The notes beneath the pieces are model-generated. The model searched no databases. It saw only the letters and a program-made list of their open reading frames with translations, and had not been told where the DNA came from. From a bacterium (GTDB lineage Bacteria; Calditrichota; Calditrichia; RBG-13-44-9; J042): 64,000 nucleotides of DNA. The stretch is from positions 1 through 64,000 of the forward strand of contig WFTQ01000070.1 of assembly GCA_015485355.1 (NCBI GenBank), written 5' to 3'. Below are positions 1 to 64,000 of this stretch, piece by piece; position 1 is the first letter of the stretch; each line of letters starts with the position of its first letter. A program made the translations under genes and the position numbers.

Positions 1-1
1 G

Positions 2-85
2 TACATTTACCGTCTGCATGCGGTGGCGCTGGAGGGCAAACCGCAGAGCTTCGAGGCGAAGCGGAAGATGCTGCTGGTGAAGTGA
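2..85 (+). CDS. 3' end of a secreted protein with FlgD/Por-type C-terminal sorting tail (partial)
   Basis: Frame 2 is open from the window edge to a TGA at 83-85 and encodes 27 residues ending KRKMLLVK. The pattern YxYRL, a short variable stretch, then a basic K-x-L-V-K end is typical of the last strands of FlgD-like or type IX-secretion sorting domains in FCB-group secreted proteins. That assignment is family knowledge applied to a very short piece. The gene is convergent with lysJ. The cargo cannot be named from what is visible. Confidence 0.55.
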   Translation, partial: YIYRLHAVALEGKPQSFEAKRKMLLVK

Positions 86-119
86 GAAGGTGGAACAAGG
101 AGCCGCTTGGGAAATCCAA

Positions 120-150
120 CCCCCCGGCGGCAAGGGCTGCGGCCGGGGGG
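120..150. terminator. GC-rich stem-loop between convergent genes
   Basis: A 9-bp perfect stem (120-128 with 142-150, CCCCCCGGC/GCCGGGGGG) has a 13-nt loop and lies between the convergent partial gene and lysJ. There is no T-run on either side, so it is a weak or factor-assisted bidirectional terminator at best. Confidence 0.4.
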
Positions 151-172
151 GGTAAGGCGCTTTATCGGCTTC

Positions 173-1333
173 TCATTTCTCATCCAGCACGGTGACAAGG
201 GCCTTCCCTACGGCGTCCAGTTCTTCATACGCAATCGTTAAGGGCGGCAGCAGTCGCAGAACGGTGCGGCCGGCCGGTAAAGCCAGTACCCCGGCGTCGA
301 GAAGCTTCAGTATGTATGGTTTCACCCGGGTGCGCAGCTCGATGCCGATCATCAGGCCCAGATGGCGGATCTCCCGGACCGGCTTCAGGTCGTGTTGTTG
401 CAGTTGATTAACCAGGTAATGGCCTTTCTCCCGGGCCTGTTTCTCCAGCCCATGAGCGATCATGAAATCGATGGCCGCATGGGCCGCGGCGCAGGCCAGC
501 GGATTGCCCCCGAAGGTACTGCCGTGGGTCCCCACCGGTAATCGAATCGTTTCGCGACACAGCACCGCCCCCATGGGGACTCCCCCTGCCATGGCCTTGG
601 CTAAACAGAGCATATCCGGCTGAAGATCGAAGTGGTGGCAGGCAAACATCTTCCCGGTGCGGCAAAATCCGGTCTGTACTTCGTCGATGATGAGCAGGAT
701 ACCTCTATCGCGGCACAGTTCCTGCACCTGTTTGAAATACGATGCGCCGCCGATGTGCACACCGCCTTCTCCCTGCACAATCTCCAGCAGCACCGCCGCG
801 GTCTGGTCACTGACTTTTTCCTTTAATTTTTCGAAGCGGTTGAAGGGGACGTGGTGAAATCCCGGAACCAGAGGTCCAAAGCCCTGCCGGTATCGGGGGT
901 TGTGGGTGGCACTCAGGGCTCCGAGGGTACGGCCGTGAAAGCCGCGCACGGCGCATATGATTTCTGTTTTTTGCGTGGTAAAACGCGCAAATTTAAGCGC
1001 CGCCTCAATGCTTTCGGCACCGCTGTTGCACAAAAACGCCCGGGTTAAGGTTTTGGGCGCAATGCCCACCAATTTTTCCAGCAGGCGGGCGCGGGCATCA
1101 TTGTAAAATATGCCCGAACAGGTCATCAGTCGCCGGGCCTGACGGGTCATGGCCTGGATAACCGCTTCGTTCCCGTGCCCGATATTGGCCACGCCGTTAC
1201 CGGAAACACAGTCGATGTATTCTTTGCCCTGTTCATCCCATACCCGGGCTCCTTGGCCCTTCACCAGAACGAGGGAACGCTTGGGATAAACATTCAGACT
1301 GTAGCGCTCTTCCAGCTGCCGATAGTCGCTCAT
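173..1333 (-). CDS. lysJ: LysW-aminoadipate/glutamate semialdehyde aminotransferase (LysJ/ArgD family)
   Basis: This 386-residue class III PLP aminotransferase should convert LysW-bound aminoadipate (or glutamate) semialdehyde to LysW-lysine (or LysW-ornithine), using glutamate as amino donor. The Schiff-base lysine is K246 in LCLAKAMAGG. The N-terminal GxGxxVWDxxGKxYIDCVSG block and the IIDEVQTGFCRTG block before the lysine are also present. Length is normal for the ArgD/LysJ family. The start overlaps the stop of lysZ by 4 bases (ATGA). It is the last gene of the lysW operon. ArgD and LysJ cannot be separated by sequence alone; the operon context favours a LysW-linked substrate. Confidence 0.9.
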   Translation of the reverse strand: MSDYRQLEERYSLNVYPKRSLVLVKGQGARVWDEQGKEYIDCVSGNGVANIGHGNEAVIQAMTRQARRLMTCSGIFYNDARARLLEKLVGIAPKTLTRAFLCNSGAESIEAALKFARFTTQKTEIICAVRGFHGRTLGALSATHNPRYRQGFGPLVPGFHHVPFNRFEKLKEKVSDQTAAVLLEIVQGEGGVHIGGASYFKQVQELCRDRGILLIIDEVQTGFCRTGKMFACHHFDLQPDMLCLAKAMAGGVPMGAVLCRETIRLPVGTHGSTFGGNPLACAAAHAAIDFMIAHGLEKQAREKGHYLVNQLQQHDLKPVREIRHLGLMIGIELRTRVKPYILKLLDAGVLALPAGRTVLRLLPPLTIAYEELDAVGKALVTVLDEK

Positions 1334-2121
1334 CGAATCACCGTTCCTTTTCCCTTTAGAGCATCCTTGATGGGATGGGGCCCCCGCCCATCACTAATGA
1401 TTACCGTCCGGGCACCCTGTTCAAATAATCGGCGTAAAGCCAGCAGTTTACGCTTCATTCGTCCGGTTACCCGAGCCTCCCATCCCTCCAGTTGCGTCGG
1501 AGAAAGGTGTTCCACCCACGAACGGGGATCCTGGTGATCCGCCAGCAATCCGGGCGCTTCAATCAGTTGAATAATCATTCGCGGTTGAAAGGCTTTGTGC
1601 AACTGGACGACGATGTCATCGTTTTCCGAGTTGACGGCCGTTTGATGTTCGTCGATGATAGGAACGGTCAACACGGGCGTGTAGCCGTGATCCAGAAGCC
1701 ATTGCAACAACTCCCGGTTGACCGACTGCGGTTTACCCGAAAAATCGCGTACAATACGCAAGCGGCCGTTTTGGCGAACACGGATGCCCCGATTGCGTCG
1801 CCCCTGGATAACCCGCCCGTCGACTCCCGACAGCCCCACGGCATTGATCCCATGCTGCTGACAGAGTTCCACTATGCGTTTGTTCTTCAGCCCGGCGTAG
1901 GCCATCAAAAGCAAATCCAGGGCCGCTTCGTCCGAATACACGCTGCTGTAACCCGAAACGGAGGTGAGCGTTTTACGGGGAAGCCCCAGAGCCTCGGCCA
2001 GTTGATCCCGCAGGGCATTGGCCCCATGGACGATGAGGAATGCCTCTTGCAATGCCGCCAAATCCGAAATGATGCCTTTCAGGTTGATATCCTTGCCGCC
2101 GCCTATTTTAATAAGCAACAT
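1330..2121 (-). CDS. lysZ: LysW-aminoadipate/glutamate kinase (LysZ, ArgB-like)
   Basis: This 263-residue amino acid kinase phosphorylates the side-chain carboxylate of the LysW-bound substrate. The N-terminus (MLLIKIGGGKDIN) is the phosphate-binding strand of the acetylglutamate kinase family, where LysZ proteins typically read KxGG. The C-terminal VIISDGRGPHPI segment is the nucleotide-binding end. The start abuts the stop of the upstream amidohydrolase with no gap, and a GAGGTG ribosome site lies inside that gene. Coupling to lysJ is by a 4-base overlap. Whether aminoadipate, glutamate or both are used is not decided by the sequence. Confidence 0.88.
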   Translation of the reverse strand: MLLIKIGGGKDINLKGIISDLAALQEAFLIVHGANALRDQLAEALGLPRKTLTSVSGYSSVYSDEAALDLLLMAYAGLKNKRIVELCQQHGINAVGLSGVDGRVIQGRRNRGIRVRQNGRLRIVRDFSGKPQSVNRELLQWLLDHGYTPVLTVPIIDEHQTAVNSENDDIVVQLHKAFQPRMIIQLIEAPGLLADHQDPRSWVEHLSPTQLEGWEARVTGRMKRKLLALRRLFEQGARTVIISDGRGPHPIKDALKGKGTVIR

Positions 2122-2757
2122 TTAGAACACCTCTATCGTTTGGTTCGGAAGGTTTTGCCATCCCGTTTCTCCGGGATAGGCTTCGGAACAGATGATCAAT
2201 GCCTCCGGTGTTTGTTTGATCCGCAGGGTAAAATAGTCGGGATTTTCGTTGAAGTAGCTGACCACATGGGCCCGTCGGGTGTCGGCCATTATGAAATTCA
2301 TGGCCCGCACATATCGGGTACGGTGCCGGATGCGGGTCACCGCCGTTTCGACGGCCTGCTGCAGATGCCCCCGATCAACCCGGCGGATCCACCGAAAGAG
2401 CTTTTCGGCCCCCGTGCGACCCGTTTCCCGAATGCGGACCCCTTGCAATTCCCCATTGAAAACAAACATATACCGGCCGTCGAAAAAAGGCATGTTGTTC
2501 TCCACCACAATGCCCTGGTCCCGGAAGGCGCTTCGAGCATGGGCAATCAGAAGACGGGTTTTTCCGAACTGATGCAGGTCGTCTTCCCATATGGGAGAAA
2601 TGTTCCGGTACCGTACCCAGCTTCCATTCAATAAAAATCCGCATCCCCATCCATGCCCCTGATATTCCCGGCTATATCGGGCGATGTGGGCGAATCGAGA
2701 AAGATGCGTTTCAATGTCAAATGCATGCGTGGATTTGACGAACAGCAATCGGCACAT
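2122..2757 (-). CDS. Class II (Ntn) glutamine-amidotransferase-fold amidohydrolase in the lysW operon
   Basis: A 211-residue single-domain member of the YafJ/EgtC-type class II amidotransferase family. Seen directly: nucleophile candidate C2 right after the initiator Met, a GWG motif near residue 37, R75 in IAHAR, N88-MPFF, and N101-G102 (FNG where most members have HNG). The usual S/T-D-T/S-E motif that holds the free alpha-amine of glutamine reads T115-G-A-E118, so the aspartate is missing. Stand-alone members such as EgtC and Dug3 hydrolyse gamma-glutamyl amides. The gene sits inside the LysW operon and no lysK is visible in the window. I infer possible release of product from the C-terminal glutamate of LysW. 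A good ribosome site (GCGGAGGAA) precedes the ATG. An ordinary glutaminase role remains possible. Confidence 0.85.
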   Translation of the reverse strand: MCRLLFVKSTHAFDIETHLSRFAHIARYSREYQGHGWGCGFLLNGSWVRYRNISPIWEDDLHQFGKTRLLIAHARSAFRDQGIVVENNMPFFDGRYMFVFNGELQGVRIRETGRTGAEKLFRWIRRVDRGHLQQAVETAVTRIRHRTRYVRAMNFIMADTRRAHVVSYFNENPDYFTLRIKQTPEALIICSEAYPGETGWQNLPNQTIEVF

Positions 2758-2812
2758 AGGCGATGTTTCCTCCGCTAATATGGGTGTTTCCGGCTTTTGG
2801 GGCTGTGCAACG

Positions 2813-3847
2813 TTACACCGGATGTAACCCGGGAAATTCCAGGCCCAGGGTTTCGGGGAAGCGATGCATAATGTTGAAGGCCTGTACCGCTTGTCCCGCA
2901 GCCCCTTTCATTAAGTTGTCCATGGCGCTGATGACCACCAGGCGATTCCCTCCGGCATCCCGTTCAAACCCGATGTCGCAAAAATTGGAACCAACCAGTA
3001 ATTTCGGTTCGGGGAGACGATAAATCCCTTTTCGTTCCTTCACCATCCGAATGAAGGGTTCTGACCCGTAAGCATTGCGATAAATCCGCCAAATGGATTT
3101 CTCATCCAGCGGCTGTTTCAGGAAGACATGGCAGGTCGCCAGAATACCGCGAACAATGCCCAGCGCGGTGGCGGATAGATGCACGGGATGTCCCAGCGTT
3201 TGCTCGATTTCTCCAATGTGCCGGTGCCCGGTGGGTTTGTAGGAGCGCACCACACCGTTACGCTCCGGATGGTGACTGGCCTCCGAGGGAGAGTTTCCGC
3301 CTTCGCTGGAGCCTCCCTTTACTTCCACCACGGTGCGCTCCGGATAAACCAGTTGCTGCTGGAACAGAGGATATAAAGCCAGGATGACGGCGGTGGCGTT
3401 GCAACCGGCGCCGGAAACATATCGCGCCTGCTGAATGTTCCGGCGGTACAGCTCGGGGATGCCATACACAAATTCGCCTAAAAGTTCCGGGTAGAGATGG
3501 GGCCGACCATACCACTTCTGGTAGGCCTCCGGCGTGGCCAGACGGAAATCGCCACTCAGATCGATGATGTTTCCGGCCAGCCGCTGAAATCGGGGCATCT
3601 GTTCCATGGATTTCCCGTGTGGTAGACACAGAAAGAGCGTGTCACAGGGTTCCAGTTCCGCCAGAGAGCAGAAGCGGGCCTGAGTCACCCCGCGCAGATT
3701 GGGGTGCACCCGGTACACCGGTTTGCCGGCAAAGCGTTCCGAGGTTACCTGCACGAGGGTGACCCGGGGATGAAACAGCAACAGCCGGAGTAGCTCGCCG
3801 CCGGTGTACCCGGAACCTCCCACAATCGACACCCGACGTTCAGCCAC
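2813..3847 (-). CDS. lysY: LysW-aminoadipate/glutamate 6/5-phosphate reductase (LysY, ArgC family)
   Basis: This 344-residue NADPH-dependent reductase of the ArgC/LysY family reduces the acyl-phosphate made by LysZ to the semialdehyde. The N-terminus carries the Rossmann motif [14 protein letters not shown]. The catalytic cysteine is C149 in GAGCNATA, and a PEVYW-type block appears as YGIPELYR just before it. The start is GTG at 3847, chosen because GGGGAGG lies 5 bases upstream and the protein then begins [17 protein letters not shown]. It overlaps the 3' end of lysX by 8 bases. A 55-base gap separates it from the next gene, the only gap of note in the operon. Confidence 0.9.
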
Positions 3848-4700
3848 CGCCGCCTCCCCGGGCTACAGCAATGACGTAATCCACAATCAGGCGATGAATG
3901 GGAATGCCGGTGGTGTGGATGCTGTTTTTAAATTCCATGGTGGAGTTGACTTCGTTGACCAGTAACCCGTTTTCGGTTTCGAACAGATCGATCGCCACGA
4001 CGCCGCCTCCCACGGCACGGGCGGCCTGCAACGATATGTGACGCAGGTCTTGGGTCAGGGGACAATTTTCCGCCTGTCCCCCCCGGGCGGTGTTGGTAAT
4101 CCAGTGCGCCGACCGACGGTAAATGGCCGCCACACATTCGTTGCCGATCACGAAACTGCGAATGTCACGGCCGCGCTTTTCGATGTACTCCTGGATATAG
4201 AAAATGGAATGGTGGTAGGAACCCAGAATGGTTTTGTGTTCCAAAATGGCCTCGGCCGCATCTCGATCGTTGACCTTGGCCAATAACCTTCCCCAGGAAC
4301 CCAGCGCCGGTTTTAACACCACCGGATAACCCAGCTCCTCCATGGCCTGGAGAGCCGATGTTTCGGTAAAGGCGATCTTCACCCGGGGCTGGGGAATGCC
4401 GCGACGGGACAGAGCCTCCGTGGTCCATAATTTATTGCCGCATACGAAGGCCACCCGGGAACTGTTTATACAACGCACCCCGGCGCTTTCGAACCAGCGC
4501 AACGCATGCAAGGCCCGCGAATGATTGATGCTGCGTTCCAGAAGAACGTCCAGAGAGAAACCATCTTGTCCCGGGGTCAAAATGAGCTGCCGATCGTCGA
4601 TCAAGATCAGTTCCACCCCGGGACGGTTGCGGAACTCCTGGATCAACAATTTTTCCTCTTTGCGGATCAAGGAATGTAATAGCCCGATCCTCATGATCAT
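3840..4700 (-). CDS. lysX: LysW ligase (LysX/ArgX, RimK-type ATP-grasp)
   Basis: This ATP-grasp ligase joins the alpha-amine of aminoadipate (or glutamate) to the gamma-carboxyl of the C-terminal Glu of LysW. The reading frame stays open upstream to 4853, but that part lies over lysW. The ATG at 4700 overlaps the lysW TGA (ATGA) and gives [13 protein letters not shown] and 286 residues, the family length; an ATG at 4694 is the alternative. Visible motifs are [14 protein letters not shown] (ATP binding) and [14 protein letters not shown] near the C-terminus, the substrate/metal loop typical of LysX. The C-terminus ends in a run of five glycines coded in the overlap with lysY. Confidence 0.92.
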
Positions 4701-4867
4701 TCTCCCCAGTCTTCTTCTTCCTGGGGGGCTTCCGCCAGCCGGATCGGGTGGGTGGAAACCACCTCCAGTTCCATGGCGCATTCGGGGCATTCCACAAGCT
4801 CCCCGGGAAGCACATCCGCCTCCAGTTGAATCCGGGCATCGCAAAGGGGACACAAACCGGTTAACAT
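4697..4867 (-). CDS. lysW: LysW amino-group carrier protein
   Basis: This 56-residue acidic carrier protein starts MLTGLCPLC. Two CxxC pairs (C6/C9 and C34/C37) form the zinc knuckle of LysW. The C-terminus is EDWGE, the family signature whose last glutamate carries the substrate through an isopeptide bond. A longer in-frame start exists at 4966, but it would include the terminator hairpin, while an AAGGAGGAGG site sits ideally before 4867. Promoter, leader and terminator lie directly upstream. This gene marks the whole operon as LysW-dependent lysine and/or arginine synthesis rather than the acetylated or succinylated routes. Confidence 0.95.
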
Positions 4868-4895
4868 GACATCCTCCTCCTTACGGTTTTGGGTT

Positions 4896-4937
4896 AAAAA
4901 ATAAAAAAGCCTTTCCGGATCGGCTCCGGAAAGGCTT
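4896..4937 (-). terminator. Intrinsic terminator/attenuator in the lysW leader
   Basis: A perfect 13-bp stem (4937-4925 with 4919-4907) has a 5-nt loop and is followed on the minus strand by TTTTTTATTTTTT. It ends only about 29 bases before the lysW ATG, too close for a separate lysW promoter downstream. It therefore either attenuates the operon or ends a short RNA with read-through into lysW. Confidence 0.8.
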
Positions 4938-5121
4938 GGGGGTTCACAGAATTTTACGTTCAACATCAGGGTACGGAAGGATCACCTCTCCAGGAGCCGG
5001 GTGTACAACTGCGCTTGAGCCCATGCTTGGCCTTTATCCGCTTGGAAGTCTTGTGGCTCCTGTGTTGGTGCATCATCCGTTCCCTATGGTTCCACTACCT
5101 TTCGCCGTTTCGTATTTTAAG
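4938..5121 (-). ncRNA. Structured leader RNA of the lysW operon (candidate riboswitch, attenuator or small RNA)
   Basis: From the predicted start near 5121 to the terminator the minus strand holds no convincing reading frame. It folds by eye into one long rod at 4962-5091. Stems pair 5082-5085/4968-4971, 5076-5080/4973-4977, 5067-5070/4983-4986 and 5055-5061/4992-4998. They are separated by symmetric 1x1, 5x5 and 5x5 internal loops, with a 56-nt apical region at 4999-5054 that can fold further. I do not recognise it as a lysine riboswitch, T-box, SRP RNA or 6S RNA. The structure is seen; the function is inferred from position. Confidence 0.55.
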
Positions 5122-5127
5122 GGTCAC

Positions 5128-5156
5128 ATTATAAGAAAAAATTGCTATCGATCCAA
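5128..5156 (-). promoter_or_regulatory. Sigma-70-type promoter of the lysW operon
   Basis: On the minus strand a perfect TATAAT (5133-5128) stands 17 bases from TTGGAT (5156-5151). This predicts transcription starting near 5121 and a leader of about 250 bases before lysW. Confidence 0.65.
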
Positions 5157-5383
5157 CAAGTTTTTCTTTTCTTCCTGTGGAGCCGGTTGCTCCGAAACCG
5201 GGTCGCCGGAAAGTGGAGGGTGATGGAATAGAAAACGGTAAACATAGGCTGAAAATTTCCGATAACAGTAATAGTTCTGCGGAAATGCCCGATCCATGGA
5301 CAAGGCGGAACCGAAGCAGGGAAATCGTCCAGGCGGGTAAAGGAATTTTCGTTGTTCAAAATTGTTATCGGGACACTGAAAAA

Positions 5384-5410
5384 TAAAGAAATGGTCTTCG
5401 GTGCCGAAAA
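5384..5410 (+). promoter_or_regulatory. Sigma-28 (FliA)-type promoter of the chemoreceptor gene
   Basis: TAAA at 5384-5387 is followed by exactly 15 bases and then GCCGAAAA at 5403-5410. The flagellar/chemotaxis sigma-28 consensus is TAAA-N15-GCCGATAA, so one base differs. The expected start near 5417 leaves a short leader carrying the AAAGGTGG ribosome site of the downstream receptor. Confidence 0.65.
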
Positions 5411-5447
5411 CCAAACAAATAGTAATCAATCAAGAAAGGTGGTTATC

Positions 5448-7511
5448 ATGAAGGTTGGGTTAAGGGCAAAATTACTGGTGGCTTTTGCGGTGATTATTAT
5501 TTTGCTGGTAATCGTGGGGATTGTGGGGATTCGCCAGGGAGAGGAGATTAACCAGCGGGTAGACGACATGTACACCCAGGAAGTGGTGGTTCTGGAAAAT
5601 CTGGACGATTTGAAGTCCGCCACATACCGGGTACGGGGGGACGTTCTGGAGTTCATTCTGGCCCGTCGGGAGAGCAGTAAACAGCGATTAATGGGCGAAA
5701 TCGAAGAGCAGCAGGAAAGGATTCAGAGAAAGGTGGATTTTTACCGCGATACCCGATTGAGTGAGGAAGAGAAGCGCCTGTTGCAGGTATTTTTGAATTA
5801 CTGGGATGAATATTCCCGGCAGATCGCCCATGTGAGCCGTTTGGTCGGACTGGGCCAGAAAGAAGAGGCCGAAAACTACGCTCGTAAGGTGATGGTGAAT
5901 CAGTTCCGTAAGGCCCGGGAAGCGATCAACGAATTAATGGATTACAATGTGGAGCGGGCTCAACGGCGGCGGGATCACTCCCGGGAGATTTACGCCTCGC
6001 AGCGCTCCTTTGTTATTTCCCTGGTTGCTGTGGCCATTCTTTTAAGCATTTTAATCAGTATCTTTATTTCCCGAAACATTGTGAATGCGGCCCGCCAGAT
6101 GGCCCTGACGGCACAAGAGATCGCCCAGAAAGACCTGGTGAATCTGGCCAATGCGGTTTCGGCCATGGCTACGGGCGATCTGACGCGGGAGGTGGCCATT
6201 TATTCCAGTAGAGTGGAAGTGAAAAGCCGGGACGAAATCGGAGAGCTGGGGCAGGTGTTTAACCAAATGATTGAGCAACTGCATGCCACTGGAGAAGCGT
6301 TTAACAATACCACCAAAAATTTGCGGAAGCTGGTGGGCGATTTGATGACCAATGCGAACCAGATTAAGGAGATCACGGATCATTTAAATACTACCGCCGA
6401 GCAAAGCAATCAGGCGGTGGGGCAGGTGGCTATTGCCATCAACGAGATTGCCAAAGGTTCCACCCAGCAAAGCAGTTCCATCGGCCGAACGAACGAGGCG
6501 GTGGAAAAAGTGGTGAATGCCATCGATGCGATTGCTTCCGGGGCTCAGGAACAGGCCCATGCGGTGGAACGGGTAGCTGCCAGCATTACTCAAATGGCCA
6601 CCCAGATTCAGCAGGTCAGTACCAATGCCCAGACCAGTAAGCAGATCAGTCAGCAGACCGTGCAAGCGGCCGACTCCGGTGCCCAAACCATCGACAAGAC
6701 CATCCATTCTATGGAGCTGATTAAGAACACGGTGATCGAGGTGGGGGAGAAAGTGGAGCGGATGCTGCAGCGGGCCTCTCAGATCAGCAAGTTTGTGGAA
6801 ACCATTGACGAAATTGCCGACCAGACCAATCTGTTGGCCATTAATGCGGCCATAGAGGCGGCCCAGGCCGGAGAGCATGGTAAAGGGTTCGCCATTGTCG
6901 CCGAGGAAGTGCGCAAATTAGCCGAGCGCTCCGGTGAAGCGGCCAAGCAGATTAACCAGCTCATTAAAACGGTGCACGAAGAAACCGCGGCCACCAAGAG
7001 TGCGATGGACAACAGCATTTCCATTGTGGAAACGGTTGCTCGTACCGCCAAAGATGCCAATTCCGCTCTCCGGAGCATTACCAATGGCATCAAGGATGTG
7101 GCGGTCCAGGTGGAACAGATCGCCATGGCGGCCCGGGAGATGGCCGTGGCCAGCGAAGAAGTGGAAAAGGCCATGAGCAGTGTGTCGCATACCGTGGAAC
7201 AGAGTACCAACGAGTTGAATACCGTGGCCGTCAGCAGTAAACGGATTAAAGAAAGCATCGAGGAGATTGCCCTGGTAAGCAACGAAAACAGTGCGGCGGC
7301 GGAAGAAGTCAGCGCCATGGTGGAAGAAATGAATGCCCAGGTGTACGAAATCAATAATGCCGTGGTCCAGTTGTCGGGGGTCTCCAATCAGATTTACACC
7401 TTAAGCCGGCAATTTAACATTTCAGAGCATCCTCCGGCAAAGAACGATCAACCGGCGTCGCCGTTACCCATCAAACCAAGGGATGGTAACAGCGATTTTG
7501 CCCTGAATTGA
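5448..7511 (+). CDS. Methyl-accepting chemotaxis protein
   Basis: A 687-residue inner-membrane chemoreceptor. The first membrane segment is at about 8-29, a four-helix-type periplasmic sensor follows, and the second membrane segment is at about 186-208. A HAMP region comes next, then a long coiled-coil signalling domain with the highly conserved hairpin tip ([18 protein letters not shown]...) near 452-495 that contacts CheA/CheW. The frame is open from 5352, but the ATG at 5448 follows AAAGGTGG and places the membrane segment at the N-terminus. The tail ends [12 protein letters not shown], with no NWETF-like CheR tether. The ligand is unknown. No other che or flagellar gene is in the window. 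Confidence 0.93.
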
Positions 7512-7597
7512 CGCCAGGGGAGACCTTGTTGCCGAAGCACGGATGTGTGGCTCTCAGCATGGGGCGGGTTTGCCGACGGGAATGGGAACAGCGCGGT

Positions 7598-8122
7598 TTA
7601 ACCGACCAGTTCGAAATACTGGGGTTTTAATTTTACGATTTTGTCTTTAAAGGCCACCTCCACGTTTCCGGTTTCGGTGATGCGCTGAATGCGGCCTTCC
7701 CCGTAAACGTTGTGGCGGACCTTATTGCCTACCAGGCTCCGTTTGACGTATTCATCCTCGGGTACCAGCCGCAGAAGCAGTTGAACCGGAACGTCCAGCT
7801 TGGCGGGACGGGTATCGATCTTGATCGCCAAGGAGCCGTCTTCCCTGCGCAAATGGCCTTCCCGTAATACTTTTCGGATGGCGTTTCGCAGGGTTTGGAT
7901 GGGAATGCTCCACACGTTTTTTTGAGGTCGCTTGACCCGCACCTTAAAATTGGTGCGATTGTAGAATTCCAGCACGTTGTTTTCGTCCCCTTCGATGGCC
8001 ACGCGACCCTGTTGGATCAGGGTTTCGAAGATCATAGTTTCGATTTCGAAAATAAAGCGCTCTTCCATTTCGGGGTAATGTCGGGAAAAATCGAAATGCT
8101 TTAAATCCGATGTATCGATCAT
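7598..8122 (-). CDS. Unknown 174-residue protein with a Tudor-like C-terminal tail
   Basis: I do not recognise the first 130 residues, which are mixed alpha/beta and charged, with no signal peptide or membrane segment. The C-terminus reads VRHNVYGEGRI, then NVEVAFKD and IVKLKPQYFELV. That is the pattern of the small beta-barrel tail found at the end of UvrD/PcrA helicases (VxHxxFGxGxV...VxFxxxxxKxL). This suggests an intracellular protein that binds RNA polymerase or nucleic acid, but the link is by eye. It lies alone on the minus strand between the chemoreceptor (convergent) and the tricorn gene, 250 bases downstream of the latter. Confidence 0.7.
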   Translation of the reverse strand: MIDTSDLKHFDFSRHYPEMEERFIFEIETMIFETLIQQGRVAIEGDENNVLEFYNRTNFKVRVKRPQKNVWSIPIQTLRNAIRKVLREGHLRREDGSLAIKIDTRPAKLDVPVQLLLRLVPEDEYVKRSLVGNKVRHNVYGEGRIQRITETGNVEVAFKDKIVKLKPQYFELVG

Positions 8123-8339
8123 GAATGTTTACAACCTCAATGGAGTTTTAGGACCTCCAGGCGATTGCTTCCTTTTTTCGGGAAAAGCAGGCACGGGCGC
8201 TGTAGAAACCCATCGGTTCCAAGGGTACACGGCGTCCCACTTCCCCATACGCTGCACAAATTGAAATATAAAGGGTTCGCCTTTTAAAATCAATGCTTCT
8301 CCAGTGGGGGAGGGAACAAAAATGGGGGATTCTTCCAGG

Positions 8340-8362
8340 CCCGGCCGGTCGCACCGGCCGGG
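8340..8362 (-). terminator. Stem-loop downstream of the tricorn gene
   Basis: A perfect 10-bp stem (8340-8349 with 8353-8362) with a 3-nt loop begins 11 bases past the stop of the minus-strand tricorn gene. The following minus-strand sequence has only a late T-rich stretch, so it is a probable but imperfect terminator. The rest of 8123-8372 shows nothing convincing. Confidence 0.5.
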
Positions 8363-8372
8363 TGGCGGGAGT

Positions 8373-11300
8373 TTATCGTTTAATGGGGTAGGGTTCCGGT
8401 TCCGGAAGTTGCGGGGGATGTTGCCGAATTTTTTGAAGTACAATTTCGATGGCCTTATCCAGCTGGGGGTCGATCCCCTGGGCCTGGTCGCTGGGAAGGG
8501 TATCCACATAAATATCCGGTTCCACACCCCGGTTTTCGATAATCCATTTCCCTTCGTCGCTCAGCAACCCGAATTCGGGTCGGGTGATATAGCCTCCATC
8601 GATGAGCGGGGTATAGCCTCGAATACCGATGACCCCGCCCCAGGTGCGGGTGCCGATCAATTCCCCCAGCCGGTATTTTTTGAAGTAGTAAGGGAAAATA
8701 TCTCCATCGGAGGCGGAATACTCGTTGATCAGGCAGACCAGATGGCCGTAGTAGGCGGCGTCGGGATAAGTATACAATTCTTTCATGTTGCGGGCTTTGC
8801 CCAGACCTACCAGGATACGGCGCAGGCGTTCCAAAATCATTTGACTGACAAACCCCCCGCCGTTGAATCGCACGTCGATGATCAATCCCTTCTTTTTTAT
8901 CTGTGCGTAGAACGACTTAACGAATTCATTTAACCCCCGGGCACCCATGTCCGGTATATGGATATATCCCACCTCGCCGTAGGTCTTTTCGTCCACATAG
9001 CGGCGGTTTTTTTCCACCCAGGTTAAATAATTCAGGTCGAATTCACTGGCGATGGGCTTAATGGTGTAGGTGCGGGCTCCCTGCAGAGTGGGGCGCCGAT
9101 TGACCGTGATGGTAATGGCTTTGTCGGCCAGGTTCTGCAGCAACGCGTAAGGATTCTGCTCGGTTGTCAATTCGTTTCCGTTGACGGCCAACAGATACTC
9201 GCCTTCCTGTACCTGGATGCCGGGTTCGGTCAAAGGCGAGCGCCGGGATGGGATCCAGTTTTCGCCCTGAAGGATTTGGGTGATGCGGTATCGCCCGTGG
9301 GTGCGGTCCGGTTCCAGCCGGGCGCCCAACAAGGCGGTTTTCACCGGCTGAACTTTGGGCATGTCCCCGCCGCCCACGTAAGCGTGCGAGGAAGACAACT
9401 CCGCCACCATCTCCCCCAGAAGGTAAGTTAAATCGAACCGGTGGGTCACATAAGGCAACAGCTTCCGGTATTTTTCCCCCACGGCCGACCAGTCGACTCC
9501 ATGAAGATTTTCCGCATAAAAGTAATCGCGCTCCAGCCGCCAGGTCTCGTTAAAAATCTGCACCCACTCCTGCCGCGGGTCCCAGTACATCTCCAGCCGC
9601 GAGACATCGATTTTTCCATCGCCTACCTTGGCCGTTTTCTGATCCGTGGGAACGATGCCGTAGGTCTTTTTACTTTTGTAAACGAGGAATCGCCCATCCG
9701 GCGATAGGTCGTACGCATCGACACCTTCCATAAAAACGGCGGCTTTCTTTTCCGAAAAATCAAAATATTTCAGAACCGTTTTACCCTCCCCCACCGGTCC
9801 GCTTAACCCACGCATGGGACGGGATAAATAAAACACCTTCCCTTTTATGGCTTTCAGGTGGTGGTAGCTTCCGGGTTGAATGGGTAGGGCGACGATGCGC
9901 TGCTGAATGCCGTCCAGATCAATCTGAAGAATCGGGGAGTCTTTTTGCTTTGCCCCGTTTTTTTCATCTTTTTTTTCGGTTTTATGGGCCGGAAGCGGTT
10001 CCACCTCATCGCTCTCCGGGGCGAAGGGAGAAGGGGTTGCCTGCTGCAGGGTGACCAGGTACACCCGATCCATATGGCGGTAGACGTAGCTCATTTCAAA
10101 GTTGCCCAGCAAAGCATTAAAATCCCGCTTGGAAAAGAAGTAGAGGTATTTGCCTTCGGGATCGAACACGGGATTGGAATCGTGGGTCATGTGGGAGGTG
10201 ATTTGAAACGACTGGCGGCGCTCCAGGGAGTAAAGGTAGATGGAGGTCATTTCGTTGCTGCCGGGTTTGGCATAAACCAGCCAGCGGCTGTCGGGCGACC
10301 ACTGGTAATGACGAATTTCCCACCGGGTGGCGCTGTCGACGAACGTCACCGTGCGGGTGAAAACATCCACGATGTAGAGTTTGAGGTTCTTGTCCGCATA
10401 GGCCAGCTTTTTACTATCGGGAGACCATACGGGTTGAAAGCGGTATCCCTGACTGTTTTGGGTAATCTGTCGGGGTTTACCCTTGCCGTGCTGGGGTAGG
10501 ATGTAAATTTCGTCTTCTCCGGTGGCGTCGGAGATATAGGCGATCCATTTCCCATCGGGCGACCAGACGGCGGCACGTTCCCGGATGCCGGAGCTATGCG
10601 TCAAATTGCGAGGATCCCCCTTCTTCCGGGGCACGGTGAAAATTTCCCCCCGGGCCACGATCAGGGCCCGTTTGCCTCCGGGAGCCACCGCCATTTCGGT
10701 GATGTGGTCCGATACATTTTTAAAACGGGGTCTTGCCGACAGATGATCGCTTTGGATGGAAATCGGTACCGCTCGATAACGGTGGGTTTGCAGGTCCAGA
10801 ACGAAAATTCGGCCGCCGTTTTCGTACACAATCTTCCCATCGCCCAGAGAAGGCCAGTTGACATCGTATTCCTGGTGAAAAGTGACCTGACGGGTCTTCC
10901 CGGTGTTGAGATCGTAATAAAAGATGTTGGCGGTATGAGTACGATCGGAGACGAAGTAGATGCGATCCCGGTACCACATTGGAAAGTGATCCATCCCTTC
11001 ATACCGGGTGATCCGCCGGATGGTATGTTCCTGCAGATCGTAAATCCAGATATCCTGCTGCTGCCCACCCCGGTAACGTTTCCAGGTACGGAAATCCCGG
11101 AAAATGCGATTCATAGCCAGTCGTTTTCCGTCTGGAGCGAAAGAAGCGAAACCGCCGTAGGGAAAGGGAAGCGGTTCAGGATAAACGCCGTCCACGGCGA
11201 TGAGGTAAAGGCGTCCCAACCAGCTGTTGAAACTCTCCCGCATAGAGCGGAAAAGAATTTTTTTGCTGTCAGGGGTCCATCCGAATACCAGATGATCGAA

Positions 11301-11642
11301 TCCAAACCGTTCGGGAATGTCCCGCTTGGGATAGTAGGTCAGGCGTCGGGGTTCCCCACCTCCGGCGGGAATCACATAAACATCCCGATCACCGTCGTAC
11401 GCTCCACTGAAAGCGATCCATCGGCCGTCGGGGCTGAAACGGGGGAAAATTTCCAGGCCCTCGCTGTTGGTCAGTTTGCGGGCTACACTGTCGGGCAGGG
11501 TCACTTCCCACAGGTCCCCCGCATATGTAAACACAATGCGATTGTCGTGTATGGTTGGAAATCGCAACAAACGATCCTGTGCGCCTAAGGCGACCACCAA
11601 AAACAGCAGGACGGGAAGAATCCGTCGAACCGTTGCCCTCAT
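8373..11642 (-). CDS. Secreted tricorn-type protease (S41 family)
   Basis: A 1,089-residue peptidase with an N-terminal signal peptide (VLLFLVVALGAQ), so it acts outside the cytoplasm. About residues 25-680 form beta-propellers built of WDxxPDG/K-type repeats (FSPDGRWIAFSG, WSPDGKWIAYIS, WSPDSRWLVYAK). Next come the tricorn core SSHAYVGGG with the catalytic histidine near 752, a PDZ domain at about 770-860, and the S41 domain with NGGGFVSQ and the nucleophile block EYSASDGD near 975. Length matches tricorn homologues. It probably degrades peptides in the periplasm. The ATG is supported by the signal peptide. It is divergent from the gene at 12007. Confidence 0.92.
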   Translation of the reverse strand: MRATVRRILPVLLFLVVALGAQDRLLRFPTIHDNRIVFTYAGDLWEVTLPDSVARKLTNSEGLEIFPRFSPDGRWIAFSGAYDGDRDVYVIPAGGGEPRRLTYYPKRDIPERFGFDHLVFGWTPDSKKILFRSMRESFNSWLGRLYLIAVDGVYPEPLPFPYGGFASFAPDGKRLAMNRIFRDFRTWKRYRGGQQQDIWIYDLQEHTIRRITRYEGMDHFPMWYRDRIYFVSDRTHTANIFYYDLNTGKTRQVTFHQEYDVNWPSLGDGKIVYENGGRIFVLDLQTHRYRAVPISIQSDHLSARPRFKNVSDHITEMAVAPGGKRALIVARGEIFTVPRKKGDPRNLTHSSGIRERAAVWSPDGKWIAYISDATGEDEIYILPQHGKGKPRQITQNSQGYRFQPVWSPDSKKLAYADKNLKLYIVDVFTRTVTFVDSATRWEIRHYQWSPDSRWLVYAKPGSNEMTSIYLYSLERRQSFQITSHMTHDSNPVFDPEGKYLYFFSKRDFNALLGNFEMSYVYRHMDRVYLVTLQQATPSPFAPESDEVEPLPAHKTEKKDEKNGAKQKDSPILQIDLDGIQQRIVALPIQPGSYHHLKAIKGKVFYLSRPMRGLSGPVGEGKTVLKYFDFSEKKAAVFMEGVDAYDLSPDGRFLVYKSKKTYGIVPTDQKTAKVGDGKIDVSRLEMYWDPRQEWVQIFNETWRLERDYFYAENLHGVDWSAVGEKYRKLLPYVTHRFDLTYLLGEMVAELSSSHAYVGGGDMPKVQPVKTALLGARLEPDRTHGRYRITQILQGENWIPSRRSPLTEPGIQVQEGEYLLAVNGNELTTEQNPYALLQNLADKAITITVNRRPTLQGARTYTIKPIASEFDLNYLTWVEKNRRYVDEKTYGEVGYIHIPDMGARGLNEFVKSFYAQIKKKGLIIDVRFNGGGFVSQMILERLRRILVGLGKARNMKELYTYPDAAYYGHLVCLINEYSASDGDIFPYYFKKYRLGELIGTRTWGGVIGIRGYTPLIDGGYITRPEFGLLSDEGKWIIENRGVEPDIYVDTLPSDQAQGIDPQLDKAIEIVLQKIRQHPPQLPEPEPYPIKR

Positions 11643-12006
11643 GATGATGACCCTCCGATTTTAAACCAACCTGTCCTTATTCCCGGAAATAATGCCCTCT
11701 TGCACCACTCCAGGGTTAAACTTAACCATTTCGGGGCGAAGAGGAAAACATAAAATAGGATTCCTCACGGTCCCGTCGTCCGCTGTTGTTTATTGGGCAA
11801 CGTCTCCACAGGCGATAACAATCGCGGCAATTTTCGGGAAAATGTACCATATGGTACATCGGGGTGTACCGGATGGGGTAGAGGACGAGAGGGGGAGGCG
11901 TTGGCAATGGGTAGAAAGGGTTGAAAAACCTTCGATTTCAGGGCGGGTATGGTTGTGGCACGGGCTTTGTAGAAACATGGGGTGGAATGGATAGAAGGAA
12001 GCCCTA
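11643..12006. other. Divergent intergenic region (364 bases)
   Basis: No gene is supported here. The region separates the divergent tricorn gene and the helical periplasmic gene. It holds two inverted repeats: GGTTAA-AC-TTAACC at 11714-11727 and the 18-base perfect palindrome at 11842-11859, listed separately. I could not define a convincing -35/-10 pair for either direction. Confidence 0.6.
11842..11859. promoter_or_regulatory. 18-base perfect palindrome, candidate operator
   Basis: ATGTACCATATGGTACAT is a perfect inverted repeat with no spacer, in the divergent intergenic region. Its length and symmetry suit a dimeric repressor site. A degenerate further half-site (GGTGTACC) follows at about 11864. 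The regulator is unknown. Confidence 0.4.
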
Positions 12007-13500
12007 ATGAAAAGAAAACGTCGGATTCTTTTGATCGTACTGTTGGGTGTTCTGCTCGGCGGTCAGCATCTGGCGGCCCAGACGGGTTCGCGGGTCCAAT
12101 CGGAGCTGAACCGACTGCGGAATCAATTGCGTCAGGCCGAGGCGTTGGTGCAATGGATTCGCAACCCGGAAATACGTCAGGAAATGCAGCAGCGATTAAA
12201 ACAAGCGTTTTTGGAATATCAAAAGGCCCGCCGGTTTTACGATCAGGGGAAATGGCGCTTAGCGTTTATCCATATTCGTGCGGCCTACGATATTTTGCGC
12301 CGTTTGCAAGGTGTTTTAAAGGATCAACCTTTCCTCAAGTTCAAGTTTAAGGAGCAATTGGATCGTCGGATTCAGGAGGCCGAACGCCGCTTGCAGGGGG
12401 TGGACGATCCTCAGGCGCTGCGTATGTTGAATCGTGCAAAATTCTTTCGGCGTCGGGCCAATCTGGTTTTCCGGCAGCAACGTCCCCTGCAGGCTCTGGA
12501 ATTTTTGCGCCTGGCCTTGTTTTTTGCGGATAACGCCATTCGCCTGGCCAGTAAGGGTCCGGCCGGCAAGGAAACCGATTTTCAGAGCCTTTATGCCCGG
12601 GCCGAGGAGTTGTTCCAGCGGCTCCAGCGGTTGGCGGCCCAAGAAGAATCCGAACAGGGGATGCGCTTCCTGGACAAGCTGGAACGGCAAATCCGGGATG
12701 CCCGCCAGCTGTTCGAAAACCAGAAGCCCCACCAGGCCATGGGGAAGCTCCGGGTGGCCCTGCATTCCATGTACCGCTGGATCGATCAGATGGACGATCA
12801 AGTGGATCAACAACAGCGATTGCAGGAGGAGTACCGACGGTTTCTGGGGGCCTTTCGGCGGCTGGAACAACAGCAACATTCCCGGGAGGATCGGGTAAAG
12901 ACCATCCTGCTGCAGCGCCTGAGGGTTCTGGTGGCGGAAATGGAGGGCCATTTGCAGCGCCGGGAATGGCGGGCGGCCCGGGAAAAGTTGCGTACAGCCA
13001 ACCGCTTGCTTTATCGGCTGGCGCAGCGGAAAGAAGAACCGCAGGATAACCGGCTCGAAGTCATTCGCCAACAACTGGAACTGACCCGGAACGCCGTTCA
13101 ACAGTTAAAGGCGGATATCGCTCTCACACCGGATACCCAACCGCTGTTCCAGTTGATCGATGATTATTTTCGGAAAAGCCAGGAGCACCTGGAAAAGGGA
13201 CAAATGGTGCCGGCCAGCATCTTTTTAAACCTTTCCAATCAGCTGATTACCAAATTGTACCAGTTGAACATGCTCCGGGAAGAGGAGGGCATCGATCGCC
13301 GGCAGGTTTGGGCGGAGATAGAACGGCTGGAGCAATTGCTGGCCCGCTTGCAGCGGCATCCGTCGGAACGTCCCGGACAACAAGCCGCCCGTTCTACGGC
13401 GCAACGCTTGCTTGCAGCCGCCCGCAAGGCCTACGAAAACGGGCGACTGCTTCAGGCACGGGAAATGGTCCGTTTTGCCCTGAATCTGCTGACCCGATAA
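12007..13500 (+). CDS. Periplasmic all-helical protein of unknown function
   Basis: A 497-residue protein with a signal peptide (RRILLIVLLGVLLGGQHLAAQ). The rest is almost entirely amphipathic helix, rich in Q, R, E and L. About four degenerate units recur of the type KARxFYDQGxWRxAxxxIRxAxxLLxR (near 75, 170, 250, 320 and again at the C-terminus as AARKAYENGRLLQAREMVRFALNLL). They look like TPR-like helical hairpins that may stack as a scaffold. I do not recognise a family. It is followed by a lipoprotein and an outer-membrane-like protein in the same direction, which suggests a shared role in the envelope. Confidence 0.8.
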   Translation: MKRKRRILLIVLLGVLLGGQHLAAQTGSRVQSELNRLRNQLRQAEALVQWIRNPEIRQEMQQRLKQAFLEYQKARRFYDQGKWRLAFIHIRAAYDILRRLQGVLKDQPFLKFKFKEQLDRRIQEAERRLQGVDDPQALRMLNRAKFFRRRANLVFRQQRPLQALEFLRLALFFADNAIRLASKGPAGKETDFQSLYARAEELFQRLQRLAAQEESEQGMRFLDKLERQIRDARQLFENQKPHQAMGKLRVALHSMYRWIDQMDDQVDQQQRLQEEYRRFLGAFRRLEQQQHSREDRVKTILLQRLRVLVAEMEGHLQRREWRAAREKLRTANRLLYRLAQRKEEPQDNRLEVIRQQLELTRNAVQQLKADIALTPDTQPLFQLIDDYFRKSQEHLEKGQMVPASIFLNLSNQLITKLYQLNMLREEEGIDRRQVWAEIERLEQLLARLQRHPSERPGQQAARSTAQRLLAAARKAYENGRLLQAREMVRFALNLLTR

Positions 13501-13606
13501 ACCGGGCGGGCGGCCCAAAGTCGTTTGAAGCACAGTAAAAGAAGAAATCCAATTCCGGGCCCGGAAAGGATTCTGAATCAAAACCAAACCAAGGAGGTGA
13601 CGCACC

Positions 13607-14587
13607 ATGAAACGCAATCTCTGGATTTTCGGATGGGCAATACTATTAGCCGGCTTGGTTCTTACCGGTTGCGAAAAGAACGTGGCTACTATTCTGGACG
13701 ATGATGCGGAACTGGAAGAGCTGGTGTTGGACGATGAGAACGATTATTTGTTCGACTGGGGTATCGATGACGGCAGCGAGGACAACCTGTTCTCCTTGAA
13801 TTTTGATGTTTCCACGATGAACGGGTTCTCCAAACCGTCGGCTCCGATTGAAAATGTGGTTCGCTTTGGACGTCTCATCAAACAGCGGTATCCCCGCACG
13901 GTCATTTATCGGCGAACCGCACGGGACAGCGCCCTGCTGTTTTTAGAGCGGGTGCTGGAGGGACGCTTTCTGATCGCTTCTCGGATTGGCAGTGACAGCA
14001 GCAATGCCGATAGTATGGTGATTTATCGTAAACCCTTGCGCCACATTGTGCGCCGCAAGGCGATCTTCACCCGGCGGATGCCGAACTCGCAAGGACGGCG
14101 AGGTTGGAAACTGGCGGCCATTTCTCTGGGACAGGGCAACAGTCCCCGGGCCACCATCCGCATCCACAAACTGCTGGTGATCAATGCCCAGGGCGATTCG
14201 CTGGTTTTTACCGATCCCCTGAAGACCATGATGCATATTCCGGATGAGATTCCCAGATTCTCCCGTGGGGAAGAGGTGATTGTTCAGGTCTTTCTGGAAA
14301 ACTCTACCAGCAATCCTGTCTACCACCCGGAAACCGGGGCCTCGGAAACGGTCATTCTTCATTACCGCCGGACTCGGAACAAGCACGGCCGAAAGCTGTT
14401 CCGATTTGTGGGCACCAATGAAGAAGGCTGGAATGTGTATCAGGGGAACTGGAAAGTGCAGGAAGCTCCCCGGGTCTATCATGTGATTGTGGATGTGATT
14501 GACAACGGTACCATCTTCGACAGCGATCCGGAGACCTATCCTTACAATTCGGTGACCTGGAGTTCGCCCTATATCGTCGAGCGCTGA
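13607..14587 (+). CDS. Lipoprotein of unknown function
   Basis: A 326-residue protein with a signal peptide and lipobox (LVLTGC, Cys21), then a very acidic segment (residues about 25-65, many D and E). The remainder appears beta-rich. No known domain is recognised. AAGGAGGTGACGCACC precedes the ATG, a strong ribosome site. It lies 106 bases after the helical protein, and a strong terminator follows its stop. The acidic linker behind the lipid anchor may hold the folded domain away from the membrane. Confidence 0.85.
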   Translation: MKRNLWIFGWAILLAGLVLTGCEKNVATILDDDAELEELVLDDENDYLFDWGIDDGSEDNLFSLNFDVSTMNGFSKPSAPIENVVRFGRLIKQRYPRTVIYRRTARDSALLFLERVLEGRFLIASRIGSDSSNADSMVIYRKPLRHIVRRKAIFTRRMPNSQGRRGWKLAAISLGQGNSPRATIRIHKLLVINAQGDSLVFTDPLKTMMHIPDEIPRFSRGEEVIVQVFLENSTSNPVYHPETGASETVILHYRRTRNKHGRKLFRFVGTNEEGWNVYQGNWKVQEAPRVYHVIVDVIDNGTIFDSDPETYPYNSVTWSSPYIVER

Positions 14588-14606
14588 GCTCATTGGCCTC
14601 CTACAG

Positions 14607-14639
14607 GGCTGCCAGGGGGATGCCTCTGGCGGCCTTTTT
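14607..14639 (+). terminator. Intrinsic terminator after the lipoprotein gene
   Basis: A 9-bp stem (14607-14615 with 14626-14634, one G-T pair) is followed by five T. It lies 20 bases after the stop codon and separates the lipoprotein from the next gene. Confidence 0.8.
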
Positions 14640-14774
14640 ATGAGAACCGTGCAGCACCCACCTCCGCGGCAACGCAGAAAGGTGGTACAACAAATTCGCC
14701 AATGGGGACGCTTTCGTAGGGGATGGACAATACGTTCCAAAAGGAAAGTCAGTTGCAGGAAGAAGGGTCAGTGA

Positions 14775-16379
14775 ATGATTGATGGAATCCCTTTTCAGGA
14801 AAAAAAGGGTTGGAACCGGCGTTGGGTGCTGGTCGTGATGCTGGTGGTCGTTCAGGCGCTTTCCGCACAGACCGATCCGGATTCTTCCTTTATTTTCTGG
14901 GAAAATATGTTCGAGGCTGTTGCCGCGCAGGTGGAGTATTCTGTAACCGTGACGCCGGACAGCCTGGTACAATCTTTGTTACGGGAGGCACAACGCCTTG
15001 CCCGGGAGGGCGATTGGCCGGCGGCCCTGGAAATGGTGACCTTGATTCAGGAGCTGATCCGGGACGGGAGCGCCGCGGCAGCGGAAAGTGAAAACCCCTC
15101 TTCCCCGGCTGTCGATGAGCCGGTGCCGACCGATCCCCCGGAAGAGCGGCTCTCCGATACCGCCGCCCCCCTGCGCTTTCAGTGGGAAGTAGGGGTGGAC
15201 TATTCCCGCCAGGAATTTGAAATGACCTATTGGAACACAGACAGTTTGGTGGTGGATGAACTACGCAATCCTTACCTGGCCGTTCAATATACCCAGCGCT
15301 TTGGAAATGAAGCCCGAGGCTTCGATCTGTTCCATCGGTTACGCTGGGATCGTCAGTTTATTGTCTACAATGTGTTTAATCAATTTCAGATTCAGCGGGG
15401 CGAGTATATTTCCAGGGTCTATCTGGATGGAGGGATGTATCGTTCCGCTACCGATTCTCTGGGGCATTTTCTGGATGGGCAGTTGGGATGGGTGTGGGGG
15501 AAGTGGTACCGCTGGCCCACTCGCTGGTACGTGGGAGGACGTAGCCGGATCAAGCGTTATCTGCAAAAAGATTCCCTTCGGGCCGATTTAACCTACGGGT
15601 ATTTGCAGATGGTCGTGGAACACTACTTTTCTTTGAATGCCTCCCTCGCGCTGGAATATTTTCCCGAAATATACCGGGAGAGCCGGGGGGTGGGCCAGTT
15701 TTACCGGCAACATCGGCTTCAGGGGCGGTACGATTGGCGCCGTTCTTATCGTCAATGGATAAATGCGGTCCTGGGTTGGGTGTACCGCCGGTTTGAGAAT
15801 CAATTGAATCAGGAGCAATACCGGAACACCTACCGGCAAGCGGCGGTGCAATTTCGGATGGACTGGCCCCTGTTGGGACCCATTAACGGTTTCTGGGAAC
15901 TCTCCGCCGCCTGGCGCAAACACGGTCTCAGTGACGAAGTGAATCCCGACTTTCGGGAAATGGCGATAAAAGGACTGGTGAAATATTATCCTCAGCTCAC
16001 CCGTTCTCTGGGTGCGGGAATGGTGTGGGGATACCGCCGCCATTCCGCCGGGCGGAGCCTTCCCCGCTCCATTCGGGAACAGGATTATTCCATGATCGGT
16101 GGAGTGGTACAGGTGAATTATTTAAACCAGCGAGATTGGTTCTTCACCCTGGAATATCAACTGCTTTACGTCATCTATCCGGAATCGCGTACCACCAGCC
16201 TGCCCACCTTTTACTCCAACCGGGTGAATCATTCCATTACGGCCCTGGGATGGATTCCCCTGTTTTCCCGCTGGCAGTTACAGGTGTCGATCAATTACGA
16301 CCGGCAACGTCATCCTCAATACGAGAACAGTGACAGTCGCAATTCCGTCTTTAATGTGGGGCTGGTATATGCGTTTTGA
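14775..16379 (+). CDS. Outer-membrane beta-barrel-like protein with helical N-terminal part
   Basis: 534 residues. An N-terminal signal sequence (WVLVVMLVVVQALSAQ) follows about 16 cytoplasmic residues. Residues about 60-100 hold a short helical pair (LLREAQRLAREGDWPAALEMVTLI) like the repeats of the gene at 12007. From about 135 onward alternating aromatic beta strands run to a C-terminal phenylalanine (GLVYAF), the usual end of an outer-membrane barrel. Many W and Y residues fit barrel girdles. The family is not recognised. The shared helical motif and position suggest a link with the two preceding envelope genes. Confidence 0.8.
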   Translation: MIDGIPFQEKKGWNRRWVLVVMLVVVQALSAQTDPDSSFIFWENMFEAVAAQVEYSVTVTPDSLVQSLLREAQRLAREGDWPAALEMVTLIQELIRDGSAAAAESENPSSPAVDEPVPTDPPEERLSDTAAPLRFQWEVGVDYSRQEFEMTYWNTDSLVVDELRNPYLAVQYTQRFGNEARGFDLFHRLRWDRQFIVYNVFNQFQIQRGEYISRVYLDGGMYRSATDSLGHFLDGQLGWVWGKWYRWPTRWYVGGRSRIKRYLQKDSLRADLTYGYLQMVVEHYFSLNASLALEYFPEIYRESRGVGQFYRQHRLQGRYDWRRSYRQWINAVLGWVYRRFENQLNQEQYRNTYRQAAVQFRMDWPLLGPINGFWELSAAWRKHGLSDEVNPDFREMAIKGLVKYYPQLTRSLGAGMVWGYRRHSAGRSLPRSIREQDYSMIGGVVQVNYLNQRDWFFTLEYQLLYVIYPESRTTSLPTFYSNRVNHSITALGWIPLFSRWQLQVSINYDRQRHPQYENSDSRNSVFNVGLVYAF

Positions 16380-16570
16380 AGGGGCGGGGAACGCCTCCGT
16401 CCGTTCCCCGGAGTAAACTGGTTGCCGGTCTCGGATGGTTCCCCGAAGGGGGAACGCTTCATTGAGGCCTTGTCCTTTAGGGGAAGATGGGGCCGCGGAG
16501 GTATCGGCGTCTGTTCACCGGGAATAGTCGGAGGTACCCGGTTTTACCCATCGCCGTTGCCGGGATGAGC
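16380..16570. repeat. Two GC-rich stem-loops between convergent genes
   Basis: The gap between the barrel gene and mrp holds two inverted repeats. CGGGGAACG at 16385-16393 pairs with CGTTCCCCG at 16402-16410, and GTTCCCC at 16438-16444 pairs with GGGGAAC at 16449-16455. They share the GGGGAAC core. Neither has a T-run, so termination is uncertain. No gene is seen here. Confidence 0.5.
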
Positions 16571-17632
16571 TTACTGAAACAGGCGCGAATGAATGAGGCG
16601 GTTGGCGACCTGCTGAAAGGCGACGGCCGCGGGGCTTTCGGGGTTACGAATGACCACCGGTGCGCCGGCGTCACCGGCTTCGGTAACGGCGGCCTCGATG
16701 GGAATCTCCCCCAGAAAGGGGATTCCCAGGGCCCTGGCCGCTTCTGCACCGCCGCCTCGCCCAAAAATGTAATGTTTACTCCCGCACTGATCGCATTCAA
16801 AATAGCTCATGTTTTCTACGATTCCGTATACCGGGGTTTGCACCTTCTCAAACATCCGGTAGCCCCGCCGGGCATCCACCACGGCCACTTCCTGCGGGGT
16901 GGTGACCACAACGGCGCCATCCAGCGGAGTTTTTTGCACCAGGGTTAACTGAACATCCCCTGTGCCCGGGGGTAAATCGATGACCAGGATGTCCAACTCG
17001 CCCCAGTCGACGTCCCGTAAAAACTGTTGCACGGCTCTGGTAACAATAGGGCCGCGCCAGATGAGCGGGGCTTCTTTGTCGATCAGAAATCCCATGGACA
17101 TCATCCGAATACCATACTTTTCGATGGGCAGCAACTTTTCTTCGGCAGACACCCGGGGCTTTTGATCGACGCCCATCATGATGTGGATGCTGGGGCCGTA
17201 GATATCACTGTCCATCAGTCCCACCCGCAGGCCGGTCTGGGCCAGGGCGATGGCCAGATTGGTACTGACGGTGGATTTTCCCACGCCCCCTTTCCCCGAA
17301 GCCACGGCCAGTACCCGGGCCACCCCCGGAATCCGGGCCCGGTCCGCCCAGGGATCCGGAACCTTCTGGCCCCCCGTGGTTAAAATGGGGATGCTCTCGA
17401 CGACCATGATCTTATTTTCCGGAAAGGACCGCTTCAGTAACTGCTCCACAGCCTGCTTGATCCGGGTTTTTATCTCCCGCTCCTGAGTGGGAAAGGTTAA
17501 CGTAACGGTGATCCGGGTGTTCTGAATCGTTATATCCTTTATGATTCCGTAGGACACGATATCGTGTTTCTGTCCGGGATAGGAAATTTGCCGCAATAAC
17601 GCAATCACCTGCTCCTGGGTTATCTCCGTCAT
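16571..17632 (-). CDS. mrp: Mrp/NBP35-type Fe-S cluster carrier ATPase
   Basis: 353 residues when begun at MTEITQEQ, where AGAAAGGG gives a ribosome site; an upstream in-frame ATG at 17710 has none. The N-terminal 90 residues are a MIP18/DUF59 domain. The ParA-like ATPase has the deviant Walker A GKGGVGKST, and near the C-terminus a CxxC pair (CDQCGSKHYIFG) binds the bridging Fe-S cluster in this family. It works in the cytoplasm in Fe-S protein maturation, which fits the many Fe-S cysteines of the large gene at 28.5 kb. plsX lies 74 bases upstream in the same direction. Confidence 0.93.
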   Translation of the reverse strand: MTEITQEQVIALLRQISYPGQKHDIVSYGIIKDITIQNTRITVTLTFPTQEREIKTRIKQAVEQLLKRSFPENKIMVVESIPILTTGGQKVPDPWADRARIPGVARVLAVASGKGGVGKSTVSTNLAIALAQTGLRVGLMDSDIYGPSIHIMMGVDQKPRVSAEEKLLPIEKYGIRMMSMGFLIDKEAPLIWRGPIVTRAVQQFLRDVDWGELDILVIDLPPGTGDVQLTLVQKTPLDGAVVVTTPQEVAVVDARRGYRMFEKVQTPVYGIVENMSYFECDQCGSKHYIFGRGGGAEAARALGIPFLGEIPIEAAVTEAGDAGAPVVIRNPESPAAVAFQQVANRLIHSRLFQ

Positions 17633-17706
17633 ATCCGACCCTTTCTTGCGTTCCTTTTCATTATTGGTTTCCGTCGAGGGACAAAAGTTGCAACCTTTTT
17701 CATTTT

Positions 17707-18747
17707 TCAAGCTTTTTCCAGAAGACGCAGGTAATAGTCTCGAATGGAGTTCTGGATTAAGGGGACCATACGGTGTTCCAGCGATTTCTTGGCCAGGAGA
17801 ATGGCGTTTTTGACAGCCTTGGCATTCGATCGACCATGGGCTTTGATGACCAGTTGTTGAAAGCCCAGAATAGGGGCGCCGCCGTATTCGGTGTAATCCA
17901 CCCGTTGCTTCACCTTCTTTAACAGGGGAGAGAGCATGGCAATGCCCATTTTCGATAGGACGTTTTTTTGCCAGGCGCGTTTTCCCATTTCAAAGGCCAA
18001 CTCCGCCAATCCTTCCAGGGCTTTGAGCACGATGTTGCCCACAAAGCCTTCGGTCACGATTACATCGGCTATCCCCCGCATGATGTCTTTGCCTTCGACA
18101 TTGCCGATGAAATGAATTTCGGGAAGTTCCCGCAGGCGGGTATGGGTTTCCACGAGGACGTCATGCCCCTTGGTGTCTTCCTCCCCGATGTTCAGCAATC
18201 CCACCCGTGGATCGGGGATGCCCAGCACTTCCCGGGCATAGTGCATGCCCATGATGGCGAAGCTGATCAGCTGGTTGGGGGTGCAATGCAGGGTGGCCCC
18301 CACGTCCAGCATGACGGTTTTTCCGGGATCCTCGGGGGTATGTTTTACCGCCGGAAAGACGGCCGCCAGAGCAGCCCGTTCGATGCCCGGCATCCGGGGA
18401 ATAAACCGGGAAGCCGCCAGGATGGTGGCACCGGTATTGCCCGCGCTGACCAGGGCCTGGCCTTTGTTCTGGGCAATCAGCTGAGCAGCGATGTTGATCG
18501 AAGCCTCCTTTTTATACTCGATGGCTTCTCGAGGAGGATCGTCCATGGTGATAAACTCGGTGGTATGAAACAGGTCGTACCGATCGGTAGACAGAGAGGC
18601 CCCCGACAGCAGAGGAAGAATTTTACTCTCGTCGCCCACCAGCAGGCAGAAAACGTCCTCGTCGGCTTCACAGGCCCGAAGAACCCCCGTGATGATTTCG
18701 TCCGGGGCGTAGTCGCCCCCCATCGCATCGATGATGATTCTATACAC
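17707..18747 (-). CDS. plsX: Phosphate acyltransferase PlsX
   Basis: 346 residues. PlsX makes acyl-phosphate from acyl-ACP for phospholipid synthesis, peripherally at the inner membrane. The N-terminal IIIDAMGGDYAPDEI block is diagnostic, as are SAGNTGA and EGFVGNI later. The start is set at GTG 18747, 9 bases after AAGGAAAGG; an in-frame ATG at 18777 has no ribosome site. It is usually grouped with rpmF and fabH, but here it is paired with mrp and faces ppdK across a long divergent gap. Confidence 0.93.
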   Translation of the reverse strand: MYRIIIDAMGGDYAPDEIITGVLRACEADEDVFCLLVGDESKILPLLSGASLSTDRYDLFHTTEFITMDDPPREAIEYKKEASINIAAQLIAQNKGQALVSAGNTGATILAASRFIPRMPGIERAALAAVFPAVKHTPEDPGKTVMLDVGATLHCTPNQLISFAIMGMHYAREVLGIPDPRVGLLNIGEEDTKGHDVLVETHTRLRELPEIHFIGNVEGKDIMRGIADVIVTEGFVGNIVLKALEGLAELAFEMGKRAWQKNVLSKMGIAMLSPLLKKVKQRVDYTEYGGAPILGFQQLVIKAHGRSNAKAVKNAILLAKKSLEHRMVPLIQNSIRDYYLRLLEKA

Positions 18748-18849
18748 CCACTGTATCCTTTCCTTATTATGATTCATTAAATATACAACCGGGCGGCTGG
18801 AAATTCAAGCGGGCCCGCTGGGTGAGGGGCGAAGGCGGGTGTGGTTTGT

Positions 18850-18877
18850 TTGAAAAAGATCAAAGTTTTGGTATAAA
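18850..18877 (+). promoter_or_regulatory. Promoter-like element far upstream of ppdK
   Basis: TTGAAA at 18850-18855 and TATAAA at 18872-18877 are 16 bases apart. This predicts a start near 18884, about 380 bases before ppdK. It may drive ppdK with a long leader, or a short RNA ending near 19044. Confidence 0.4.
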
Positions 18878-19005
18878 ATAAACAATTTCTGGCATCAACG
18901 GGGAATTTGACCTTAATTTGAACCTTCGAGACGCCAAAGGCCCCGGCGGGTTGAGGAGCCCCCGGTGGCGGACGGGCGAGTCGGGGAAGACGGGAAGGCT
19001 GAAAA

Positions 19006-19044
19006 ATTTTGCGCCGCTCGGAGGGGCAATTTTTATTCTTTTGC
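19006..19044 (+). terminator. Possible weak terminator in the plsX-ppdK gap
   Basis: An imperfect hairpin (TTGC-g-CC with GG-g-GCAA) is followed by TTTTTATTCTTTT. Together with the promoter-like element at 18850 it could bound an RNA of about 150 bases. The stem is weak, so this is tentative. Confidence 0.3.
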
Positions 19045-19211
19045 AATATAATGGGTAAAATATTAAATTTTGATTCTGTTAAAAAAGAGGGCGAATGAAC
19101 GTTGCGCTGAAAATGGAGTGGATTGAGGTCATGGGACGTCTACATCCATATGCATGGGGGCGGACCGCCCCTGGGTCGACTTCCACGCCTTCCCTCGCCT
19201 CGTCTCTCAGT

Positions 19212-19240
19212 TTGCCCTATAACAATCTGCGTCTTACAAT
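19212..19240 (+). promoter_or_regulatory. Promoter-like element directly before ppdK
   Basis: TTGCCC (19212-19217) and TACAAT (19235-19240) are 17 bases apart. The implied start near 19247 falls on the ribosome site, which would leave almost no leader, so this may be chance. Confidence 0.3.
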
Positions 19241-19264
19241 CAATTCAGAGGAGGAACAGTGGTT

Positions 19265-21982
19265 ATGAGTGATCAACGATACGTTTTCTTTTTCGGGGCC
19301 GGCAAGGCCGATGGTCGCGCGGAGATGAAAAATTTATTGGGTGGAAAGGGTGCCAATCTGGCGGAAATGACCAACCTGGGTATTCCTGTTCCGGCCGGAT
19401 TCACCATCTCGACGGAAGTGTGTACCTATTATTATCAAAACAATTACACCTATCCCCCGGGCCTGGAAGAGCAGGTGATCCAGGCACTCCGAAAGGTGGA
19501 AAACGTGATGGGCTATCGTTTCGGGGATCCCGATAATCCCTTGTTGGTCTCGGTTCGGTCGGGGGCCCGGGTATCCATGCCCGGCATGATGGACACGGTG
19601 TTAAACCTGGGATTGAACGATGAAACCGTTCAAGGATTGATTAACAAAACCAGCAATCCCCGGTTTGGTTACGACAGCTATCGTCGATTCGTCCAGATGT
19701 ACGGCGATGTGGTACTGGGATTGAAACCCGAAACCGAGGACGACATCGATCCTTTCGAGGCGATTCTGGAAGCCAAGAAGAAAGCCCGCGGGGTTGAATT
19801 CGATACCGAACTCACGGCTGAAGATTTGCAGGAACTGGTCCAGGAATTTAAACAGGCCATCCAGGAGCACACCGGCCGCCCCTTCCCCGAAGACCCCATG
19901 GAGCAGCTGTGGGGTGCGATTGGTGCCGTGTTTCGTTCCTGGGACAATGAGCGTGCCAGGGTTTATCGAAAGTTGAATCATATTCCCGATGACTGGGGCA
20001 CGGCGGTGAACGTCCAGAGTATGGTGTTTGGAAATATGGGGGACGATTCCGGAACCGGGGTGGCTTTTAGTCGAGACCCGGCCACCGGAGAGAAACATTT
20101 GTACGGCGAGTTTTTGATGAATGCTCAGGGGGAAGACGTGGTCGCGGGCATTCGTACGCCTTTGAAAATCGATAAACTGGCCGAAATCATGCCCGAAGTC
20201 TACAAAGAACTGGAACGGATCGCCGATACACTGGAGCGGCATTATCGAGATATGCAGGATATGGAATTTACCATCCAGCAGGGGAAGCTGTGGATGTTGC
20301 AAACCCGGGTGGGCAAACGCACCGGGTTTGCCGCCTTTCGGATCGCTGTCGATATGGTGGAAGAGGGGTTGATTTCCCGGGAAGAAGCCCTGTTGCGGGT
20401 GGAGCCGGATCAATTGAACCAGTTGTTGCGGCCGGTTTTTGATGTGGAGGAAAAGCGCAAAGCCATAGAGGCCGGGCGCTTGTTGGCCCGGGGGCTCAAC
20501 GCCGGCCCGGGGGCGGCCTCGGGAAGGGTGGTCTTTAACGCCTCGGATGCCGTGGATTGGACCAGGAAGGGGGAAAAGGTCATTCTGGTGCGCATCGAAA
20601 CCTCGCCGGAGGATATCAAAGGCATGAACGCCGCCGTGGGCATCCTCACCGCTCGCGGAGGCATGACCTCCCACGCGGCGCTGGTGGCCCGGCAAATGGG
20701 CAAGGTGTGCGTGGCCGGTGCCGGCGATCTGTACATCGATTATAAAAAGCGCCGCTTTACCGTGGGGGATAAAATCATACCGGAAGGCGCCTGGATCTCC
20801 ATCGATGGGAGCACGGGCGAGGTGATCGAGGGACAAATTCAAACCCGACCCAGCGAGGTCATCCAGGTATTGCTGGACAAAACCCTGCGGCCCGAGGAAT
20901 CCAAAACTTATCATACTTACGAAAAAATCATGGAATGGGCCGACGCGTTTCGACGGCTGCGGGTGCGTACCAATGCCGATCAACCCGATCAGGCGGCTAC
21001 AGCCATTGCTTTTGGTGCCGAGGGTATTGGACTGTGCCGAACCGAACACATGTTCTTTGGAGGAGAACGAATCGATGCGGTGCGGGAAATGATTGTGGCC
21101 CAGGACGCCGAGGGACGACGCCGGGCGTTGCAAAAACTGTTGCCCATGCAACGGGAGGATTTCATCGGCATCTTTAAAGTGATGCAGCATCGACCGGTTA
21201 CCATCCGTACACTGGATCCTCCCCTGCACGAATTCTTACCTCACACCGAGGCGGAGTTGAAGGAATTGGCCCACAAACTGAATATACCGTTCGAAACCTT
21301 GAAAGCGCGGGTAGAATCGTTGCAGGAATTCAACCCCATGCTGGGACATCGCGGCTGCCGTTTGGGCATTACGTATCCCGAAATCACCGAAATGCAGGCC
21401 CAGGCGATTCTGGAAGCCGCTTGTGAAGTGAAAAAGATGGGCATTGAGGTGCAGCCCGAAATCATGATTCCCCTGGTGGCCCATGTGAACGAGTTGCGGG
21501 AGCAGGAGCGGGTGATCCGCCGGGTGGCCGAGCAAGTGTTCCAGCGATATGGCTTTGAAGTCGATTTCAAAGTGGGCACCATGATCGAAATCCCCCGCGC
21601 GGCCGTACGGGCCGATCAAATCGCCCAAGCGGCGGAATTCTTTAGCTTTGGCACCAATGATCTCACCCAGACCGCCTTCGGAATGTCCCGGGATGATTCC
21701 GGAAAATTTATCCCGTTTTATCTGGAACACGACATTCTCCCTACAGACCCGTTTCAGTCCATTGATGAGGAAGGCGTAGGAGTGTTAATGGAATGGGGTG
21801 TCCGGCGCGGACGAGAAACCCGCCCCGATCTCAAAGTGGGTATCTGCGGAGAACACGGGGGCGATCCCCCTTCGGTGGAGTTTTGCCATCGCATTCAGCT
21901 GGACTATGTGAGTTGTTCGCCGTATCGGGTGCCCATTGCCCGTCTGGCCGCCGCACAGGCCGCCTTGAAAGAAAACCCATGA
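19265..21982 (+). CDS. ppdK: Pyruvate, phosphate dikinase
   Basis: 905 residues. It interconverts pyruvate, ATP and phosphate with PEP, AMP and pyrophosphate in the cytoplasm. The N-terminal ATP-grasp part begins [12 protein letters not shown]. The swivelling phosphohistidine is H470 in [16 protein letters not shown]. The PEP/pyruvate barrel carries CRTEHMF and the catalytic C861 in [10 protein letters not shown]. The ATG at 19265 is chosen because AGAGGAGG lies about 9 bases upstream; a GTG at 19259 is too close. With PckA in the same window it gives two routes to PEP, fitting gluconeogenesis or pyrophosphate-linked glycolysis. Confidence 0.96.
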
Positions 21983-22095
21983 TTCCAACGGGCGGGGTAC
22001 CGGGATCCTGACCCGGTACTCCGCCCCCTGAGATAAGGCGATCGGAAGTTCTTCGTAAGAAAAGGGGAATTAAACCAGTAGCAAGGGAGAAGAAA

Positions 22096-22542
22096 ATGGC
22101 GAAAAAGAAAGAACGACAGTTTGTGATCAAGCAGATAGTGCAGGAGGAGCATATTGCCAATCAGGCGGAATTGTTACAGAAGTTGAGGGAAAGGGGTTAC
22201 CAGACGACCCAGGCAACCTTATCCCGGGATCTCCACGAGATGGGCATCATCCGCACCCCCACGCAGGATGGGTATCGCTATGTCATCTCCGAAGAAGAGG
22301 GGAGTCAGTCCTTCGTCAAAGTGATCGGCATGGAGATTCTGGGAATTTATAATAACGAAAACGTTATTGTGATCAAAACGCTGACCGGCAGGGCGAAGGG
22401 GGTGGCCATTTTTATTGATCAGCTGAAAAATAAGCATATTCTGGGAACTGTTGCCGGGGAAAATGCGATTATCGTGGTGCCGGATACGGTGGAGAATATT
22501 CCTAAAATCAAAGAAGAACTGGAAAAGATTGCCTATCAATGA
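22096..22542 (+). CDS. argR: Arginine repressor ArgR
   Basis: 148 residues. The N-terminal winged helix-turn-helix contains QTTQATLSRDLHEMGI, the DNA-reading helix of ArgR/AhrC. The C-terminal half forms the arginine-binding hexamer core, although the usual GTxxGDDT reads as GTVAGENA. AAGGGAGAAG precedes the ATG. The last 4 bases overlap the next gene (ATGA), so it is translationally coupled to the radical SAM protein. It is the obvious candidate regulator for the LysW operon 17 kb away; that is inference. Confidence 0.92.
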   Translation: MAKKKERQFVIKQIVQEEHIANQAELLQKLRERGYQTTQATLSRDLHEMGIIRTPTQDGYRYVISEEEGSQSFVKVIGMEILGIYNNENVIVIKTLTGRAKGVAIFIDQLKNKHILGTVAGENAIIVVPDTVENIPKIKEELEKIAYQ

Positions 22543-25175
22543 GCGACTTGAAAAAGAGGCTGGAAAAAGAGTTTTATCCCTATGTCTTGAAAGCAACCCG
22601 GTATCTCGGGAATGAATACAATGTGGTGATCAAAGACCCTCAGAGGGTACGACTGCGGATTGCCCTGTGTTTTCCGGAATTGTATGAGCTGGGAATGTCC
22701 CATGTAGGGTTCGAGATTCTGTACCATATCCTGAATCGGGAACCCGATATCTGGGCCGAGCGGGTGTATGCCCCCTGGATCGATGCGGAGGCGGTGTTAC
22801 GGGAGAAGGGGATACCGTTGTTTTCTCTGGAGTCGAAAACGCCTGTAGGGCGGTTTCACGTTCTTGGATTTACGCTTCAATATGAGCTGACCTTCACCAA
22901 TATTTTGAATATATTGGATTTGGCGGGGGTGCCGTTGCGGGCGCGGGATCGCCGGAATCCCTGGCCGCTGGTCATTGCAGGGGGGCCGTTAAGTGGTAAT
23001 CCGGAACCCATCGCCGAATTTGTGGATGCCGTTCTGGTTGGGGACGGCGAGGAAGCCGTGTTGGAGATGAGCCGGCTGTTCATTCGGGCTTTACAGGAGG
23101 GCTGGGACAAACCGGCCGTATTGAAAGAGCTGGCGGGTGTCGGCGGAATGTACGTGCCGGCGTTGTATCGGCCGGTATACAATGCATTCGGGGAATATCA
23201 GGGATTGGAAACCGTGGAACCGGGGGCGCCGGATCGCATCGTGAAACGTATTTTACCCGATTTAAAGTTGGAGAATTATCCGGTGAAGCCCCTGGTTCCC
23301 CTCACCGAAATCACCCACGATCGGGTCTCGGTCGAAATCATGCGCGGTTGTACGGAAGGGTGTCGCTTTTGTAGTGCCGGTATGATCTATCGCCCGGTGC
23401 GTCAGCGGGCGGTATCCGATATCGTGGACCAAACCCGCCGGGCGCTGGAAAGCTCCGGATACGACGAGGTGGGGCTCCTGTCCCTGAATACCTCGGATTA
23501 TGATCAGTTGCATTGGTTAATGGTTAAAGAAAAGGCGCTGGTGGCTAACCAGAATGTTAAATTCTCTTTCCCTTCGTTACGGCTGGATGCCGTGACGGTG
23601 GATATGGTCGATTTTGCAGCAATGGTAAAAAAGAGCGGTTTTACCTTTGCGCCAGAGGCAGGTAGCCAGCGACTGCGGAATGTGATTAATAAAAATATCC
23701 GCGAGGAAGATATTTTCCGCACCCTCCACATGGTGCTGGAAAATGGCTGGCAATGGGTAAAATTTTATTTTATGATCGGGCTTCCCACCGAAACGGAAAC
23801 CGACGTGGATGCTATTGGGCAATTGATGCGACGCGTCCTTCAGTATGCCCGGGGGTATGGAAAAGTTACATTTCATGTGGGGATCTCACCGTTTTCTCCC
23901 AAACCCCATACCCCCTTTCAGTGGGAGCGGCAGGAACCTCCCCAGATATTGGAGAGAAAGATTCAACGATTGCGCGACCAGCTGAACAGCGATCGGATCC
24001 GTTTAACCTGGCGGGATCCTTTTGTGGTCAGCCTGGAGACGGCGTTGGCCCGAGGAGACCGGCGCATGGCCGATGTCATCGAGACGGCCTGGCGTGCCGG
24101 TGCCCGCTTCGATGGCTGGAAGGAGCAGTTCCGCTGGGAATTGTGGGAAACGGCCTTCGCCGAACACGGCATCAATTGGCAAAAGTTGCTGGATCCCGTT
24201 TCGGTTACCGTTCCTCTTCCCTGGGATCATATCGACCTGGGGGTTCAGAAATCCTTTCTTAAAAGGGAGCGGTTGCGGGCCTATTCCGGGGAGACCAGCG
24301 CCGATTGTAAGGATCACATCTGCCTGGGATGTGGGTTGCAGCGCAACATCTTTGAAAATTATGTGGCTTGTTATAAGCAGCACCAACCGGCCCGCGCCGC
24401 GATTGCGGTTTCCTTGAAGACGACCGACAATGCCCGGGAGGCGGTCCCCGACCCGGCTTCCATTCGCTATGGCCGGCGCAGCCGAAAGCGCCGGCTTCCC
24501 CAACCGCCGGTAAAGAAAAAGATCCGCATTCGCTATGCGAAAACCGGTATGGCTCGGTATCTCTCCCATCTGGACATTGTGCGCGTCTTCGACCGCGCCG
24601 CCCGGCGGGCCAACATCCCCATGGTATATACTCAGGGTTTTCATCCCCATCCCAAACTCTCCTTTGGCCCTCCTTTAGCCACCGGCATCGCTTCCATTGC
24701 GGAGTATCTGGACATGGAAGTGATGATAGGACGCGAGGCCGATATTCAGTACCAATTGAATCGGTTTCTGCCCGAAGGCATGAAAATCCTGCAATTTAAA
24801 GCCATCTATAATAAAGTACCTGCCCTGGCTGCCATCATAAACCGCTCTACGTACGAAGTGTTCCTGGAAGAGGCTTCCATTCCCCCGGACTGGGTCGAAG
24901 AGTGGCTGGCCCGCTCCCAAGTGGTGATCCAGCGCCAGGTGAAGGAAGACATGCGGGAGGTCGATATCCGACCCTACGTGACCCGGATGGAACTTTCCGG
25001 GAACAAGTTGCTCATCAGCATTGACGTCAAAGACGGACGCACCGCAAAAGTAACCGAGGTTCTGGAGTCGTTATTCGCGCCACATGGATGGGATTACCGG
25101 CGGTTTGTTGTTCAGCGGACGGGGCAGTACATCGTGGATGGCAATGCCCTCTTAACGCCATTCGATGTCATTTAA
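22539..25175 (+). CDS. B12-binding-type radical SAM protein fused to DUF2344
   Basis: 878 residues in one chain. The N-terminal part resembles the TIGR03960 family, with a cobalamin-type Rossmann region followed by a radical SAM core with CTEGCRFC (cysteines near 271, 275 and 278). From about 662 the TIGR03936/DUF2344 domain begins (IRIRYAKTGMARYLSHLD, GFHPHPKLSFGPPLATG). In many bacteria these are two adjacent genes just before RNase G, as here. The substrate is not established; an RNA- or ribosome-linked modification is often proposed because of the neighbours. It overlaps argR by 4 bases. Confidence 0.92.
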   Translation: MSDLKKRLEKEFYPYVLKATRYLGNEYNVVIKDPQRVRLRIALCFPELYELGMSHVGFEILYHILNREPDIWAERVYAPWIDAEAVLREKGIPLFSLESKTPVGRFHVLGFTLQYELTFTNILNILDLAGVPLRARDRRNPWPLVIAGGPLSGNPEPIAEFVDAVLVGDGEEAVLEMSRLFIRALQEGWDKPAVLKELAGVGGMYVPALYRPVYNAFGEYQGLETVEPGAPDRIVKRILPDLKLENYPVKPLVPLTEITHDRVSVEIMRGCTEGCRFCSAGMIYRPVRQRAVSDIVDQTRRALESSGYDEVGLLSLNTSDYDQLHWLMVKEKALVANQNVKFSFPSLRLDAVTVDMVDFAAMVKKSGFTFAPEAGSQRLRNVINKNIREEDIFRTLHMVLENGWQWVKFYFMIGLPTETETDVDAIGQLMRRVLQYARGYGKVTFHVGISPFSPKPHTPFQWERQEPPQILERKIQRLRDQLNSDRIRLTWRDPFVVSLETALARGDRRMADVIETAWRAGARFDGWKEQFRWELWETAFAEHGINWQKLLDPVSVTVPLPWDHIDLGVQKSFLKRERLRAYSGETSADCKDHICLGCGLQRNIFENYVACYKQHQPARAAIAVSLKTTDNAREAVPDPASIRYGRRSRKRRLPQPPVKKKIRIRYAKTGMARYLSHLDIVRVFDRAARRANIPMVYTQGFHPHPKLSFGPPLATGIASIAEYLDMEVMIGREADIQYQLNRFLPEGMKILQFKAIYNKVPALAAIINRSTYEVFLEEASIPPDWVEEWLARSQVVIQRQVKEDMREVDIRPYVTRMELSGNKLLISIDVKDGRTAKVTEVLESLFAPHGWDYRRFVVQRTGQYIVDGNALLTPFDVI

Positions 25176-25293
25176 CCCTTCGGTGCCCCCTCCGGATGCC
25201 CGTTGCCGTTTCCTGGTGGCCTCCGGCGATGCGCCCGGAACCGTTACGCGGCCTGGATTGAAGTGGAATGAATTTATGGAGAGGAAGGTTTGT

Positions 25294-26817
25294 ATGAAGA
25301 AGGAAATTATCATCAATTCCACCAATGAAGATACACGAATTGCTTTACTGGAAGATGGAAGGCTGGTGGAACTGTTTGTGGAACGCCCGGACAACGAACG
25401 CATGGTGGGCGACATTTACAAGGGTAAGATCCGAAAAGTTGTGAAAGGCATGCAGGCGGCTTTTATCGACATCGGTTTTGAACAGGATGCCTTTCTGCAT
25501 TTCTCGGATATGGGTTCCAATGTCAATCAGTTGTTTGCCGATATCGATGAAGAATTGCTGGAAAGCAACGGTGGGAACGATGTGGATCCGGCCGATTTAT
25601 TGCGCCATGGCCAGGAAATTGTCGTTCAGATTATTAAAGAGCCCATCAGCAATAAAGGCCCTCGGGTGACAACGGAACTGACCCTTCCGGGCCGTTTCGT
25701 CGTTCTGGTTCCCAATCAACATCGTATCGGGGTGTCCCGTAAAATCGCCAGTGCCCGGGAGCGACGTCGCTTACGCCAATTGGCCCGCCGAATTTTGCCT
25801 AAAAATTTCGGGCTGATTATCCGTACCGTGGCCGAAGGCAAAAACCAGGAAGTCCTCAAACAGGATCTCCAAAAACTGCTTAAAACTTGGAATAAGATCC
25901 AAAATAAAATCAAAAACTCCCGGGCCCCTATGCTTCTATTCAAAGATCTGGGGATGGCCTCCAGTATCATCCGGGATCTGTTTACCAAAGATGTGCATCG
26001 TGTGGTGGTGGATAGTCGGAAAATGTACCGCGACATCGTCAAGTATCTTCGGGAAGTGGGTTCGGAATTGCACGAGCGGGTGGAATATTTCAAATCCAAA
26101 GAACCTATTTTTGATGTGTTTCACATTGAGGAAGAGATTCAGAAAAGTTTACAGAAAAAAGTATGGATGAAAAATGGCGGCTACATCATCATCGAACATA
26201 CGGAGGCCTTGACCGTTGTGGACGTCAACAGTGGGCGGTATTTCGGGAAGAAGGATCACGAGCGCAATTCGCTGAAGATCAATCTGGAAGCTGCCCGGGA
26301 AATTGCCCGGCAACTCCGCTTGCGCGATGTGGGTGGACTGATTGTGATCGACTTCATCGATATGCTGGAAGAGTCCAACAAACACAAGGTACTCAACGAA
26401 TTGCGCAAAGAGTTCGCCCGGGATCGCGCCGTGACCAGAATCGAAGGCATGAGCCGTTTTGGCCTGGTAGAAATGACCCGACAGCGGATTCGGCCCAGCC
26501 TGATCTACAACATCAACGAGCCCTGTCCCTTATGCGATGGATCGGGATTGGTGCCCACGCGAGGAACCATCTTGGCCAATATCGAACGGGCCCTGAGGCG
26601 TTACGTAGCAACGGATCTTGACCGACGCATCGTCTTGCGGGCTCATCCTAACGTGGTGGAATATCTAAACAACAAACGCCTGAGTCGCCGCCTGCGCCTG
26701 ATGTGGAAATACTGGATTAAAATTGACACCGAAGAAGACCCCACCATGAGACCCTATGAATTCCGCATTCTGATTAAGAAGACCCGAGAAGATGTGACCG
26801 AGCGATTCGTGTATTGA
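25294..26817 (+). CDS. rng: Ribonuclease E/G (RNase G type)
   Basis: 507 residues from the ATG at 25294, which follows GAGAGGAAGG; upstream in-frame codons extend into a region without family similarity. An S1 RNA-binding domain (GDIYKGKIRKVVKGMQAAFIDIG) opens the protein. The catalytic aspartates are in VVDVNSGR and VIDFIDM. The zinc-link is CPLCDGSG. There is no long disordered degradosome tail, so it is the RNase G form, acting in rRNA maturation and mRNA decay. No rplU or rpmA follows, unlike many genomes. Confidence 0.95.
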   Translation: MKKEIIINSTNEDTRIALLEDGRLVELFVERPDNERMVGDIYKGKIRKVVKGMQAAFIDIGFEQDAFLHFSDMGSNVNQLFADIDEELLESNGGNDVDPADLLRHGQEIVVQIIKEPISNKGPRVTTELTLPGRFVVLVPNQHRIGVSRKIASARERRRLRQLARRILPKNFGLIIRTVAEGKNQEVLKQDLQKLLKTWNKIQNKIKNSRAPMLLFKDLGMASSIIRDLFTKDVHRVVVDSRKMYRDIVKYLREVGSELHERVEYFKSKEPIFDVFHIEEEIQKSLQKKVWMKNGGYIIIEHTEALTVVDVNSGRYFGKKDHERNSLKINLEAAREIARQLRLRDVGGLIVIDFIDMLEESNKHKVLNELRKEFARDRAVTRIEGMSRFGLVEMTRQRIRPSLIYNINEPCPLCDGSGLVPTRGTILANIERALRRYVATDLDRRIVLRAHPNVVEYLNNKRLSRRLRLMWKYWIKIDTEEDPTMRPYEFRILIKKTREDVTERFVY

Positions 26818-26833
26818 AAAGGCCCGGTAGGTA

Positions 26834-26865
26834 CGAAAAGGCGTTCCCCGGGGAACGCCTTTTCG
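26834..26865 (+). terminator. 32-base perfect palindrome after RNase G
   Basis: A 16-bp arm (26834-26849) is followed immediately by its exact complement (26850-26865), with no loop, 17 bases after the rng stop. The second arm ends CCTTTTCG, so T residues are inside the stem. It probably acts as the terminator of the argR-rng unit. Confidence 0.65.
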
Positions 26866-27282
26866 ATAGGCAATCCTCCGGCGCCGGATTCCTCCGCTCT
26901 CCGGTGGGAAATTAAAGCTTGTAACCGGGGTGTCCTCAAGGCGTACCCGTCAGGGAGGCGCGGCATGCAACGGGCGACGCTGAAGTATCGGAATTTTCTT
27001 CATTGTACCCAAGAGAACCTCTGGAAGCCCTGCACATGGCCCACCGTTCGATCTCCACGGCCTCGATCGTAAATCTATTCATGAGCGTGCGTAGCGCTGA
27101 AAAGGATCGCCTTGTTGTGCCGAAATATCATTCACCTTTCGGTAAATATTCGGGCGGTTTAAACCCGTTATCGATAAAATTGCGCCGGGAGCCATTTTTT
27201 AGTGGAAATGACCAGTCCCATGCCTTATTATACTGGAAGGAAGAAACCATTGCCTGGATCGGCGGGCAGGGGGAGCGTAATC
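26866..27282. other. Intergenic region after RNase G (417 bases)
   Basis: Nothing is supported here. Several frames are open, but none shows a ribosome site with protein-like composition. I found no tRNA, no clear promoter and no recognised riboswitch core. Confidence 0.5.
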
Positions 27283-27861
27283 ATGCGTGTCGTGATTTTC
27301 GTCTGGCTGCTGGCACAGCCTTTGGTGGGATTCTCCCAGAAAACCTCCATGTGGGATACACTCAATATTCAATATCAAATTGTCTATCAGGATTACGGCC
27401 CGTTCTATAATACGATAAAGATCATGGTTCCACCTTTTCTGACCACGGCCGAACTGATGGAGCAAATCCGCCTCATGCTGTTCTTTCCCGGCACCGATCC
27501 TCCTAAACGCAAAACCTATGTCTATGTGTTTAAGGAGACCGATCCCCTCGGCACCGAATCCCGCACCGGTTGTGTGTATAAACCGGGAAAAGGTTTTTTG
27601 TGGGAGTTGCGGGATTGGTATCCGGATTCGACCTGGCTTACTGCGCCCAGTGACAGGGAAATTTGTATCTACAATTGTTACCTGGATACGCTGTTTAAAT
27701 ATGGTATTCCTCCGCTGGATTCCACAACCGAATTGGAACAAAAGGTTGCCCGACAATTTGGAATTACCGTATCCCGTCTGGATTCCATTTATTATAAAGT
27801 AAAATTCTGGAGGGATGCCCAGCGGACCCGGCGGCGCTTTAGCGACATTTTGGAACCGTGA
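27283..27861 (+). CDS. Small secreted protein of unknown function
   Basis: 192 residues from MRVVIFVWLLAQPLVGFSQ, a clear signal peptide, with GGGGGAG 7 bases before the ATG. The frame is open further upstream to 27202, but that part lacks a signal. The mature protein has a SMWDTLNIQYQIVYQDYG start, a four-cysteine set (in RTGCVY and EICIYNCYL) and a charged C-terminal helix. I do not recognise a family. It is isolated between two gaps of 400-600 bases. Confidence 0.75.
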   Translation: MRVVIFVWLLAQPLVGFSQKTSMWDTLNIQYQIVYQDYGPFYNTIKIMVPPFLTTAELMEQIRLMLFFPGTDPPKRKTYVYVFKETDPLGTESRTGCVYKPGKGFLWELRDWYPDSTWLTAPSDREICIYNCYLDTLFKYGIPPLDSTTELEQKVARQFGITVSRLDSIYYKVKFWRDAQRTRRRFSDILEP

Positions 27862-28460
27862 TGGGACTCCGGGCAAGATGAATGAGCATCGCCTCCCGTG
27901 CGGTGGAGGAGGCGGGCGAAGGTCCCTTTCCCACCACGAAATCGCTCCGCCGGTGCAGCGCCTTGTCGAAAGGGCGACGGCTCCCGAAGTGCGCTTCATC
28001 TAAGAAAGGCGAATCCGGGCCGGCCCGGCGCTCCCGGAAAAGATGACAATGGCTCCCCTACACCCTTCACGCTTATCGGGCCGCTCATCAATGCCGGTGG
28101 CAAGCGGCCGCTCCCTCCAGCCCTTTCGGCTGGGGACGCAGGAATAGGCCAGCGGGTGGAAAACGGGTTTCCTGATAAAAGGGAGGTTGTGGCCACACAA
28201 CGGCGAGAGGGGCTTGTGTCGCCCATTTGGTATCCTGTTGTGACCTTCAACGCCTGCCTGCTCGTCCCGCTGTCCTCCGGTGGTCTGACCAGATTTTCCT
28301 TCATTTCAGAAAAAATTTTCCGATTTTTAAATGGTGGATTTTCTTCGTAAAATTGATTTTTAAAATTTGATGGATTGCAAAAAATCGATGTTCAGTAAGT
28401 CTTATTTTGGGCTCCCTTTGAAAAAATGAAGCAAAAATTAAACCCAAATGGAATGATTTG
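27862..28460. other. Intergenic region before the giant glutamate-synthase gene (599 bases)
   Basis: No gene is supported. The first 440 bases are GC-rich with short inverted repeats (CGCCTCC/GGAGGCG at 27890-27914). The last 150 bases are clearly AT-rich, as expected for the promoter and leader of the 8.7-kb gene that follows. I could not settle on one -35/-10 pair. Confidence 0.5.
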
Positions 28461-31400
28461 ATGAGCGATTTAACAGATTCCTCGTATTTTGAATGTTTAT
28501 TTCAGCAATCGTCGGACAAGCGCGTCAGGGCGCAGGCCAATGCCGTCGAACTGCTGCTGGAGAAATTTCCCCATTTGAAAAACGGGTCCCGGGAACTCCA
28601 TCGCGATCCCCTGTATCGGGCATTGCGGGAATTACTCAGCGAGGCCACCTCAATTTTTGGCCTTTCCGATGTACAGCAGGCCGTTTACCATAACGATTCT
28701 GGAACCGCCTTCTTACCGGAACTGATCAAAAAGGCGTTGTTAACCATCCGGAGTCGTTTTGTGGTTCGGCCGGGAACCCTGGCCGATTTACAGCAATTTG
28801 TTCGCTATGCCCGGGAGCATCGGGTGCACTACTGTATTCGAGGTGCAGGGACCTGGCCTTTTGGTGGGGCCGTCCCGATGAATCAAGAGGTGATTCTTGA
28901 TTTGTCTTATCTGGATTTTTATCAGCTGAAAGAAGACGAGGCGATACTCACTGTGGGGCCCGGGGTGATCTTTGCCGATATGCGTCAATTCTTGCGCCGG
29001 AAAGGGTTTGCCCTGCGCCAGGATATCACCAATCCCCATTCGGGAACCATTTGTGGCTGGGTGGCTACCGGGGGGATAGGATTGGGGGTTTATAAATATG
29101 GACCGGTGCGCGAAGCGGTGGAAGCCGTTTTGTTGCTTAAACCCGACGGCCGATGGCACATTGTCCACCGGGAAAATGAAGCGTTTGATCGCTTATTTTC
29201 CAGCGAAGGGCAGCTGGGAATCATTGCCGGGGTTGCCCTGCGGGTGCAACCGTTGACCTATGTGTCCAAGCCCTTTGCCTTTTCCCTTCCCGATGCCCGG
29301 GCCGTTCGGCGGTTGGTGGAATTGATTCAAGCCTGGGGGCTGCGACCCACCTCCATCCTGTATTTCGATCGCAATTATCTGGCCACTACCTACGAGATTG
29401 AAAGGGAAAAAGTACAGGCGGAACTAAACCGAGCCCTGGAAAAAGAGGACGAATTGCTGATTCGCCGGGCACGCTCGGAACTGGATGTTGTGGAACAGCT
29501 GCGGGATTTACAACACACCGTGGTGCTGGAGTTCGATACCCGTGAGGATTACCAGGCCGCCTTGAAATATCCCCTGTTTAGTGCCACCCGGGAACGGCGT
29601 CGGTATCAGGGGCTGGTGTATGATCGCTTACCGGCCTCGGTAGCCCATAAATTGTGGGATCACCGTTACCAGCCGGTGCAAATGAAGCAAAAGGGGCCCT
29701 CCATGCTGGTCAGCGAGACCATTGTTCCTCTGAAACGTTTCCCGGAATATATGGCATTCATTCAGTCGGCTATTTCCGACTGGACGCAAAATCCCGTCAA
29801 GACCGAAGGACACGTTGTCAATGGAGAAGAGGTGTTGCTGCAAACCATTTTGCTGGCCAACACCGATACCCTTCGCCATAAGACCTACCTGGGGTTGGTG
29901 CCTTTCATGACCCAGGCGGCGATCCATTTTGGTGGGCGCCCTTATGGGATTGGAATTTGGAATTTGCCTTTCTTGAAAAGTATCGATTGCGGGGGTTCGG
30001 ACCGCCGGGTGCCGGCGTTGTGGGAGCTGAAAAAACAGTGGGACCCCCTGCGGCTGGTCAATCAGGTCAAGTTTGTGAATCCCGTGGGACGACGGTTGAG
30101 CTTGCGGCTGTTTCAGAAAATCACCCCGATCTTTATGAGTTATGGCGTGCGTTTGCTTTGGCGGGGGCGGGAAAACGGACGGGGAATGTCGTTGTACTCG
30201 ATTCCCCGCCTGTTCTGGAAGTTAAATAAATTGATTTTCCCACGGGTGATTCCTCCTCGATTGGAGACACCCCGGGAACCGATTTTGCAGATGGCCGTCC
30301 ATTGTGCCGAGTGCGATAGTTGTGAACGGGTCTGTCCTACCAGCGACGTCTTTGGGCTGCTGGGGGTGGCGACTCCCGTGACGCGGCGTAAAACGGCCGT
30401 CCGGCTGGCCCGTGGAGAAAACATCTCCCAACTGGAAGCGCTGGGATTTCTGGTGTGTACCCGGTGCGATAATTGCACCCGTATCTGTCCCACCGATATT
30501 CCTCTCACCCGGATGTTCGATCTGGTGGAGGCCGACACCCGATTTCAATTGGCCCTGGGGGTTTCTCCGGAAGACAAGGCCGATTTCATTGAGCGTTTCT
30601 GGGATATCATGAAACAAAGCCCCCTGTACCGGAAACATACGCAGGCCCAGCAGAAGGCGGAACGTTCCCATCTGGAGCACGGGCTGAAGATGCTTTATCC
30701 CAAGGGCTTTCCTTATGGAAAGTTGTTTATCGATCCGGAAACCTGCATTCGTTGTGGCATGTGCGCCCACGAGAATGCCTGTACCTATGGGGCTCGTATC
30801 GGCCGGCCCCGGGAAATCCCCCTCTTGCTGGACGAAAATTGTTCCCTGTGCAATGCCTGTATCAATTTCTGTCCCCAGAACAAGGCCATTCAGGCCGAAC
30901 GGGAGTATATGGATGAACTGATCGAACATGCCGTGGATCTGGAGGAAAAGCGGTATTGGGAGAATCGGAAAAAATTTCTGCGGGACACGACCGTGATTCA
31001 GCGGTCGCCGGAGTTGACCGATATGGCCGACATTTACCTTACCGAAGACATTTTAATGGAAATCGACAAGGAGGCTTCCACCGGGCAGATACCGGTTTCG
31101 GGAATGGGCCAGGGCGATCGTCACATGGGCATAGGCTTCGATGCGGAACGCTTCAGCCATTTTCACATTGTGGGCCCGGCGCAGAATCGTCTTCACGAAG
31201 GAGACCCCGACGAGGAACTTTCGGTTACCCTGGGACGCCGTTATCGTTATTGTCGCTTCGACGAGCAGGGCCGTTTGCACAATCCGGAATTCCCCACCCT
31301 GAAGTTGAAGAGTCCCATTCTATACAATGCCGTACCCCTGGAGAGCAATGGCCGGGTGGAATTGGCCTTTATCCGGGTGGCGGAACAACAGGGAACCCTG

Positions 31401-34400
31401 GTGGTCATCAAATTCCATCGATTTCTGGAATATTACGATTTCTGGAAGGAGGAGGGACAATACGAACAATTGCCACCGGTCATCGTCCCCCGATTCGATC
31501 AGGAGCTCATCGATCACCTCCAGGTGCATCCGCATGTGACCCGCGAGGTTCTGACCGATCTATGGGGCATGCCCATGTTTGAGGTGTTGTATCACGATCA
31601 AATGGATCAGACGATCGAATTCATTCGCAATTCGGTGGCGGCGACCAACGGAAGATCGCCCCTGATTTGTGGGTATCTGGAAGTATCGGAATACGACATT
31701 GTCGGTGGCATGGAAATTTTGCCCCACCTGCAGCAGAAGCTGGAGGACTTTTTGCGTTTGGGTGTGGATGTGATTCACATTCACGGGTTGCGCAACAAAG
31801 ATCATTATTTTGTGACTTCCCAGGCCGTGCGGGCCGTTCATCATTACTTGTTGGTCAGTGGTCGGCGGCATCTGGTATCCCTGATCGCCTCGGGGGGAAT
31901 CCGCTTGGCCTCGGACAGTCAAAAAACGATCCAGCGGGGGGCCGCCGCCACCCTGATTGATTTTGCCGCCCTGCTGGCATTGGACCCTTACGCTTATCGG
32001 GCCATTCTGGAGCGCAAAACCACCACGGAAAAATTGATGAACCTGGATATTGATTGGGCGGTGCAGCGGCTGAACAATCAGATGGAATCGCGAAAAGTCC
32101 AGATACTGGAAGTGCTGGGTGCGGCCGGGTTTAAAGATTTGAAAAAAACCGTGGGCGAAGAGGGCCGACTGATTGATTTCTATGAACTGGAAGAACGCAT
32201 CCAGAAGCAGATTTTCGAGGACGAGAATCGATTGGCGCTTTATGAAAAACTGAATCGGCAGCTCATGGCATCGGAACCGTTGCCGGAGGAGGCCTCGCCA
32301 CGGTTTTCGGAGCTGAAGCGCCGGGTGGTGCCCTTGCGTCCCCCGCACGACTTTTATCACCTGGAGGAGGTGAACCAGTCGGTGTATCGCCGGGATCATG
32401 TCTGGCCGGGCGAGGTGATCGAAACCCTGGGACGCATGGCCGCCGGAGACCCGCAAATGATGTATTTGCGCCGGGTGAAAGGCACCGGCCTTTTGGGGGA
32501 CGGTTTCGACGTGATGAAAATCCTTTACCAGAGAGATCCCGATCATATCCCCGAGGAAGAACTCGATCACATCCGCACCGCCGTGTTGCTGGACAAAGAT
32601 TTAATTTTGCGGGCCCCCTGGATGTTTGGCGGGAAATCCGTGGGATCCATCGGACTGGATAGCTGGCGCGCTCACGTGGTGGCCGCCCGGGAGCTGGGCA
32701 TCCAATACGATACCGGCGAAGGAGGATATCCCACCTGCTTCTTTTTGAACCGAAAAGGGGAACCCATCTTCTTTACCGAACCGGATATTCAGGCCATGAA
32801 GCCGCATTTCCAGCACGATCGTCAATACACTGTTCGGGAGATCATAGAAATTTTACAGCAACAGGGTATCACCCCCGAAAGTCATCCAAGGATATACCAG
32901 ACCCTGCGCCGATATCCAGAGCTTCAGCCCTTTTTGTTTTATGTGGTGGTCGATCAGGCGGACGAACCTTTTGTTTCCACGGAGTTGAAAACCGGTTTGT
33001 TTGGGGTCACCAAAGAGACGATCAAGAAGGCCCGCCGGGTGGTCATTGCTTACAGCCAGGGGGCTAAAATGGGCATTGGAGGCCATATTTTGGCCCAGAA
33101 GGTGAACCGACTGGTGGCCTATTTGCGTGGGGTGGAAGGGCTGGAATATCTGGACACGGAAAAAATCCAACAATTGATCCAGAAACTGGAAAAGATTGAA
33201 CAAGAAGCCCATCATCCCCTGAAGGCAGTATCCCGGCAGGCTTTTCCCTATTTGCAGCGCACCTTTGACGAAAACGAAATTTTCCCGGAGTTAAAACAGT
33301 GGCTCTGGCGAATCCAACAGCGGGCCTATGAGTTGCATTCCCGGAGTCAATTGGACCCCATCGAATTTGAACACATTTTGCGTTTGACCGAGGAAGTGAT
33401 TGGGCTTTCTTATACCAGTATTATTTCACCCTTCCCGTTTCACAATTGCTATTCCATCGAAGACGTCAAGGCGTTTATCGATGTGGTTCGCATGATCAAT
33501 CCCCGGGCGGTTGTGAGTGTAAAGGTTTCTCCCTCGGTGGATATTGAGTTTATCGCCGCCGGACTGGGACGCATCGCCAAAGATAATACCGAAGAGATAT
33601 TGAACCAAAAGGCTCGGGAGGTGCAGGCGAATACGCTGGAACTTTCCCGAATGCTTTCCGACTATGCCCGCACCTACGGAATGAGGATTGAATTGTGGCT
33701 GGATGGTCCCCGGGGGGGAACCGGTGCCTCTCCCAACATTATCAAAGGGCAAATGGGGATGCACATCGAGTATGCCATACCGTTGATCCATGATCGTCTG
33801 GTTCAGGATGGATTGCGAAATTATGTGAAGTTTTTTGTCAGCGGCGGGATTCGGACCTATGAAGATGTTATCAAGGCGATTGCCCTGGGGGCGGATGGGG
33901 TGATCTGGGGGACGGCGCCCATGGTGGCTATCGGATGTGACCGAAACCGGAATTGCCACGATGGGTGTTCCCGGGGGATTGCCACCAGCAATTTGGTTAT
34001 GCAGAATTTGCGGGATGTGGAGATCAACTCCCGCCAGATCATCAATGCCTTTCTCATCATGCAGATGCAGGTCATCCGGGCGCTGGCGGGGTTAGGATTG
34101 AAAGACATTCGGGAATTGCGCGGTCGCTTCGATAAAATTCAATGGCTGGGGTTGAAAGAGCGGGTCGATTTTCGCATCCGGCAGTATCGCGATTATCTGA
34201 AACAGCGTTCCCTGCAGAAAGCGCCTATCCATCCCACCGGACAGTCCAACTGCGGAGTGGCGGCGGTAATCGGTACCCACAATGTCCCCAGCGATGTGCT
34301 GGATCACACCCTGGCCGCCATGAAGAATCGGGGCATGGATGGCGTGGGGGTGGGAAAGACCCTGTGCTTTCCCGAATTTCCGGATCATTATGCCTATCGC

Positions 34401-37130
34401 ATCATGGTAAAAGGCAAGTTGCAACTGGAGGTGGAAGAAAACCTCCGGCAACAATCGGGCCCCATGGAGGAACGGGAATTCCGATATCGAGCCCGGCAGG
34501 AGTTGCTGAAGTATCGCTTCAAATTGGCGGAAAGCATCAAGAAGGTGTTTCTGGAACCGTATTTTGATTTCGCCGGAGACACACGCATCGACAAGGTGCG
34601 GGAGCGGTATAAATGCGATGAGCAGGGCCGGGAACGCGATTATCGGGAGTTCGGCAACGAGAACACCGATCCCGGGGATGTCTTTCGGTTTTTTGTACGG
34701 GTAAAGCCCCGGGTCTTGCAGGAGTTTATCGAGCAGGACATTCTGTTATCCCCGCGATTTGCTTACATCCGGGAATATTTCCCCGAGGTGAAGGCCCACA
34801 ATTACCGCCATCAGGAAAAGTTTCTGCGTAAGGCGGAAGATCTGTTTGTCTTTAACCATTCGGTTATGCTGACGCAAATTTTGTACGTCTGGGATGTGGC
34901 CCCCGACAGCTGGAATCAGTTTATTAAAAACCACAAGGCATTCAAAGAATATCTGCCGGTGCTGACTCAGGCCGACCCTTTATCCGATGGGTTTATTGAA
35001 ATTTACGGGGAAACCTTTTTGTATTTGTTGCGCGATTTTATCCGCACCTATCCCTGGCACTGGCATAAGGAGCAATACATTCCCCGAATCCGGCGCATAG
35101 CCGCGGTCATGTCCTGTGGAAAGAATTTTGCCGTGTGGAAGACGGCGGGCCGACAAATTCCCTGGGAGACCCCGCCTTCCCCTAACAATATTATCCATGT
35201 GCGGTTGGCCACGGGATCCATCGTGGAACAGATGAACGCCCATCCGTTTGCCAAATTGCACACCGCCTTGACGCACAATGGAGAAACGACCAATTACGAA
35301 ACCCTCAAACAACGTGTGGAGCAGTTTGGTCTTCCCCCCCTGGCGACCACCGATACCGAAGTGGCCTCTTTAAAATTTCATTTGTTGGCCGAAGAGCTGG
35401 AGTACCCCGATTGGGCTTTGTTCGAGAGTTTTTCCCCGACCACGGGGGATGATCTGGCGCTGATGCCCCCGGAAATTCGGCGCCAACTGGAAGAGGTTCA
35501 ACGGGTGGAATTTACCAGTTCGCCGGACGGTCCCTACCAATATCTTTGTCTGCGGCATCTACCGCACCGGCGGGTGACCGAACGAGTGGATTTGAAAGAC
35601 CCGGCCGATTTACGACCCAGCACCACGGCCCTCTGGGTGGACAAAACCCGCGGCAAAAAACGCGCCTTTAGCATCATCGCCTCCGAAGAACAAGCCATCC
35701 AACAAATGTTGGAACTGCTGGATCAGGAAGGGTTGATCGATGGCGCTGCTCCCGATCGGGTGATGGTCAGCCAGGGAATGATCAGCCGCTACCATTTCGA
35801 TGAAAGCGGCCGGATCACCAGCGTGGAGTGGATCGATCGTTACGGCCGGCCGATGCCTTTCGAAGAATTCGGCCGACATTATAGCTTTCGCAGAAATGCC
35901 CTTCGAACTCCGCGCAATGCCCCTTCGTTACAGCCGGCGGTAGACGACTTCCTGGTCCAGGCCGCACAAGGGGAGTGGCGTTCCTTTGCTGCGTGGATGG
36001 AAGAGCAGTTGCGGGAATGGGATTTTAATACCTATCGCTGGATATTCACCCAAATAGTTGGGAGAGCCGCCGTGAAACACGCCCCGGCCGTTAACCGGTT
36101 GTTTACCTTCTTTATCGATTACTTGCGCCGAATGGACACCGGCGACAAGGCGAAGAGTTCCTTGCTGGATATTACCCGCAAAATGTTCTACGAATGGCTG
36201 GATAACCTGGGGCAGAAAAAAGACCCGCAATGGGTGTGGGTGGGTCATAAAAGCGGAGCGATCCCTTCGGTACGGGAACCGGAACACCGTATCCTGTTAG
36301 TGGATGCCCGGGGATTCTTACCGGAAGGCACCGATCCCGATCACTGTTTGGCGGCGTTTTTAAGCCGGGCTTATGACCGGGGATGGCGGCGGTTTATCCT
36401 CTACCGGGTGAACGGGCAGCGTCTGATTTCCACCGCAGTGATGGGCCGTACCGATACGGATGACGTGGTGATGGATGTGTATGGAGTGCCCGGGGAATAT
36501 TTTGGCGCGTTCATGCAGGGGGGAACCATTCGGCTGCACGGCAATGCCCAGAATTTTTGTGCCATGACCATGCACCACGGAAACCTGTACGTGTTTGGAA
36601 ACGCCGGAAAGGTTTGCGGATACGCCTCCAAAGGCGGCAGGGTGTTCATCCTGGGGGACATTGTGGATCGGGCCTGGACGAATTCGGTCAACGATCCCCG
36701 GTGTCAGGAATTGCAGGTGCACGTTCTGGGGAGCGCCAGTAAATACTGTGGCGAATCTCTGATGGGGGGGCGGTTTTTCTTTGGTGGAATGTACTTCGAT
36801 AGTCGGGGACGGTTGCGGATTCAAGAGCGACCTTACCGGGGTACCAAATTGCTGGGCGGGGCCTCCCGGGGGAAAATGCTCTTTTTCGACCCTTACGACC
36901 GGTTGCATCCCCGCCAGTATACCCATGGGAAACTCGAAGCGATCGATCGCCGGGAATGGCCCCGGTGGCAACAAATGGTGCTGGATACTTTGCGGCTGGC
37001 CGGGGTGGCAGTAGAAGAGCACCAGGGAGTTTATCGTTTCGTTGCCGATGATCGGGTATTCGAAATTACGCCGATGCAGTTCAAATTGATCGTTCCCCAG
37101 GGTGGGCTCAAAGGGTATGAATCCCATTGA
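28461..37130 (+). CDS. Glutamate-synthase megaenzyme: FAD oxidase, Fe-S modules, two FMN regions, glutaminase and GXGXG domain in one chain
   Basis: 2,889 residues, uninterrupted. About 90-540 is a GlcD/YdiJ-type FAD-binding oxidase (FVVRPGTLADLQQFV, ILTVGPGV, ATGGIGLGVYKYG). Four Fe-S cysteine clusters follow, near 614 (CAECDSCERVCP), 664 (CTRCDNCTRICP), 761 (CIRCGMC) and 793 (CSLCNACINFCP). About 950-1240 is a degenerate glutamate-synthase-like FMN barrel (SLIASGGIRLASD). About 1380-1850 is a fuller FMN domain with FVSGGIRTYEDV, GGTGASP and the 3Fe-4S set at C1826, C1832 and C1836. From C1931 (NCGVAAVIG) a class II glutaminase runs to about 2330, with HVRLATG, THNGE and TTDTE. GXGXG repeats occupy about 2670-2800. 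Ordinary GltB has the glutaminase first. I infer glutamate synthesis fed by an FAD-linked substrate oxidation. The ATG at 28461 has only a weak ribosome site; TTG 28458 is adjacent. Confidence 0.9.
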   Translation: MSDLTDSSYFECLFQQSSDKRVRAQANAVELLLEKFPHLKNGSRELHRDPLYRALRELLSEATSIFGLSDVQQAVYHNDSGTAFLPELIKKALLTIRSRFVVRPGTLADLQQFVRYAREHRVHYCIRGAGTWPFGGAVPMNQEVILDLSYLDFYQLKEDEAILTVGPGVIFADMRQFLRRKGFALRQDITNPHSGTICGWVATGGIGLGVYKYGPVREAVEAVLLLKPDGRWHIVHRENEAFDRLFSSEGQLGIIAGVALRVQPLTYVSKPFAFSLPDARAVRRLVELIQAWGLRPTSILYFDRNYLATTYEIEREKVQAELNRALEKEDELLIRRARSELDVVEQLRDLQHTVVLEFDTREDYQAALKYPLFSATRERRRYQGLVYDRLPASVAHKLWDHRYQPVQMKQKGPSMLVSETIVPLKRFPEYMAFIQSAISDWTQNPVKTEGHVVNGEEVLLQTILLANTDTLRHKTYLGLVPFMTQAAIHFGGRPYGIGIWNLPFLKSIDCGGSDRRVPALWELKKQWDPLRLVNQVKFVNPVGRRLSLRLFQKITPIFMSYGVRLLWRGRENGRGMSLYSIPRLFWKLNKLIFPRVIPPRLETPREPILQMAVHCAECDSCERVCPTSDVFGLLGVATPVTRRKTAVRLARGENISQLEALGFLVCTRCDNCTRICPTDIPLTRMFDLVEADTRFQLALGVSPEDKADFIERFWDIMKQSPLYRKHTQAQQKAERSHLEHGLKMLYPKGFPYGKLFIDPETCIRCGMCAHENACTYGARIGRPREIPLLLDENCSLCNACINFCPQNKAIQAEREYMDELIEHAVDLEEKRYWENRKKFLRDTTVIQRSPELTDMADIYLTEDILMEIDKEASTGQIPVSGMGQGDRHMGIGFDAERFSHFHIVGPAQNRLHEGDPDEELSVTLGRRYRYCRFDEQGRLHNPEFPTLKLKSPILYNAVPLESNGRVELAFIRVAEQQGTLVVIKFHRFLEYYDFWKEEGQYEQLPPVIVPRFDQELIDHLQVHPHVTREVLTDLWGMPMFEVLYHDQMDQTIEFIRNSVAATNGRSPLICGYLEVSEYDIVGGMEILPHLQQKLEDFLRLGVDVIHIHGLRNKDHYFVTSQAVRAVHHYLLVSGRRHLVSLIASGGIRLASDSQKTIQRGAAATLIDFAALLALDPYAYRAILERKTTTEKLMNLDIDWAVQRLNNQMESRKVQILEVLGAAGFKDLKKTVGEEGRLIDFYELEERIQKQIFEDENRLALYEKLNRQLMASEPLPEEASPRFSELKRRVVPLRPPHDFYHLEEVNQSVYRRDHVWPGEVIETLGRMAAGDPQMMYLRRVKGTGLLGDGFDVMKILYQRDPDHIPEEELDHIRTAVLLDKDLILRAPWMFGGKSVGSIGLDSWRAHVVAARELGIQYDTGEGGYPTCFFLNRKGEPIFFTEPDIQAMKPHFQHDRQYTVREIIEILQQQGITPESHPRIYQTLRRYPELQPFLFYVVVDQADEPFVSTELKTGLFGVTKETIKKARRVVIAYSQGAKMGIGGHILAQKVNRLVAYLRGVEGLEYLDTEKIQQLIQKLEKIEQEAHHPLKAVSRQAFPYLQRTFDENEIFPELKQWLWRIQQRAYELHSRSQLDPIEFEHILRLTEEVIGLSYTSIISPFPFHNCYSIEDVKAFIDVVRMINPRAVVSVKVSPSVDIEFIAAGLGRIAKDNTEEILNQKAREVQANTLELSRMLSDYARTYGMRIELWLDGPRGGTGASPNIIKGQMGMHIEYAIPLIHDRLVQDGLRNYVKFFVSGGIRTYEDVIKAIALGADGVIWGTAPMVAIGCDRNRNCHDGCSRGIATSNLVMQNLRDVEINSRQIINAFLIMQMQVIRALAGLGLKDIRELRGRFDKIQWLGLKERVDFRIRQYRDYLKQRSLQKAPIHPTGQSNCGVAAVIGTHNVPSDVLDHTLAAMKNRGMDGVGVGKTLCFPEFPDHYAYRIMVKGKLQLEVEENLRQQSGPMEEREFRYRARQELLKYRFKLAESIKKVFLEPYFDFAGDTRIDKVRERYKCDEQGRERDYREFGNENTDPGDVFRFFVRVKPRVLQEFIEQDILLSPRFAYIREYFPEVKAHNYRHQEKFLRKAEDLFVFNHSVMLTQILYVWDVAPDSWNQFIKNHKAFKEYLPVLTQADPLSDGFIEIYGETFLYLLRDFIRTYPWHWHKEQYIPRIRRIAAVMSCGKNFAVWKTAGRQIPWETPPSPNNIIHVRLATGSIVEQMNAHPFAKLHTALTHNGETTNYETLKQRVEQFGLPPLATTDTEVASLKFHLLAEELEYPDWALFESFSPTTGDDLALMPPEIRRQLEEVQRVEFTSSPDGPYQYLCLRHLPHRRVTERVDLKDPADLRPSTTALWVDKTRGKKRAFSIIASEEQAIQQMLELLDQEGLIDGAAPDRVMVSQGMISRYHFDESGRITSVEWIDRYGRPMPFEEFGRHYSFRRNALRTPRNAPSLQPAVDDFLVQAAQGEWRSFAAWMEEQLREWDFNTYRWIFTQIVGRAAVKHAPAVNRLFTFFIDYLRRMDTGDKAKSSLLDITRKMFYEWLDNLGQKKDPQWVWVGHKSGAIPSVREPEHRILLVDARGFLPEGTDPDHCLAAFLSRAYDRGWRRFILYRVNGQRLISTAVMGRTDTDDVVMDVYGVPGEYFGAFMQGGTIRLHGNAQNFCAMTMHHGNLYVFGNAGKVCGYASKGGRVFILGDIVDRAWTNSVNDPRCQELQVHVLGSASKYCGESLMGGRFFFGGMYFDSRGRLRIQERPYRGTKLLGGASRGKMLFFDPYDRLHPRQYTHGKLEAIDRREWPRWQQMVLDTLRLAGVAVEEHQGVYRFVADDRVFEITPMQFKLIVPQGGLKGYESH

Positions 37131-37460
37131 TCCGGACCCAAGCAATTCAGCGGTTTCCGAACCGACGGACGGTCGGGAATCCGTGGAAAAAGGTGTTGGG
37201 AGAACACAGTCGCCGACCCTCCGATGATCGCTGCCGGCCCCGGGACTGTCCTCCGGAACGTCTCGGAGAACCCCTGCTCCGATGGATGACGCCGATGCAG
37301 GATTAAAAATCCCGGTGTGGTTGTTCTTGCAACATGCAGGGGGTGTCAATCCGGCAAATTTTGCCCCCAAGGAGGGGTGCATTGCAGATTTTTACGTTGT
37401 TTTTTAATGGCATAGAATTTGTAGTGTTGCTTGGTCCCACAGCCCTAATGTCTCCTCAAA
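37131..37460. other. Intergenic stretch after the megaenzyme gene
   Basis: No gene or RNA is recognised in these 330 bases. The later part (about 37390-37440) is T-rich and leads into the stem-loop at 37461, the only structured element seen in the gap to the convergent Rossmann gene. Confidence 0.5.
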
Positions 37461-37496
37461 ACCGCCTCTGGATGCGATGTCCGGAGGCGGTCCTTT
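37461..37496. terminator. Bidirectional terminator between convergent genes
   Basis: ACCGCCTC at 37461-37468 pairs with GAGGCGGT at 37484-37491, extended by GGA/TCC. TTTT follows on the plus strand, and TTTTGAGG follows on the minus strand. It lies between the megaenzyme and the convergent Rossmann gene. Confidence 0.7.
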
Positions 37497-37575
37497 TATG
37501 TTTGCATCGAATTGTCGGGAAATGGGGGCGGCTGTGATGACACCGGCTTTACCCGGAGAATCCCCCCGGTCATCC

Positions 37576-38556
37576 CTATCGGCCGTCCAGGGTGTTCGGT
37601 TGTTCCCGGGTCGAAGCGTTTAAAGGCGAATTCCGTAGGGGGTGAGAACGCCCATCCAGGAGTTTTTCCACCTGTACGATCATCGCTTCGTCGGGGAAGG
37701 CGGCGCAGCAGGGAATGCCTCCCCGGTAAGCGTGAGGAAAAGGGGGAAATGCCCAGGCCCGAATGCCTTTGATGTGATACAGCGTGATACCGGTAAATCG
37801 GAGCATCAACGGGGATGGAGGCGGGTAAGCTTCGTTGATCATTATCATGCCGCTGCGCAAATGGCCCAGGTATTCCATCAAAGCCGTGTTGGACGCCACG
37901 TTGACGATCAGCACGGGTGAGGCGCAAGGGATCTCGGGCCAGGGTTCGGCCTTTTCTATGGGAAGGACGATTCTGCCGTTGGTTTGTAGGGCTTTGACCA
38001 ATCGGCGACCGATAAAGCCCCGGCCGCCCAGCACCAGAATGGGCGTTTTCGAAGATAAATTGGCTTTCTGGGTGACCTGATCGATGGCTTGCAACACCGC
38101 CAGTACGGTAAGCTCGGCTTCCGGGGCCTGACGAATCAGGCGCCGGGCGAATAGTACTCCGGGCAGAATCCCGGCGAAGGTCTTTTGCCGGGCCTTCACC
38201 CGCCGACGGATGGCCTCCATCCGTTTCACGATTTCGTGAAGATGAACCAGATTCTCCGGATTCCGAAAATCGGCCGGTGTGGCCGAGATGGCGAACATGA
38301 GTCCCCACCGTCGATTCTGCCGAAAGATACCCGCCAGAAACGGACGCCACTTGACCCGGGCCAATCGGGAAGGATACACAAAGGCCAGGGCGTATTCCAG
38401 GGTCTCCGGATACATTAAAAAAACACTCTGGATTTTCGGCCGGCCTATCGTGCTCTGCAACCATCCCAGCAGAGAATACACCCCGTTGTGATCGAACAAT
38501 CCGTCCAAAAGCAAAACCAGCAGACGCCGCAAATGCAATCGGATGATGGTCAGCAC
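37576..38556 (-). CDS. Unknown Rossmann-fold NAD(P)-binding protein
   Basis: 326 residues from a GTG at 38556 that follows AAAGGAGG by 8 bases; the longer frame to 38646 lacks a ribosome site. Residues about 60-165 are a charged helical region I do not recognise. A dinucleotide-binding motif follows (PILVLGGRGFIGRRLVKAL, near 195-215), with a strand reading PVLIVNVASNTALMEYL as in dehydrogenases that test for a quinone or sugar-like substrate. The C-terminal part is rich in proline and aromatics (AYPPPSPLMLRFTG). No catalytic YxxxK is evident. It could be a reductase or a degenerate sensor. Confidence 0.75.
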   Translation of the reverse strand: MLTIIRLHLRRLLVLLLDGLFDHNGVYSLLGWLQSTIGRPKIQSVFLMYPETLEYALAFVYPSRLARVKWRPFLAGIFRQNRRWGLMFAISATPADFRNPENLVHLHEIVKRMEAIRRRVKARQKTFAGILPGVLFARRLIRQAPEAELTVLAVLQAIDQVTQKANLSSKTPILVLGGRGFIGRRLVKALQTNGRIVLPIEKAEPWPEIPCASPVLIVNVASNTALMEYLGHLRSGMIMINEAYPPPSPLMLRFTGITLYHIKGIRAWAFPPFPHAYRGGIPCCAAFPDEAMIVQVEKLLDGRSHPLRNSPLNASTREQPNTLDGR

Positions 38557-38879
38557 AGGATGAACCTCCTTTCCTCGGGTTGGTAACGTGTTCCTATGAA
38601 TTTCAACCCATCGTCTTTTCGGTCGGCTGTTAGAAGCCCCGACCATGGCGAGGAATCAAAAAGCCTGCCAGAGACTCTAACCACTTGATTATCAATGGAG
38701 TATCTCCCTATCCCTCTCACCGCCCCCGATCCCCACTGTCAAACATGCTTGACAGTGGGCATTCCCCGCTTCCGGGAATCCGGATACCGGTCTGCCCGGA
38801 AAGTGTTTTGCATTTCCCTTTTTCGGCGGATTTCATTAATTTTCCGTGAGTGGGGAAATGAAAAAATGAGGCATATTCC
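38557..38879. other. Divergent intergenic region (323 bases)
   Basis: The gap between the Rossmann gene and the flavin reductase holds the tandem stem-loops listed separately. A loose promoter-like pair follows for the flavin reductase: TTGCAT near 38808, then TTTCAT 17 bases on. No gene is seen. Confidence 0.45.
38732..38779. repeat. Two tandem stem-loops
   Basis: The first has an 11-bp perfect stem (CCCACTGTCAA at 38732-38742 with TTGACAGTGGG at 38749-38759) and a 6-nt loop. The second has ATTCCC at 38761-38766 with GGGAAT at 38774-38779. No T-run follows either. They may be regulatory sites or an extragenic palindrome unit. Confidence 0.5.
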
Positions 38880-39383
38880 ATGAAACGGGTCACCCCTCGC
38901 GAAGCGTTTGATCGTTTTAAGCCCGAAAGCTGTGTGTTTGTCATTTCCGTGGAGCCCAATGGACGGCCCAGTGGAATGATCGCCGGATGGAACATGAAAT
39001 GCTCTTACGAGCCCCCTCTGTTTGCCGTCGCTCTTTCACGTTCCGGTTACACCCATCGGTTGATCCGCCAGAGCAAAGAATTTGTGGTGGCGGTGCCCAA
39101 TAAGGGATTGCAGTCGGCAGTGGAATGTTTTGGGGCCACCCATGGAAACGAAGTGGACAAATTCAAAGAAACTGCGCTGGCCACCCTGCCTGCAAAACAT
39201 ATTCGTTCTCCATTGATTCGGGATGCCACCCTCAATTTTGAATGCACGCTGGAACGGGAGGTGGAAGCGGGCGATCATTGGTTGTTTATTGGGCGAATCC
39301 TGGCGGCCTATTGGAATGAGGGCAAAAAGGTATTGCTTAACATGAAAAAGGTGGACGGAAAGCGGGTGTTCGAGGAGTTTTAG
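38880..39383 (+). CDS. Flavin reductase-like (flavoredoxin family) protein
   Basis: 167 residues with the split-barrel flavin-reductase fold: VFVISVEPNGRPSGMIAGWNMKCSYEPPLFAVAL is the FMN-binding strand pair (positions about 19-52), then RQSKEFVVAVPN and HWLFIGRILAAY. Such proteins bind FMN and either reduce flavin with NAD(P)H or pass electrons from other donors. Length is typical. The ribosome site is weak (GAGG, 9 bases upstream). It stands alone, and its partner is unknown. Confidence 0.88.
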   Translation: MKRVTPREAFDRFKPESCVFVISVEPNGRPSGMIAGWNMKCSYEPPLFAVALSRSGYTHRLIRQSKEFVVAVPNKGLQSAVECFGATHGNEVDKFKETALATLPAKHIRSPLIRDATLNFECTLEREVEAGDHWLFIGRILAAYWNEGKKVLLNMKKVDGKRVFEEF

Positions 39384-39695
39384 CTCCCGGGTATCCGGGG
39401 CTGAAGTCTTTCTAAAGCGGAACAATGGATGGGTCGTTCACCCAACTCCGCCTGCTTGTAGCATCGATCGGCGGGGTTCCTTTGTCCCAATCCGGGTCCG
39501 CCGTTGAGGGCGGTTGCAGGTGAAAAGCAATCGGTGGCTGTGCGGGGGGCGGTTACCTTTGCCTTTCTTCTGGGTCGGGTGGAAGCGGCGGCCATCTCAT
39601 TATAAAAATTATTTGCAAAGATATTACAGTTTCCGTAAATTTACCCGCTTTAATTAGATTTGGATTATTGTGGAAAAACGGGCAGAGTGGCGCTG
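39384..39695. other. Intergenic region before ffh (312 bases)
   Basis: The first 210 bases are GC-rich with no supported gene. The last 100 are AT-rich and should hold the promoter of the ffh-rplS cluster; ATTATAAAAATTATTTGC near 39598 is suggestive, but no clear pair can be fixed. Confidence 0.4.
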
Positions 39696-41024
39696 ATGCT
39701 TGAGGACTTAACGGCGAAGCTGGAAACGGCCTTAAAGAAGATCCGGGGCCAGGGGAAGCTGACCGAAAAAAACATTGCCGATTCTTTGAAGGAAATCCGA
39801 CGGGCTCTGCTGGAAGCCGATGTGAACTATCGGGTGGTTAAGCAATTCATCGAGGCGGTTCGGCGGAAGGCGGTTGGGGCCGAAGTGCTTGGAAGCGTCA
39901 CCCCGGGACAGCAGATCGTTAAAATCGTGCACGACGAGCTGGTCCGTTTGATGGGTGAATCTCACGCCGGAATCAAGCTGGCCGGGATTCCTCCCACGAT
40001 TATCATGCTGGCCGGATTACAGGGTTCCGGAAAGACGACTGTTGCGGGAAAATTGGCCCGCTATTTACGCAAGAAGGGGCGTCGTCCCATGTTGGTAGCC
40101 GCCGATGTCTATCGTCCCGCCGCCAAAGAACAGTTGAAAATTATTGGGCGGAATCTGGGAATCCCGGTGTATGCCACCGATTCCCCGGATGCGGTGGGCA
40201 TTTGCAAAGAATCGATTATGGCCTGCCGGAAACAGGGTTGCGACGTGCTGATCCTGGATACGGCCGGTCGTTTGCACGTGGATGAGGAGATGATGCGGGA
40301 GCTGGAGCAGATAAAAAAGGAGATCAAACCCCACGAAATATTGTTTGTGGCCGATAGCATGACCGGTCAGGATGCGGTGAATGCCGCCAGGCAGTTTCTG
40401 GATCGCCTGGACTTTAGCGGCGTTGTGCTCACCAAGCTGGATGGCGATGCTCGTGGCGGAGCCGCTTTGAGTATCCGCTCGGTAACCGGTCGGCCCATCA
40501 AGTTCATCGGAACGGGGGAAAAGCTGGATGCCATTGAAGATTTTCATCCCGATCGCATGGCTTCGCGCATCCTGGGAATGGGCGATGTGGTTACCCTGGT
40601 GGAAAGGGCTCAGGAAGCCCTGGATCTGGAAAAGGCCAAAAAGTTGGAACACAAACTACGCCGGGATGAATTCACCCTGGAAGATTTTTATGACCAATTG
40701 CAACAGATTAAGAAGATGGGCCCTCTGGACCAGTTATTGGGAATGATCCCCGGGCTGGGTAAACAGTTTCGGCAGGTTCAGGTGGATGAAAAGGCCCTGG
40801 TTCGGATAGAGGCCATTATTAACTCCATGACCCCGGAGGAGCGGCGCAATCCCCGAATGATCAATGGGAGTCGGCGGCGGCGGATCGCCCGGGGCAGCGG
40901 CACCCGGGTGCAGGATGTCAATCAATTGTTGAAACAGTTCGAAGAGATGCGCAAAATGATTCGTCGGATGAAGAAGATGAAATTCAAAGGGGCCATGAAT
41001 CCGGGAGGTTTTCCTTTTTCGTGA
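39696..41024 (+). CDS. ffh: Signal recognition particle protein Ffh
   Basis: 442 residues from MLEDLTAKLE. The frame is open to a TTG at 39660, but family members start here. The N domain is followed by the GTPase G domain with GLQGSGKTT, DVYRPAA, DTAGR and TKLDGDARGG, then the methionine-rich M domain (RGSGTRVQDVNQLLKQFEEMRKMIRRMKKM) that binds SRP RNA and signal sequences. It acts in co-translational targeting. It heads the translation cluster; rpsP follows after 113 bases, as in many bacteria. The ribosome site is weak. Confidence 0.97.
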   Translation: MLEDLTAKLETALKKIRGQGKLTEKNIADSLKEIRRALLEADVNYRVVKQFIEAVRRKAVGAEVLGSVTPGQQIVKIVHDELVRLMGESHAGIKLAGIPPTIIMLAGLQGSGKTTVAGKLARYLRKKGRRPMLVAADVYRPAAKEQLKIIGRNLGIPVYATDSPDAVGICKESIMACRKQGCDVLILDTAGRLHVDEEMMRELEQIKKEIKPHEILFVADSMTGQDAVNAARQFLDRLDFSGVVLTKLDGDARGGAALSIRSVTGRPIKFIGTGEKLDAIEDFHPDRMASRILGMGDVVTLVERAQEALDLEKAKKLEHKLRRDEFTLEDFYDQLQQIKKMGPLDQLLGMIPGLGKQFRQVQVDEKALVRIEAIINSMTPEERRNPRMINGSRRRRIARGSGTRVQDVNQLLKQFEEMRKMIRRMKKMKFKGAMNPGGFPFS

Positions 41025-41137
41025 AAATTCCCTTAAAAAAGATTGAACCTTTGGGTGGAAAAACTTATTTTTGATACAGGTGTGCATAAAAACCTTAACA
41101 CAGTGAATAGAAACGAACAAAAGGATGGAGGTTTGGA

Positions 41138-41635
41138 TTGGCTGTTAAACTAAGACTGCGTCGGATGGGTCGCAAAAAGCGCCCTTTTTACCGAATTGTG
41201 GCGGCGGATGCCCGAGCCCCCCGCGATGGCCGATTTATTGAAGAGATAGGCTATTACAACCCGATGACCCATCCGCACGTCATTGAGGTCAAAGAAGATC
41301 GGGCGTTGTACTGGTTGCAACAGGGCGCTGTTCCTACGGATACGGTCAAAAGCTTGCTGCGGCGGAAAGGTATTATCTTGAAGTTCGATTTGATGCGCCG
41401 TGGACTTCCCCCGGAAAAAATTGAAGAGGAGCTCAAGAAATGGGAAGTCTTGCAAATAGAACGCCAAAAACGTCTGCAAGCCAAGAAGGCGCAGGAGAAA
41501 ACGACTGACGCCGATCAGCAGGAACCCGAAACGGCAACGGCATCCGAAACCGAACCGGAAGCGGCTCCCGAAGCGGCCGAGGCGGAAACCAGGGACACAT
41601 CCACCGAAGTCAAGGACCCGAACAAAGAAGGGTGA
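41138..41635 (+). CDS. rpsP: Ribosomal protein S16 with acidic C-terminal extension
   Basis: 165 residues. The first 85 are canonical S16 ([31 protein letters not shown]). The start is TTG, set by GGATGGAGG a few bases upstream. Residues about 125-165 are an unusual tail made mostly of A, E, T and D, ending PNKEG. Typical S16 proteins have 80-110 residues, so the extension of roughly 60 residues is noteworthy but of a kind seen in FCB-group S16. It is part of the ffh-rplS cluster. Confidence 0.96.
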
Positions 41636-41692
41636 GGCAAAACATCTCCTAAATAATTCACAACTTCAAATAGGTTAAAGGAGGTATGGTCG

Positions 41693-41923
41693 ATGAAAGA
41701 ATTCGTGGAGTTCATTGCTAAGCATCTTGTGGATAAGCCGGAAGAGGTTCAGGTGACCGAAGTTGAAGGAGAGCGGGTAACCGTGTATGAATTACGTGTG
41801 GGTGATGGTGATCTGGGTAAAGTGATTGGTAAACGCGGCCAAACCGCTAAAGCCATTCGTACTCTCTTGAGTGCGGCGGCTGCCAAAATGGGCAAGCGAG
41901 CCGTTTTGGAAATTCTCGAATAA
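41693..41923 (+). CDS. khpA: KH-domain RNA-binding protein KhpA
   Basis: 76 residues with a single KH domain: [21 protein letters not shown] contains the GxxG loop (GKRG) that grips RNA. AAAGGAGG stands before the ATG. Position between rpsP and rimM is conserved widely. KhpA binds many transcripts, often with KhpB. A strong terminator follows this gene. Confidence 0.95.
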
Positions 41924-41946
41924 AAATGTTGATCAATGGATGCCTG

Positions 41947-41986
41947 CAAGATTCGGGAGATGGGGGATTCCCGAATCTTGTTTTTT
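41947..41986 (+). terminator. Intrinsic terminator between khpA and rimM
   Basis: A perfect 12-bp stem (41947-41958 with 41969-41980) has a 10-nt loop and is followed by TTTTTT. It ends 12 bases before the rimM ATG, so no promoter fits between. It must set the ratio of khpA to rimM-trmD-rplS expression by read-through. Confidence 0.85.
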
Positions 41987-41998
41987 AATGTGTTGGCC

Positions 41999-42517
41999 AT
42001 GTATATAGCAATCGGGCGGGTTTTGCAAACCCATGGTGTACAAGGGTATGTGAAAGCGACAGCCTATTCGGGAATACCGGAACGGTTTTTACGTTTAAAA
42101 ACCGTTTACGTGGAAACCGACGAGGGGTATCGTGGATTGGTGGTGGAAGGGGTTCAATTGCGTGGATCCACGATCCTGTTGAAATTAAAGGGGATAACCA
42201 CACGGGAGTCGGCCCAACCGTTAATCCAAAAGGAATTGTTTGTGCCCGAAAGCGAAAAGATTGATTTACCGGAAAATACCTATTTTATTCACGATCTGAT
42301 TGGGTTGCGGGTCTTTGACATGGCGGGGCGGTATCTGGGAACTGTGGAAGAGGTGTGGACCCAGGGAGCCCACGATGTGTATGTGGTGCGGCAGGGTGGC
42401 CGGGAAATCCTCATCCCGGCTGTCTCTCGGTTTGTGAAACGAGTTGACCTGAAGGACCAAAAAATTCTGGTGGAACTGATTGAAGGCATGATCGAAGAGG
42501 AAGAAGATGCGGATTGA
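41999..42517 (+). CDS. rimM: 16S rRNA processing protein RimM
   Basis: 172 residues from MYIAIGRVLQTHGVQGYVK. The open frame reaches back to 41936, but that part is the terminator hairpin. The N-terminal RimM barrel and a C-terminal PRC barrel (YFIHDLIGLRVFDMAG...GTVEEVWTQGAHDVYVV) are complete. It assists 30S head assembly, consistent with rpsP in the same cluster. The ribosome site is poor, so translation may be low. The end overlaps trmD by 11 bases. Confidence 0.95.
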   Translation: MYIAIGRVLQTHGVQGYVKATAYSGIPERFLRLKTVYVETDEGYRGLVVEGVQLRGSTILLKLKGITTRESAQPLIQKELFVPESEKIDLPENTYFIHDLIGLRVFDMAGRYLGTVEEVWTQGAHDVYVVRQGGREILIPAVSRFVKRVDLKDQKILVELIEGMIEEEEDAD

Positions 42518-43229
42518 TGTGATCACGGCGTTCCCGCGGATCCTGCAAGCACCGCTGAACGAGAGTATCTTAAAACAAGCCCGGCGGCGCATTGAGCTGG
42601 AGGTGCGATTGTGGGATTTACGGGATTTCACCCGGGACAAACACCGGACCATAGATGACCTCCCCTACGGCGGCGGTCCGGGGATGATCCTGAAGCCGGA
42701 GCCTTTCTTTGAGGCCCTGGAATATATTTTCCGCCAAACCCGGGATCGCCGCAAGTGCCGGGTGATCTTTCCAACCCCTCAGGGAAGGCGATTCGATCAA
42801 GCGGTGGCCCGGGAGTTGGCTAAAGAAAATCACCTGATCTTTTTGTGTGGGCATTATAAAGCCGTGGATCAGCGGGTGATCGATGCCTGGGTAACGGATG
42901 AAATTTCTATTGGCGATTTTATCCTGACCGGCGGCGAAGTTCCCACCCTGGCCGTCATCGACGCTGTGGTGCGATTAATTCCGGGAGTCATCGGCGATCA
43001 GGCCTCCGCCGAAACGGATTCTTTTCAGGATTTTCTGCTGGATTGCCCCTATTATACCCGTCCGGAAGTGTACCGGGGAATGAGAGTACCGGAGGTTTTA
43101 CTGTCCGGTCATCATCAAAACATTGACCGGTGGCGCCGCCAACAACGCCTGGAACGAACTCGCACCCGACGACCGGATTTGTATGAAAAATACCGGCGGC
43201 TTCGGCAACGGAACAATGAAAGCCCGTAA
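42507..43229 (+). CDS. trmD: tRNA (guanine-37-N1)-methyltransferase TrmD
   Basis: 240 residues of the SPOUT class. MRIDVITAFPRI opens the protein, and the knotted SAM-binding part includes LPYGGGPGM, FLCGHYKAVDQRV and IGDFILTGGEVPTLAVIDAVVRLIPGV, all near-invariant in TrmD. The start lies inside the end of rimM (AGAGGAAGAAG upstream), implying coupling. It methylates G37 next to the anticodon to prevent frameshifting. Confidence 0.97.
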   Translation: MRIDVITAFPRILQAPLNESILKQARRRIELEVRLWDLRDFTRDKHRTIDDLPYGGGPGMILKPEPFFEALEYIFRQTRDRRKCRVIFPTPQGRRFDQAVARELAKENHLIFLCGHYKAVDQRVIDAWVTDEISIGDFILTGGEVPTLAVIDAVVRLIPGVIGDQASAETDSFQDFLLDCPYYTRPEVYRGMRVPEVLLSGHHQNIDRWRRQQRLERTRTRRPDLYEKYRRLRQRNNESP

Positions 43230-43277
43230 GCCGGTTTGAAAGACAAAAAAAGAAAATCATCAAAGCTGGAGGCGAGC

Positions 43278-43625
43278 ATGGATGTCTTAAATGCAGTGAC
43301 CGCAGAACAGCTCCGAACCGATTTGCCCGATTTCAAGGCCGGCGATACCATTGCCGTTCACTTTAAAATTCGGGAAGGAGACAAAGAACGTGTGCAGATT
43401 TTTCAGGGCGTTTGTATTCAAAAACGCGGTGCTGGTATCAATGCCACCTTTACGGTGCGGAAAATTTCCAACGGGGTCGGTGTAGAACGGATTTTCCCTC
43501 TGCACTCTCCCCGCATCGAAAAGATCGAGGTGTTGAAAGTCGGCCGGGTGCGCCGGGCCAAGTTGTATTACCTGCGCAATCGTCAGGGCAAGGCCGCCCG
43601 CATTAAGGAGAAGCGATCGTCATAA
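43278..43625 (+). CDS. rplS: Ribosomal protein L19
   Basis: 115 residues from [25 protein letters not shown], after GGAGG at good distance; the frame is open upstream to 43236 without family similarity. The conserved core [28 protein letters not shown] and [19 protein letters not shown] are complete. It lies at the 30S-50S interface. It is the last gene of the cluster and is followed by a terminator. Confidence 0.97.
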
Positions 43626-43632
43626 GGCACGG

Positions 43633-43656
43633 GCCGCTCTACGGAGCGGCTTTTTT
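43633..43656 (+). terminator. Intrinsic terminator after rplS
   Basis: A 7-bp stem (GCCGCTC at 43633-43639 with GAGCGGC at 43644-43650) with a TACG loop is followed by six T and then ATTT. It lies 7 bases past the rplS stop and ends the ffh-rplS unit. Confidence 0.88.
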
Positions 43657-43724
43657 ATTTGAAATGATTCGCCTATCCGGCGCTTCACTCCGGAAACCCG
43701 TCACGAAAACGAAAATATCTGAAC

Positions 43725-45062
43725 ATGGCCCATCGGTTTTACTTTTATTGCCCCAAATGCGGGAAGGAAGAATCGCTGCAAAGGCCGTCCTGTCGGTCGT
43801 GCGGCGTTCCGGTACGCTACGATCGCAATGGTATCCGGATCGGTTCGATGTATTTCTCGACCAGAGCATATTATCAGCTGCTGGAAGAACGGCTTCCTGT
43901 GGCTTCACCCGAGCTGATGGAAACAGACATGCCTCCCCCAAATCCTTCGGCCTCCGCCCTGTTGCGCCAAAGTGGACCGGTAACGGTGTACCGCGGGGAG
44001 GAACCCTATAAGGTTGAGGGCTATCGGGGGTGGTTCCGGCGATGGCTTTTCCGGTATCGGCGCTGGGATCGGGGACACCTCTTTCTCTATGACAATGCCC
44101 TGCACTTTCGAGGCCCTCGATCCACCGAAGTCTGGTCCGCGGAACAAATCACCTGTGTGACCACCGATGGCCATTACCTGGAATTGAAAATCAGGCACCA
44201 GCCCACCTACCATTTTCATTTTCACCGGGAAAGCCCTTTGAAGTATCAATTGATCTTGCAGAAGTGGTTGCGCCGATGGTATCGGTCCCGGGGAGAAACG
44301 GTGCTGGAGTTTCAGCCGCGCATCCTTACTCGCCCTCCCCGGCAACCCCGCGTTCGTGGGTTTACGGGTTCCAGGACGGAGACGGTTCCCCGATGGGAAC
44401 GTCTGCTGAAGGGGATTGCCCAGAAGATCTTGAAAGCCTGGTTGCGCTTGTGGATTCGGGTGACGGTTTGTGGCGACCTCGAGGCACTGCGCTCCGGAAA
44501 AGGCTTTGTCATTGCCAACCATCAGAGCATTATGGATCCGTTCATTATCGGGGCGTTTCTGGATTATCGGATCGCCTTTCTCACCAAGAGCACCTCTTTC
44601 GGGAGCCGGCTTTCCCGCACATTTTTAAGCTGGGCCATGGGGATTCCCACCACCCGTTTTCAGCGGGACCCGCTGGTTATCCGTCATATCGATCGGTTTC
44701 TGAAACGGGGGGTTCGGGTGGGCATTTTCCCGGAGGGCGAGCGCTGTTGGGACGGCGGGTTACAGCCTTTTAAATGGAGTGTGGTCAAATTGCTTATGAG
44801 TTTCCGACAGCCGATTTATCCAATCCTATTGGTGGGGGCGTACCGCTTCTGGCCCCGGTGGGCTTCCTTGCCGGCCCCTGCGCGGATCATTTTGCAAGTG
44901 GAGGCCCCGTTTTGTCTGTTGCCCAACCAGCCTATCGTCCGGCAACGGCAATTTCTGGAAGAATATTTTCGGGAACGTATTCAGACCCTGGAAGAGGGAT
45001 GGCGGAATCCGCCGCCCCAGTCAATGGATTTGGGGAGAGCGGCGCCCGGTGGGCTCCGGTAG
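43725..45062 (+). CDS. Zinc-ribbon, GRAM/PH-like and PlsC-type acyltransferase fusion
   Basis: 445 residues. Cysteines C9, C12, C23 and C26 form an N-terminal zinc ribbon. About 125-185 looks like a GRAM/PH-type module (HLFLYDNALHFRG...EVWSAEQITCVTTDGHYLELK). About 235-420 is a 1-acylglycerol-3-phosphate acyltransferase domain with the catalytic H266 and D271 (NHQSIMD) and the FPEGER block. The acyltransferase step of phospholipid synthesis occurs at the inner membrane; no long membrane helix is obvious. The N-terminal modules are unusual for PlsC and may position or regulate it. No strong ribosome site precedes the ATG. Confidence 0.87.
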   Translation: MAHRFYFYCPKCGKEESLQRPSCRSCGVPVRYDRNGIRIGSMYFSTRAYYQLLEERLPVASPELMETDMPPPNPSASALLRQSGPVTVYRGEEPYKVEGYRGWFRRWLFRYRRWDRGHLFLYDNALHFRGPRSTEVWSAEQITCVTTDGHYLELKIRHQPTYHFHFHRESPLKYQLILQKWLRRWYRSRGETVLEFQPRILTRPPRQPRVRGFTGSRTETVPRWERLLKGIAQKILKAWLRLWIRVTVCGDLEALRSGKGFVIANHQSIMDPFIIGAFLDYRIAFLTKSTSFGSRLSRTFLSWAMGIPTTRFQRDPLVIRHIDRFLKRGVRVGIFPEGERCWDGGLQPFKWSVVKLLMSFRQPIYPILLVGAYRFWPRWASLPAPARIILQVEAPFCLLPNQPIVRQRQFLEEYFRERIQTLEEGWRNPPPQSMDLGRAAPGGLR

Positions 45063-45164
45063 GGTGCAGAGGGGCGGCGACGATCGTGCAACGGGGTACA
45101 TGCTCCCGATGTTTTGGAAAACACCGGGAGCGGACAACAGATTGCGGATGGCCCTGGAAGGGTA

Positions 45165-46751
45165 TCAGTCCACTTTCGGCCCGGCCGCTTTGACGGCATC
45201 CGAAGCGGCGGGGAAACGTTTGAAATTTTCGTGAAACCGTTGGGCCAATTCCCGTGCTTTTCGGTCGTAAGCGGCCTTGTCTTTCCAGGTGTGGCGGGGA
45301 TTTAAGATTTCCCCCGGGACGCCCGGACAGGCGGTCGGCACCAGCACCCCGAAGATGGGATCGGGACGAAAATCGGCACGATCGAGATCGCCGTTTAAGG
45401 CGGCCTTCACCATGGCCCGGGTATAACGAATATCGATCCGTTGACCCACGCCGTAGGCTCCCCCCGACCATCCGGTGTTGACCAACCAGACATTCACCTT
45501 ATGGTGACGCATCTTTTCTCCCAGCATTTCCGCGTATTGGGTCGCCGGGAGGGGCAGAAAGGGCGCGGCAAAACACTCGCTGAATGTCGCCACCGGTTCA
45601 TCGATGCCCGTTTCCGTGCCCGCCAATTTGGAAGTATAGCCGGAGATAAAGTGGTACATGGCCATTTCCGGGGTCAATTTGGCAATGGGGGGCAATACCC
45701 CAAAAGCGTCGGCGGTTAAAAACAGCACGTTTCGGGGATGGCCTCCGATTGCCGGTAACTGGATGTTGTCGATGTGTTCCAGGGGATAGGTGGCCCGGGT
45801 GTTTTCGGTGATTGCGTCGGAATCGTAATCGATCATGCGGGTTTCAGGATCATACACCACATTTTCGGTAATGGAGCCAAACCGGATGGCATGGTAAATC
45901 TGAGGTTCCTTTTCGGGCGAAAGCCGGATCGTCTTGGCATAGCAACCGCCTTCGAAGTTGAAAATCCCCTTCTCGCTCCAACCGTGTTCGTCGTCCCCGA
46001 TCAATTTGCGCTCCGGGTCGGCGGAGAGACTGGTTTTACCGGTACCGGAGAGCCCAAAAAACAGGGCGACGTCCCCTGCGGCGCCCACGTTGGCCGAACA
46101 ATGCATGGGGAACACCTGCTTAAACGGCAACAGAAAGTTCATGACCGAAAAGATCGATTTTTTGATCTCTCCGCCGTACATGGTTCCGCCGATCAAAATC
46201 AGTTTACGGGAAAAGTGGATCACCACAAACACATGGGAACGCGTACCGTCCCGTTCGGAATCGGCATGGAGCAGAGGCGCGTGCAGGACGGTAAATTCGG
46301 GCCGATGGTGCTTCACTTCTGCAGCACCGGCCGGACGAACAAACATGGTGCGGGCAAACAACGCTCCCCAGGCCAATTCCGAAACCACACGAATGGGCAG
46401 GCGATACTCCGGATCCTGACCGGCAAACAAATCCTGCACAAACAGATCCTTCCCCTGAAAATAAGACTGAATCTTGCCCAGTAAGCGGTCGAATTGGGCC
46501 TCGGGCATAGGTTGGTTGACTTTTCCCCAGGCAATGTGATCACGGGTTGAGGGCTCCTCCACAATATAGCGATCGCGCGGTGAGCGACCCGTGCGATCGC
46601 CCGTCTTCACAATCAACGACCCGTTGTGCGCCATAACACCCTCTTGCCGTTTAATGGCTTCCTCTACCAGCCGGGGAGAAGACCAGTTTACATACAGGCC
46701 TTTCCAGTTCGAAAGACCCAGATGGTTAAGTTGTTGGGTAAGTAAATCCAT
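45165..46751 (-). CDS. pckA: Phosphoenolpyruvate carboxykinase (ATP)
   Basis: 528 residues from [13 protein letters not shown], preceded by GGAGG at 4 bases; the frame runs 6 codons further upstream. The kinase-1 P-loop is [26 protein letters not shown] (near 235), and [12 protein letters not shown] and [18 protein letters not shown] are also diagnostic of the ATP family. It converts oxaloacetate and ATP to PEP and CO2, or runs in reverse in anaerobes to make ATP. It converges on the acyltransferase gene with a 102-base gap. Confidence 0.97.
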
Positions 46752-47192
46752 GTCACCTCCATCGCGCATTTTAGTTCCACCAGCGTCATTTCAAATACCA
46801 GCGTTTTTCTTCAAATATAATTAACATTTTGATTTATTGACAGCTTCGAGAAAAAATCCTGTAAATACCGGCCCCGGGAACGGGTAAAAATTCAATTTTT
46901 GTTGAATTTTTCTATGAAACCTGAAAATCCGGGCCTTCGCCCGCCCATGCATTTGAAAATCCAGTTTCCTTTTGTGCCGCCGTTGTGTATATTTTCTCCC
47001 CGGAAAAAACAAAAGATGTCTACAATTTCATGATCATCAATCTGATTCTGGAAACGTACTTGATTGCCTGTCGACAATGGTATGGGTTTAGTTAACCGCC
47101 CGCCTGTTGACGCCGGAATGCATACCCGCAGGATTCCTCGCTTCGGCATCGGCTCGATTCAAGCAAGATGAAAATTGAAAGGAGGACATGAT
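46752..47192. other. Divergent AT-rich region between pckA and the cDPG-synthase-like gene
   Basis: 441 bases without a supported gene. It is more AT-rich than its flanks, especially 46790-46920, and must contain promoters in both directions. TTAATTATATTTG on the minus strand near 46820 is a possible pckA -10 region. No convincing complete pair or operator was found. Confidence 0.45.
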
Positions 47193-48509
47193 ATGGAAAA
47201 AAAACGGGTCATCATAATGGGTGCGGCAGGGCGAGATTTTCACAATTTTAATGTGTATTATCGAGACAACGACGACTATCGGGTGGTGGCTTTTACCGCG
47301 ACCCAGATTCCCAATATCGAGGGACGAAAATACCCTTCGAAGTTGGCCGGGAAGTTGTATCCCCACGGCATCGATATTTATCCGGAATCGCAATTGCCGG
47401 AGCTCATAGAGAAATTTGATGTGCAGGAAGTGGTATTCGCCTATTCGGACGTTCCTTACGATTATGTGATGGAACGATCGGCGATTGTCAATGCGGCCGG
47501 TGCCGATTTTAAGGTCATGGGTCCCCGGCACACCATGTTGCGTTCTTCGAAACCGGTGGTGGCCGTTTGTGCGGTTCGTACCGGGTGCGGAAAGAGCCAG
47601 ACCACCCGCAAGGTGGTGGGAATGCTCCGGGAAGCGGGCAAACAAGTCGCCGTGGTGCGGCACCCCATGCCGTACGGGGACCTGGTCGCCCAGCGCGTAC
47701 AGCGGTTTGCCTCCCTGGAAGACCTGGACAAACATCAATGTACCATCGAGGAACGGGAAGAATATGAACCGCACATTGTGCGCGGGCATGTGGTTTATGC
47801 AGGGGTGGATTATCAGGCCATTTTGCGGGAGGCCGAAAAGGAAGCCGATGTCATCGTCTGGGATGGAGGAAATAACGACCTCCCCTTTTTTAAACCGGAT
47901 CTACACATCACCGTGGTGGATCCCCATCGGCCCGGGGACGAACGCTTTTATTATCCTGGTGAAGCCAATTTGCGCATGGCGCATGTGGTGGTCATCAACA
48001 AGATTGATACCGCCGATTCTGAAAGTATCAACCTGGTGCGCGAATCGATCTACGAAGTCAATCCCCGGGCGACGATCATCGAGGCCGCATCCCCGATCTT
48101 TGTGCAGGATTATCATCTGATTCAGGGGAAAAGGGTGTTAGCGGTGGAAGATGGCCCCACACTCACCCATGGAGAGATGACCTATGGGGCAGCCGTCGTA
48201 GCTGCAGAAAAGTATGGCGCTGCAGAACTGGTGGACCCCCGGCCCTTTACCGTGGGCACAATTACCGAGACGTTTGAACAATATCCCGACATTGGGACCC
48301 TGTTGCCGGCCATGGGCTATGGCGAACAGCAAATCCGCGATCTGGAGGAGACCATTAATCGTACCGACTGTGATCTGGTTGTGGTAGGTACGCCTATTGA
48401 CCTGCGCCGACTGGTGAAACTGAACAAGCCCGCGGTTCGGGTAACCTATGAACTGCAGGAGATTGGCACCCCGCAATTGCGCGATATACTGGCCGATTTC
48501 TTGAAATAG
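47193..48509 (+). CDS. Cyclic 2,3-diphosphoglycerate synthetase-like GTPase
   Basis: 438 residues from MEKKRVIIMGAAGRDFHNFN, after AAAGGAGG. The N-terminal Rossmann half ends near 115. A P-loop follows (AVRTGCGKSQT, about 128-138), with VIVWDGGNNDLPFFKPDL as the Walker B region and VINKIDTA as the guanine-type motif. Archaeal members make the thermoprotectant cyclic 2,3-diphosphoglycerate; the role of bacterial ones is not settled. Carbamate kinase follows after a stem-loop, a pairing also seen elsewhere. The protein is cytoplasmic, with no membrane segment. Confidence 0.85.
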   Translation: MEKKRVIIMGAAGRDFHNFNVYYRDNDDYRVVAFTATQIPNIEGRKYPSKLAGKLYPHGIDIYPESQLPELIEKFDVQEVVFAYSDVPYDYVMERSAIVNAAGADFKVMGPRHTMLRSSKPVVAVCAVRTGCGKSQTTRKVVGMLREAGKQVAVVRHPMPYGDLVAQRVQRFASLEDLDKHQCTIEEREEYEPHIVRGHVVYAGVDYQAILREAEKEADVIVWDGGNNDLPFFKPDLHITVVDPHRPGDERFYYPGEANLRMAHVVVINKIDTADSESINLVRESIYEVNPRATIIEAASPIFVQDYHLIQGKRVLAVEDGPTLTHGEMTYGAAVVAAEKYGAAELVDPRPFTVGTITETFEQYPDIGTLLPAMGYGEQQIRDLEETINRTDCDLVVVGTPIDLRRLVKLNKPAVRVTYELQEIGTPQLRDILADFLK

Positions 48510-48531
48510 CGTTGGACCCGATAAACCAGTG

Positions 48532-48566
48532 ATGGCGTCGCCGGGCCGATCCCGTGGCGGCGCCAT
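48532..48566 (+). terminator. Stem-loop between the GTPase and arcC
   Basis: An 11-bp stem (48532-48542 with 48556-48566, one G-T pair) has a 13-nt loop and is followed by GTTGATTTT. It may partially terminate transcription between the GTPase and arcC genes, which are only 95 bases apart. Confidence 0.5.
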
Positions 48567-48604
48567 GTTGATTTTGCCCGAATAAACCGGAAAGGAGAGC
48601 CCGC

Positions 48605-49579
48605 TTGCGTTCGGATACCGGCCCCCAGATCGGCCCCAAGACCATTGTCGTGGCCTTGGGGGGAAACGCCATTACCCAACAGTTTGAAGAAGGCAATATT
48701 CACGAACAGTTCGCCAATACCCGCCGGAGCCTGGAGGGCGTGGCCGAACTGATCCGAATGGGCCATCGGGTATTGATTACCCACGGGAACGGTCCTCAGG
48801 TGGGAAATTATTTGATCCGGGTGGAAGAGTCGCGCCACCTGGTTCCCCCGCTGCCCCTGGGCATTATTGTGGCCGATACCGAAGGTGGGATGGGATATAT
48901 GATCGAACAGTGTTTGCAAAACATTCTGCACGATCACGGTATTCAAAAACAGGTGGTTTGCCTGATAACCCAAATGTTGGTGGACAAACACGATCCTTCT
49001 ATCAAGAATCCCACAAAGTATGTGGGGCCGTTTTTTACAAAGGAGCAGGTGCCCGAGTTGGTGGAAAAGCGCGGCTGGATCATGAAGGAAGACCCGGGGC
49101 GGGGATGGCGCCGGGTGGTGCCTTCCCCCACACCCAAATCGGTAATCGAAAGGGAAGTGATCCGGCGGTTGGTGGAACAGGACGTGGTGGTCATCGCCGC
49201 CGGGGGCGGGGGCATTCCGGTCTACATCGAAGAAAATGGGTGGTTGGAGGGACTGGATGCGGTGATCGACAAGGATCTGGCGTCGGCTGTGCTGGGCAAC
49301 GACATCGGAGCCCAAGAATTGATGATTTTAACCGGTGTAGACCGCGTGGCGCTTCATTTCGGAACCCCCAAACAGCGATTTCTGGATCGCCTGTCGGTCA
49401 AGGAGGCCGAAGCCTACCTGAACGAGGGGCATTTCCCTCCCGGTAGTATGGGCCCCAAAATTCAGGCGGCCGTCAATTTTCTGAAACAGGGTGGAGAAAA
49501 GGTCCTCATTACCTCGATTGAGAAATCCGTTGATGCCGTATACGGCAAAGCCGGCACCGTTATTGTACCGGATGACTGA
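48605..49579 (+). CDS. arcC: Carbamate kinase
   Basis: 324 residues. The start is TTG, chosen because GAAAGGAGAG lies 8 bases upstream and no other start precedes IVVALGGNAI, the first strand of the fold. GHRVLITHGNGPQVGNYL and AAGGGGIPV are typical of ArcC. In catabolism it makes ATP from carbamoyl phosphate; it could also consume ATP to make carbamoyl phosphate. No arginine deiminase or ornithine transcarbamoylase gene is nearby. It lies between the cDPG-synthase-like GTPase and sucC. Confidence 0.95.
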   Translation: MRSDTGPQIGPKTIVVALGGNAITQQFEEGNIHEQFANTRRSLEGVAELIRMGHRVLITHGNGPQVGNYLIRVEESRHLVPPLPLGIIVADTEGGMGYMIEQCLQNILHDHGIQKQVVCLITQMLVDKHDPSIKNPTKYVGPFFTKEQVPELVEKRGWIMKEDPGRGWRRVVPSPTPKSVIEREVIRRLVEQDVVVIAAGGGGIPVYIEENGWLEGLDAVIDKDLASAVLGNDIGAQELMILTGVDRVALHFGTPKQRFLDRLSVKEAEAYLNEGHFPPGSMGPKIQAAVNFLKQGGEKVLITSIEKSVDAVYGKAGTVIVPDD

Positions 49580-49766
49580 TTCCCCGGTAAGGCACAAATT
49601 GGATCGCCGGTGGATATTTTTCGCGGAAAGCATTAACTTTCGCCCGTCGATTGCAATTGACGGGCAAACCCCATTCCCCGCCGAGTCCGGTAGCGGACAC
49701 CGGGTTGACAGGGGAAAGAAAGATAGAGGTCAAGTGGTTGCGTTTCAAAAATCATAGGAGATTCGC

Positions 49767-50927
49767 ATGAACATTCATGAACATCAGGCCAAAGAAATTT
49801 TGCGGCAGTATGGGGTGGCGGTTCCCCGGGGAGGGGTGGCCTTTTCTCCGGAAGAAGCCGAAGCGGTGGCCCTGTCTCTGGGTGGAGAGGTGTTCGTGGT
49901 AAAGGCGCAAATTCATGCCGGTGGACGGGGAAAGGCCGGCGGTGTGAAGGTGGCCAAAACCCCCCGGGAGGTGAAGGCGATCGCCGGCCGGATGCTGGGC
50001 AGTAAGCTGGTTACCCACCAGACCGGTCCCGAAGGAAAGATCGTTCAACGCGTATTGGTTGAGGAAGGCATCGATATAGCGCGGGAGTTATACGTGGGTA
50101 TTGTGCTGGATCGTTCCCTGTCCCGTTTGGTGGTGATGGCCTCTACCGAGGGCGGCGTGGAGATCGAGAAAGTCGCCGAAGAAGATCCCGAGGCCATCTT
50201 CAAGGAATATGTGGACCCCGACATCGGATTACAAGCCTTCCAAGCCCGCCGCTTAGCCTTTAAACTGGGCCTGGAGGGCAACCCGATGAAAAACGCCGTT
50301 CGATTTATCCTGGCCTTATATCGGGCCTACGTGGAAAGCGATGCTTCCCTGGCGGAAATCAACCCTCTGGTGGTGACCGCCGCCGGCGAAGTGTTGGCCC
50401 TGGATGCCAAGATGAATTTCGATGATAATGCCCTGTATCGACACCCGGAAATAGCCGCCATGCGAGACCCCAACGAGGAAGAACCGTTGGAAGTCGAGGC
50501 CTCGAAGTACAACCTGAATTACATTAAGTTGGATGGTAATGTGGGCTGCATGGTGAATGGTGCCGGGCTGGCCATGGCCACCATGGACATCATCAAACTG
50601 GCCGGGGGGATGCCGGCCAACTTTCTGGACGTTGGGGGCGGTGCCAGTGTGGAAACGGTGCGCAACGGCTTTCGAATCTTATTGTCGGATCCGAACGTCA
50701 AGGCGGTGCTGGTCAACATCTTTGGGGGTATCGTCCGTTGCGATCGGGTTGCCAAGGGCATTATCGAGGCGGCCCAATCGGTCGACATTCGAGTCCCCAT
50801 GGTGATTCGTCTGGCCGGCACCAATGCCCGGGAAGCCGCCCAATTGTTGCAAAATTCCGGCATGAATTTCCAGGTGGCGGCGTCTCTCAAAGAGGCGGCC
50901 GAAAAAGTGGTCCGCATGATCCAGTAA
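49767..50927 (+). CDS. sucC: Succinyl-CoA synthetase beta subunit
   Basis: 386 residues. The ATP-grasp domain starts [22 protein letters not shown] and includes [20 protein letters not shown]. The C-terminal ligase domain has [24 protein letters not shown] and [10 protein letters not shown]. The beta subunit holds the nucleotide and succinate sites. AGGAG precedes the ATG. sucD follows after 26 bases in the usual order. The nucleotide preference is not evident by eye. Confidence 0.97.
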
Positions 50928-50953
50928 CGGGACAAAACCAGAGAGGAGCAATC

Positions 50954-51829
50954 ATGAGCATCATCGTCGATAAAAACACCCGCGTGGTGGTGCAGGGTAT
51001 TACCGGAAAAGAAGGTTCCTTCCATGCCCGGCAAATGAGGGAATATGGGACCCGGGTGGTGGCCGGGGTTACCCCGGGCAAAGGAGGACAAAAGTTCGAC
51101 GACTCTGTACCTGTGTTTAATACCGTGGAAGAAGCCGTAAAAGAAACCGGCGCCAATGTGTCTGTGGTGTTTGTCCCCCCCGCCTTTGCACCGGATGCCA
51201 TTTACGAAGCCGCCGATGCCGGCATCGAAACGGTGGTGTGTATTACCGAAGGAATCCCCGCCCTGGATATGGTCAAGGTTTACCATTACCTGCAGAAAAC
51301 CCGGACCCGTTTGATCGGTCCCAATTGCCCGGGGGTCATCTCTCCAGGCAAGTGTAAGGTGGGCATCATGCCCGGTTTTATCCATCAGGAAGGCAGTGTC
51401 GGCGTAATCAGTCGTAGTGGTACTCTGACCTACGAGGCGGTGGATCAGATCACCAAAATGGGGTTGGGACAATCGACCTGCATCGGCATTGGGGGAGACC
51501 CGGTGATTGGTACCCGCTTTATCGACGCCCTGAAGCTGTTTCAGGAGGATGAGGAGACGGAGGCCGTGGTGTTGATCGGCGAAATTGGAGGAACGGCGGA
51601 GGAAGAAGCCGCCGCCTGGATAAAGGCCCATTTTAGCAAGCCGGTAGTGGCGTTTATTGCGGGGCAAACGGCTCCGCCCGGGAAACGCATGGGCCATGCC
51701 GGCGCCATTATCAGCGGAGGGAAGGGAACCGCGGCGGAGAAAATGAACGCCCTTAAGGAGGCGGGTATTGCGGTGGTGGAAAGTCCCGCGGTCATCGGTC
51801 GAACCGTGGCCCAGATACTGGGAAAATAA
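50954..51829 (+). CDS. sucD: Succinyl-CoA synthetase alpha subunit
   Basis: 291 residues from [24 protein letters not shown], after AGAGGAGC; the longer open frame upstream overlaps sucC and is not coding. The CoA-binding Rossmann part includes GVTPGKGG, and the active-site phosphohistidine is in [14 protein letters not shown] (near 246). Together with SucC it links succinyl-CoA to nucleoside triphosphate, in the TCA cycle or in substrate-level ATP synthesis. Confidence 0.97.
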
Positions 51830-52016
51830 GGCCTGAATCGGCTTGAAGAAGCGGAAACGCCTGCGGCAATCCCATCGGGCAAAAGGGACCCACCCTATCC
51901 TCGCCGCGAACCCGGCATTCGATCATAACAACACCATCCGGTTTTGGGAAGGGGTCCGGGGGGCATCGGGAACCTGCGGAGAAGTAGAACGGGAATAAAC
52001 AAACAGGAGGTTGAAC

Positions 52017-52436
52017 GTGGCAGAACGTACGTTGACGTTAATCAAACCCGAGTGTGTGGCGGAAAAACATATTGGGGAAGTAATTGCCCGAATTGAAAAG
52101 GCCGGTTTTCAGGTGAAGGCTATCAAGATGCTGCGCCTGTCCAAAAGAGAAGCGGAAAAATTTTATGAAGTGCACAAAGAGCGCCCCTTTTACGGCGAAT
52201 TGACGGAGTATATGAGCAGTGGTCCCATTGTGGCCCTGGTGCTGGAAAAAGAAAATTGTGTTGCCGATTTTCGCGACTTTATTGGGGCCACCAATCCCAA
52301 AGATGCCGCACAGGGAACCATCCGCCGAGAATTCGGGAAAAATATTCAGATGAACTGTGTGCATGCATCGGATTCGCCGGAGAACGCCGTGCGGGAAATT
52401 TATTTTTATTTTTCGGATCGCGAGATTATGGACTGA
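52017..52436 (+). CDS. ndk: Nucleoside diphosphate kinase
   Basis: 139 residues. The start is taken as GTG at 52017, 6 bases after AGGAGG, giving MAERTLTLIKPECV; the TTG at 52011 touches the ribosome site. The phosphohistidine block reads NCVHASDSPENA instead of the usual NxxHGSD, and GATNPKDAAQGTIR is intact. Ndk balances NTP pools and often sits beside sucCD, whose GTP product it can exchange for ATP. Confidence 0.96.
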   Translation: MAERTLTLIKPECVAEKHIGEVIARIEKAGFQVKAIKMLRLSKREAEKFYEVHKERPFYGELTEYMSSGPIVALVLEKENCVADFRDFIGATNPKDAAQGTIRREFGKNIQMNCVHASDSPENAVREIYFYFSDREIMD

Positions 52437-52510
52437 TATAACATCAATAGACGTATCGGAATATGATCCGCCCTGCCGACCCCGTTCGTCTGCAGGGCGT
52501 TGGGGTGACG

Positions 52511-53452
52511 ATGCAGAGCCGTCGATATCATAGAGGTTTGGGGCTGGGTGCGCTGGTGGTGCTGCTGTGCTGGTTTACCGGGTGTAACCAACGCATTACC
52601 AATGCCGAAGCTCCCCTACCTCCCGGGGATCAGGATAGCTCTCGCATTCCCGCCTTTGGCAGCGATCGGACTTTCGAAGTGGCTACCTGGAACTTACAGA
52701 ACTTTCCCAAAAACGGCGAGAAAACCTTGGATCGATTGGTGAAGATCATCCAGGCACTGGATATCGATCTGTATGCGGTGCAGGAAATTCAGGACACCGT
52801 GGCTTTTCGGCGGTTGCTGGATCGATTGGCCGACTATTCCGGAGTATATTCCGCCGATACCTATTCCGATGGGTACCAGAAGACGGGGGTCATTTATAAA
52901 AAGGAGTTGGTGACTCTATCCGGAAAAAAGCAGCTGTTTTGGAACGATTCATTTCGCTTTCCTCGCCCCCCCTTGCAAGTATACCTGGAGGCGGATTTCG
53001 GCGCTGAAGAGTTGGATTTCTATTTAATCGTGCTTCATCTGAAGGCCTACGGGGGCGCGGAAAACGAAGACCGGCGTCGCGGGGCCGTGCAGAAGTTGAA
53101 ATCCTATGTGGAAAATCAAATCGCCGCCGGTGCCGATCCCGATTTTATTCTGGCCGGAGACTGGAACGATCAGCTGACCGATGATGAGGTCCACAATGTA
53201 TTCCTACCCTTGCTGAACGATCCGGAACACTTCATCTTTCTTACCCTTCCCTTGGCGCGGAAAGGGGAAGTATCCTACTATGTGGGGTCCTATCGGAGTT
53301 TGATCGATCACATCCTGATCACCCGCAGTATTCAGCAGGCCTATCCCGGTATCGAAACGGAAGTCATCAAACTGGACGAGCGATTGAGTTATTTTTATCA
53401 GGATGTTTCCGACCATCGTCCGGTTGCTGCCCGCATCCCCGTTCTGAATTAG
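52511..53452 (+). CDS. Endonuclease/exonuclease/phosphatase-family lipoprotein
   Basis: 313 residues from MQSRRYHRG, with a signal peptide and lipobox WFTGC (Cys about 26), so it is anchored in the envelope. The EEP fold is clear: ATWNLQNF, AVQEIQD (metal-binding Glu), LAGDWND and the C-terminal SDHRPV. Such proteins hydrolyse phosphodiesters in DNA or phospho-lipids. Being outside the cytoplasm, it may serve nutrient recovery from extracellular DNA. The ribosome site GGGGTG is moderate. Upstream in-frame codons at 52463 would put charge before the signal and are less likely. Confidence 0.9.
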   Translation: MQSRRYHRGLGLGALVVLLCWFTGCNQRITNAEAPLPPGDQDSSRIPAFGSDRTFEVATWNLQNFPKNGEKTLDRLVKIIQALDIDLYAVQEIQDTVAFRRLLDRLADYSGVYSADTYSDGYQKTGVIYKKELVTLSGKKQLFWNDSFRFPRPPLQVYLEADFGAEELDFYLIVLHLKAYGGAENEDRRRGAVQKLKSYVENQIAAGADPDFILAGDWNDQLTDDEVHNVFLPLLNDPEHFIFLTLPLARKGEVSYYVGSYRSLIDHILITRSIQQAYPGIETEVIKLDERLSYFYQDVSDHRPVAARIPVLN

Positions 53453-53852
53453 ACGGGCCTGCTTTTCCCCGTGCGGGCTGAAGATGGGCCGGCCGGCACC
53501 GGCACCCTATGGAGGGCCCGCCACCGCATTCCCCATGGAAGGGCATGCCGCCATGTTCCCTTTTCGATCACCGGCATGGAAAAGGCGCGAAATACTTGAT
53601 CGAAACCGATGGTAAAAAATAAGGAAACGGCTTGGGTGACGAAGAAGCGCTCCGTAAGGCGTTTTCCCTGGGAAATGCAGAGGCGTCAGGCGGAGGCGGT
53701 CTCGTCTTCCAGCGCTTGAATGGGGAAGACGAGGAAATGGTTTTCTCGAATGTACTTGTAAAACAACTCTATGACGGTTAATTTTTATCAAAGGGATATT
53801 GGGGCAAACAGGATCGTTGGACAAATTGGATGAAACAATAAGGAGGGTAGTC
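53453..53852. other. Intergenic region (400 bases) with one long inverted repeat
   Basis: No gene is supported. CTCGTCTTCC at 53701-53710 pairs perfectly with GGAAGACGAG at 53724-53733 (13-nt loop) without a T-run. An AT-rich part at about 53760-53850 precedes the YtxH gene and should contain its promoter. Confidence 0.5.
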
Positions 53853-54260
53853 ATGGCCGAAAATCGGGGTATGGATTTTCTGAAAGGGTTTCTTATCGGT
53901 GGTGCCGTGGGGGCCATTGTGGCGTTGTTGTATGCTCCCAAAAGCGGGCGGGAGACCCGGGAGGAGTTGAGTCAAAAGGCGGAGGAATTTTACGAGCAGG
54001 CCAAGAAAGATTACGACAAAGCGCTGGAGGCGGCGAAAAAGTCTTACGAAAAGGCCCTCGCCCGTTTAAAGGAACTGGAAGAGGAGGCCAAGAAGAAGGC
54101 CGAGGAAATGGAGCACCTGGTAGAAGAGATGGTGGAGAAAGGCAAAGGAGAAGTTGAAGAAGGTAAATCGCGTTTGAAGAAAGCCATCGAAGCCGGCAAG
54201 AGTGCTTTCCTGGAAGAAAAAGAGAAGAAAGCGAAAAAGGAAGCGAAAAAGAAGGCCTGA
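53853..54260 (+). CDS. YtxH-domain membrane-anchored coiled-coil protein
   Basis: 135 residues from MAENRGMDFLKG, after AAGGAGGG. One membrane segment (FLIGGAVGAIVALLYAPKSGRETREEL) is the YtxH signature, followed by a long, very K/E-rich coiled coil to the C-terminus. Such proteins are general-stress or envelope proteins of unclear role. A DUF948 gene follows after 37 bases, a pairing common in several phyla, so they probably act together at the inner membrane. Confidence 0.88.
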   Translation: MAENRGMDFLKGFLIGGAVGAIVALLYAPKSGRETREELSQKAEEFYEQAKKDYDKALEAAKKSYEKALARLKELEEEAKKKAEEMEHLVEEMVEKGKGEVEEGKSRLKKAIEAGKSAFLEEKEKKAKKEAKKKA

Positions 54261-54297
54261 ATCCACGGCGGTCAATTAATCAAAGGGAGAAGAGCTC

Positions 54298-54684
54298 ATG
54301 ATCTGGGAAATTAGTTTACTGATCATCAGCATCGGCTTTGTGATACTGATTGCCTTTCTGGTGCCCACGGTGGTTCAGCTCCGGCGGACGGCCAAGCGGG
54401 TAGAGGTGATATCGGATTCGCTGAATCACCATCTACCCGCTATTTTAACCAATATTGATGAGATTACCACAAACCTTACCAGCATTTTGACCTCAGCACG
54501 CCGCCAGGTATTGATACTGGAAGAAGCGGCCCAGGATATTAAAGGCATGGTGGAAGATATTGTCCATTTGGAGAAGGATTTCAAGCGTCGGATCGAAGAT
54601 CCGTTTGTGGAAACGCTAACCACACTTGCGGCCATCGCCCGGGCTGTGCGGGCCTTTCTGGGGGCCTTCAAAGAAAAATCGTGA
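54298..54684 (+). CDS. DUF948-type membrane protein
   Basis: 128 residues. An N-terminal membrane helix (SLLIISIGFVILIAFLVPTVV) is followed by an amphipathic helical stretch of about 95 residues with heptad spacing (LPAILTNIDEITTNLTSILTSARR), as in DUF948 proteins. AAAGGGAGAAG precedes the ATG. It pairs with the upstream YtxH gene. Function is not known. Confidence 0.85.
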   Translation: MIWEISLLIISIGFVILIAFLVPTVVQLRRTAKRVEVISDSLNHHLPAILTNIDEITTNLTSILTSARRQVLILEEAAQDIKGMVEDIVHLEKDFKRRIEDPFVETLTTLAAIARAVRAFLGAFKEKS

Positions 54685-54810
54685 TCTTAGAACCCCATTT
54701 TACGGGAGACAATGAATTTTCTTGAATTATCTGGGATCCATGCCTAACTTTGATCAATGGATAGTGAAATTCTTTAAAATCAAAAGTGGAATGGTGGCAT
54801 CGGTAGTCCA

Positions 54811-55959
54811 ATGGCAGATGTTGGTTTGAACAGCAACCTGGAAGTCGATCAACGCAAGTTTCATGTTCAAACGTCGACGAATATCGAAGGTGGTTTTATC
54901 AAGAGCGAAGTATTTGAGCAGGGTCGCTTTCTGTATTCGGAATTACAGTATTATGAGCGCCGAAGACATCAGGACGAGAAGGGATTGGAGTACCGCATTC
55001 GTCGATTGGCGGACCGCTTTCATCGATCCATTGTCGAAGAAATCGAGGCGTTGTTTCACATTTCGGAGCGCATCAATCGGGAGGATGACGCGCAGGCACA
55101 CGAAAAAATCGGTCGGATATTTCTGTTTATGCACGTGTATGATAAGGCCGAATTCCATTTTTCACGAGCCATGGAGCTGGATCCCCTGCGCCACAGCAGC
55201 GGTGTGTATTTGGGGCGCACCTATTATCGCCAGCGAAAATATCAACAGGCCCATACCGTATTGTCCAACCTTTTGAAGTACAATATCCAGTATCCGGATT
55301 TTTACAATCTGTTTGGTCTCATATGCTTGGCGCGCAAACAGTACATTCAGGCCCTCCAATATTTAAAGCAGGCCCTTCATTACAACCCCGAATATGTAGA
55401 GGCTCACGTGAATGTGATGCGGGTGCTGCTACGACGGATTCAATTTCTGCGAGCCGAGAACCGTTCCGGTGAAAAAACGAAAGTGGTCGCTTTCCTCAAA
55501 CTTACCCTGCAAAAGGTTCATGATATTGGCGATGAAACCGCCAGGAAGTTTGTTCAGCAGCTGTTTCAGCAGATACAGAAGGGCGCGTTTAGCAAAGCGG
55601 TGGCTTTTGCCGATGAATTTTTTGAGAAGCATTTCGAAAAGCAGTTCCCCCCGGAATTGATCGGTCATCAATTTTATTTATTTCTGAAATATTATAGTGA
55701 CGACGTCACATTCAGTCTGCTGGAGCGGTTTGAGGAACGGTTGCGGCAGGTCATCGAAGCGAGAGCGAATTATCCGGACTTGTGGTATTACCTGGGGTTA
55801 ATCCACCTGATGCAGTGCCGGTACTACTTTTTACAGGGTAAGGATTATTTTCGAGAGGCCACCCGGATCAATCCAAACTTTGAAAAGGCGGTCAAAAATT
55901 GTCGCATTATCGAAAACGACAGCCGGGAGTTTCTGGCGTTAATAAAGGCCATTGTATAG
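54811..55959 (+). CDS. TPR-repeat protein
   Basis: 382 residues, cytoplasmic, with no signal. Residues about 95-210 hold three TPR units (IGRIFLFMHVYDKAEFHFSRAMELDP; GRTYYRQRKYQQAHTVLSNLL; GLICLARKQYIQALQYLKQALHYNPEYVEA), and a fourth may lie near the C-terminus (LGLIHLMQCRYYFLQGKDYFREATRINP). The first 60 residues and the middle helical part (220-320) are unrecognised. It is probably a protein-interaction scaffold. No strong ribosome site is seen before the ATG. Confidence 0.85.
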   Translation: MADVGLNSNLEVDQRKFHVQTSTNIEGGFIKSEVFEQGRFLYSELQYYERRRHQDEKGLEYRIRRLADRFHRSIVEEIEALFHISERINREDDAQAHEKIGRIFLFMHVYDKAEFHFSRAMELDPLRHSSGVYLGRTYYRQRKYQQAHTVLSNLLKYNIQYPDFYNLFGLICLARKQYIQALQYLKQALHYNPEYVEAHVNVMRVLLRRIQFLRAENRSGEKTKVVAFLKLTLQKVHDIGDETARKFVQQLFQQIQKGAFSKAVAFADEFFEKHFEKQFPPELIGHQFYLFLKYYSDDVTFSLLERFEERLRQVIEARANYPDLWYYLGLIHLMQCRYYFLQGKDYFREATRINPNFEKAVKNCRIIENDSREFLALIKAIV

Positions 55960-56167
55960 CCATGCTGAGGAGCGCCGGCGACGAAGCCTCCCCGGAACGG
56001 CGGGGAAGATGCTTTGCTGTGCTCCGAGTGACGGGGAATCAGGGTGTCGGGGAAATGCAAATCGGTTAAATTCCCTGTGATAATCATCACGCTTATCGGC
56101 CGAAAGTGCAGATATTTTGAAACTCTACGAAAAAGGGCGTGCGAACACATAGATAAAGGAATAATCG

Positions 56168-56626
56168 ATGCATTTTTGCTCACGGATTGTGAGGATAGTG
56201 GGGTTGTGTGCAGCCGTTTGGTGGGGCGGATGGGCCCAGGAAGTGACACCCCGGAAAATGGATCTGGACATACCCGTGTCGGATTTGCCGCCCACATCCC
56301 GGTTCCTATTTGTTGGGGATACCAGCGGGACGGCCTTTGCGGTGGGAGAAGTGCTGGTTGATGGTGAAGCCCTCTGGGTAAAACAATCTTCCTCGGCCCC
56401 TAATCGGGTTCAGGTGGTGCATTGGCATTTCGATTCCACGGCGGGAGTGTTGCGTATCGCCTGGAATCCGGCCACGCTGACCAATCGAAATCGGGTGTCC
56501 ATCCGCTTGCTCCCCATCCACCGCCGGAAAGGAGGAGACCGGTTACAAGTCTGGGCCGGAGACGCCCCCGTATTTGATCCTGCGGCATTGGAGGAAATAA
56601 CGTCCAAAGTGATGCTTAGAAAATAG
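56168..56626 (+). CDS. Small secreted beta-rich protein of unknown function
   Basis: 152 residues. The signal peptide is IVGLCAAVWWGGWAQ. The mature part is beta-rich without cysteines (FLFVGDTSGTAFAVGEVLVDGEALWVK...). AAAGGA lies 7 bases before the ATG. The stop is 7 bases before the start of the giant repeat protein, so they probably form one unit. It could be a partner or periplasmic helper of that protein. No family is recognised. Confidence 0.75.
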   Translation: MHFCSRIVRIVGLCAAVWWGGWAQEVTPRKMDLDIPVSDLPPTSRFLFVGDTSGTAFAVGEVLVDGEALWVKQSSSAPNRVQVVHWHFDSTAGVLRIAWNPATLTNRNRVSIRLLPIHRRKGGDRLQVWAGDAPVFDPAALEEITSKVMLRK

Positions 56627-56633
56627 TCCGGAT

Positions 56634-59600
56634 ATGAAGATGAAAGTTACCAGGCCGTTTTGCTATACAATCGTTCTGGGATGGATACTTTTTTTCTGGT
56701 CGGGGGTGCTGGCCGATAAGGGAGGACCTTCCGCGGAAGGGTTCGCGTGGGCCGATTCTCAACATGTCGCCTTCGAATGGATTCGGCTGACTTCCGATGC
56801 CGCCAATCTGGCTACCCCGCCCGATAACGACACGGTTTACACCTACACCCTGCCCTTTGTGTTCTATTTTTATTCTCGGCCGTTTAACCAGATTTACATT
56901 AGCTCCAACGGTTATATCACTTTTCACAACTACGGGGTAAACAGTTTTCCCGCCAACGATAATCTGGCCCAGGGAACCTCTCCGGATTCCATTCTGGCGG
57001 TCTTCTGGGATGATTTACAATTTCTGAACACCAGCGACGGCGGAGTATTTGTGGATGTCCAGGGAAGCGCCCCCTACCGGAAGGTCGTCATCGAATTTCG
57101 CGATGTGGTGCGTCGGGCCAATCTGGCCGATGGTCCCTTCGAATTCGAAGTCATTTTATACGAGACCACCAACATTATTAAGTTTCAGTATTTGCGGATG
57201 GGCGATGCCTTGACGCCGGAAGAAAAAGGCGCCAGTGCCACGGTCGGCCTCAAATTTACAGGCACTTCCTTCTTTGACAATCTGCTATATTCCTACAATC
57301 AAGCGGTGCTATCCGATAGTCTGGCCATCGTGTTTTATCCGGCGGGAAATCTGAGTGTGAGCTCTGCGCTGTCCCCCACCACCATGGAACCGGCGATTAA
57401 CAATCAAACGTTTACCCTTACATTTACTGGATTGACCTCCACGGCCTCCCGGCTGAACCTGATGGGTAAGGCCGATGTGGTCCGGATTAGCAACCCCATT
57501 AATACCACGGTAACCGATCCAATCTACGTCACCGAAATTGTGGTGGACGGACAAAGTTATTACTTAAAGAAGTCCACTTCTCCGCCCTCTGACATGGGAT
57601 TCGCCACCTGGTATTACAACAATACCGTGGACAGCCTCTACATTTTATTGGCGCCTTTTGCCATTCGGGATTCCATTAAAGTGGTGTTTGTGGAGGATGT
57701 GCCCACGACGGCGGGCAATTATACGTTTAACACCCATGTATATGCCGACCTGGAAAAATCCCGAGCGGCGACTGCATCCAATAGTTTTACCGTTCAGACG
57801 ACTCAGGTCGCCCGGTATGAATTCACCCCTGCGACGGACCAAACGATCCAGGCCGGCCAGAACTTGCAGTACGTTTTGACCGCCCTCGACCCTTTCGGGA
57901 ATCCCGTACCCAATAACGACAGTGTCAATTTAACGGCAGTGGGCAGTAACACCGCTTTTTTTAATCGAACCAATCCCATTCCCTTTAACGGGCAGGATAC
58001 GATCCATTTTACCGTGTCCGATACCGTGGTGGGCGACTTCACCGTGCGGGCGGAAAAGTCCACTGACGCCAATATTGATGGGGAGAGCGGGCTGATTACG
58101 GTGAACCCGGCCGCCCCCGGTCGATTGGTGATCTTGTCCAGCCAGTCGGCGATTACCGTGGGTACCAGTCGATTGCTCCAGGTCGCCCTGGAAGATGCGT
58201 ACGGCAACCGGCATCGAGATAGTTTACTGGTGTTTCAACGATTGACCGGGAATGGTACGTTTGCCAACGGCCTGGATTCCGCTCATGTGAAAACCAATGC
58301 GGCGGGGATTGCAGAGGTCACTTACACGGCCAGTACCACCACACAGCATGGGAACGATAGCATCCGGGTTTCCTGGCGGGGCACCGTTGTGGATACCATT
58401 ATCATGCCCCTTCGGCCGGGTGCCGTCAGTTATTACTCCTTTGCACCGGCTACCAGTCAGGTCACCACAGCCGGCTCCTCCCTGAACTTCACCATCACGG
58501 CGCGGGATGTGTACGGGAATGCGGTGGATAATTCCGATCAGATTACCCTGTCGGCTGTTGGGGGGACGGGAGTGACCTTCTCTCCGGGGACCACTCTCTC
58601 GTTTGCGGGGGGATCGTCGGTCAACATCAGCGTTACGGATACCGTGGCCGAATCCTTTACGGTGCGGGCCGAAAAGGTCACCGATGCCAATATCAACGGC
58701 GAGAGCGGTCAGATCACCGTGAATCCTGCCACACCGGATCATTTTCGGATTCTTTCCAGCCAGACAGCCATCACCGTTGGAGAATCCCGCTTGCTTCAGG
58801 TGGCCCTGGAAGATCGGTATGGAAACCGGGTTAAAGATAGTCTGGTGGTATTCCAACGCATTGTGGGGAGTGGAACATTCGACAATGCGTTAGACAGTGC
58901 TCATGTAAAGACCAATTCCAGCGGCATTGCCCAGGCCGATTATACGGCCAGCACCAGCACTCGATATGGCAGCGACAGGATTCAGGTCTCCTGGCAGACC
59001 ACGGTATTCGATACCATCGTGTTGCCACTGCAGCCGGATGCCGTCAGCTATTATGAATTTGTGCCTGCCACCTCGCAAACGACTCGCGCCGGTGTGACTC
59101 TGAATTTTCAGATTATTGCCCGCGATATCTACGATAATGCTGTATCCAATTCCGATCAGATTACCTTGAGTACCATTAACGGTACCGGGGTTACCTTTTC
59201 CCCCGGGACGACGATTGCTTTTGCCGCCGACACCGTGGTGACGATTTCGGTGACGGATACGGTGACCGAAACGTATTATGTAAAGGCCGAGAAGTCCACC
59301 GATGCCAATGTGAATGGACAGAGCGGGGCCGTTACGGTCCATCCTGCGAATGCTGCTGTGCTGGAGGAATTGCAGGGCTCCGGGAACACCACGGTGGGCA
59401 GTGAGGTGCTCCTTCGGGTACGCCTGAAGGATCAGTATCAGAATACCCTGAGCGACTCCACGGTCAAATTCCGTCGGATTCGCGGGAGCGGCACGTTTGT
59501 CAACACCGGGGTGGATACCATCGATGTCTTGACCGACGCCAATGGGATAGCCGAAACTTATTATACGGCGTCCCAGAGCACTGCGTTGACGACGGACTCT

Positions 59601-62600
59601 ATTCTGGTTTACTATGGAACGGCGGACAGCCTCTACATGGTGTTGACCCTGCAACCGGCCGATATTTCCTATTACACCATCGAGCCTTCCGGAGGGGTGT
59701 ATGTATACGACGCCGGGGAAACGATTACGCTGAACGTGACCGCTTACGATGTGTATGACAATGTGGTGACCACTTCCAGTCGTCAGGTGACCCTCTCTTC
59801 CAACGGTACCGGGGTGGTCTTTACATCGGCCAATCCTCAAAACCTGGTGAATGGGACGGCAACGTTTACGGCCGTCGATACCGTCAAGGAAAGCGGGGTT
59901 ACCTTTACCGTTAGCGATGGCACCGGCAAATCCGCCACTTCGAACACGTTTACCATCAATCCGGCGGCGTTGGCGGAATTGAAAATCCGTACGGCGGCGA
60001 ATAATGGGGGACGGGCGGTTTCCTTACGGGATACCATTATCACCGCCGACCAAAGTTTGACCTATTACGCCGCGGGATATGACCGCTACGGCAACTACAT
60101 CGCCGATATCGATTCCGCCCACTGGTTTTCCAGTGGTAGCCTTCAACCGGTGATCAATCTGACGGCCCGGAAGCTGACCTTTGATCCCACCACCAGTGGG
60201 GTCACCGGGAAAATTCATCTGGAGATCGCCGGTAATGCCACGGTTTCGGGAGATTCCACCGGGGTGGTTACGGTCAACGACGGTGCCCTGGCTTACCTGT
60301 ATATACAAACAGTGCCCGATAGCGGGGGGGCTCAACTGGGGGATTCCACCATCGCGGCGGGATCGACCCTGACGGTCTACGCCGTGGGATACGACAGCGA
60401 TTTGAATTACCTGGGTTTGATAAACAGCAACTGGACGATCAATCCTTCGGCCATTGGCAAATGGGCCAATGGTCAGGCCGGCTTTACTGGAACCTCCGGT
60501 ACGATGACCGCCGATAGCGCCGGAAATGGAACCATCCAAGCCGTGAGTGTGGACAATTCCAGTATCAGCGACGAGTCCGGTATCATCACCGTGCAGGCCG
60601 GTGCCGCCGACCATATCGTTATTCGAACTCAGGCCAACGGAGGGGGCCAGCGCTACGATCAGTTGAATGTAACCATCACCACGGATACAACGCTGTACTT
60701 GTATGCCGCCCACTATGATATTCGGGGAAATTTTATAGGCGACCTGCCGGTTACCTGGGCCATTTCCAGCACAGTGAACCGCGTACCCTCCGGGAGCCGC
60801 AGTTATATTCAGTTCGATCCTCAAGTAGCACCGGATAATTTCATTATTTACACCACTTCTGCCACTTTAACCAACGACTCTACCAATACCATTACCCTGA
60901 ATGTTGGAGCATTGGACTATATTGTCATTCAGGATGCTTCGGGAAGCGGAGGGACGGAAATCGATACTGTCACAATGACGGCGGGTACCCCGTTAAACCT
61001 GTATGCCAGCGGTTACGATGCCAAGGATAACTTTGTTAGCGATCAATCCTCTAACTGGACGCACATCCCCGATACCATCGGGGTGTTTCAAACGCCGAAT
61101 CCCACGGCCACCAATGTATTCGAGGCCAGGAAATCGGGCAATACCGTGATCGAAGCGGTGACGGTCAGTGGAGGATTGCTGGATCGAACCTCCACCATTA
61201 CCGTTCGACCGGCCGATCCGGCGGTATTGACGAAAATTGCGTCTACCGATAGTCAAGTGGCTTCCCCGGGGACGGTGGTGCCGCGGGACTTAAAGGTGCG
61301 GGTGCTGGATGCGTATAACAACCCGGTACCCAATATCCCGGTGACCTGGAATCCCGTGGGCGGAGGAACGGTAAATCCTACGGTATCCACCACCAATTAT
61401 CAGGGATACGCCACTACGACCTGGACGCTGCATGCTACCACCGATACCGATTCGGTAAAAGCGTATCTGGCTGCTTATCTGACCAATCCCGACACCGTTA
61501 CTTTTTACGGATTTCCTTCCAGTACCAAAGCCGATACCATGATTTATGCTTCGGTGACCTCGGATACCGGAGCGGTGAACAGTGTGGTCGGACCGTTTCG
61601 GGTGCGGGTGCTGGATAGTTTGAATAACCCGGTTAATGGTACCAAGGTGAGCTTTGCCATCACCAGTGAACCCGACGGGGCGGTCAATCAGTCCCTTTCG
61701 GCGGATTCGGCCTTTACAGATGCCAGCGGATATGCCCAAACTTCCTTAACATTGGGAAGTAAGTTGGGTACCTATCGGGTATCGGCCTTTGCTTCTACGA
61801 CTCCGGCGCGTCTGGACTTTACCGGGGTGGCTGATCAGCCCGACGCCCCCAATGCGATCCGGGTGATGGCCGGAGATGCTCAAACCGATACCGTGGGACA
61901 GGCGCTACCCACCCGGGTTCAGGTCAAACTGGTGGACGCCTATGAGAATCCCGTTTCCGGAGAAACGATTGTATTTGAACCCTTAAACGGGGGCAGCGTT
62001 TCGCCTACCTCCGCGGTGACCGATGCTGATGGTCTGGCCGGCACCATCTGGACCCTGGGAACCACCCGGGGAACCTATTTCCTGCGAGCCCGAAACACTG
62101 CCGGGACGATTGTTTCCGATACCTTAACCGCTACCGCCGTTTCCGATGCCCCCCGGCGGATTCAACTGGTGAGCATTCGCAATATTGCAAAAGATTCGGT
62201 AACCACGCTGCCCACGTTTGCCACGCCTTTTTCGGTCAAAGTGTTGGATCAGTATGGCAACATTGTTGGGAATACCGGCATCCAGTTCCGGGTGGCTTCC
62301 GGGGGCAATGCATTGTTGACGGAATCTTCCGCCACGGCCGACACCAACGGAGTGGTGAAAAATTCCGTCAAGATCGACGATTCCGCCAATTTGACCCTTG
62401 TGCAGGCCTTTATTGCCGGGGTGGATACCCTGCCGGTGCATTTTTACCGATTGCAATACACCGCCGCTTCGCTGACCCCGGACATCGCCCGGCTGGGAAC
62501 CACCGAATCGTTTCAGATTCAGGTCACCAATCCCGGACCTCATCCGGTCCGTTTAGACACCAATGCCAGTTATTTAACCTTTAGCGATGGAACGTTAACG

Positions 62601-64000
62601 GTAACCACTTACCTGAATAAGACCGACAGCATTCCCGCAAACATCACCGGATGGACCCTGCCATTGGACCCGGTGAACATCCCCGTACAACTGACCACGG
62701 GCCGTTACACCCCCGAGATTGTGTTGAGGGGGCGCGGTGTAGACGATGATTTTCGGGGATCGCTCTTCACCGATACAAAAGAACTTCGCATTTTTACCAT
62801 AGACATTTTGAGCACCTCTACGGCGCCCGAGCGGATCGAACGCGGCAATACGTTTGATGTGACCATGACGGTGCGCAATGCCGGAAACGTGACCATTAAC
62901 GTCGATACGGCCAATACCTACGTGTTCTTGCGAAATGGTGGACAAACGTATGTGCTTCCCTCTCAAACGTTGAGCAGCGTGCTGCAGGTGGGTCCGGATC
63001 AAACGGTGAATTTTCAATATCGACTCACCGTTCCGGACAACTTTCCCCTGGGAAGTTTTTATATTGATGGGGTGATCAACGGAACCATTGTGGAAAACGG
63101 CCAGCCTGTGGCCGATTCCACCGCCGATACCCCGGACGTGATTCAGGTTATTTCGGCCGCATCCATTGCGTATGTATCCAACAGTCTGTCACCTTCGCAG
63201 GTGACGAGAGGATTACCGTTTGCTTTCCGGTTGAAAATCCAGAACACGGGCCAGGCAGAGGTTACCCTGGATTCCACCCGAACGTTTATGGTGTTTGGTG
63301 GGGACACCTTTTACCTGGATCAGGATAAAGTGGTCAATGGCAACAGCACCTTGCTCCTGGATTTTGAATCGGATACCGTTCGGAGTAGTGCGGCGGTAAA
63401 CCGGTATAAGGCCACTTTGTATTTATACGGGTTGGAGGGACAGGCGACATACACCGACACCCTCACCCATTTCGATTCGGTGCGGGTACAAAATCAACCT
63501 TCGTTGATATATACCAGTTTTGTCAGCGATTCCACCCAGGCCAGCCAGGGGGAAGGTGGTATTCCTTTAACAATCGTCATGCAAAACAATGCCGCCCTGG
63601 GTGCTCCGCTGGTGATCGAATCCGCCCGCGATATTGTCATCAAGTCCGCCGATACGGTCTACGCCGCCTCCGTTTCTCCGCTGGAGTCGGCTTACCCGGT
63701 GGTATTACCGGCCGGGCAATCCCAAACCTTTCAGTTTCAGCTTCGTTTTCACGACACCTTCCCGGTGGGCGTGCAAAAACTATGGGCCCGAACCACCTAT
63801 GCGGATTCCAATTCCAGTACGCGGTTTGTTTACGAGGATCAGACCACACAGATAGATTCCATCCGTATTTTGAAAAAGACCACCCTGGAGATGCTCCGTG
63901 TTCAGGTCGTGGGTCGGGATACGGTTAGTCAGGGGCAGTCGGGTGTAACCTTCGATATGATTCTGCGGAATAGTGGGGAAGTCTCTGCTCACGTGGGGAT
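56634..64000 (+). CDS. Giant secreted Ig-repeat protein (5' part, runs off the window)
   Basis: At least 2,455 residues, open to the window end. A signal peptide (about 1-28) is followed by a nidogen-like block (YISSNGYITF...AVFWDDLQF). At 57816, 58434, 59052 and 59673 begins a repeat of 206-207 residues made of two Ig-like folds; the fourth copy is shortened. Four units of about 100-107 residues follow (60,000-61,200, with YAxGYD). Four invasin-type Big_1 domains come next (61,220-62,440, with VRVLDxxNNPV). Then there are at least five CARDB-like domains from about 62,460. It is probably a surface stalk or adhesin exported across the outer membrane, with its sorting end beyond the window. 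ATG 56640 is an alternative start. Confidence 0.88.
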   Translation, partial: MKMKVTRPFCYTIVLGWILFFWSGVLADKGGPSAEGFAWADSQHVAFEWIRLTSDAANLATPPDNDTVYTYTLPFVFYFYSRPFNQIYISSNGYITFHNYGVNSFPANDNLAQGTSPDSILAVFWDDLQFLNTSDGGVFVDVQGSAPYRKVVIEFRDVVRRANLADGPFEFEVILYETTNIIKFQYLRMGDALTPEEKGASATVGLKFTGTSFFDNLLYSYNQAVLSDSLAIVFYPAGNLSVSSALSPTTMEPAINNQTFTLTFTGLTSTASRLNLMGKADVVRISNPINTTVTDPIYVTEIVVDGQSYYLKKSTSPPSDMGFATWYYNNTVDSLYILLAPFAIRDSIKVVFVEDVPTTAGNYTFNTHVYADLEKSRAATASNSFTVQTTQVARYEFTPATDQTIQAGQNLQYVLTALDPFGNPVPNNDSVNLTAVGSNTAFFNRTNPIPFNGQDTIHFTVSDTVVGDFTVRAEKSTDANIDGESGLITVNPAAPGRLVILSSQSAITVGTSRLLQVALEDAYGNRHRDSLLVFQRLTGNGTFANGLDSAHVKTNAAGIAEVTYTASTTTQHGNDSIRVSWRGTVVDTIIMPLRPGAVSYYSFAPATSQVTTAGSSLNFTITARDVYGNAVDNSDQITLSAVGGTGVTFSPGTTLSFAGGSSVNISVTDTVAESFTVRAEKVTDANINGESGQITVNPATPDHFRILSSQTAITVGESRLLQVALEDRYGNRVKDSLVVFQRIVGSGTFDNALDSAHVKTNSSGIAQADYTASTSTRYGSDRIQVSWQTTVFDTIVLPLQPDAVSYYEFVPATSQTTRAGVTLNFQIIARDIYDNAVSNSDQITLSTINGTGVTFSPGTTIAFAADTVVTISVTDTVTETYYVKAEKSTDANVNGQSGAVTVHPANAAVLEELQGSGNTTVGSEVLLRVRLKDQYQNTLSDSTVKFRRIRGSGTFVNTGVDTIDVLTDANGIAETYYTASQSTALTTDSILVYYGTADSLYMVLTLQPADISYYTIEPSGGVYVYDAGETITLNVTAYDVYDNVVTTSSRQVTLSSNGTGVVFTSANPQNLVNGTATFTAVDTVKESGVTFTVSDGTGKSATSNTFTINPAALAELKIRTAANNGGRAVSLRDTIITADQSLTYYAAGYDRYGNYIADIDSAHWFSSGSLQPVINLTARKLTFDPTTSGVTGKIHLEIAGNATVSGDSTGVVTVNDGALAYLYIQTVPDSGGAQLGDSTIAAGSTLTVYAVGYDSDLNYLGLINSNWTINPSAIGKWANGQAGFTGTSGTMTADSAGNGTIQAVSVDNSSISDESGIITVQAGAADHIVIRTQANGGGQRYDQLNVTITTDTTLYLYAAHYDIRGNFIGDLPVTWAISSTVNRVPSGSRSYIQFDPQVAPDNFIIYTTSATLTNDSTNTITLNVGALDYIVIQDASGSGGTEIDTVTMTAGTPLNLYASGYDAKDNFVSDQSSNWTHIPDTIGVFQTPNPTATNVFEARKSGNTVIEAVTVSGGLLDRTSTITVRPADPAVLTKIASTDSQVASPGTVVPRDLKVRVLDAYNNPVPNIPVTWNPVGGGTVNPTVSTTNYQGYATTTWTLHATTDTDSVKAYLAAYLTNPDTVTFYGFPSSTKADTMIYASVTSDTGAVNSVVGPFRVRVLDSLNNPVNGTKVSFAITSEPDGAVNQSLSADSAFTDASGYAQTSLTLGSKLGTYRVSAFASTTPARLDFTGVADQPDAPNAIRVMAGDAQTDTVGQALPTRVQVKLVDAYENPVSGETIVFEPLNGGSVSPTSAVTDADGLAGTIWTLGTTRGTYFLRARNTAGTIVSDTLTATAVSDAPRRIQLVSIRNIAKDSVTTLPTFATPFSVKVLDQYGNIVGNTGIQFRVASGGNALLTESSATADTNGVVKNSVKIDDSANLTLVQAFIAGVDTLPVHFYRLQYTAASLTPDIARLGTTESFQIQVTNPGPHPVRLDTNASYLTFSDGTLTVTTYLNKTDSIPANITGWTLPLDPVNIPVQLTTGRYTPEIVLRGRGVDDDFRGSLFTDTKELRIFTIDILSTSTAPERIERGNTFDVTMTVRNAGNVTINVDTANTYVFLRNGGQTYVLPSQTLSSVLQVGPDQTVNFQYRLTVPDNFPLGSFYIDGVINGTIVENGQPVADSTADTPDVIQVISAASIAYVSNSLSPSQVTRGLPFAFRLKIQNTGQAEVTLDSTRTFMVFGGDTFYLDQDKVVNGNSTLLLDFESDTVRSSAAVNRYKATLYLYGLEGQATYTDTLTHFDSVRVQNQPSLIYTSFVSDSTQASQGEGGIPLTIVMQNNAALGAPLVIESARDIVIKSADTVYAASVSPLESAYPVVLPAGQSQTFQFQLRFHDTFPVGVQKLWARTTYADSNSSTRFVYEDQTTQIDSIRILKKTTLEMLRVQVVGRDTVSQGQSGVTFDMILRNSGEVSAHVG
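57816..59980 (+). repeat. Long tandem repeat of 206 codons in the giant surface protein
   Basis: Copies begin at 57816, 58434, 59052 and 59673, with spacings of 618, 618 and 621 bases. Each opens with Y-x-F/I-x-P and carries AEKxTDANxxGxSG and QVALEDxYGNR-type blocks. DNA similarity is visible in the ADANxxG part, so duplication is fairly recent. Confidence 0.85.

Follow-up and report, generated by a model that had tools for sequence, protein, structure and literature searches.

What cuts lysine off its carrier protein LysW in a bacterium whose lysW operon holds no LysK? The question arises from the window analysed here, 64,000 nucleotides from a member of the Calditrichota (assembly GCA_015485355.1, contig WFTQ01000070.1, positions 1 to 64,000), in which six closely packed genes on the minus strand (173-4867) follow each other in the order lysW-X-Y-Ntn-Z-J. 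The carrier gene lysW (4697..4867; TIGR01206 65.7 bits, PF21344) encodes a protein that ends in EEDWGE and was aligned to the solved LysW structures 3wwl, 5k2m and 3vpb; the same gene name is given to an unrelated transporter in PMC5584792. Downstream lie lysX, for the alpha-aminoadipate-LysW ligase (3840..4700; TIGR02144 343.9 bits, with a GSWGR motif and the Asn-Thr specificity motif in TNTARGG), lysY, for the argC-type LysW-aminoadipyl phosphate reductase (2813..3847; TIGR01850 382.8 bits), the gene that we call Ntn (2122..2757; ATG start, 211 aa), lysZ, for the LysW-aminoadipate kinase (1330..2121; NF010659 248.3 bits, above the cut-off of 223), and lysJ, for the LysW-aminoadipate semialdehyde aminotransferase (173..1333; TIGR00707 439 bits, and NF042418 418 bits, below its cut-off of 700). 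By reading frame coordinates, lysW/lysX and lysZ/lysJ overlap by 4 bases and lysX/lysY by 8, and the start codon of lysZ comes immediately after the stop codon of Ntn.

Base 1 of the window is the end of its contig, in a genome of 3.44 Mb that is split into 114 contigs and is 98.74% complete, and the lack of lysK in the window is therefore a weak argument by itself. The operon is closed before this edge by a terminator-like hairpin with a weak T tail 3' of lysJ (121..136, minus strand), taken from a consensus scan in which the number found equalled the shuffled expectation, and by a convergent reading frame. The end of that frame (3-83, plus strand, ..HAVALEGKPQSFEAKRKMLLVK) presumably resembles a type IX secretion C-terminus. 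A LysK hidden past the contig end was considered and rejected by searching the whole genome and 40 genomes of the phylum. The LysK model TIGR01902 gave no match above cut-off in the window's own genome, where three weaker M20 matches were found (best 68.3 against 163.1 bits), and none in the phylum genomes (0/40), so that the absence of LysK that the first-pass annotation had reported for the window holds well beyond it.

What kind of protein is Ntn? Only two family models match it, GATase_6 (21.2 bits, below the cut-off of 27) and the EgtC equivalog TIGR03442 (58.1 bits against a cut-off of 218.65), and the same search gave no homology to the M20 metallopeptidases (LysK, TIGR01902). An AlphaFold2 model built from 59 aligned homologues (mean pLDDT 92.2) has as its best solved match EgtC in complex with the natural substrate (4zfl; Z 25.9, rmsd 1.7, 198 residues), and after the EgtC chains come GlmS (Z about 22) and PurF glutaminase domains, with residues 2-211 covered. 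At the level of the predicted structure, a class II glutamine amidotransferase (Ntn) fold is thus confirmed. Together with the family scores of the neighbouring genes, this agrees with the first-pass annotation, which had seen a protein of this fold between lysY and lysZ. Residues C2, R3, H73, R75, N101, G102, G113, G116 and E118 do not vary among the 59 homologues, which come from several phyla, and C2, H73, R75, N101 and G102 are also invariant in an alignment of 16 homologues. The class II features are present, namely a Cys after Met, the oxyanion pair Asn-Gly (N101-G102) and the carboxylate-binding Arg (R75); hence the candidate nucleophile C2 and the arginine R75 pointed out at first in the single sequence are family-wide. 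The lys-operon proteins share the signature GR[IT]GAEK at 113-119. Where seven EgtC-like paralogues from outside lys operons read SDT, SDS, TDS or IDS, the lys-operon proteins read TGAE or IGAE, and the position of the usual Asp, kept by all seven paralogues, is Gly116 in 59/59 rows. The loss of this aspartate, also claimed at first, is therefore real. We take the Asp of this motif, from work on GlmS and PurF, to be the ligand of the free alpha-amine. EgtC, of ergothioneine synthesis, resembles Ntn in having the closest solved fold and in hydrolysing a gamma-glutamyl amide with an N-terminal Cys, but its substrate carries a free alpha-amine and it differs from the lys-operon proteins with their Asp-free GR[IT]GAEK. 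Dug3 and other glutathione-degrading amidases of the class II amidotransferase fold likewise share the fold and the gamma-glutamyl chemistry, but they act on small peptides and have no link to LysW.

Our answer, to which we give a probability of about 0.87, is that Ntn works as a cysteine amidase on the last residue of LysW and so takes over the task of LysK; strong support comes from comparative genomics. According to PMC10433800, the substrate is attached by its amino group to the EDWGE tail, through the gamma-carboxyl of the terminal Glu, and an E54A mutant of Natrinema ArgW is an arginine auxotroph. We infer the reaction, the role of each residue and the leaving group as follows. Removal of Met1 would expose Cys2, which would attack the gamma-amide carbon of the C-terminal glutamyl residue of LysW. 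The oxyanion would be stabilised by N101-G102 and the free alpha-carboxylate held by R75, while Gly116, invariant at the position where Asp is usual, would make room for the peptide chain that stands where a free alpha-amine would be. The leaving group would be L-lysine, from the LysW-gamma-Lys that LysX, Z, Y and J produce. If LysW is encoded with a C-terminal Gln, ammonia would be the leaving group, and the same enzyme would ready the carrier for ligation.

How tightly is Ntn linked to the LysW pathway? Strong homologues (E ≤2.2e-62) occur in 16/40 genomes of the phylum, and three weaker matches among 60 genomes searched look EgtC-like. At the phylum loci, window included, LysZ lies downstream in 16/16 and LysY upstream in 15/16, the locus with different genes upstream being that of G029. 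A profile scan of 84,980 species genomes gave 236 relatives, and the best 80 of these were kept; their record titles name Calditrichota, KSB1, Ignavibacteria, Melioribacter, Delta- and Gammaproteobacteria, Acidobacteria, Binatia and Woesearchaeota. As in the window, the neighbours of Ntn at these best 80 loci are lys genes: LysY is nearby in 76, LysZ in 74 and at least one of them in 80/80, and the missing neighbours are partly explained by contig ends. Three loci (L076, L102, L128) show no LysY within six to ten kilobases upstream of Ntn, and at four gammaproteobacterial loci (L115, L118, L130, L137) LysZ and LysJ were not found in the flanks examined. At these four, Ntn comes after lysY, with lysW and lysX in three, and the three LysW read are all Gln-ended. 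Among 385 related genomes Ntn (E ≤1e-20) is present in 18. LysX, whole or as a fragment, accompanies it in 17 of these; in the remaining one, G036, Ntn lies next to lysY/Z/J on a contig that is broken. Within the phylum, LysX is above cut-off in 12/40 genomes and fragmentary in G003, G029 and G033, all of them with Ntn; G004, with a LysX-like match of 137.6 bits, below cut-off, is without Ntn. The co-occurrence with the lysW operon, for which the first-pass annotation had suggested a survey, is therefore general, in 80/80 of the best loci and in 18/18 of the Ntn genomes among the 385. Some loci carry further genes: a second LysX-type ligase gene stands between lysY and Ntn at L121:9138-10019 (TIGR02144 319 bits), two frames are labelled LysX at L132, and in the archaea G443 (L173:2161-3045) and G439 (L171:474-1496) lysY and Ntn are separated by an unrelated gene, Fic-domain-like by eye, and by a hydroxyacid-dehydrogenase-like gene, respectively.

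Is lysine what these operons make? The operon might instead yield ornithine or another product, which Ntn would then free, and the presence of lysA in many of these genomes gives this reading its footing. Indeed, lysA is above cut-off in 11/16 phylum Ntn genomes, in 33/54 other Ntn genomes and in 8/13 LysK genomes. Since the DAP route thus often coexists, the product of the LysW route is not necessarily essential lysine; as a marker of dependence on the LysW route lysA was rejected, being as common in LysK as in Ntn genomes. The genes themselves speak for lysine. The window has the features of the LysW-dependent AAA pathway (the EDWGE tail of LysW, a LysX of AAA type, LysY, LysZ and LysJ), and in many Ntn loci a homocitrate synthase-like gene lies between lysW and lysX. 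Asn-Thr stands at the specificity site in 79/79 LysX aligned from Ntn loci, the pair of the AAA-specific SaLysX, as opposed to Gly-Phe in SaArgX (PMC10433800). In the archaeon AR15 (G394; CP010425.1, a complete chromosome), in the Woesearchaeon G407 and at locus L116, the operon comprises lysW, homocitrate synthase, both homoaconitase subunits, homoisocitrate dehydrogenase, lysX, lysY, Ntn, lysZ and lysJ (order lysW-S-T-U-HICDH-X-Y-Ntn-Z-J, family scores taken for L116), and AR15 and G407 have no lysA at E ≤1e-60. A product other than lysine is thus improbable, and even then the chemistry of release would be unchanged.

Do Ntn and LysK ever meet in one genome? LysX is present (E ≤1e-70) in 28 of the 385 relatives, 12 of the phylum and 16 others. 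LysK is above cut-off in 13 of the 16, the exceptions being G133, G271 and G368, which were identified as LysK-free before the Ntn profile was run on them. G133 and G271 turned out to carry diverged Ntn homologues (133.6 and 129.1 bits) unlinked to the lys operon, and the G133 protein, the one of the two that was read, carries the IGAEK motif; these genes (L175, L176) encode about 215 aa and adjoin msrA-like and ABC transporter genes. G368, which is 79% complete and has its contig broken in lysY, has neither enzyme. Overall, the 28 genomes comprise 14 with Ntn, 13 with LysK, none with both and one with neither (Fisher p 7e-7, not corrected for kinship). Archaea show the same pattern: among 194 relatives of AR15, 11 have LysX, and once three found through Ntn are left out, the other eight comprise four with Ntn, three with LysK, none with both and one with neither. 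The last of these, archaeon G442, has no more than a weak EgtC-like match and a fragment of an M20 protein. Pooled, the 36 LysX genomes not picked by Ntn divide into 18 with Ntn, 16 with LysK, none with both and two with neither, again uncorrected for kinship. On the LysY tree there are at least five changes between the Ntn and LysK states, and the LysK archaeon G440 falls inside a starred clade with AR15, G439 and G443, which have Ntn. LysK is also above cut-off in none (0/50) of a further set of genomes picked by Ntn, which leaves out 30 of the best 80 loci, some as repeats of phylum genomes; weaker M20 matches (E ≤1e-25) occur in four of these. As most of the genomes are drafts, absence of LysK is only as reliable as their completeness.

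The two enzymes also share a place. LysK lies in the same operon, adjoining lysJ or lysZ, in G087, G334, G370, G150, G287 and G297, and likewise in Deinococcus sp. NW-56, where it is annotated [LysW]-lysine hydrolase. LysK (M20, TIGR01902) and Ntn therefore agree in proposed reaction, pathway step and operon position and exclude each other in the genomes tested, whereas their folds are unrelated, LysK being a metal enzyme and Ntn having an N-terminal cysteine. The anti-correlation with lysK that was also to be surveyed is borne out, no LysX genome tested having both. From gene content, the operon Ntn is very probably what many bacteria and some archaea without LysK use to cut lysine off LysW.

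A further line of evidence comes from the carrier. LysW could be read at 69 Ntn loci. Directly before the stop codon, 54 of these loci encode Glu, 15 encode Gln and none encodes any other residue, under a search pattern that permitted any last residue; both carriers of archaeon G443 end in Gln. All 16 carriers of 15 LysK genomes are Glu-ended, as are the two plasmid LysW records, the only two obtained, and the three solved LysW. In one LysK-type archaeon (G565, L215) the tail reads EEDFGE, not EEDWGE. The difference in counts (Gln in 15/69 Ntn loci against 0/15 LysK genomes, p 0.06) is not significant alone, and the stronger point is that the repeated changes of the LysW terminus go only to Gln: the LysY tree has at least 12 Glu/Gln changes, five of them forced by well-supported (starred) branches. 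A Gln-ended LysW would be unusable by LysX until its amide is hydrolysed. Because Gln at the C-terminus already is a gamma-glutamyl amide, the alternation points to a gamma-amide hydrolase at the LysW C-terminus that would both deamidate LysW-Gln and free lysine. This alternation in Ntn loci is new here; read from the encoded termini, it lends independent support to a gamma-glutamyl-amide activity on the LysW C-terminus and likely adds a second activity of Ntn, LysW deamidation. Ntn is thus annotated as a putative [LysW]-lysine hydrolase and LysW deamidase. The initial proposal, that Ntn is adapted to a C-terminal gamma-glutamyl amide on LysW and replaces LysK, appears very likely in the light of co-occurrence, exclusion, the lost Asp and the alternation.

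A similar pair of activities is found in Dop. Pup may be encoded with Gln, and Dop deamidates Pup and depupylates (PMC8599861). As proposed for Ntn, a single enzyme there hydrolyses the C-terminal gamma-glutamyl amide of a small protein, both as Gln and as a conjugate; Dop differs in having the glutamine synthetase fold, in freeing proteins and not a free amino acid, and in lacking homology to Ntn. We consider it probable that the Ntn family consists of Dop-like dual enzymes, which would deamidate Gln-ended LysW, then cut lysine off in each cycle, substitute for LysK across many bacteria and archaea and leave the last residue of LysW free to drift between Glu and Gln.

Could Ntn be only a maturase that turns LysW-Gln into LysW-Glu, another enzyme freeing lysine? 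Gln-ended LysW is found only alongside Ntn, and an M20 protein below the LysK cut-off could serve as the hydrolase, such proteins being common (37/40 phylum genomes). By their sequences, these matches look to us like YgeY-type proteins of about 408 aa and ArgE-type proteins of Bacteroidota of about 358 aa. The idea that one M20 protein is confined to Ntn genomes was examined by eye and rejected, since the sub-cut-off matches also occur in genomes without LysX. A maturase would be needless at the Glu-encoding majority of Ntn loci, which keep Ntn nonetheless, and it would not account for LysK being missing wherever Ntn is present. AR15 and G407, moreover, yielded no M20 candidate even in a loose search. 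We therefore hold the maturase reading to be quite improbable. A regulatory or proofreading hydrolase of misloaded amino acids (e.g. LysW-gamma-Glu), with lysine freed by another enzyme, would use identical chemistry and fit the operon linkage, but it leaves unexplained both the lack of LysK in every Ntn genome tested and the genomes without any M20 candidate, and we give it very little credence. An ordinary glutaminase subunit supplying ammonia, a very unlikely reading, would suit the class II fold but hardly the loss of the alpha-amine-binding Asp for an invariant Gly, nor a pathway in which, to our knowledge, no step uses ammonia.

If Ntn is indeed the amidase that releases lysine, the final step of LysW-dependent lysine synthesis would be accounted for in Calditrichota, in Ignavibacteria and Melioribacter relatives and in KSB1, as well as in several lineages of Proteobacteria and Acidobacteria and in archaea with small genomes, none of which has LysK in the genomes tested. 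There would then be two unrelated ways of detaching an amino acid from its carrier protein, and Pup/Dop would have a natural counterpart in which the carrier may be encoded with Gln or Glu. According to PMC5317091, the genome of Caldithrix abyssi carries LysWXZYJ together with Hcs at a single locus (Cabys_3146-3153), and its lysine pathway either may be incomplete or may include a non-orthologous displacement. Searches of 5.39 million open papers found nothing on LysW with a glutamine amidotransferase, EgtC or a C-terminal glutamine, in line with the initial remark that no description of such a LysK replacement was known.

The region upstream of lysW has features of its own. No riboswitch scored above the Rfam gathering thresholds there, only sub-threshold matches. 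In the predicted RNA fold, the two ends of a Lys/Arg-rich reading frame of 36 codons (4966-5076, minus strand, MMHQHRSHKTSKRIKAKHGLKR...) pair with each other. The frame is followed by a terminator-like hairpin of 13 pairs (4907..4937, minus strand) 40 bases upstream of lysW, a possible attenuator. Frame and hairpin together possibly form a lysine-codon attenuator or a structured leader. Short basic reading frames of a similar kind precede lysW at L070, L072 and L091.

Follow-up and report, generated by a model that had tools for sequence, protein, structure and literature searches.

Much of the nitrogen in living matter enters through glutamate synthase, one of the main routes of assimilation. 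The characterized forms of the enzyme differ in their electron donor, which is NADPH, NADH, or ferredoxin and, putatively, F420H2. The known forms comprise the NADPH-dependent enzyme, the fused NADH-dependent chain, the ferredoxin-dependent enzyme, and the split archaeal version (PMC8097209). Canonical GltB begins with its glutaminase and receives NADPH input from GltD. The archaeal-type enzyme is spread over separate genes for the glutaminase, a [4Fe-4S]-FMN protein, and a GXGXG protein, with a gene for a pyridine-nucleotide-type flavoprotein nearby in some of the examples examined. A precedent for exchange of the electron-input module comes from the putative F420H2-dependent glutamate synthases, which are built of separate subunits, one of them an F420H2 dehydrogenase subunit (PMC3448663).

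The gene analyzed here occupies positions 28461 to 37130 on the plus strand of the window (the whole stretch of 64,000 nucleotides under study). With canonical GltB plus GltD and with the eukaryotic NADH-dependent chain, its product shares the glutaminase, the central barrel, the [3Fe-4S] FMN barrel, the GXGXG domain, and presumably the overall reaction, but it carries a PCMH-type FAD module and four [4Fe-4S] clusters in place of GltD. Among well-known enzymes, the archaeal-type one stands closest in both barrels and in the ferredoxin part, but it has neither the PCMH FAD module nor a second barrel and is unfused. The exchange of the input module is shared with the putative F420H2-dependent enzymes, but here the substitute is a PCMH FAD module within a single fused chain. 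This module has the fold found in LctD, GlcD/GlcF, YdiJ, and LDHD, and the coupling to dicluster Fe-S regions is shared with those of them that are Fe-S linked; however, the metal site and catalytic histidine present in those enzymes are missing. A full-text search limited to open-licence papers retrieved no published account of this architecture or of the four-gene A-B-C-D operon described below.

We consider it likely that the chain forms an entire glutamine-dependent glutamate synthase (GOGAT), with an integral electron-input unit taking the role of GltD, that it was derived by fusion of an operon, and that it is cut before Cys1931. Support from sequence and genome context comes from the domains, the catalytic residues, the relationship to the operon, the link to nitrogen genes, and the absence of GltB and GltD; the direction of electron flow, a tunnel role for the first barrel, and the cleavage are what we infer beyond that. 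Judged on sequences and MAGs, the basis of all results given here, the fused-chain family looks like a further electron-donor class of glutamate synthase.

Reading frame and distribution of the fused gene

The gene is a single uninterrupted frame, from an ATG at 28461 to a stop codon ending at 37130, encoding 2,889 aa. Its source genome is 3.44 Mb in size and 98.7% complete. Of 40 genomes of the same class, 16 carried the gene. Full-length single frames were recovered in seven further members of the class (G001, G004, G006, G008, G014, G015, and G021), and a near-full copy in G002 is ended by a contig edge. A genome-wide scan gave 34 loci that form a Calditrichota/KSB1 group, with proteins of about 2,850 to 2,950 aa, and a Desulfobacterota group, with proteins of about 2,530 to 2,570 aa whose best segments are 30 to 43% identical. 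Within Calditrichota/KSB1, full-length copies from several genera and families share 56 to 86% identity.

A sequence-only reading of this DNA had described one 2,889-residue chain, and the frame bears this out. Relatives in which the modules are separate genes do exist, but the same single frame recurs in many independent genomes from several families and two phyla, so that an artificial or chance joining has next to no credibility; the independent full-length copies exclude an assembly fusion. Five loci (L040, L041, L043, L047, and L053) show two or three overlapping or adjacent frames instead of the long one; coverage is 2.7 in L043. These breaks are likely frame errors in MAG contigs rather than gene splits because they fall off domain borders or the frames overlap.

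Domain architecture

Pfam searches recovered, in order, a PCMH-type FAD-binding domain, an FAD-oxidase C-terminal domain, two dicluster Fe-S regions, an FMN domain, a class II glutaminase, and a GXGXG domain. All of these lie on the plus strand, and residue invariance was scored over 24 full-length fused relatives, with 12 split proteins added for the FAD site (36 in total). FAD_binding_4 (PF01565) matches residues 100 to 233 (28758 to 29159; E 4.8e-26); R127, GG135-136, GW199-200, GG204-205, and EG249-250 are kept in this part of the chain, and the FAD-binding residues are almost all invariant among relatives, which makes use of FAD by the module very probable. The FAD-oxidase C-terminal or substrate domain (residues 281 to 535; 29301 to 30065) is a weak Pfam match, with the D-lactate dehydrogenase fold recognized from a structure model and profiles. 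The dicluster matches at residues 614 to 680 and 756 to 811 contain two 2x[4Fe-4S] regions of eight cysteines each (residues 615 to 676, 30303 to 30488; residues 762 to 804, 30744 to 30872), and all 16 cysteines of these four motifs are invariant in the 24 relatives.

Next come two barrels of the glutamate synthase type. The first (residues 855 to 1262; 31023 to 32246), recognized by profile comparison, is degenerate and has no [3Fe-4S] cysteines. The second is the FMN/synthase barrel (residues 1292 to 1905; 32334 to 34175), in which a [3Fe-4S] motif of the form C-x5-C-x3-C (Cys 1826, 1832, and 1836; 33936 to 33968) is invariant in 24 of 24 relatives. Glu_synthase (PF01645) matches in three stretches (E 2.8e-61). 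A variable linker (residues 1906 to 1930; 34176 to 34250) leads to the glutaminase (residues 1931 to about 2600; 34251 to 36260), with GATase_6 matching residues 2244 to 2302, and the chain ends in the GXGXG domain (36261 to 37127; PF01493 at residues 2665 to 2772, with 41.6 bits against a cutoff of 32.5). We found no GltD-type domain (PF14691) in the chain. These results agree with the sequence-only reading on the Fe-S clusters, of which it had counted at least four, on both GltS-type regions, on the glutaminase and GXGXG repeats, on the missing GltD-type NADPH input, and on an order, FMN before glutaminase, that is permuted relative to GltB. The model for whole GltB (NF008730) scored 123 bits against a cutoff of 1047, and the glutaminase cysteine is at residue 1931 instead of in the N-terminal glutaminase of the canonical enzyme.

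A four-gene operon with the same modules and the probable origin of the domain order

In many of 155 genomes from the class of a Syntrophaceae carrier, the same modules are encoded by separate neighboring genes (L084 to L092 and L097 to L099): gene A (FAD plus the first Fe-S pair; about 620 aa), gene B (second Fe-S pair plus barrel; about 475 aa), gene C (Fe-S pair plus FMN barrel; about 500 aa), and gene D (glutaminase plus GXGXG; about 890 aa). The order A-B-C-D is the module order of the fused chain. These operons possess both barrels and a gene D already arranged as glutaminase-GXGXG, and their FAD protein shows the same PYGxGxWN active-site replacement; they differ in being separate genes and in that gene C keeps a ferredoxin part of its own, which was lost in the fused chain. 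The latter thus retained one of the two ferredoxin parts found in B and C, and its second 2x[4Fe-4S] region matches that of gene B.

Profile comparisons matched the first barrel to gene B (100%, E 2.1e-39) and to the FMN barrel of the archaeal-type enzyme (99.4%, E 2.5e-21), and gene B to gene C (100%, E 2.6e-43). Genes B and C are clearly duplicates of each other; the free-standing gene B barrel exceeds the PF01645 cutoff unaided. We rejected a plain GltB central domain as the identity of the first barrel, its positional counterpart in GltB, since the direct comparison with GltB was weak (66% and 45% probability) and the archaeal-type barrel matched better. A structure model of both barrels, of moderate quality (pTM 0.56), had glutamate synthases as its top structural matches. 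In a tree of FMN domains with canonical GltB as the outgroup, the fused chains and gene C formed one clade (support 1.0) that was sister to the archaeal-type enzyme. From these relationships, the fused chain most likely arose by joining of the four-gene operon in gene order, and FMN would precede the glutaminase because the glutaminase gene came last in that operon. For the central domain of glutamate synthases, both duplication of the FMN barrel and an independent origin have been proposed (PMC8097209), and the B and C duplicates, each with its own ferredoxin part, bear on that question.

Gene C of L084 to L097 and the archaeal-type enzyme have an extra cysteine (C-x2-C-x2-C...) compared with the C-x5-C-x3-C of the fused chain, possibly a difference between a [4Fe-4S] and a [3Fe-4S] cluster. 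A B-C-D variant that lacks gene A occurs in L093 to L096, flanked on one side by a methylenetetrahydrofolate reductase gene and on the other by hdrC/hdrB/hdrA-like genes; the hdrA-like one carries a GltD-type Fer4_20 domain (both sides were checked by Pfam in L093 and L095). This arrangement suggests a B-C-D core served by a different electron-input module.

Probable glutamate synthase function and the nitrogen context

The synthase residues Q1533, K1536, R1556, and E1667 and the glutaminase residues C1931 (the nucleophile), R2248 (RxATG motif), N2273 and G2274 (HNG motif), and D2298 are invariant in all 24 fused relatives. We take the first three to correspond to the 2-oxoglutarate-binding residues of Azospirillum glutamate synthase and E1667 to the residue that couples glutaminase and synthase. 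This conservation, together with the gene neighborhoods and the lack of GltB and GltD, makes it very probable that the 2,889-aa protein functions as a glutamate synthase. Gene neighborhoods in Desulfobacterota point the same way. In 13 of the 14 loci there that were informative, glnA is the immediate neighbor of the fused gene and is read from the same strand. Downstream come a small ABM-domain gene and carA-carB (the latter in 12 of the 14), and members of the amtB, glnB (P-II), and glnD families recur upstream, giving the order amtB-glnB-glnD-glnA-[fused gene]-carAB. The split operon is accompanied by a type III glutamine synthetase, divergently oriented in 8 of the 12 loci that contain gene A (L084, L085, L088, L089, L090, L092, L097, and L098; three of the eight were scanned by Pfam and the others recognized by their shared N-terminal sequence), whereas the fused gene adjoins a type I enzyme. 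Because two types of glutamine synthetase thus adjoin two forms of the same enzyme, a role in a GS-GOGAT pathway is strongly indicated. A PPDK_N-type kinase frame lies on the other side of the split operon in several loci (checked in L088). In the Calditrichota neighborhoods examined, no nitrogen genes adjoin the fused gene.

Canonical GltB (PF04898) was found in 4 of 37 carrier genomes against 13 of 14 controls. Of these four, three belong to the 16 carriers of the class, none to the 15 Desulfobacterota carriers, and one to the 6 remaining carriers; the count leaves out G075, where a match of 23 bits falls in a frame of 570 aa. Within the class, GltB tends to be missing where the fused gene is present, but the trend falls short of significance (Fisher p = 0.10), and shared ancestry confounds it. 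Searches of the source genome retrieved no PF04898, and neither it nor its same-genus relative G001 yielded the GltD-type PF14691; the source genome does encode GDH-family proteins and a single glutamine synthetase. Two carriers, G067 and G073, have a glutamine synthetase and gave no match to the GDH family. As the carriers are incomplete MAGs, these absences of GltB, GltD, and GDH are provisional; with that proviso, the fused protein appears to be the only glutamate synthase of this genome and of most other carriers found.

Stand-alone barrels of this family also serve other reactions, as in MgsABC, and a non-glutamate product, made by an N-methylglutamate-synthase-like or other amidotransferase reaction, might be envisaged, all the more as the B-C-D variant between metF and hdr genes shows that the family may be versatile. 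We hold this to be very improbable, given the linkage to glnA, carAB, amtB, and glnD or to the type III glutamine synthetase, the replacement of GltB by the fused protein, and the retention of the glutamine, lysine, and arginine of the 2-oxoglutarate site together with the coupling glutamate. A glutamate synthase with its own electron-input module, as the sequence-only reading had it, is supported by the invariant residues, the gene neighborhoods, and the lack of GltB and GltD.

The FAD module and the electron donor

Structure comparison relates the model of the FAD module to mouse LDHD (mLDHD; TM 0.80 by target) and also to LctD, and its profile aligns over the full lengths of both. In mLDHD, Arg347, His398, His405, Glu442, and His443 are each essential, and Ala mutants of His405, Glu442, and His443 are inactive (PMC10589216). 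R402, the counterpart of Arg347, is kept in 36 of 36 proteins; H451, that of His398, is retained by the fused proteins and missing from the split ones. His405 is replaced by V, I, A, or T and His443 by Tyr in all 36, and Glu442 by Pro in 35 and by Thr once. Accordingly, the invariant YGxGxWN, preceded by Pro in 35 of 36, stands in place of GEHGxG (PYGIGIWN in this protein, residues 494 to 501, 29940 to 29963), and neither HxGDGNxH nor EHGxG, which hold the metal ligands and catalytic histidine of D-2-hydroxyacid dehydrogenases, was found in the 24 fused and 12 split proteins.

The sequence-only reading had described a YdiJ/GlcD-like oxidase that could pass electrons from a 2-hydroxyacid such as D-lactate or D-2-hydroxyglutarate to glutamate synthesis. 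The PCMH FAD fold stands (PF01565 and the likeness to mLDHD), but the resemblance stops short of YdiJ itself, whose model (NF049975) scored 24 bits against a cutoff of 1350, and the active site has been replaced. A 2-hydroxyacid donor could draw on the fold, on a sequence distantly related to those of D-lactate dehydrogenases and LctD, on the substrate-carboxylate arginine R402, and, in the fused form, on H451. However, with two of the three metal ligands (His405 and Glu442 of mLDHD) and the catalytic base (His443) replaced, metal-assisted hydride removal from a D-2-hydroxyacid is unlikely; both motifs are retained by 13 of 15 control FAD-linked oxidases, and of the five residues essential in mLDHD only the arginine persists throughout. 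The donor is therefore probably not a D-2-hydroxyacid used by the standard metal mechanism, and we regard the 2-hydroxyacid reading as a whole as unlikely; the further suggestion that the enzyme would make its own 2-oxoglutarate from 2-hydroxyglutarate finds no support. Supply through a carrier of the ETF or ferredoxin type is possible, if doubtful. The archaeal-type enzyme usually has at its front what corresponds to the second dicluster region; LctD, closest by sequence profile among the relatives of solved structure, operates with EtfAB and ferredoxin; and four [4Fe-4S] clusters exceed the needs of a simple relay. Against this, no EtfAB or ferredoxin gene adjoins the fused gene in the scanned neighborhoods, and the invariant FAD-binding residues imply that the FAD is in use. 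The candidate donors are NAD(P)H, ETF, ferredoxin, and some further small molecule, and the data favor none of them.

Whatever the donor, we propose that it would reduce the FAD of the N-terminal PCMH module and that electrons would reach FMN by way of the four [4Fe-4S] clusters and the [3Fe-4S] cluster. Glutamine would be split by the glutaminase at the C-terminal end, and the ammonia would be tunneled to 2-oxoglutarate at the FMN, yielding two glutamates. The first barrel may be a duplicate that has degenerated catalytically and contributes to the tunnel, a part played in GltB by the central domain.

The mid-chain cysteine and predicted maturation

Catalysis by class II glutaminases relies on a cysteine at the N terminus, whose amino group takes part in the reaction. 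No more than a few dozen residues separate this cysteine from the N terminus in canonical GltB, in the archaeal-type enzyme, and in gene D (in the last, about 35 to 50 residues from that of the frame). A mid-chain glutaminase conflicts with this chemistry, a point absent from the sequence-only reading, because about 1,930 residues precede Cys1931 (TGC codon, 34251 to 34253). An internal translation start for a separate glutaminase was considered and rejected: among codons 1900 to 1930 of the window gene there is no ATG, GTG, or TTG, and Cys1931 follows an Asn or an Asp in every relative (11 and 13 of the 24, respectively), so that internal initiation cannot give an N-terminal cysteine.

The position of the nucleophile leads to the prediction of a maturation cut. 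The precursor is probably cleaved after residue 1930, at the end of the variable linker, into chains of about 1,930 and 959 residues, and the cut would free the N-terminal cysteine of the glutaminase. Of the ways to accommodate a mid-chain Cys1931, cleavage in the linker is the simplest; an inactive or ammonia-only glutaminase could instead be the consequence. A bolder combination, in which the chain cuts itself before Cys1931 and a metal-free PCMH FAD site oxidizes some small molecule directly, without NAD(P)H or ferredoxin, is offered as a speculation that we think rather improbable.

Neighboring genes in the window

An Rfam search of the window gave no match. The neighbors of the fused gene are mostly housekeeping genes (RNase E/G, SRP54, RimM, and TrmD). 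Farther upstream, a 534-residue frame without a Pfam match is found at 14775 to 16379. A flavin-reductase-like gene (PF01613; 38880 to 39383) lies about 1.7 kb downstream and shows no conserved link with the fused gene in other loci. An ArgR-type arginine repressor gene is present about 6 kb upstream, at 22096 to 22542.
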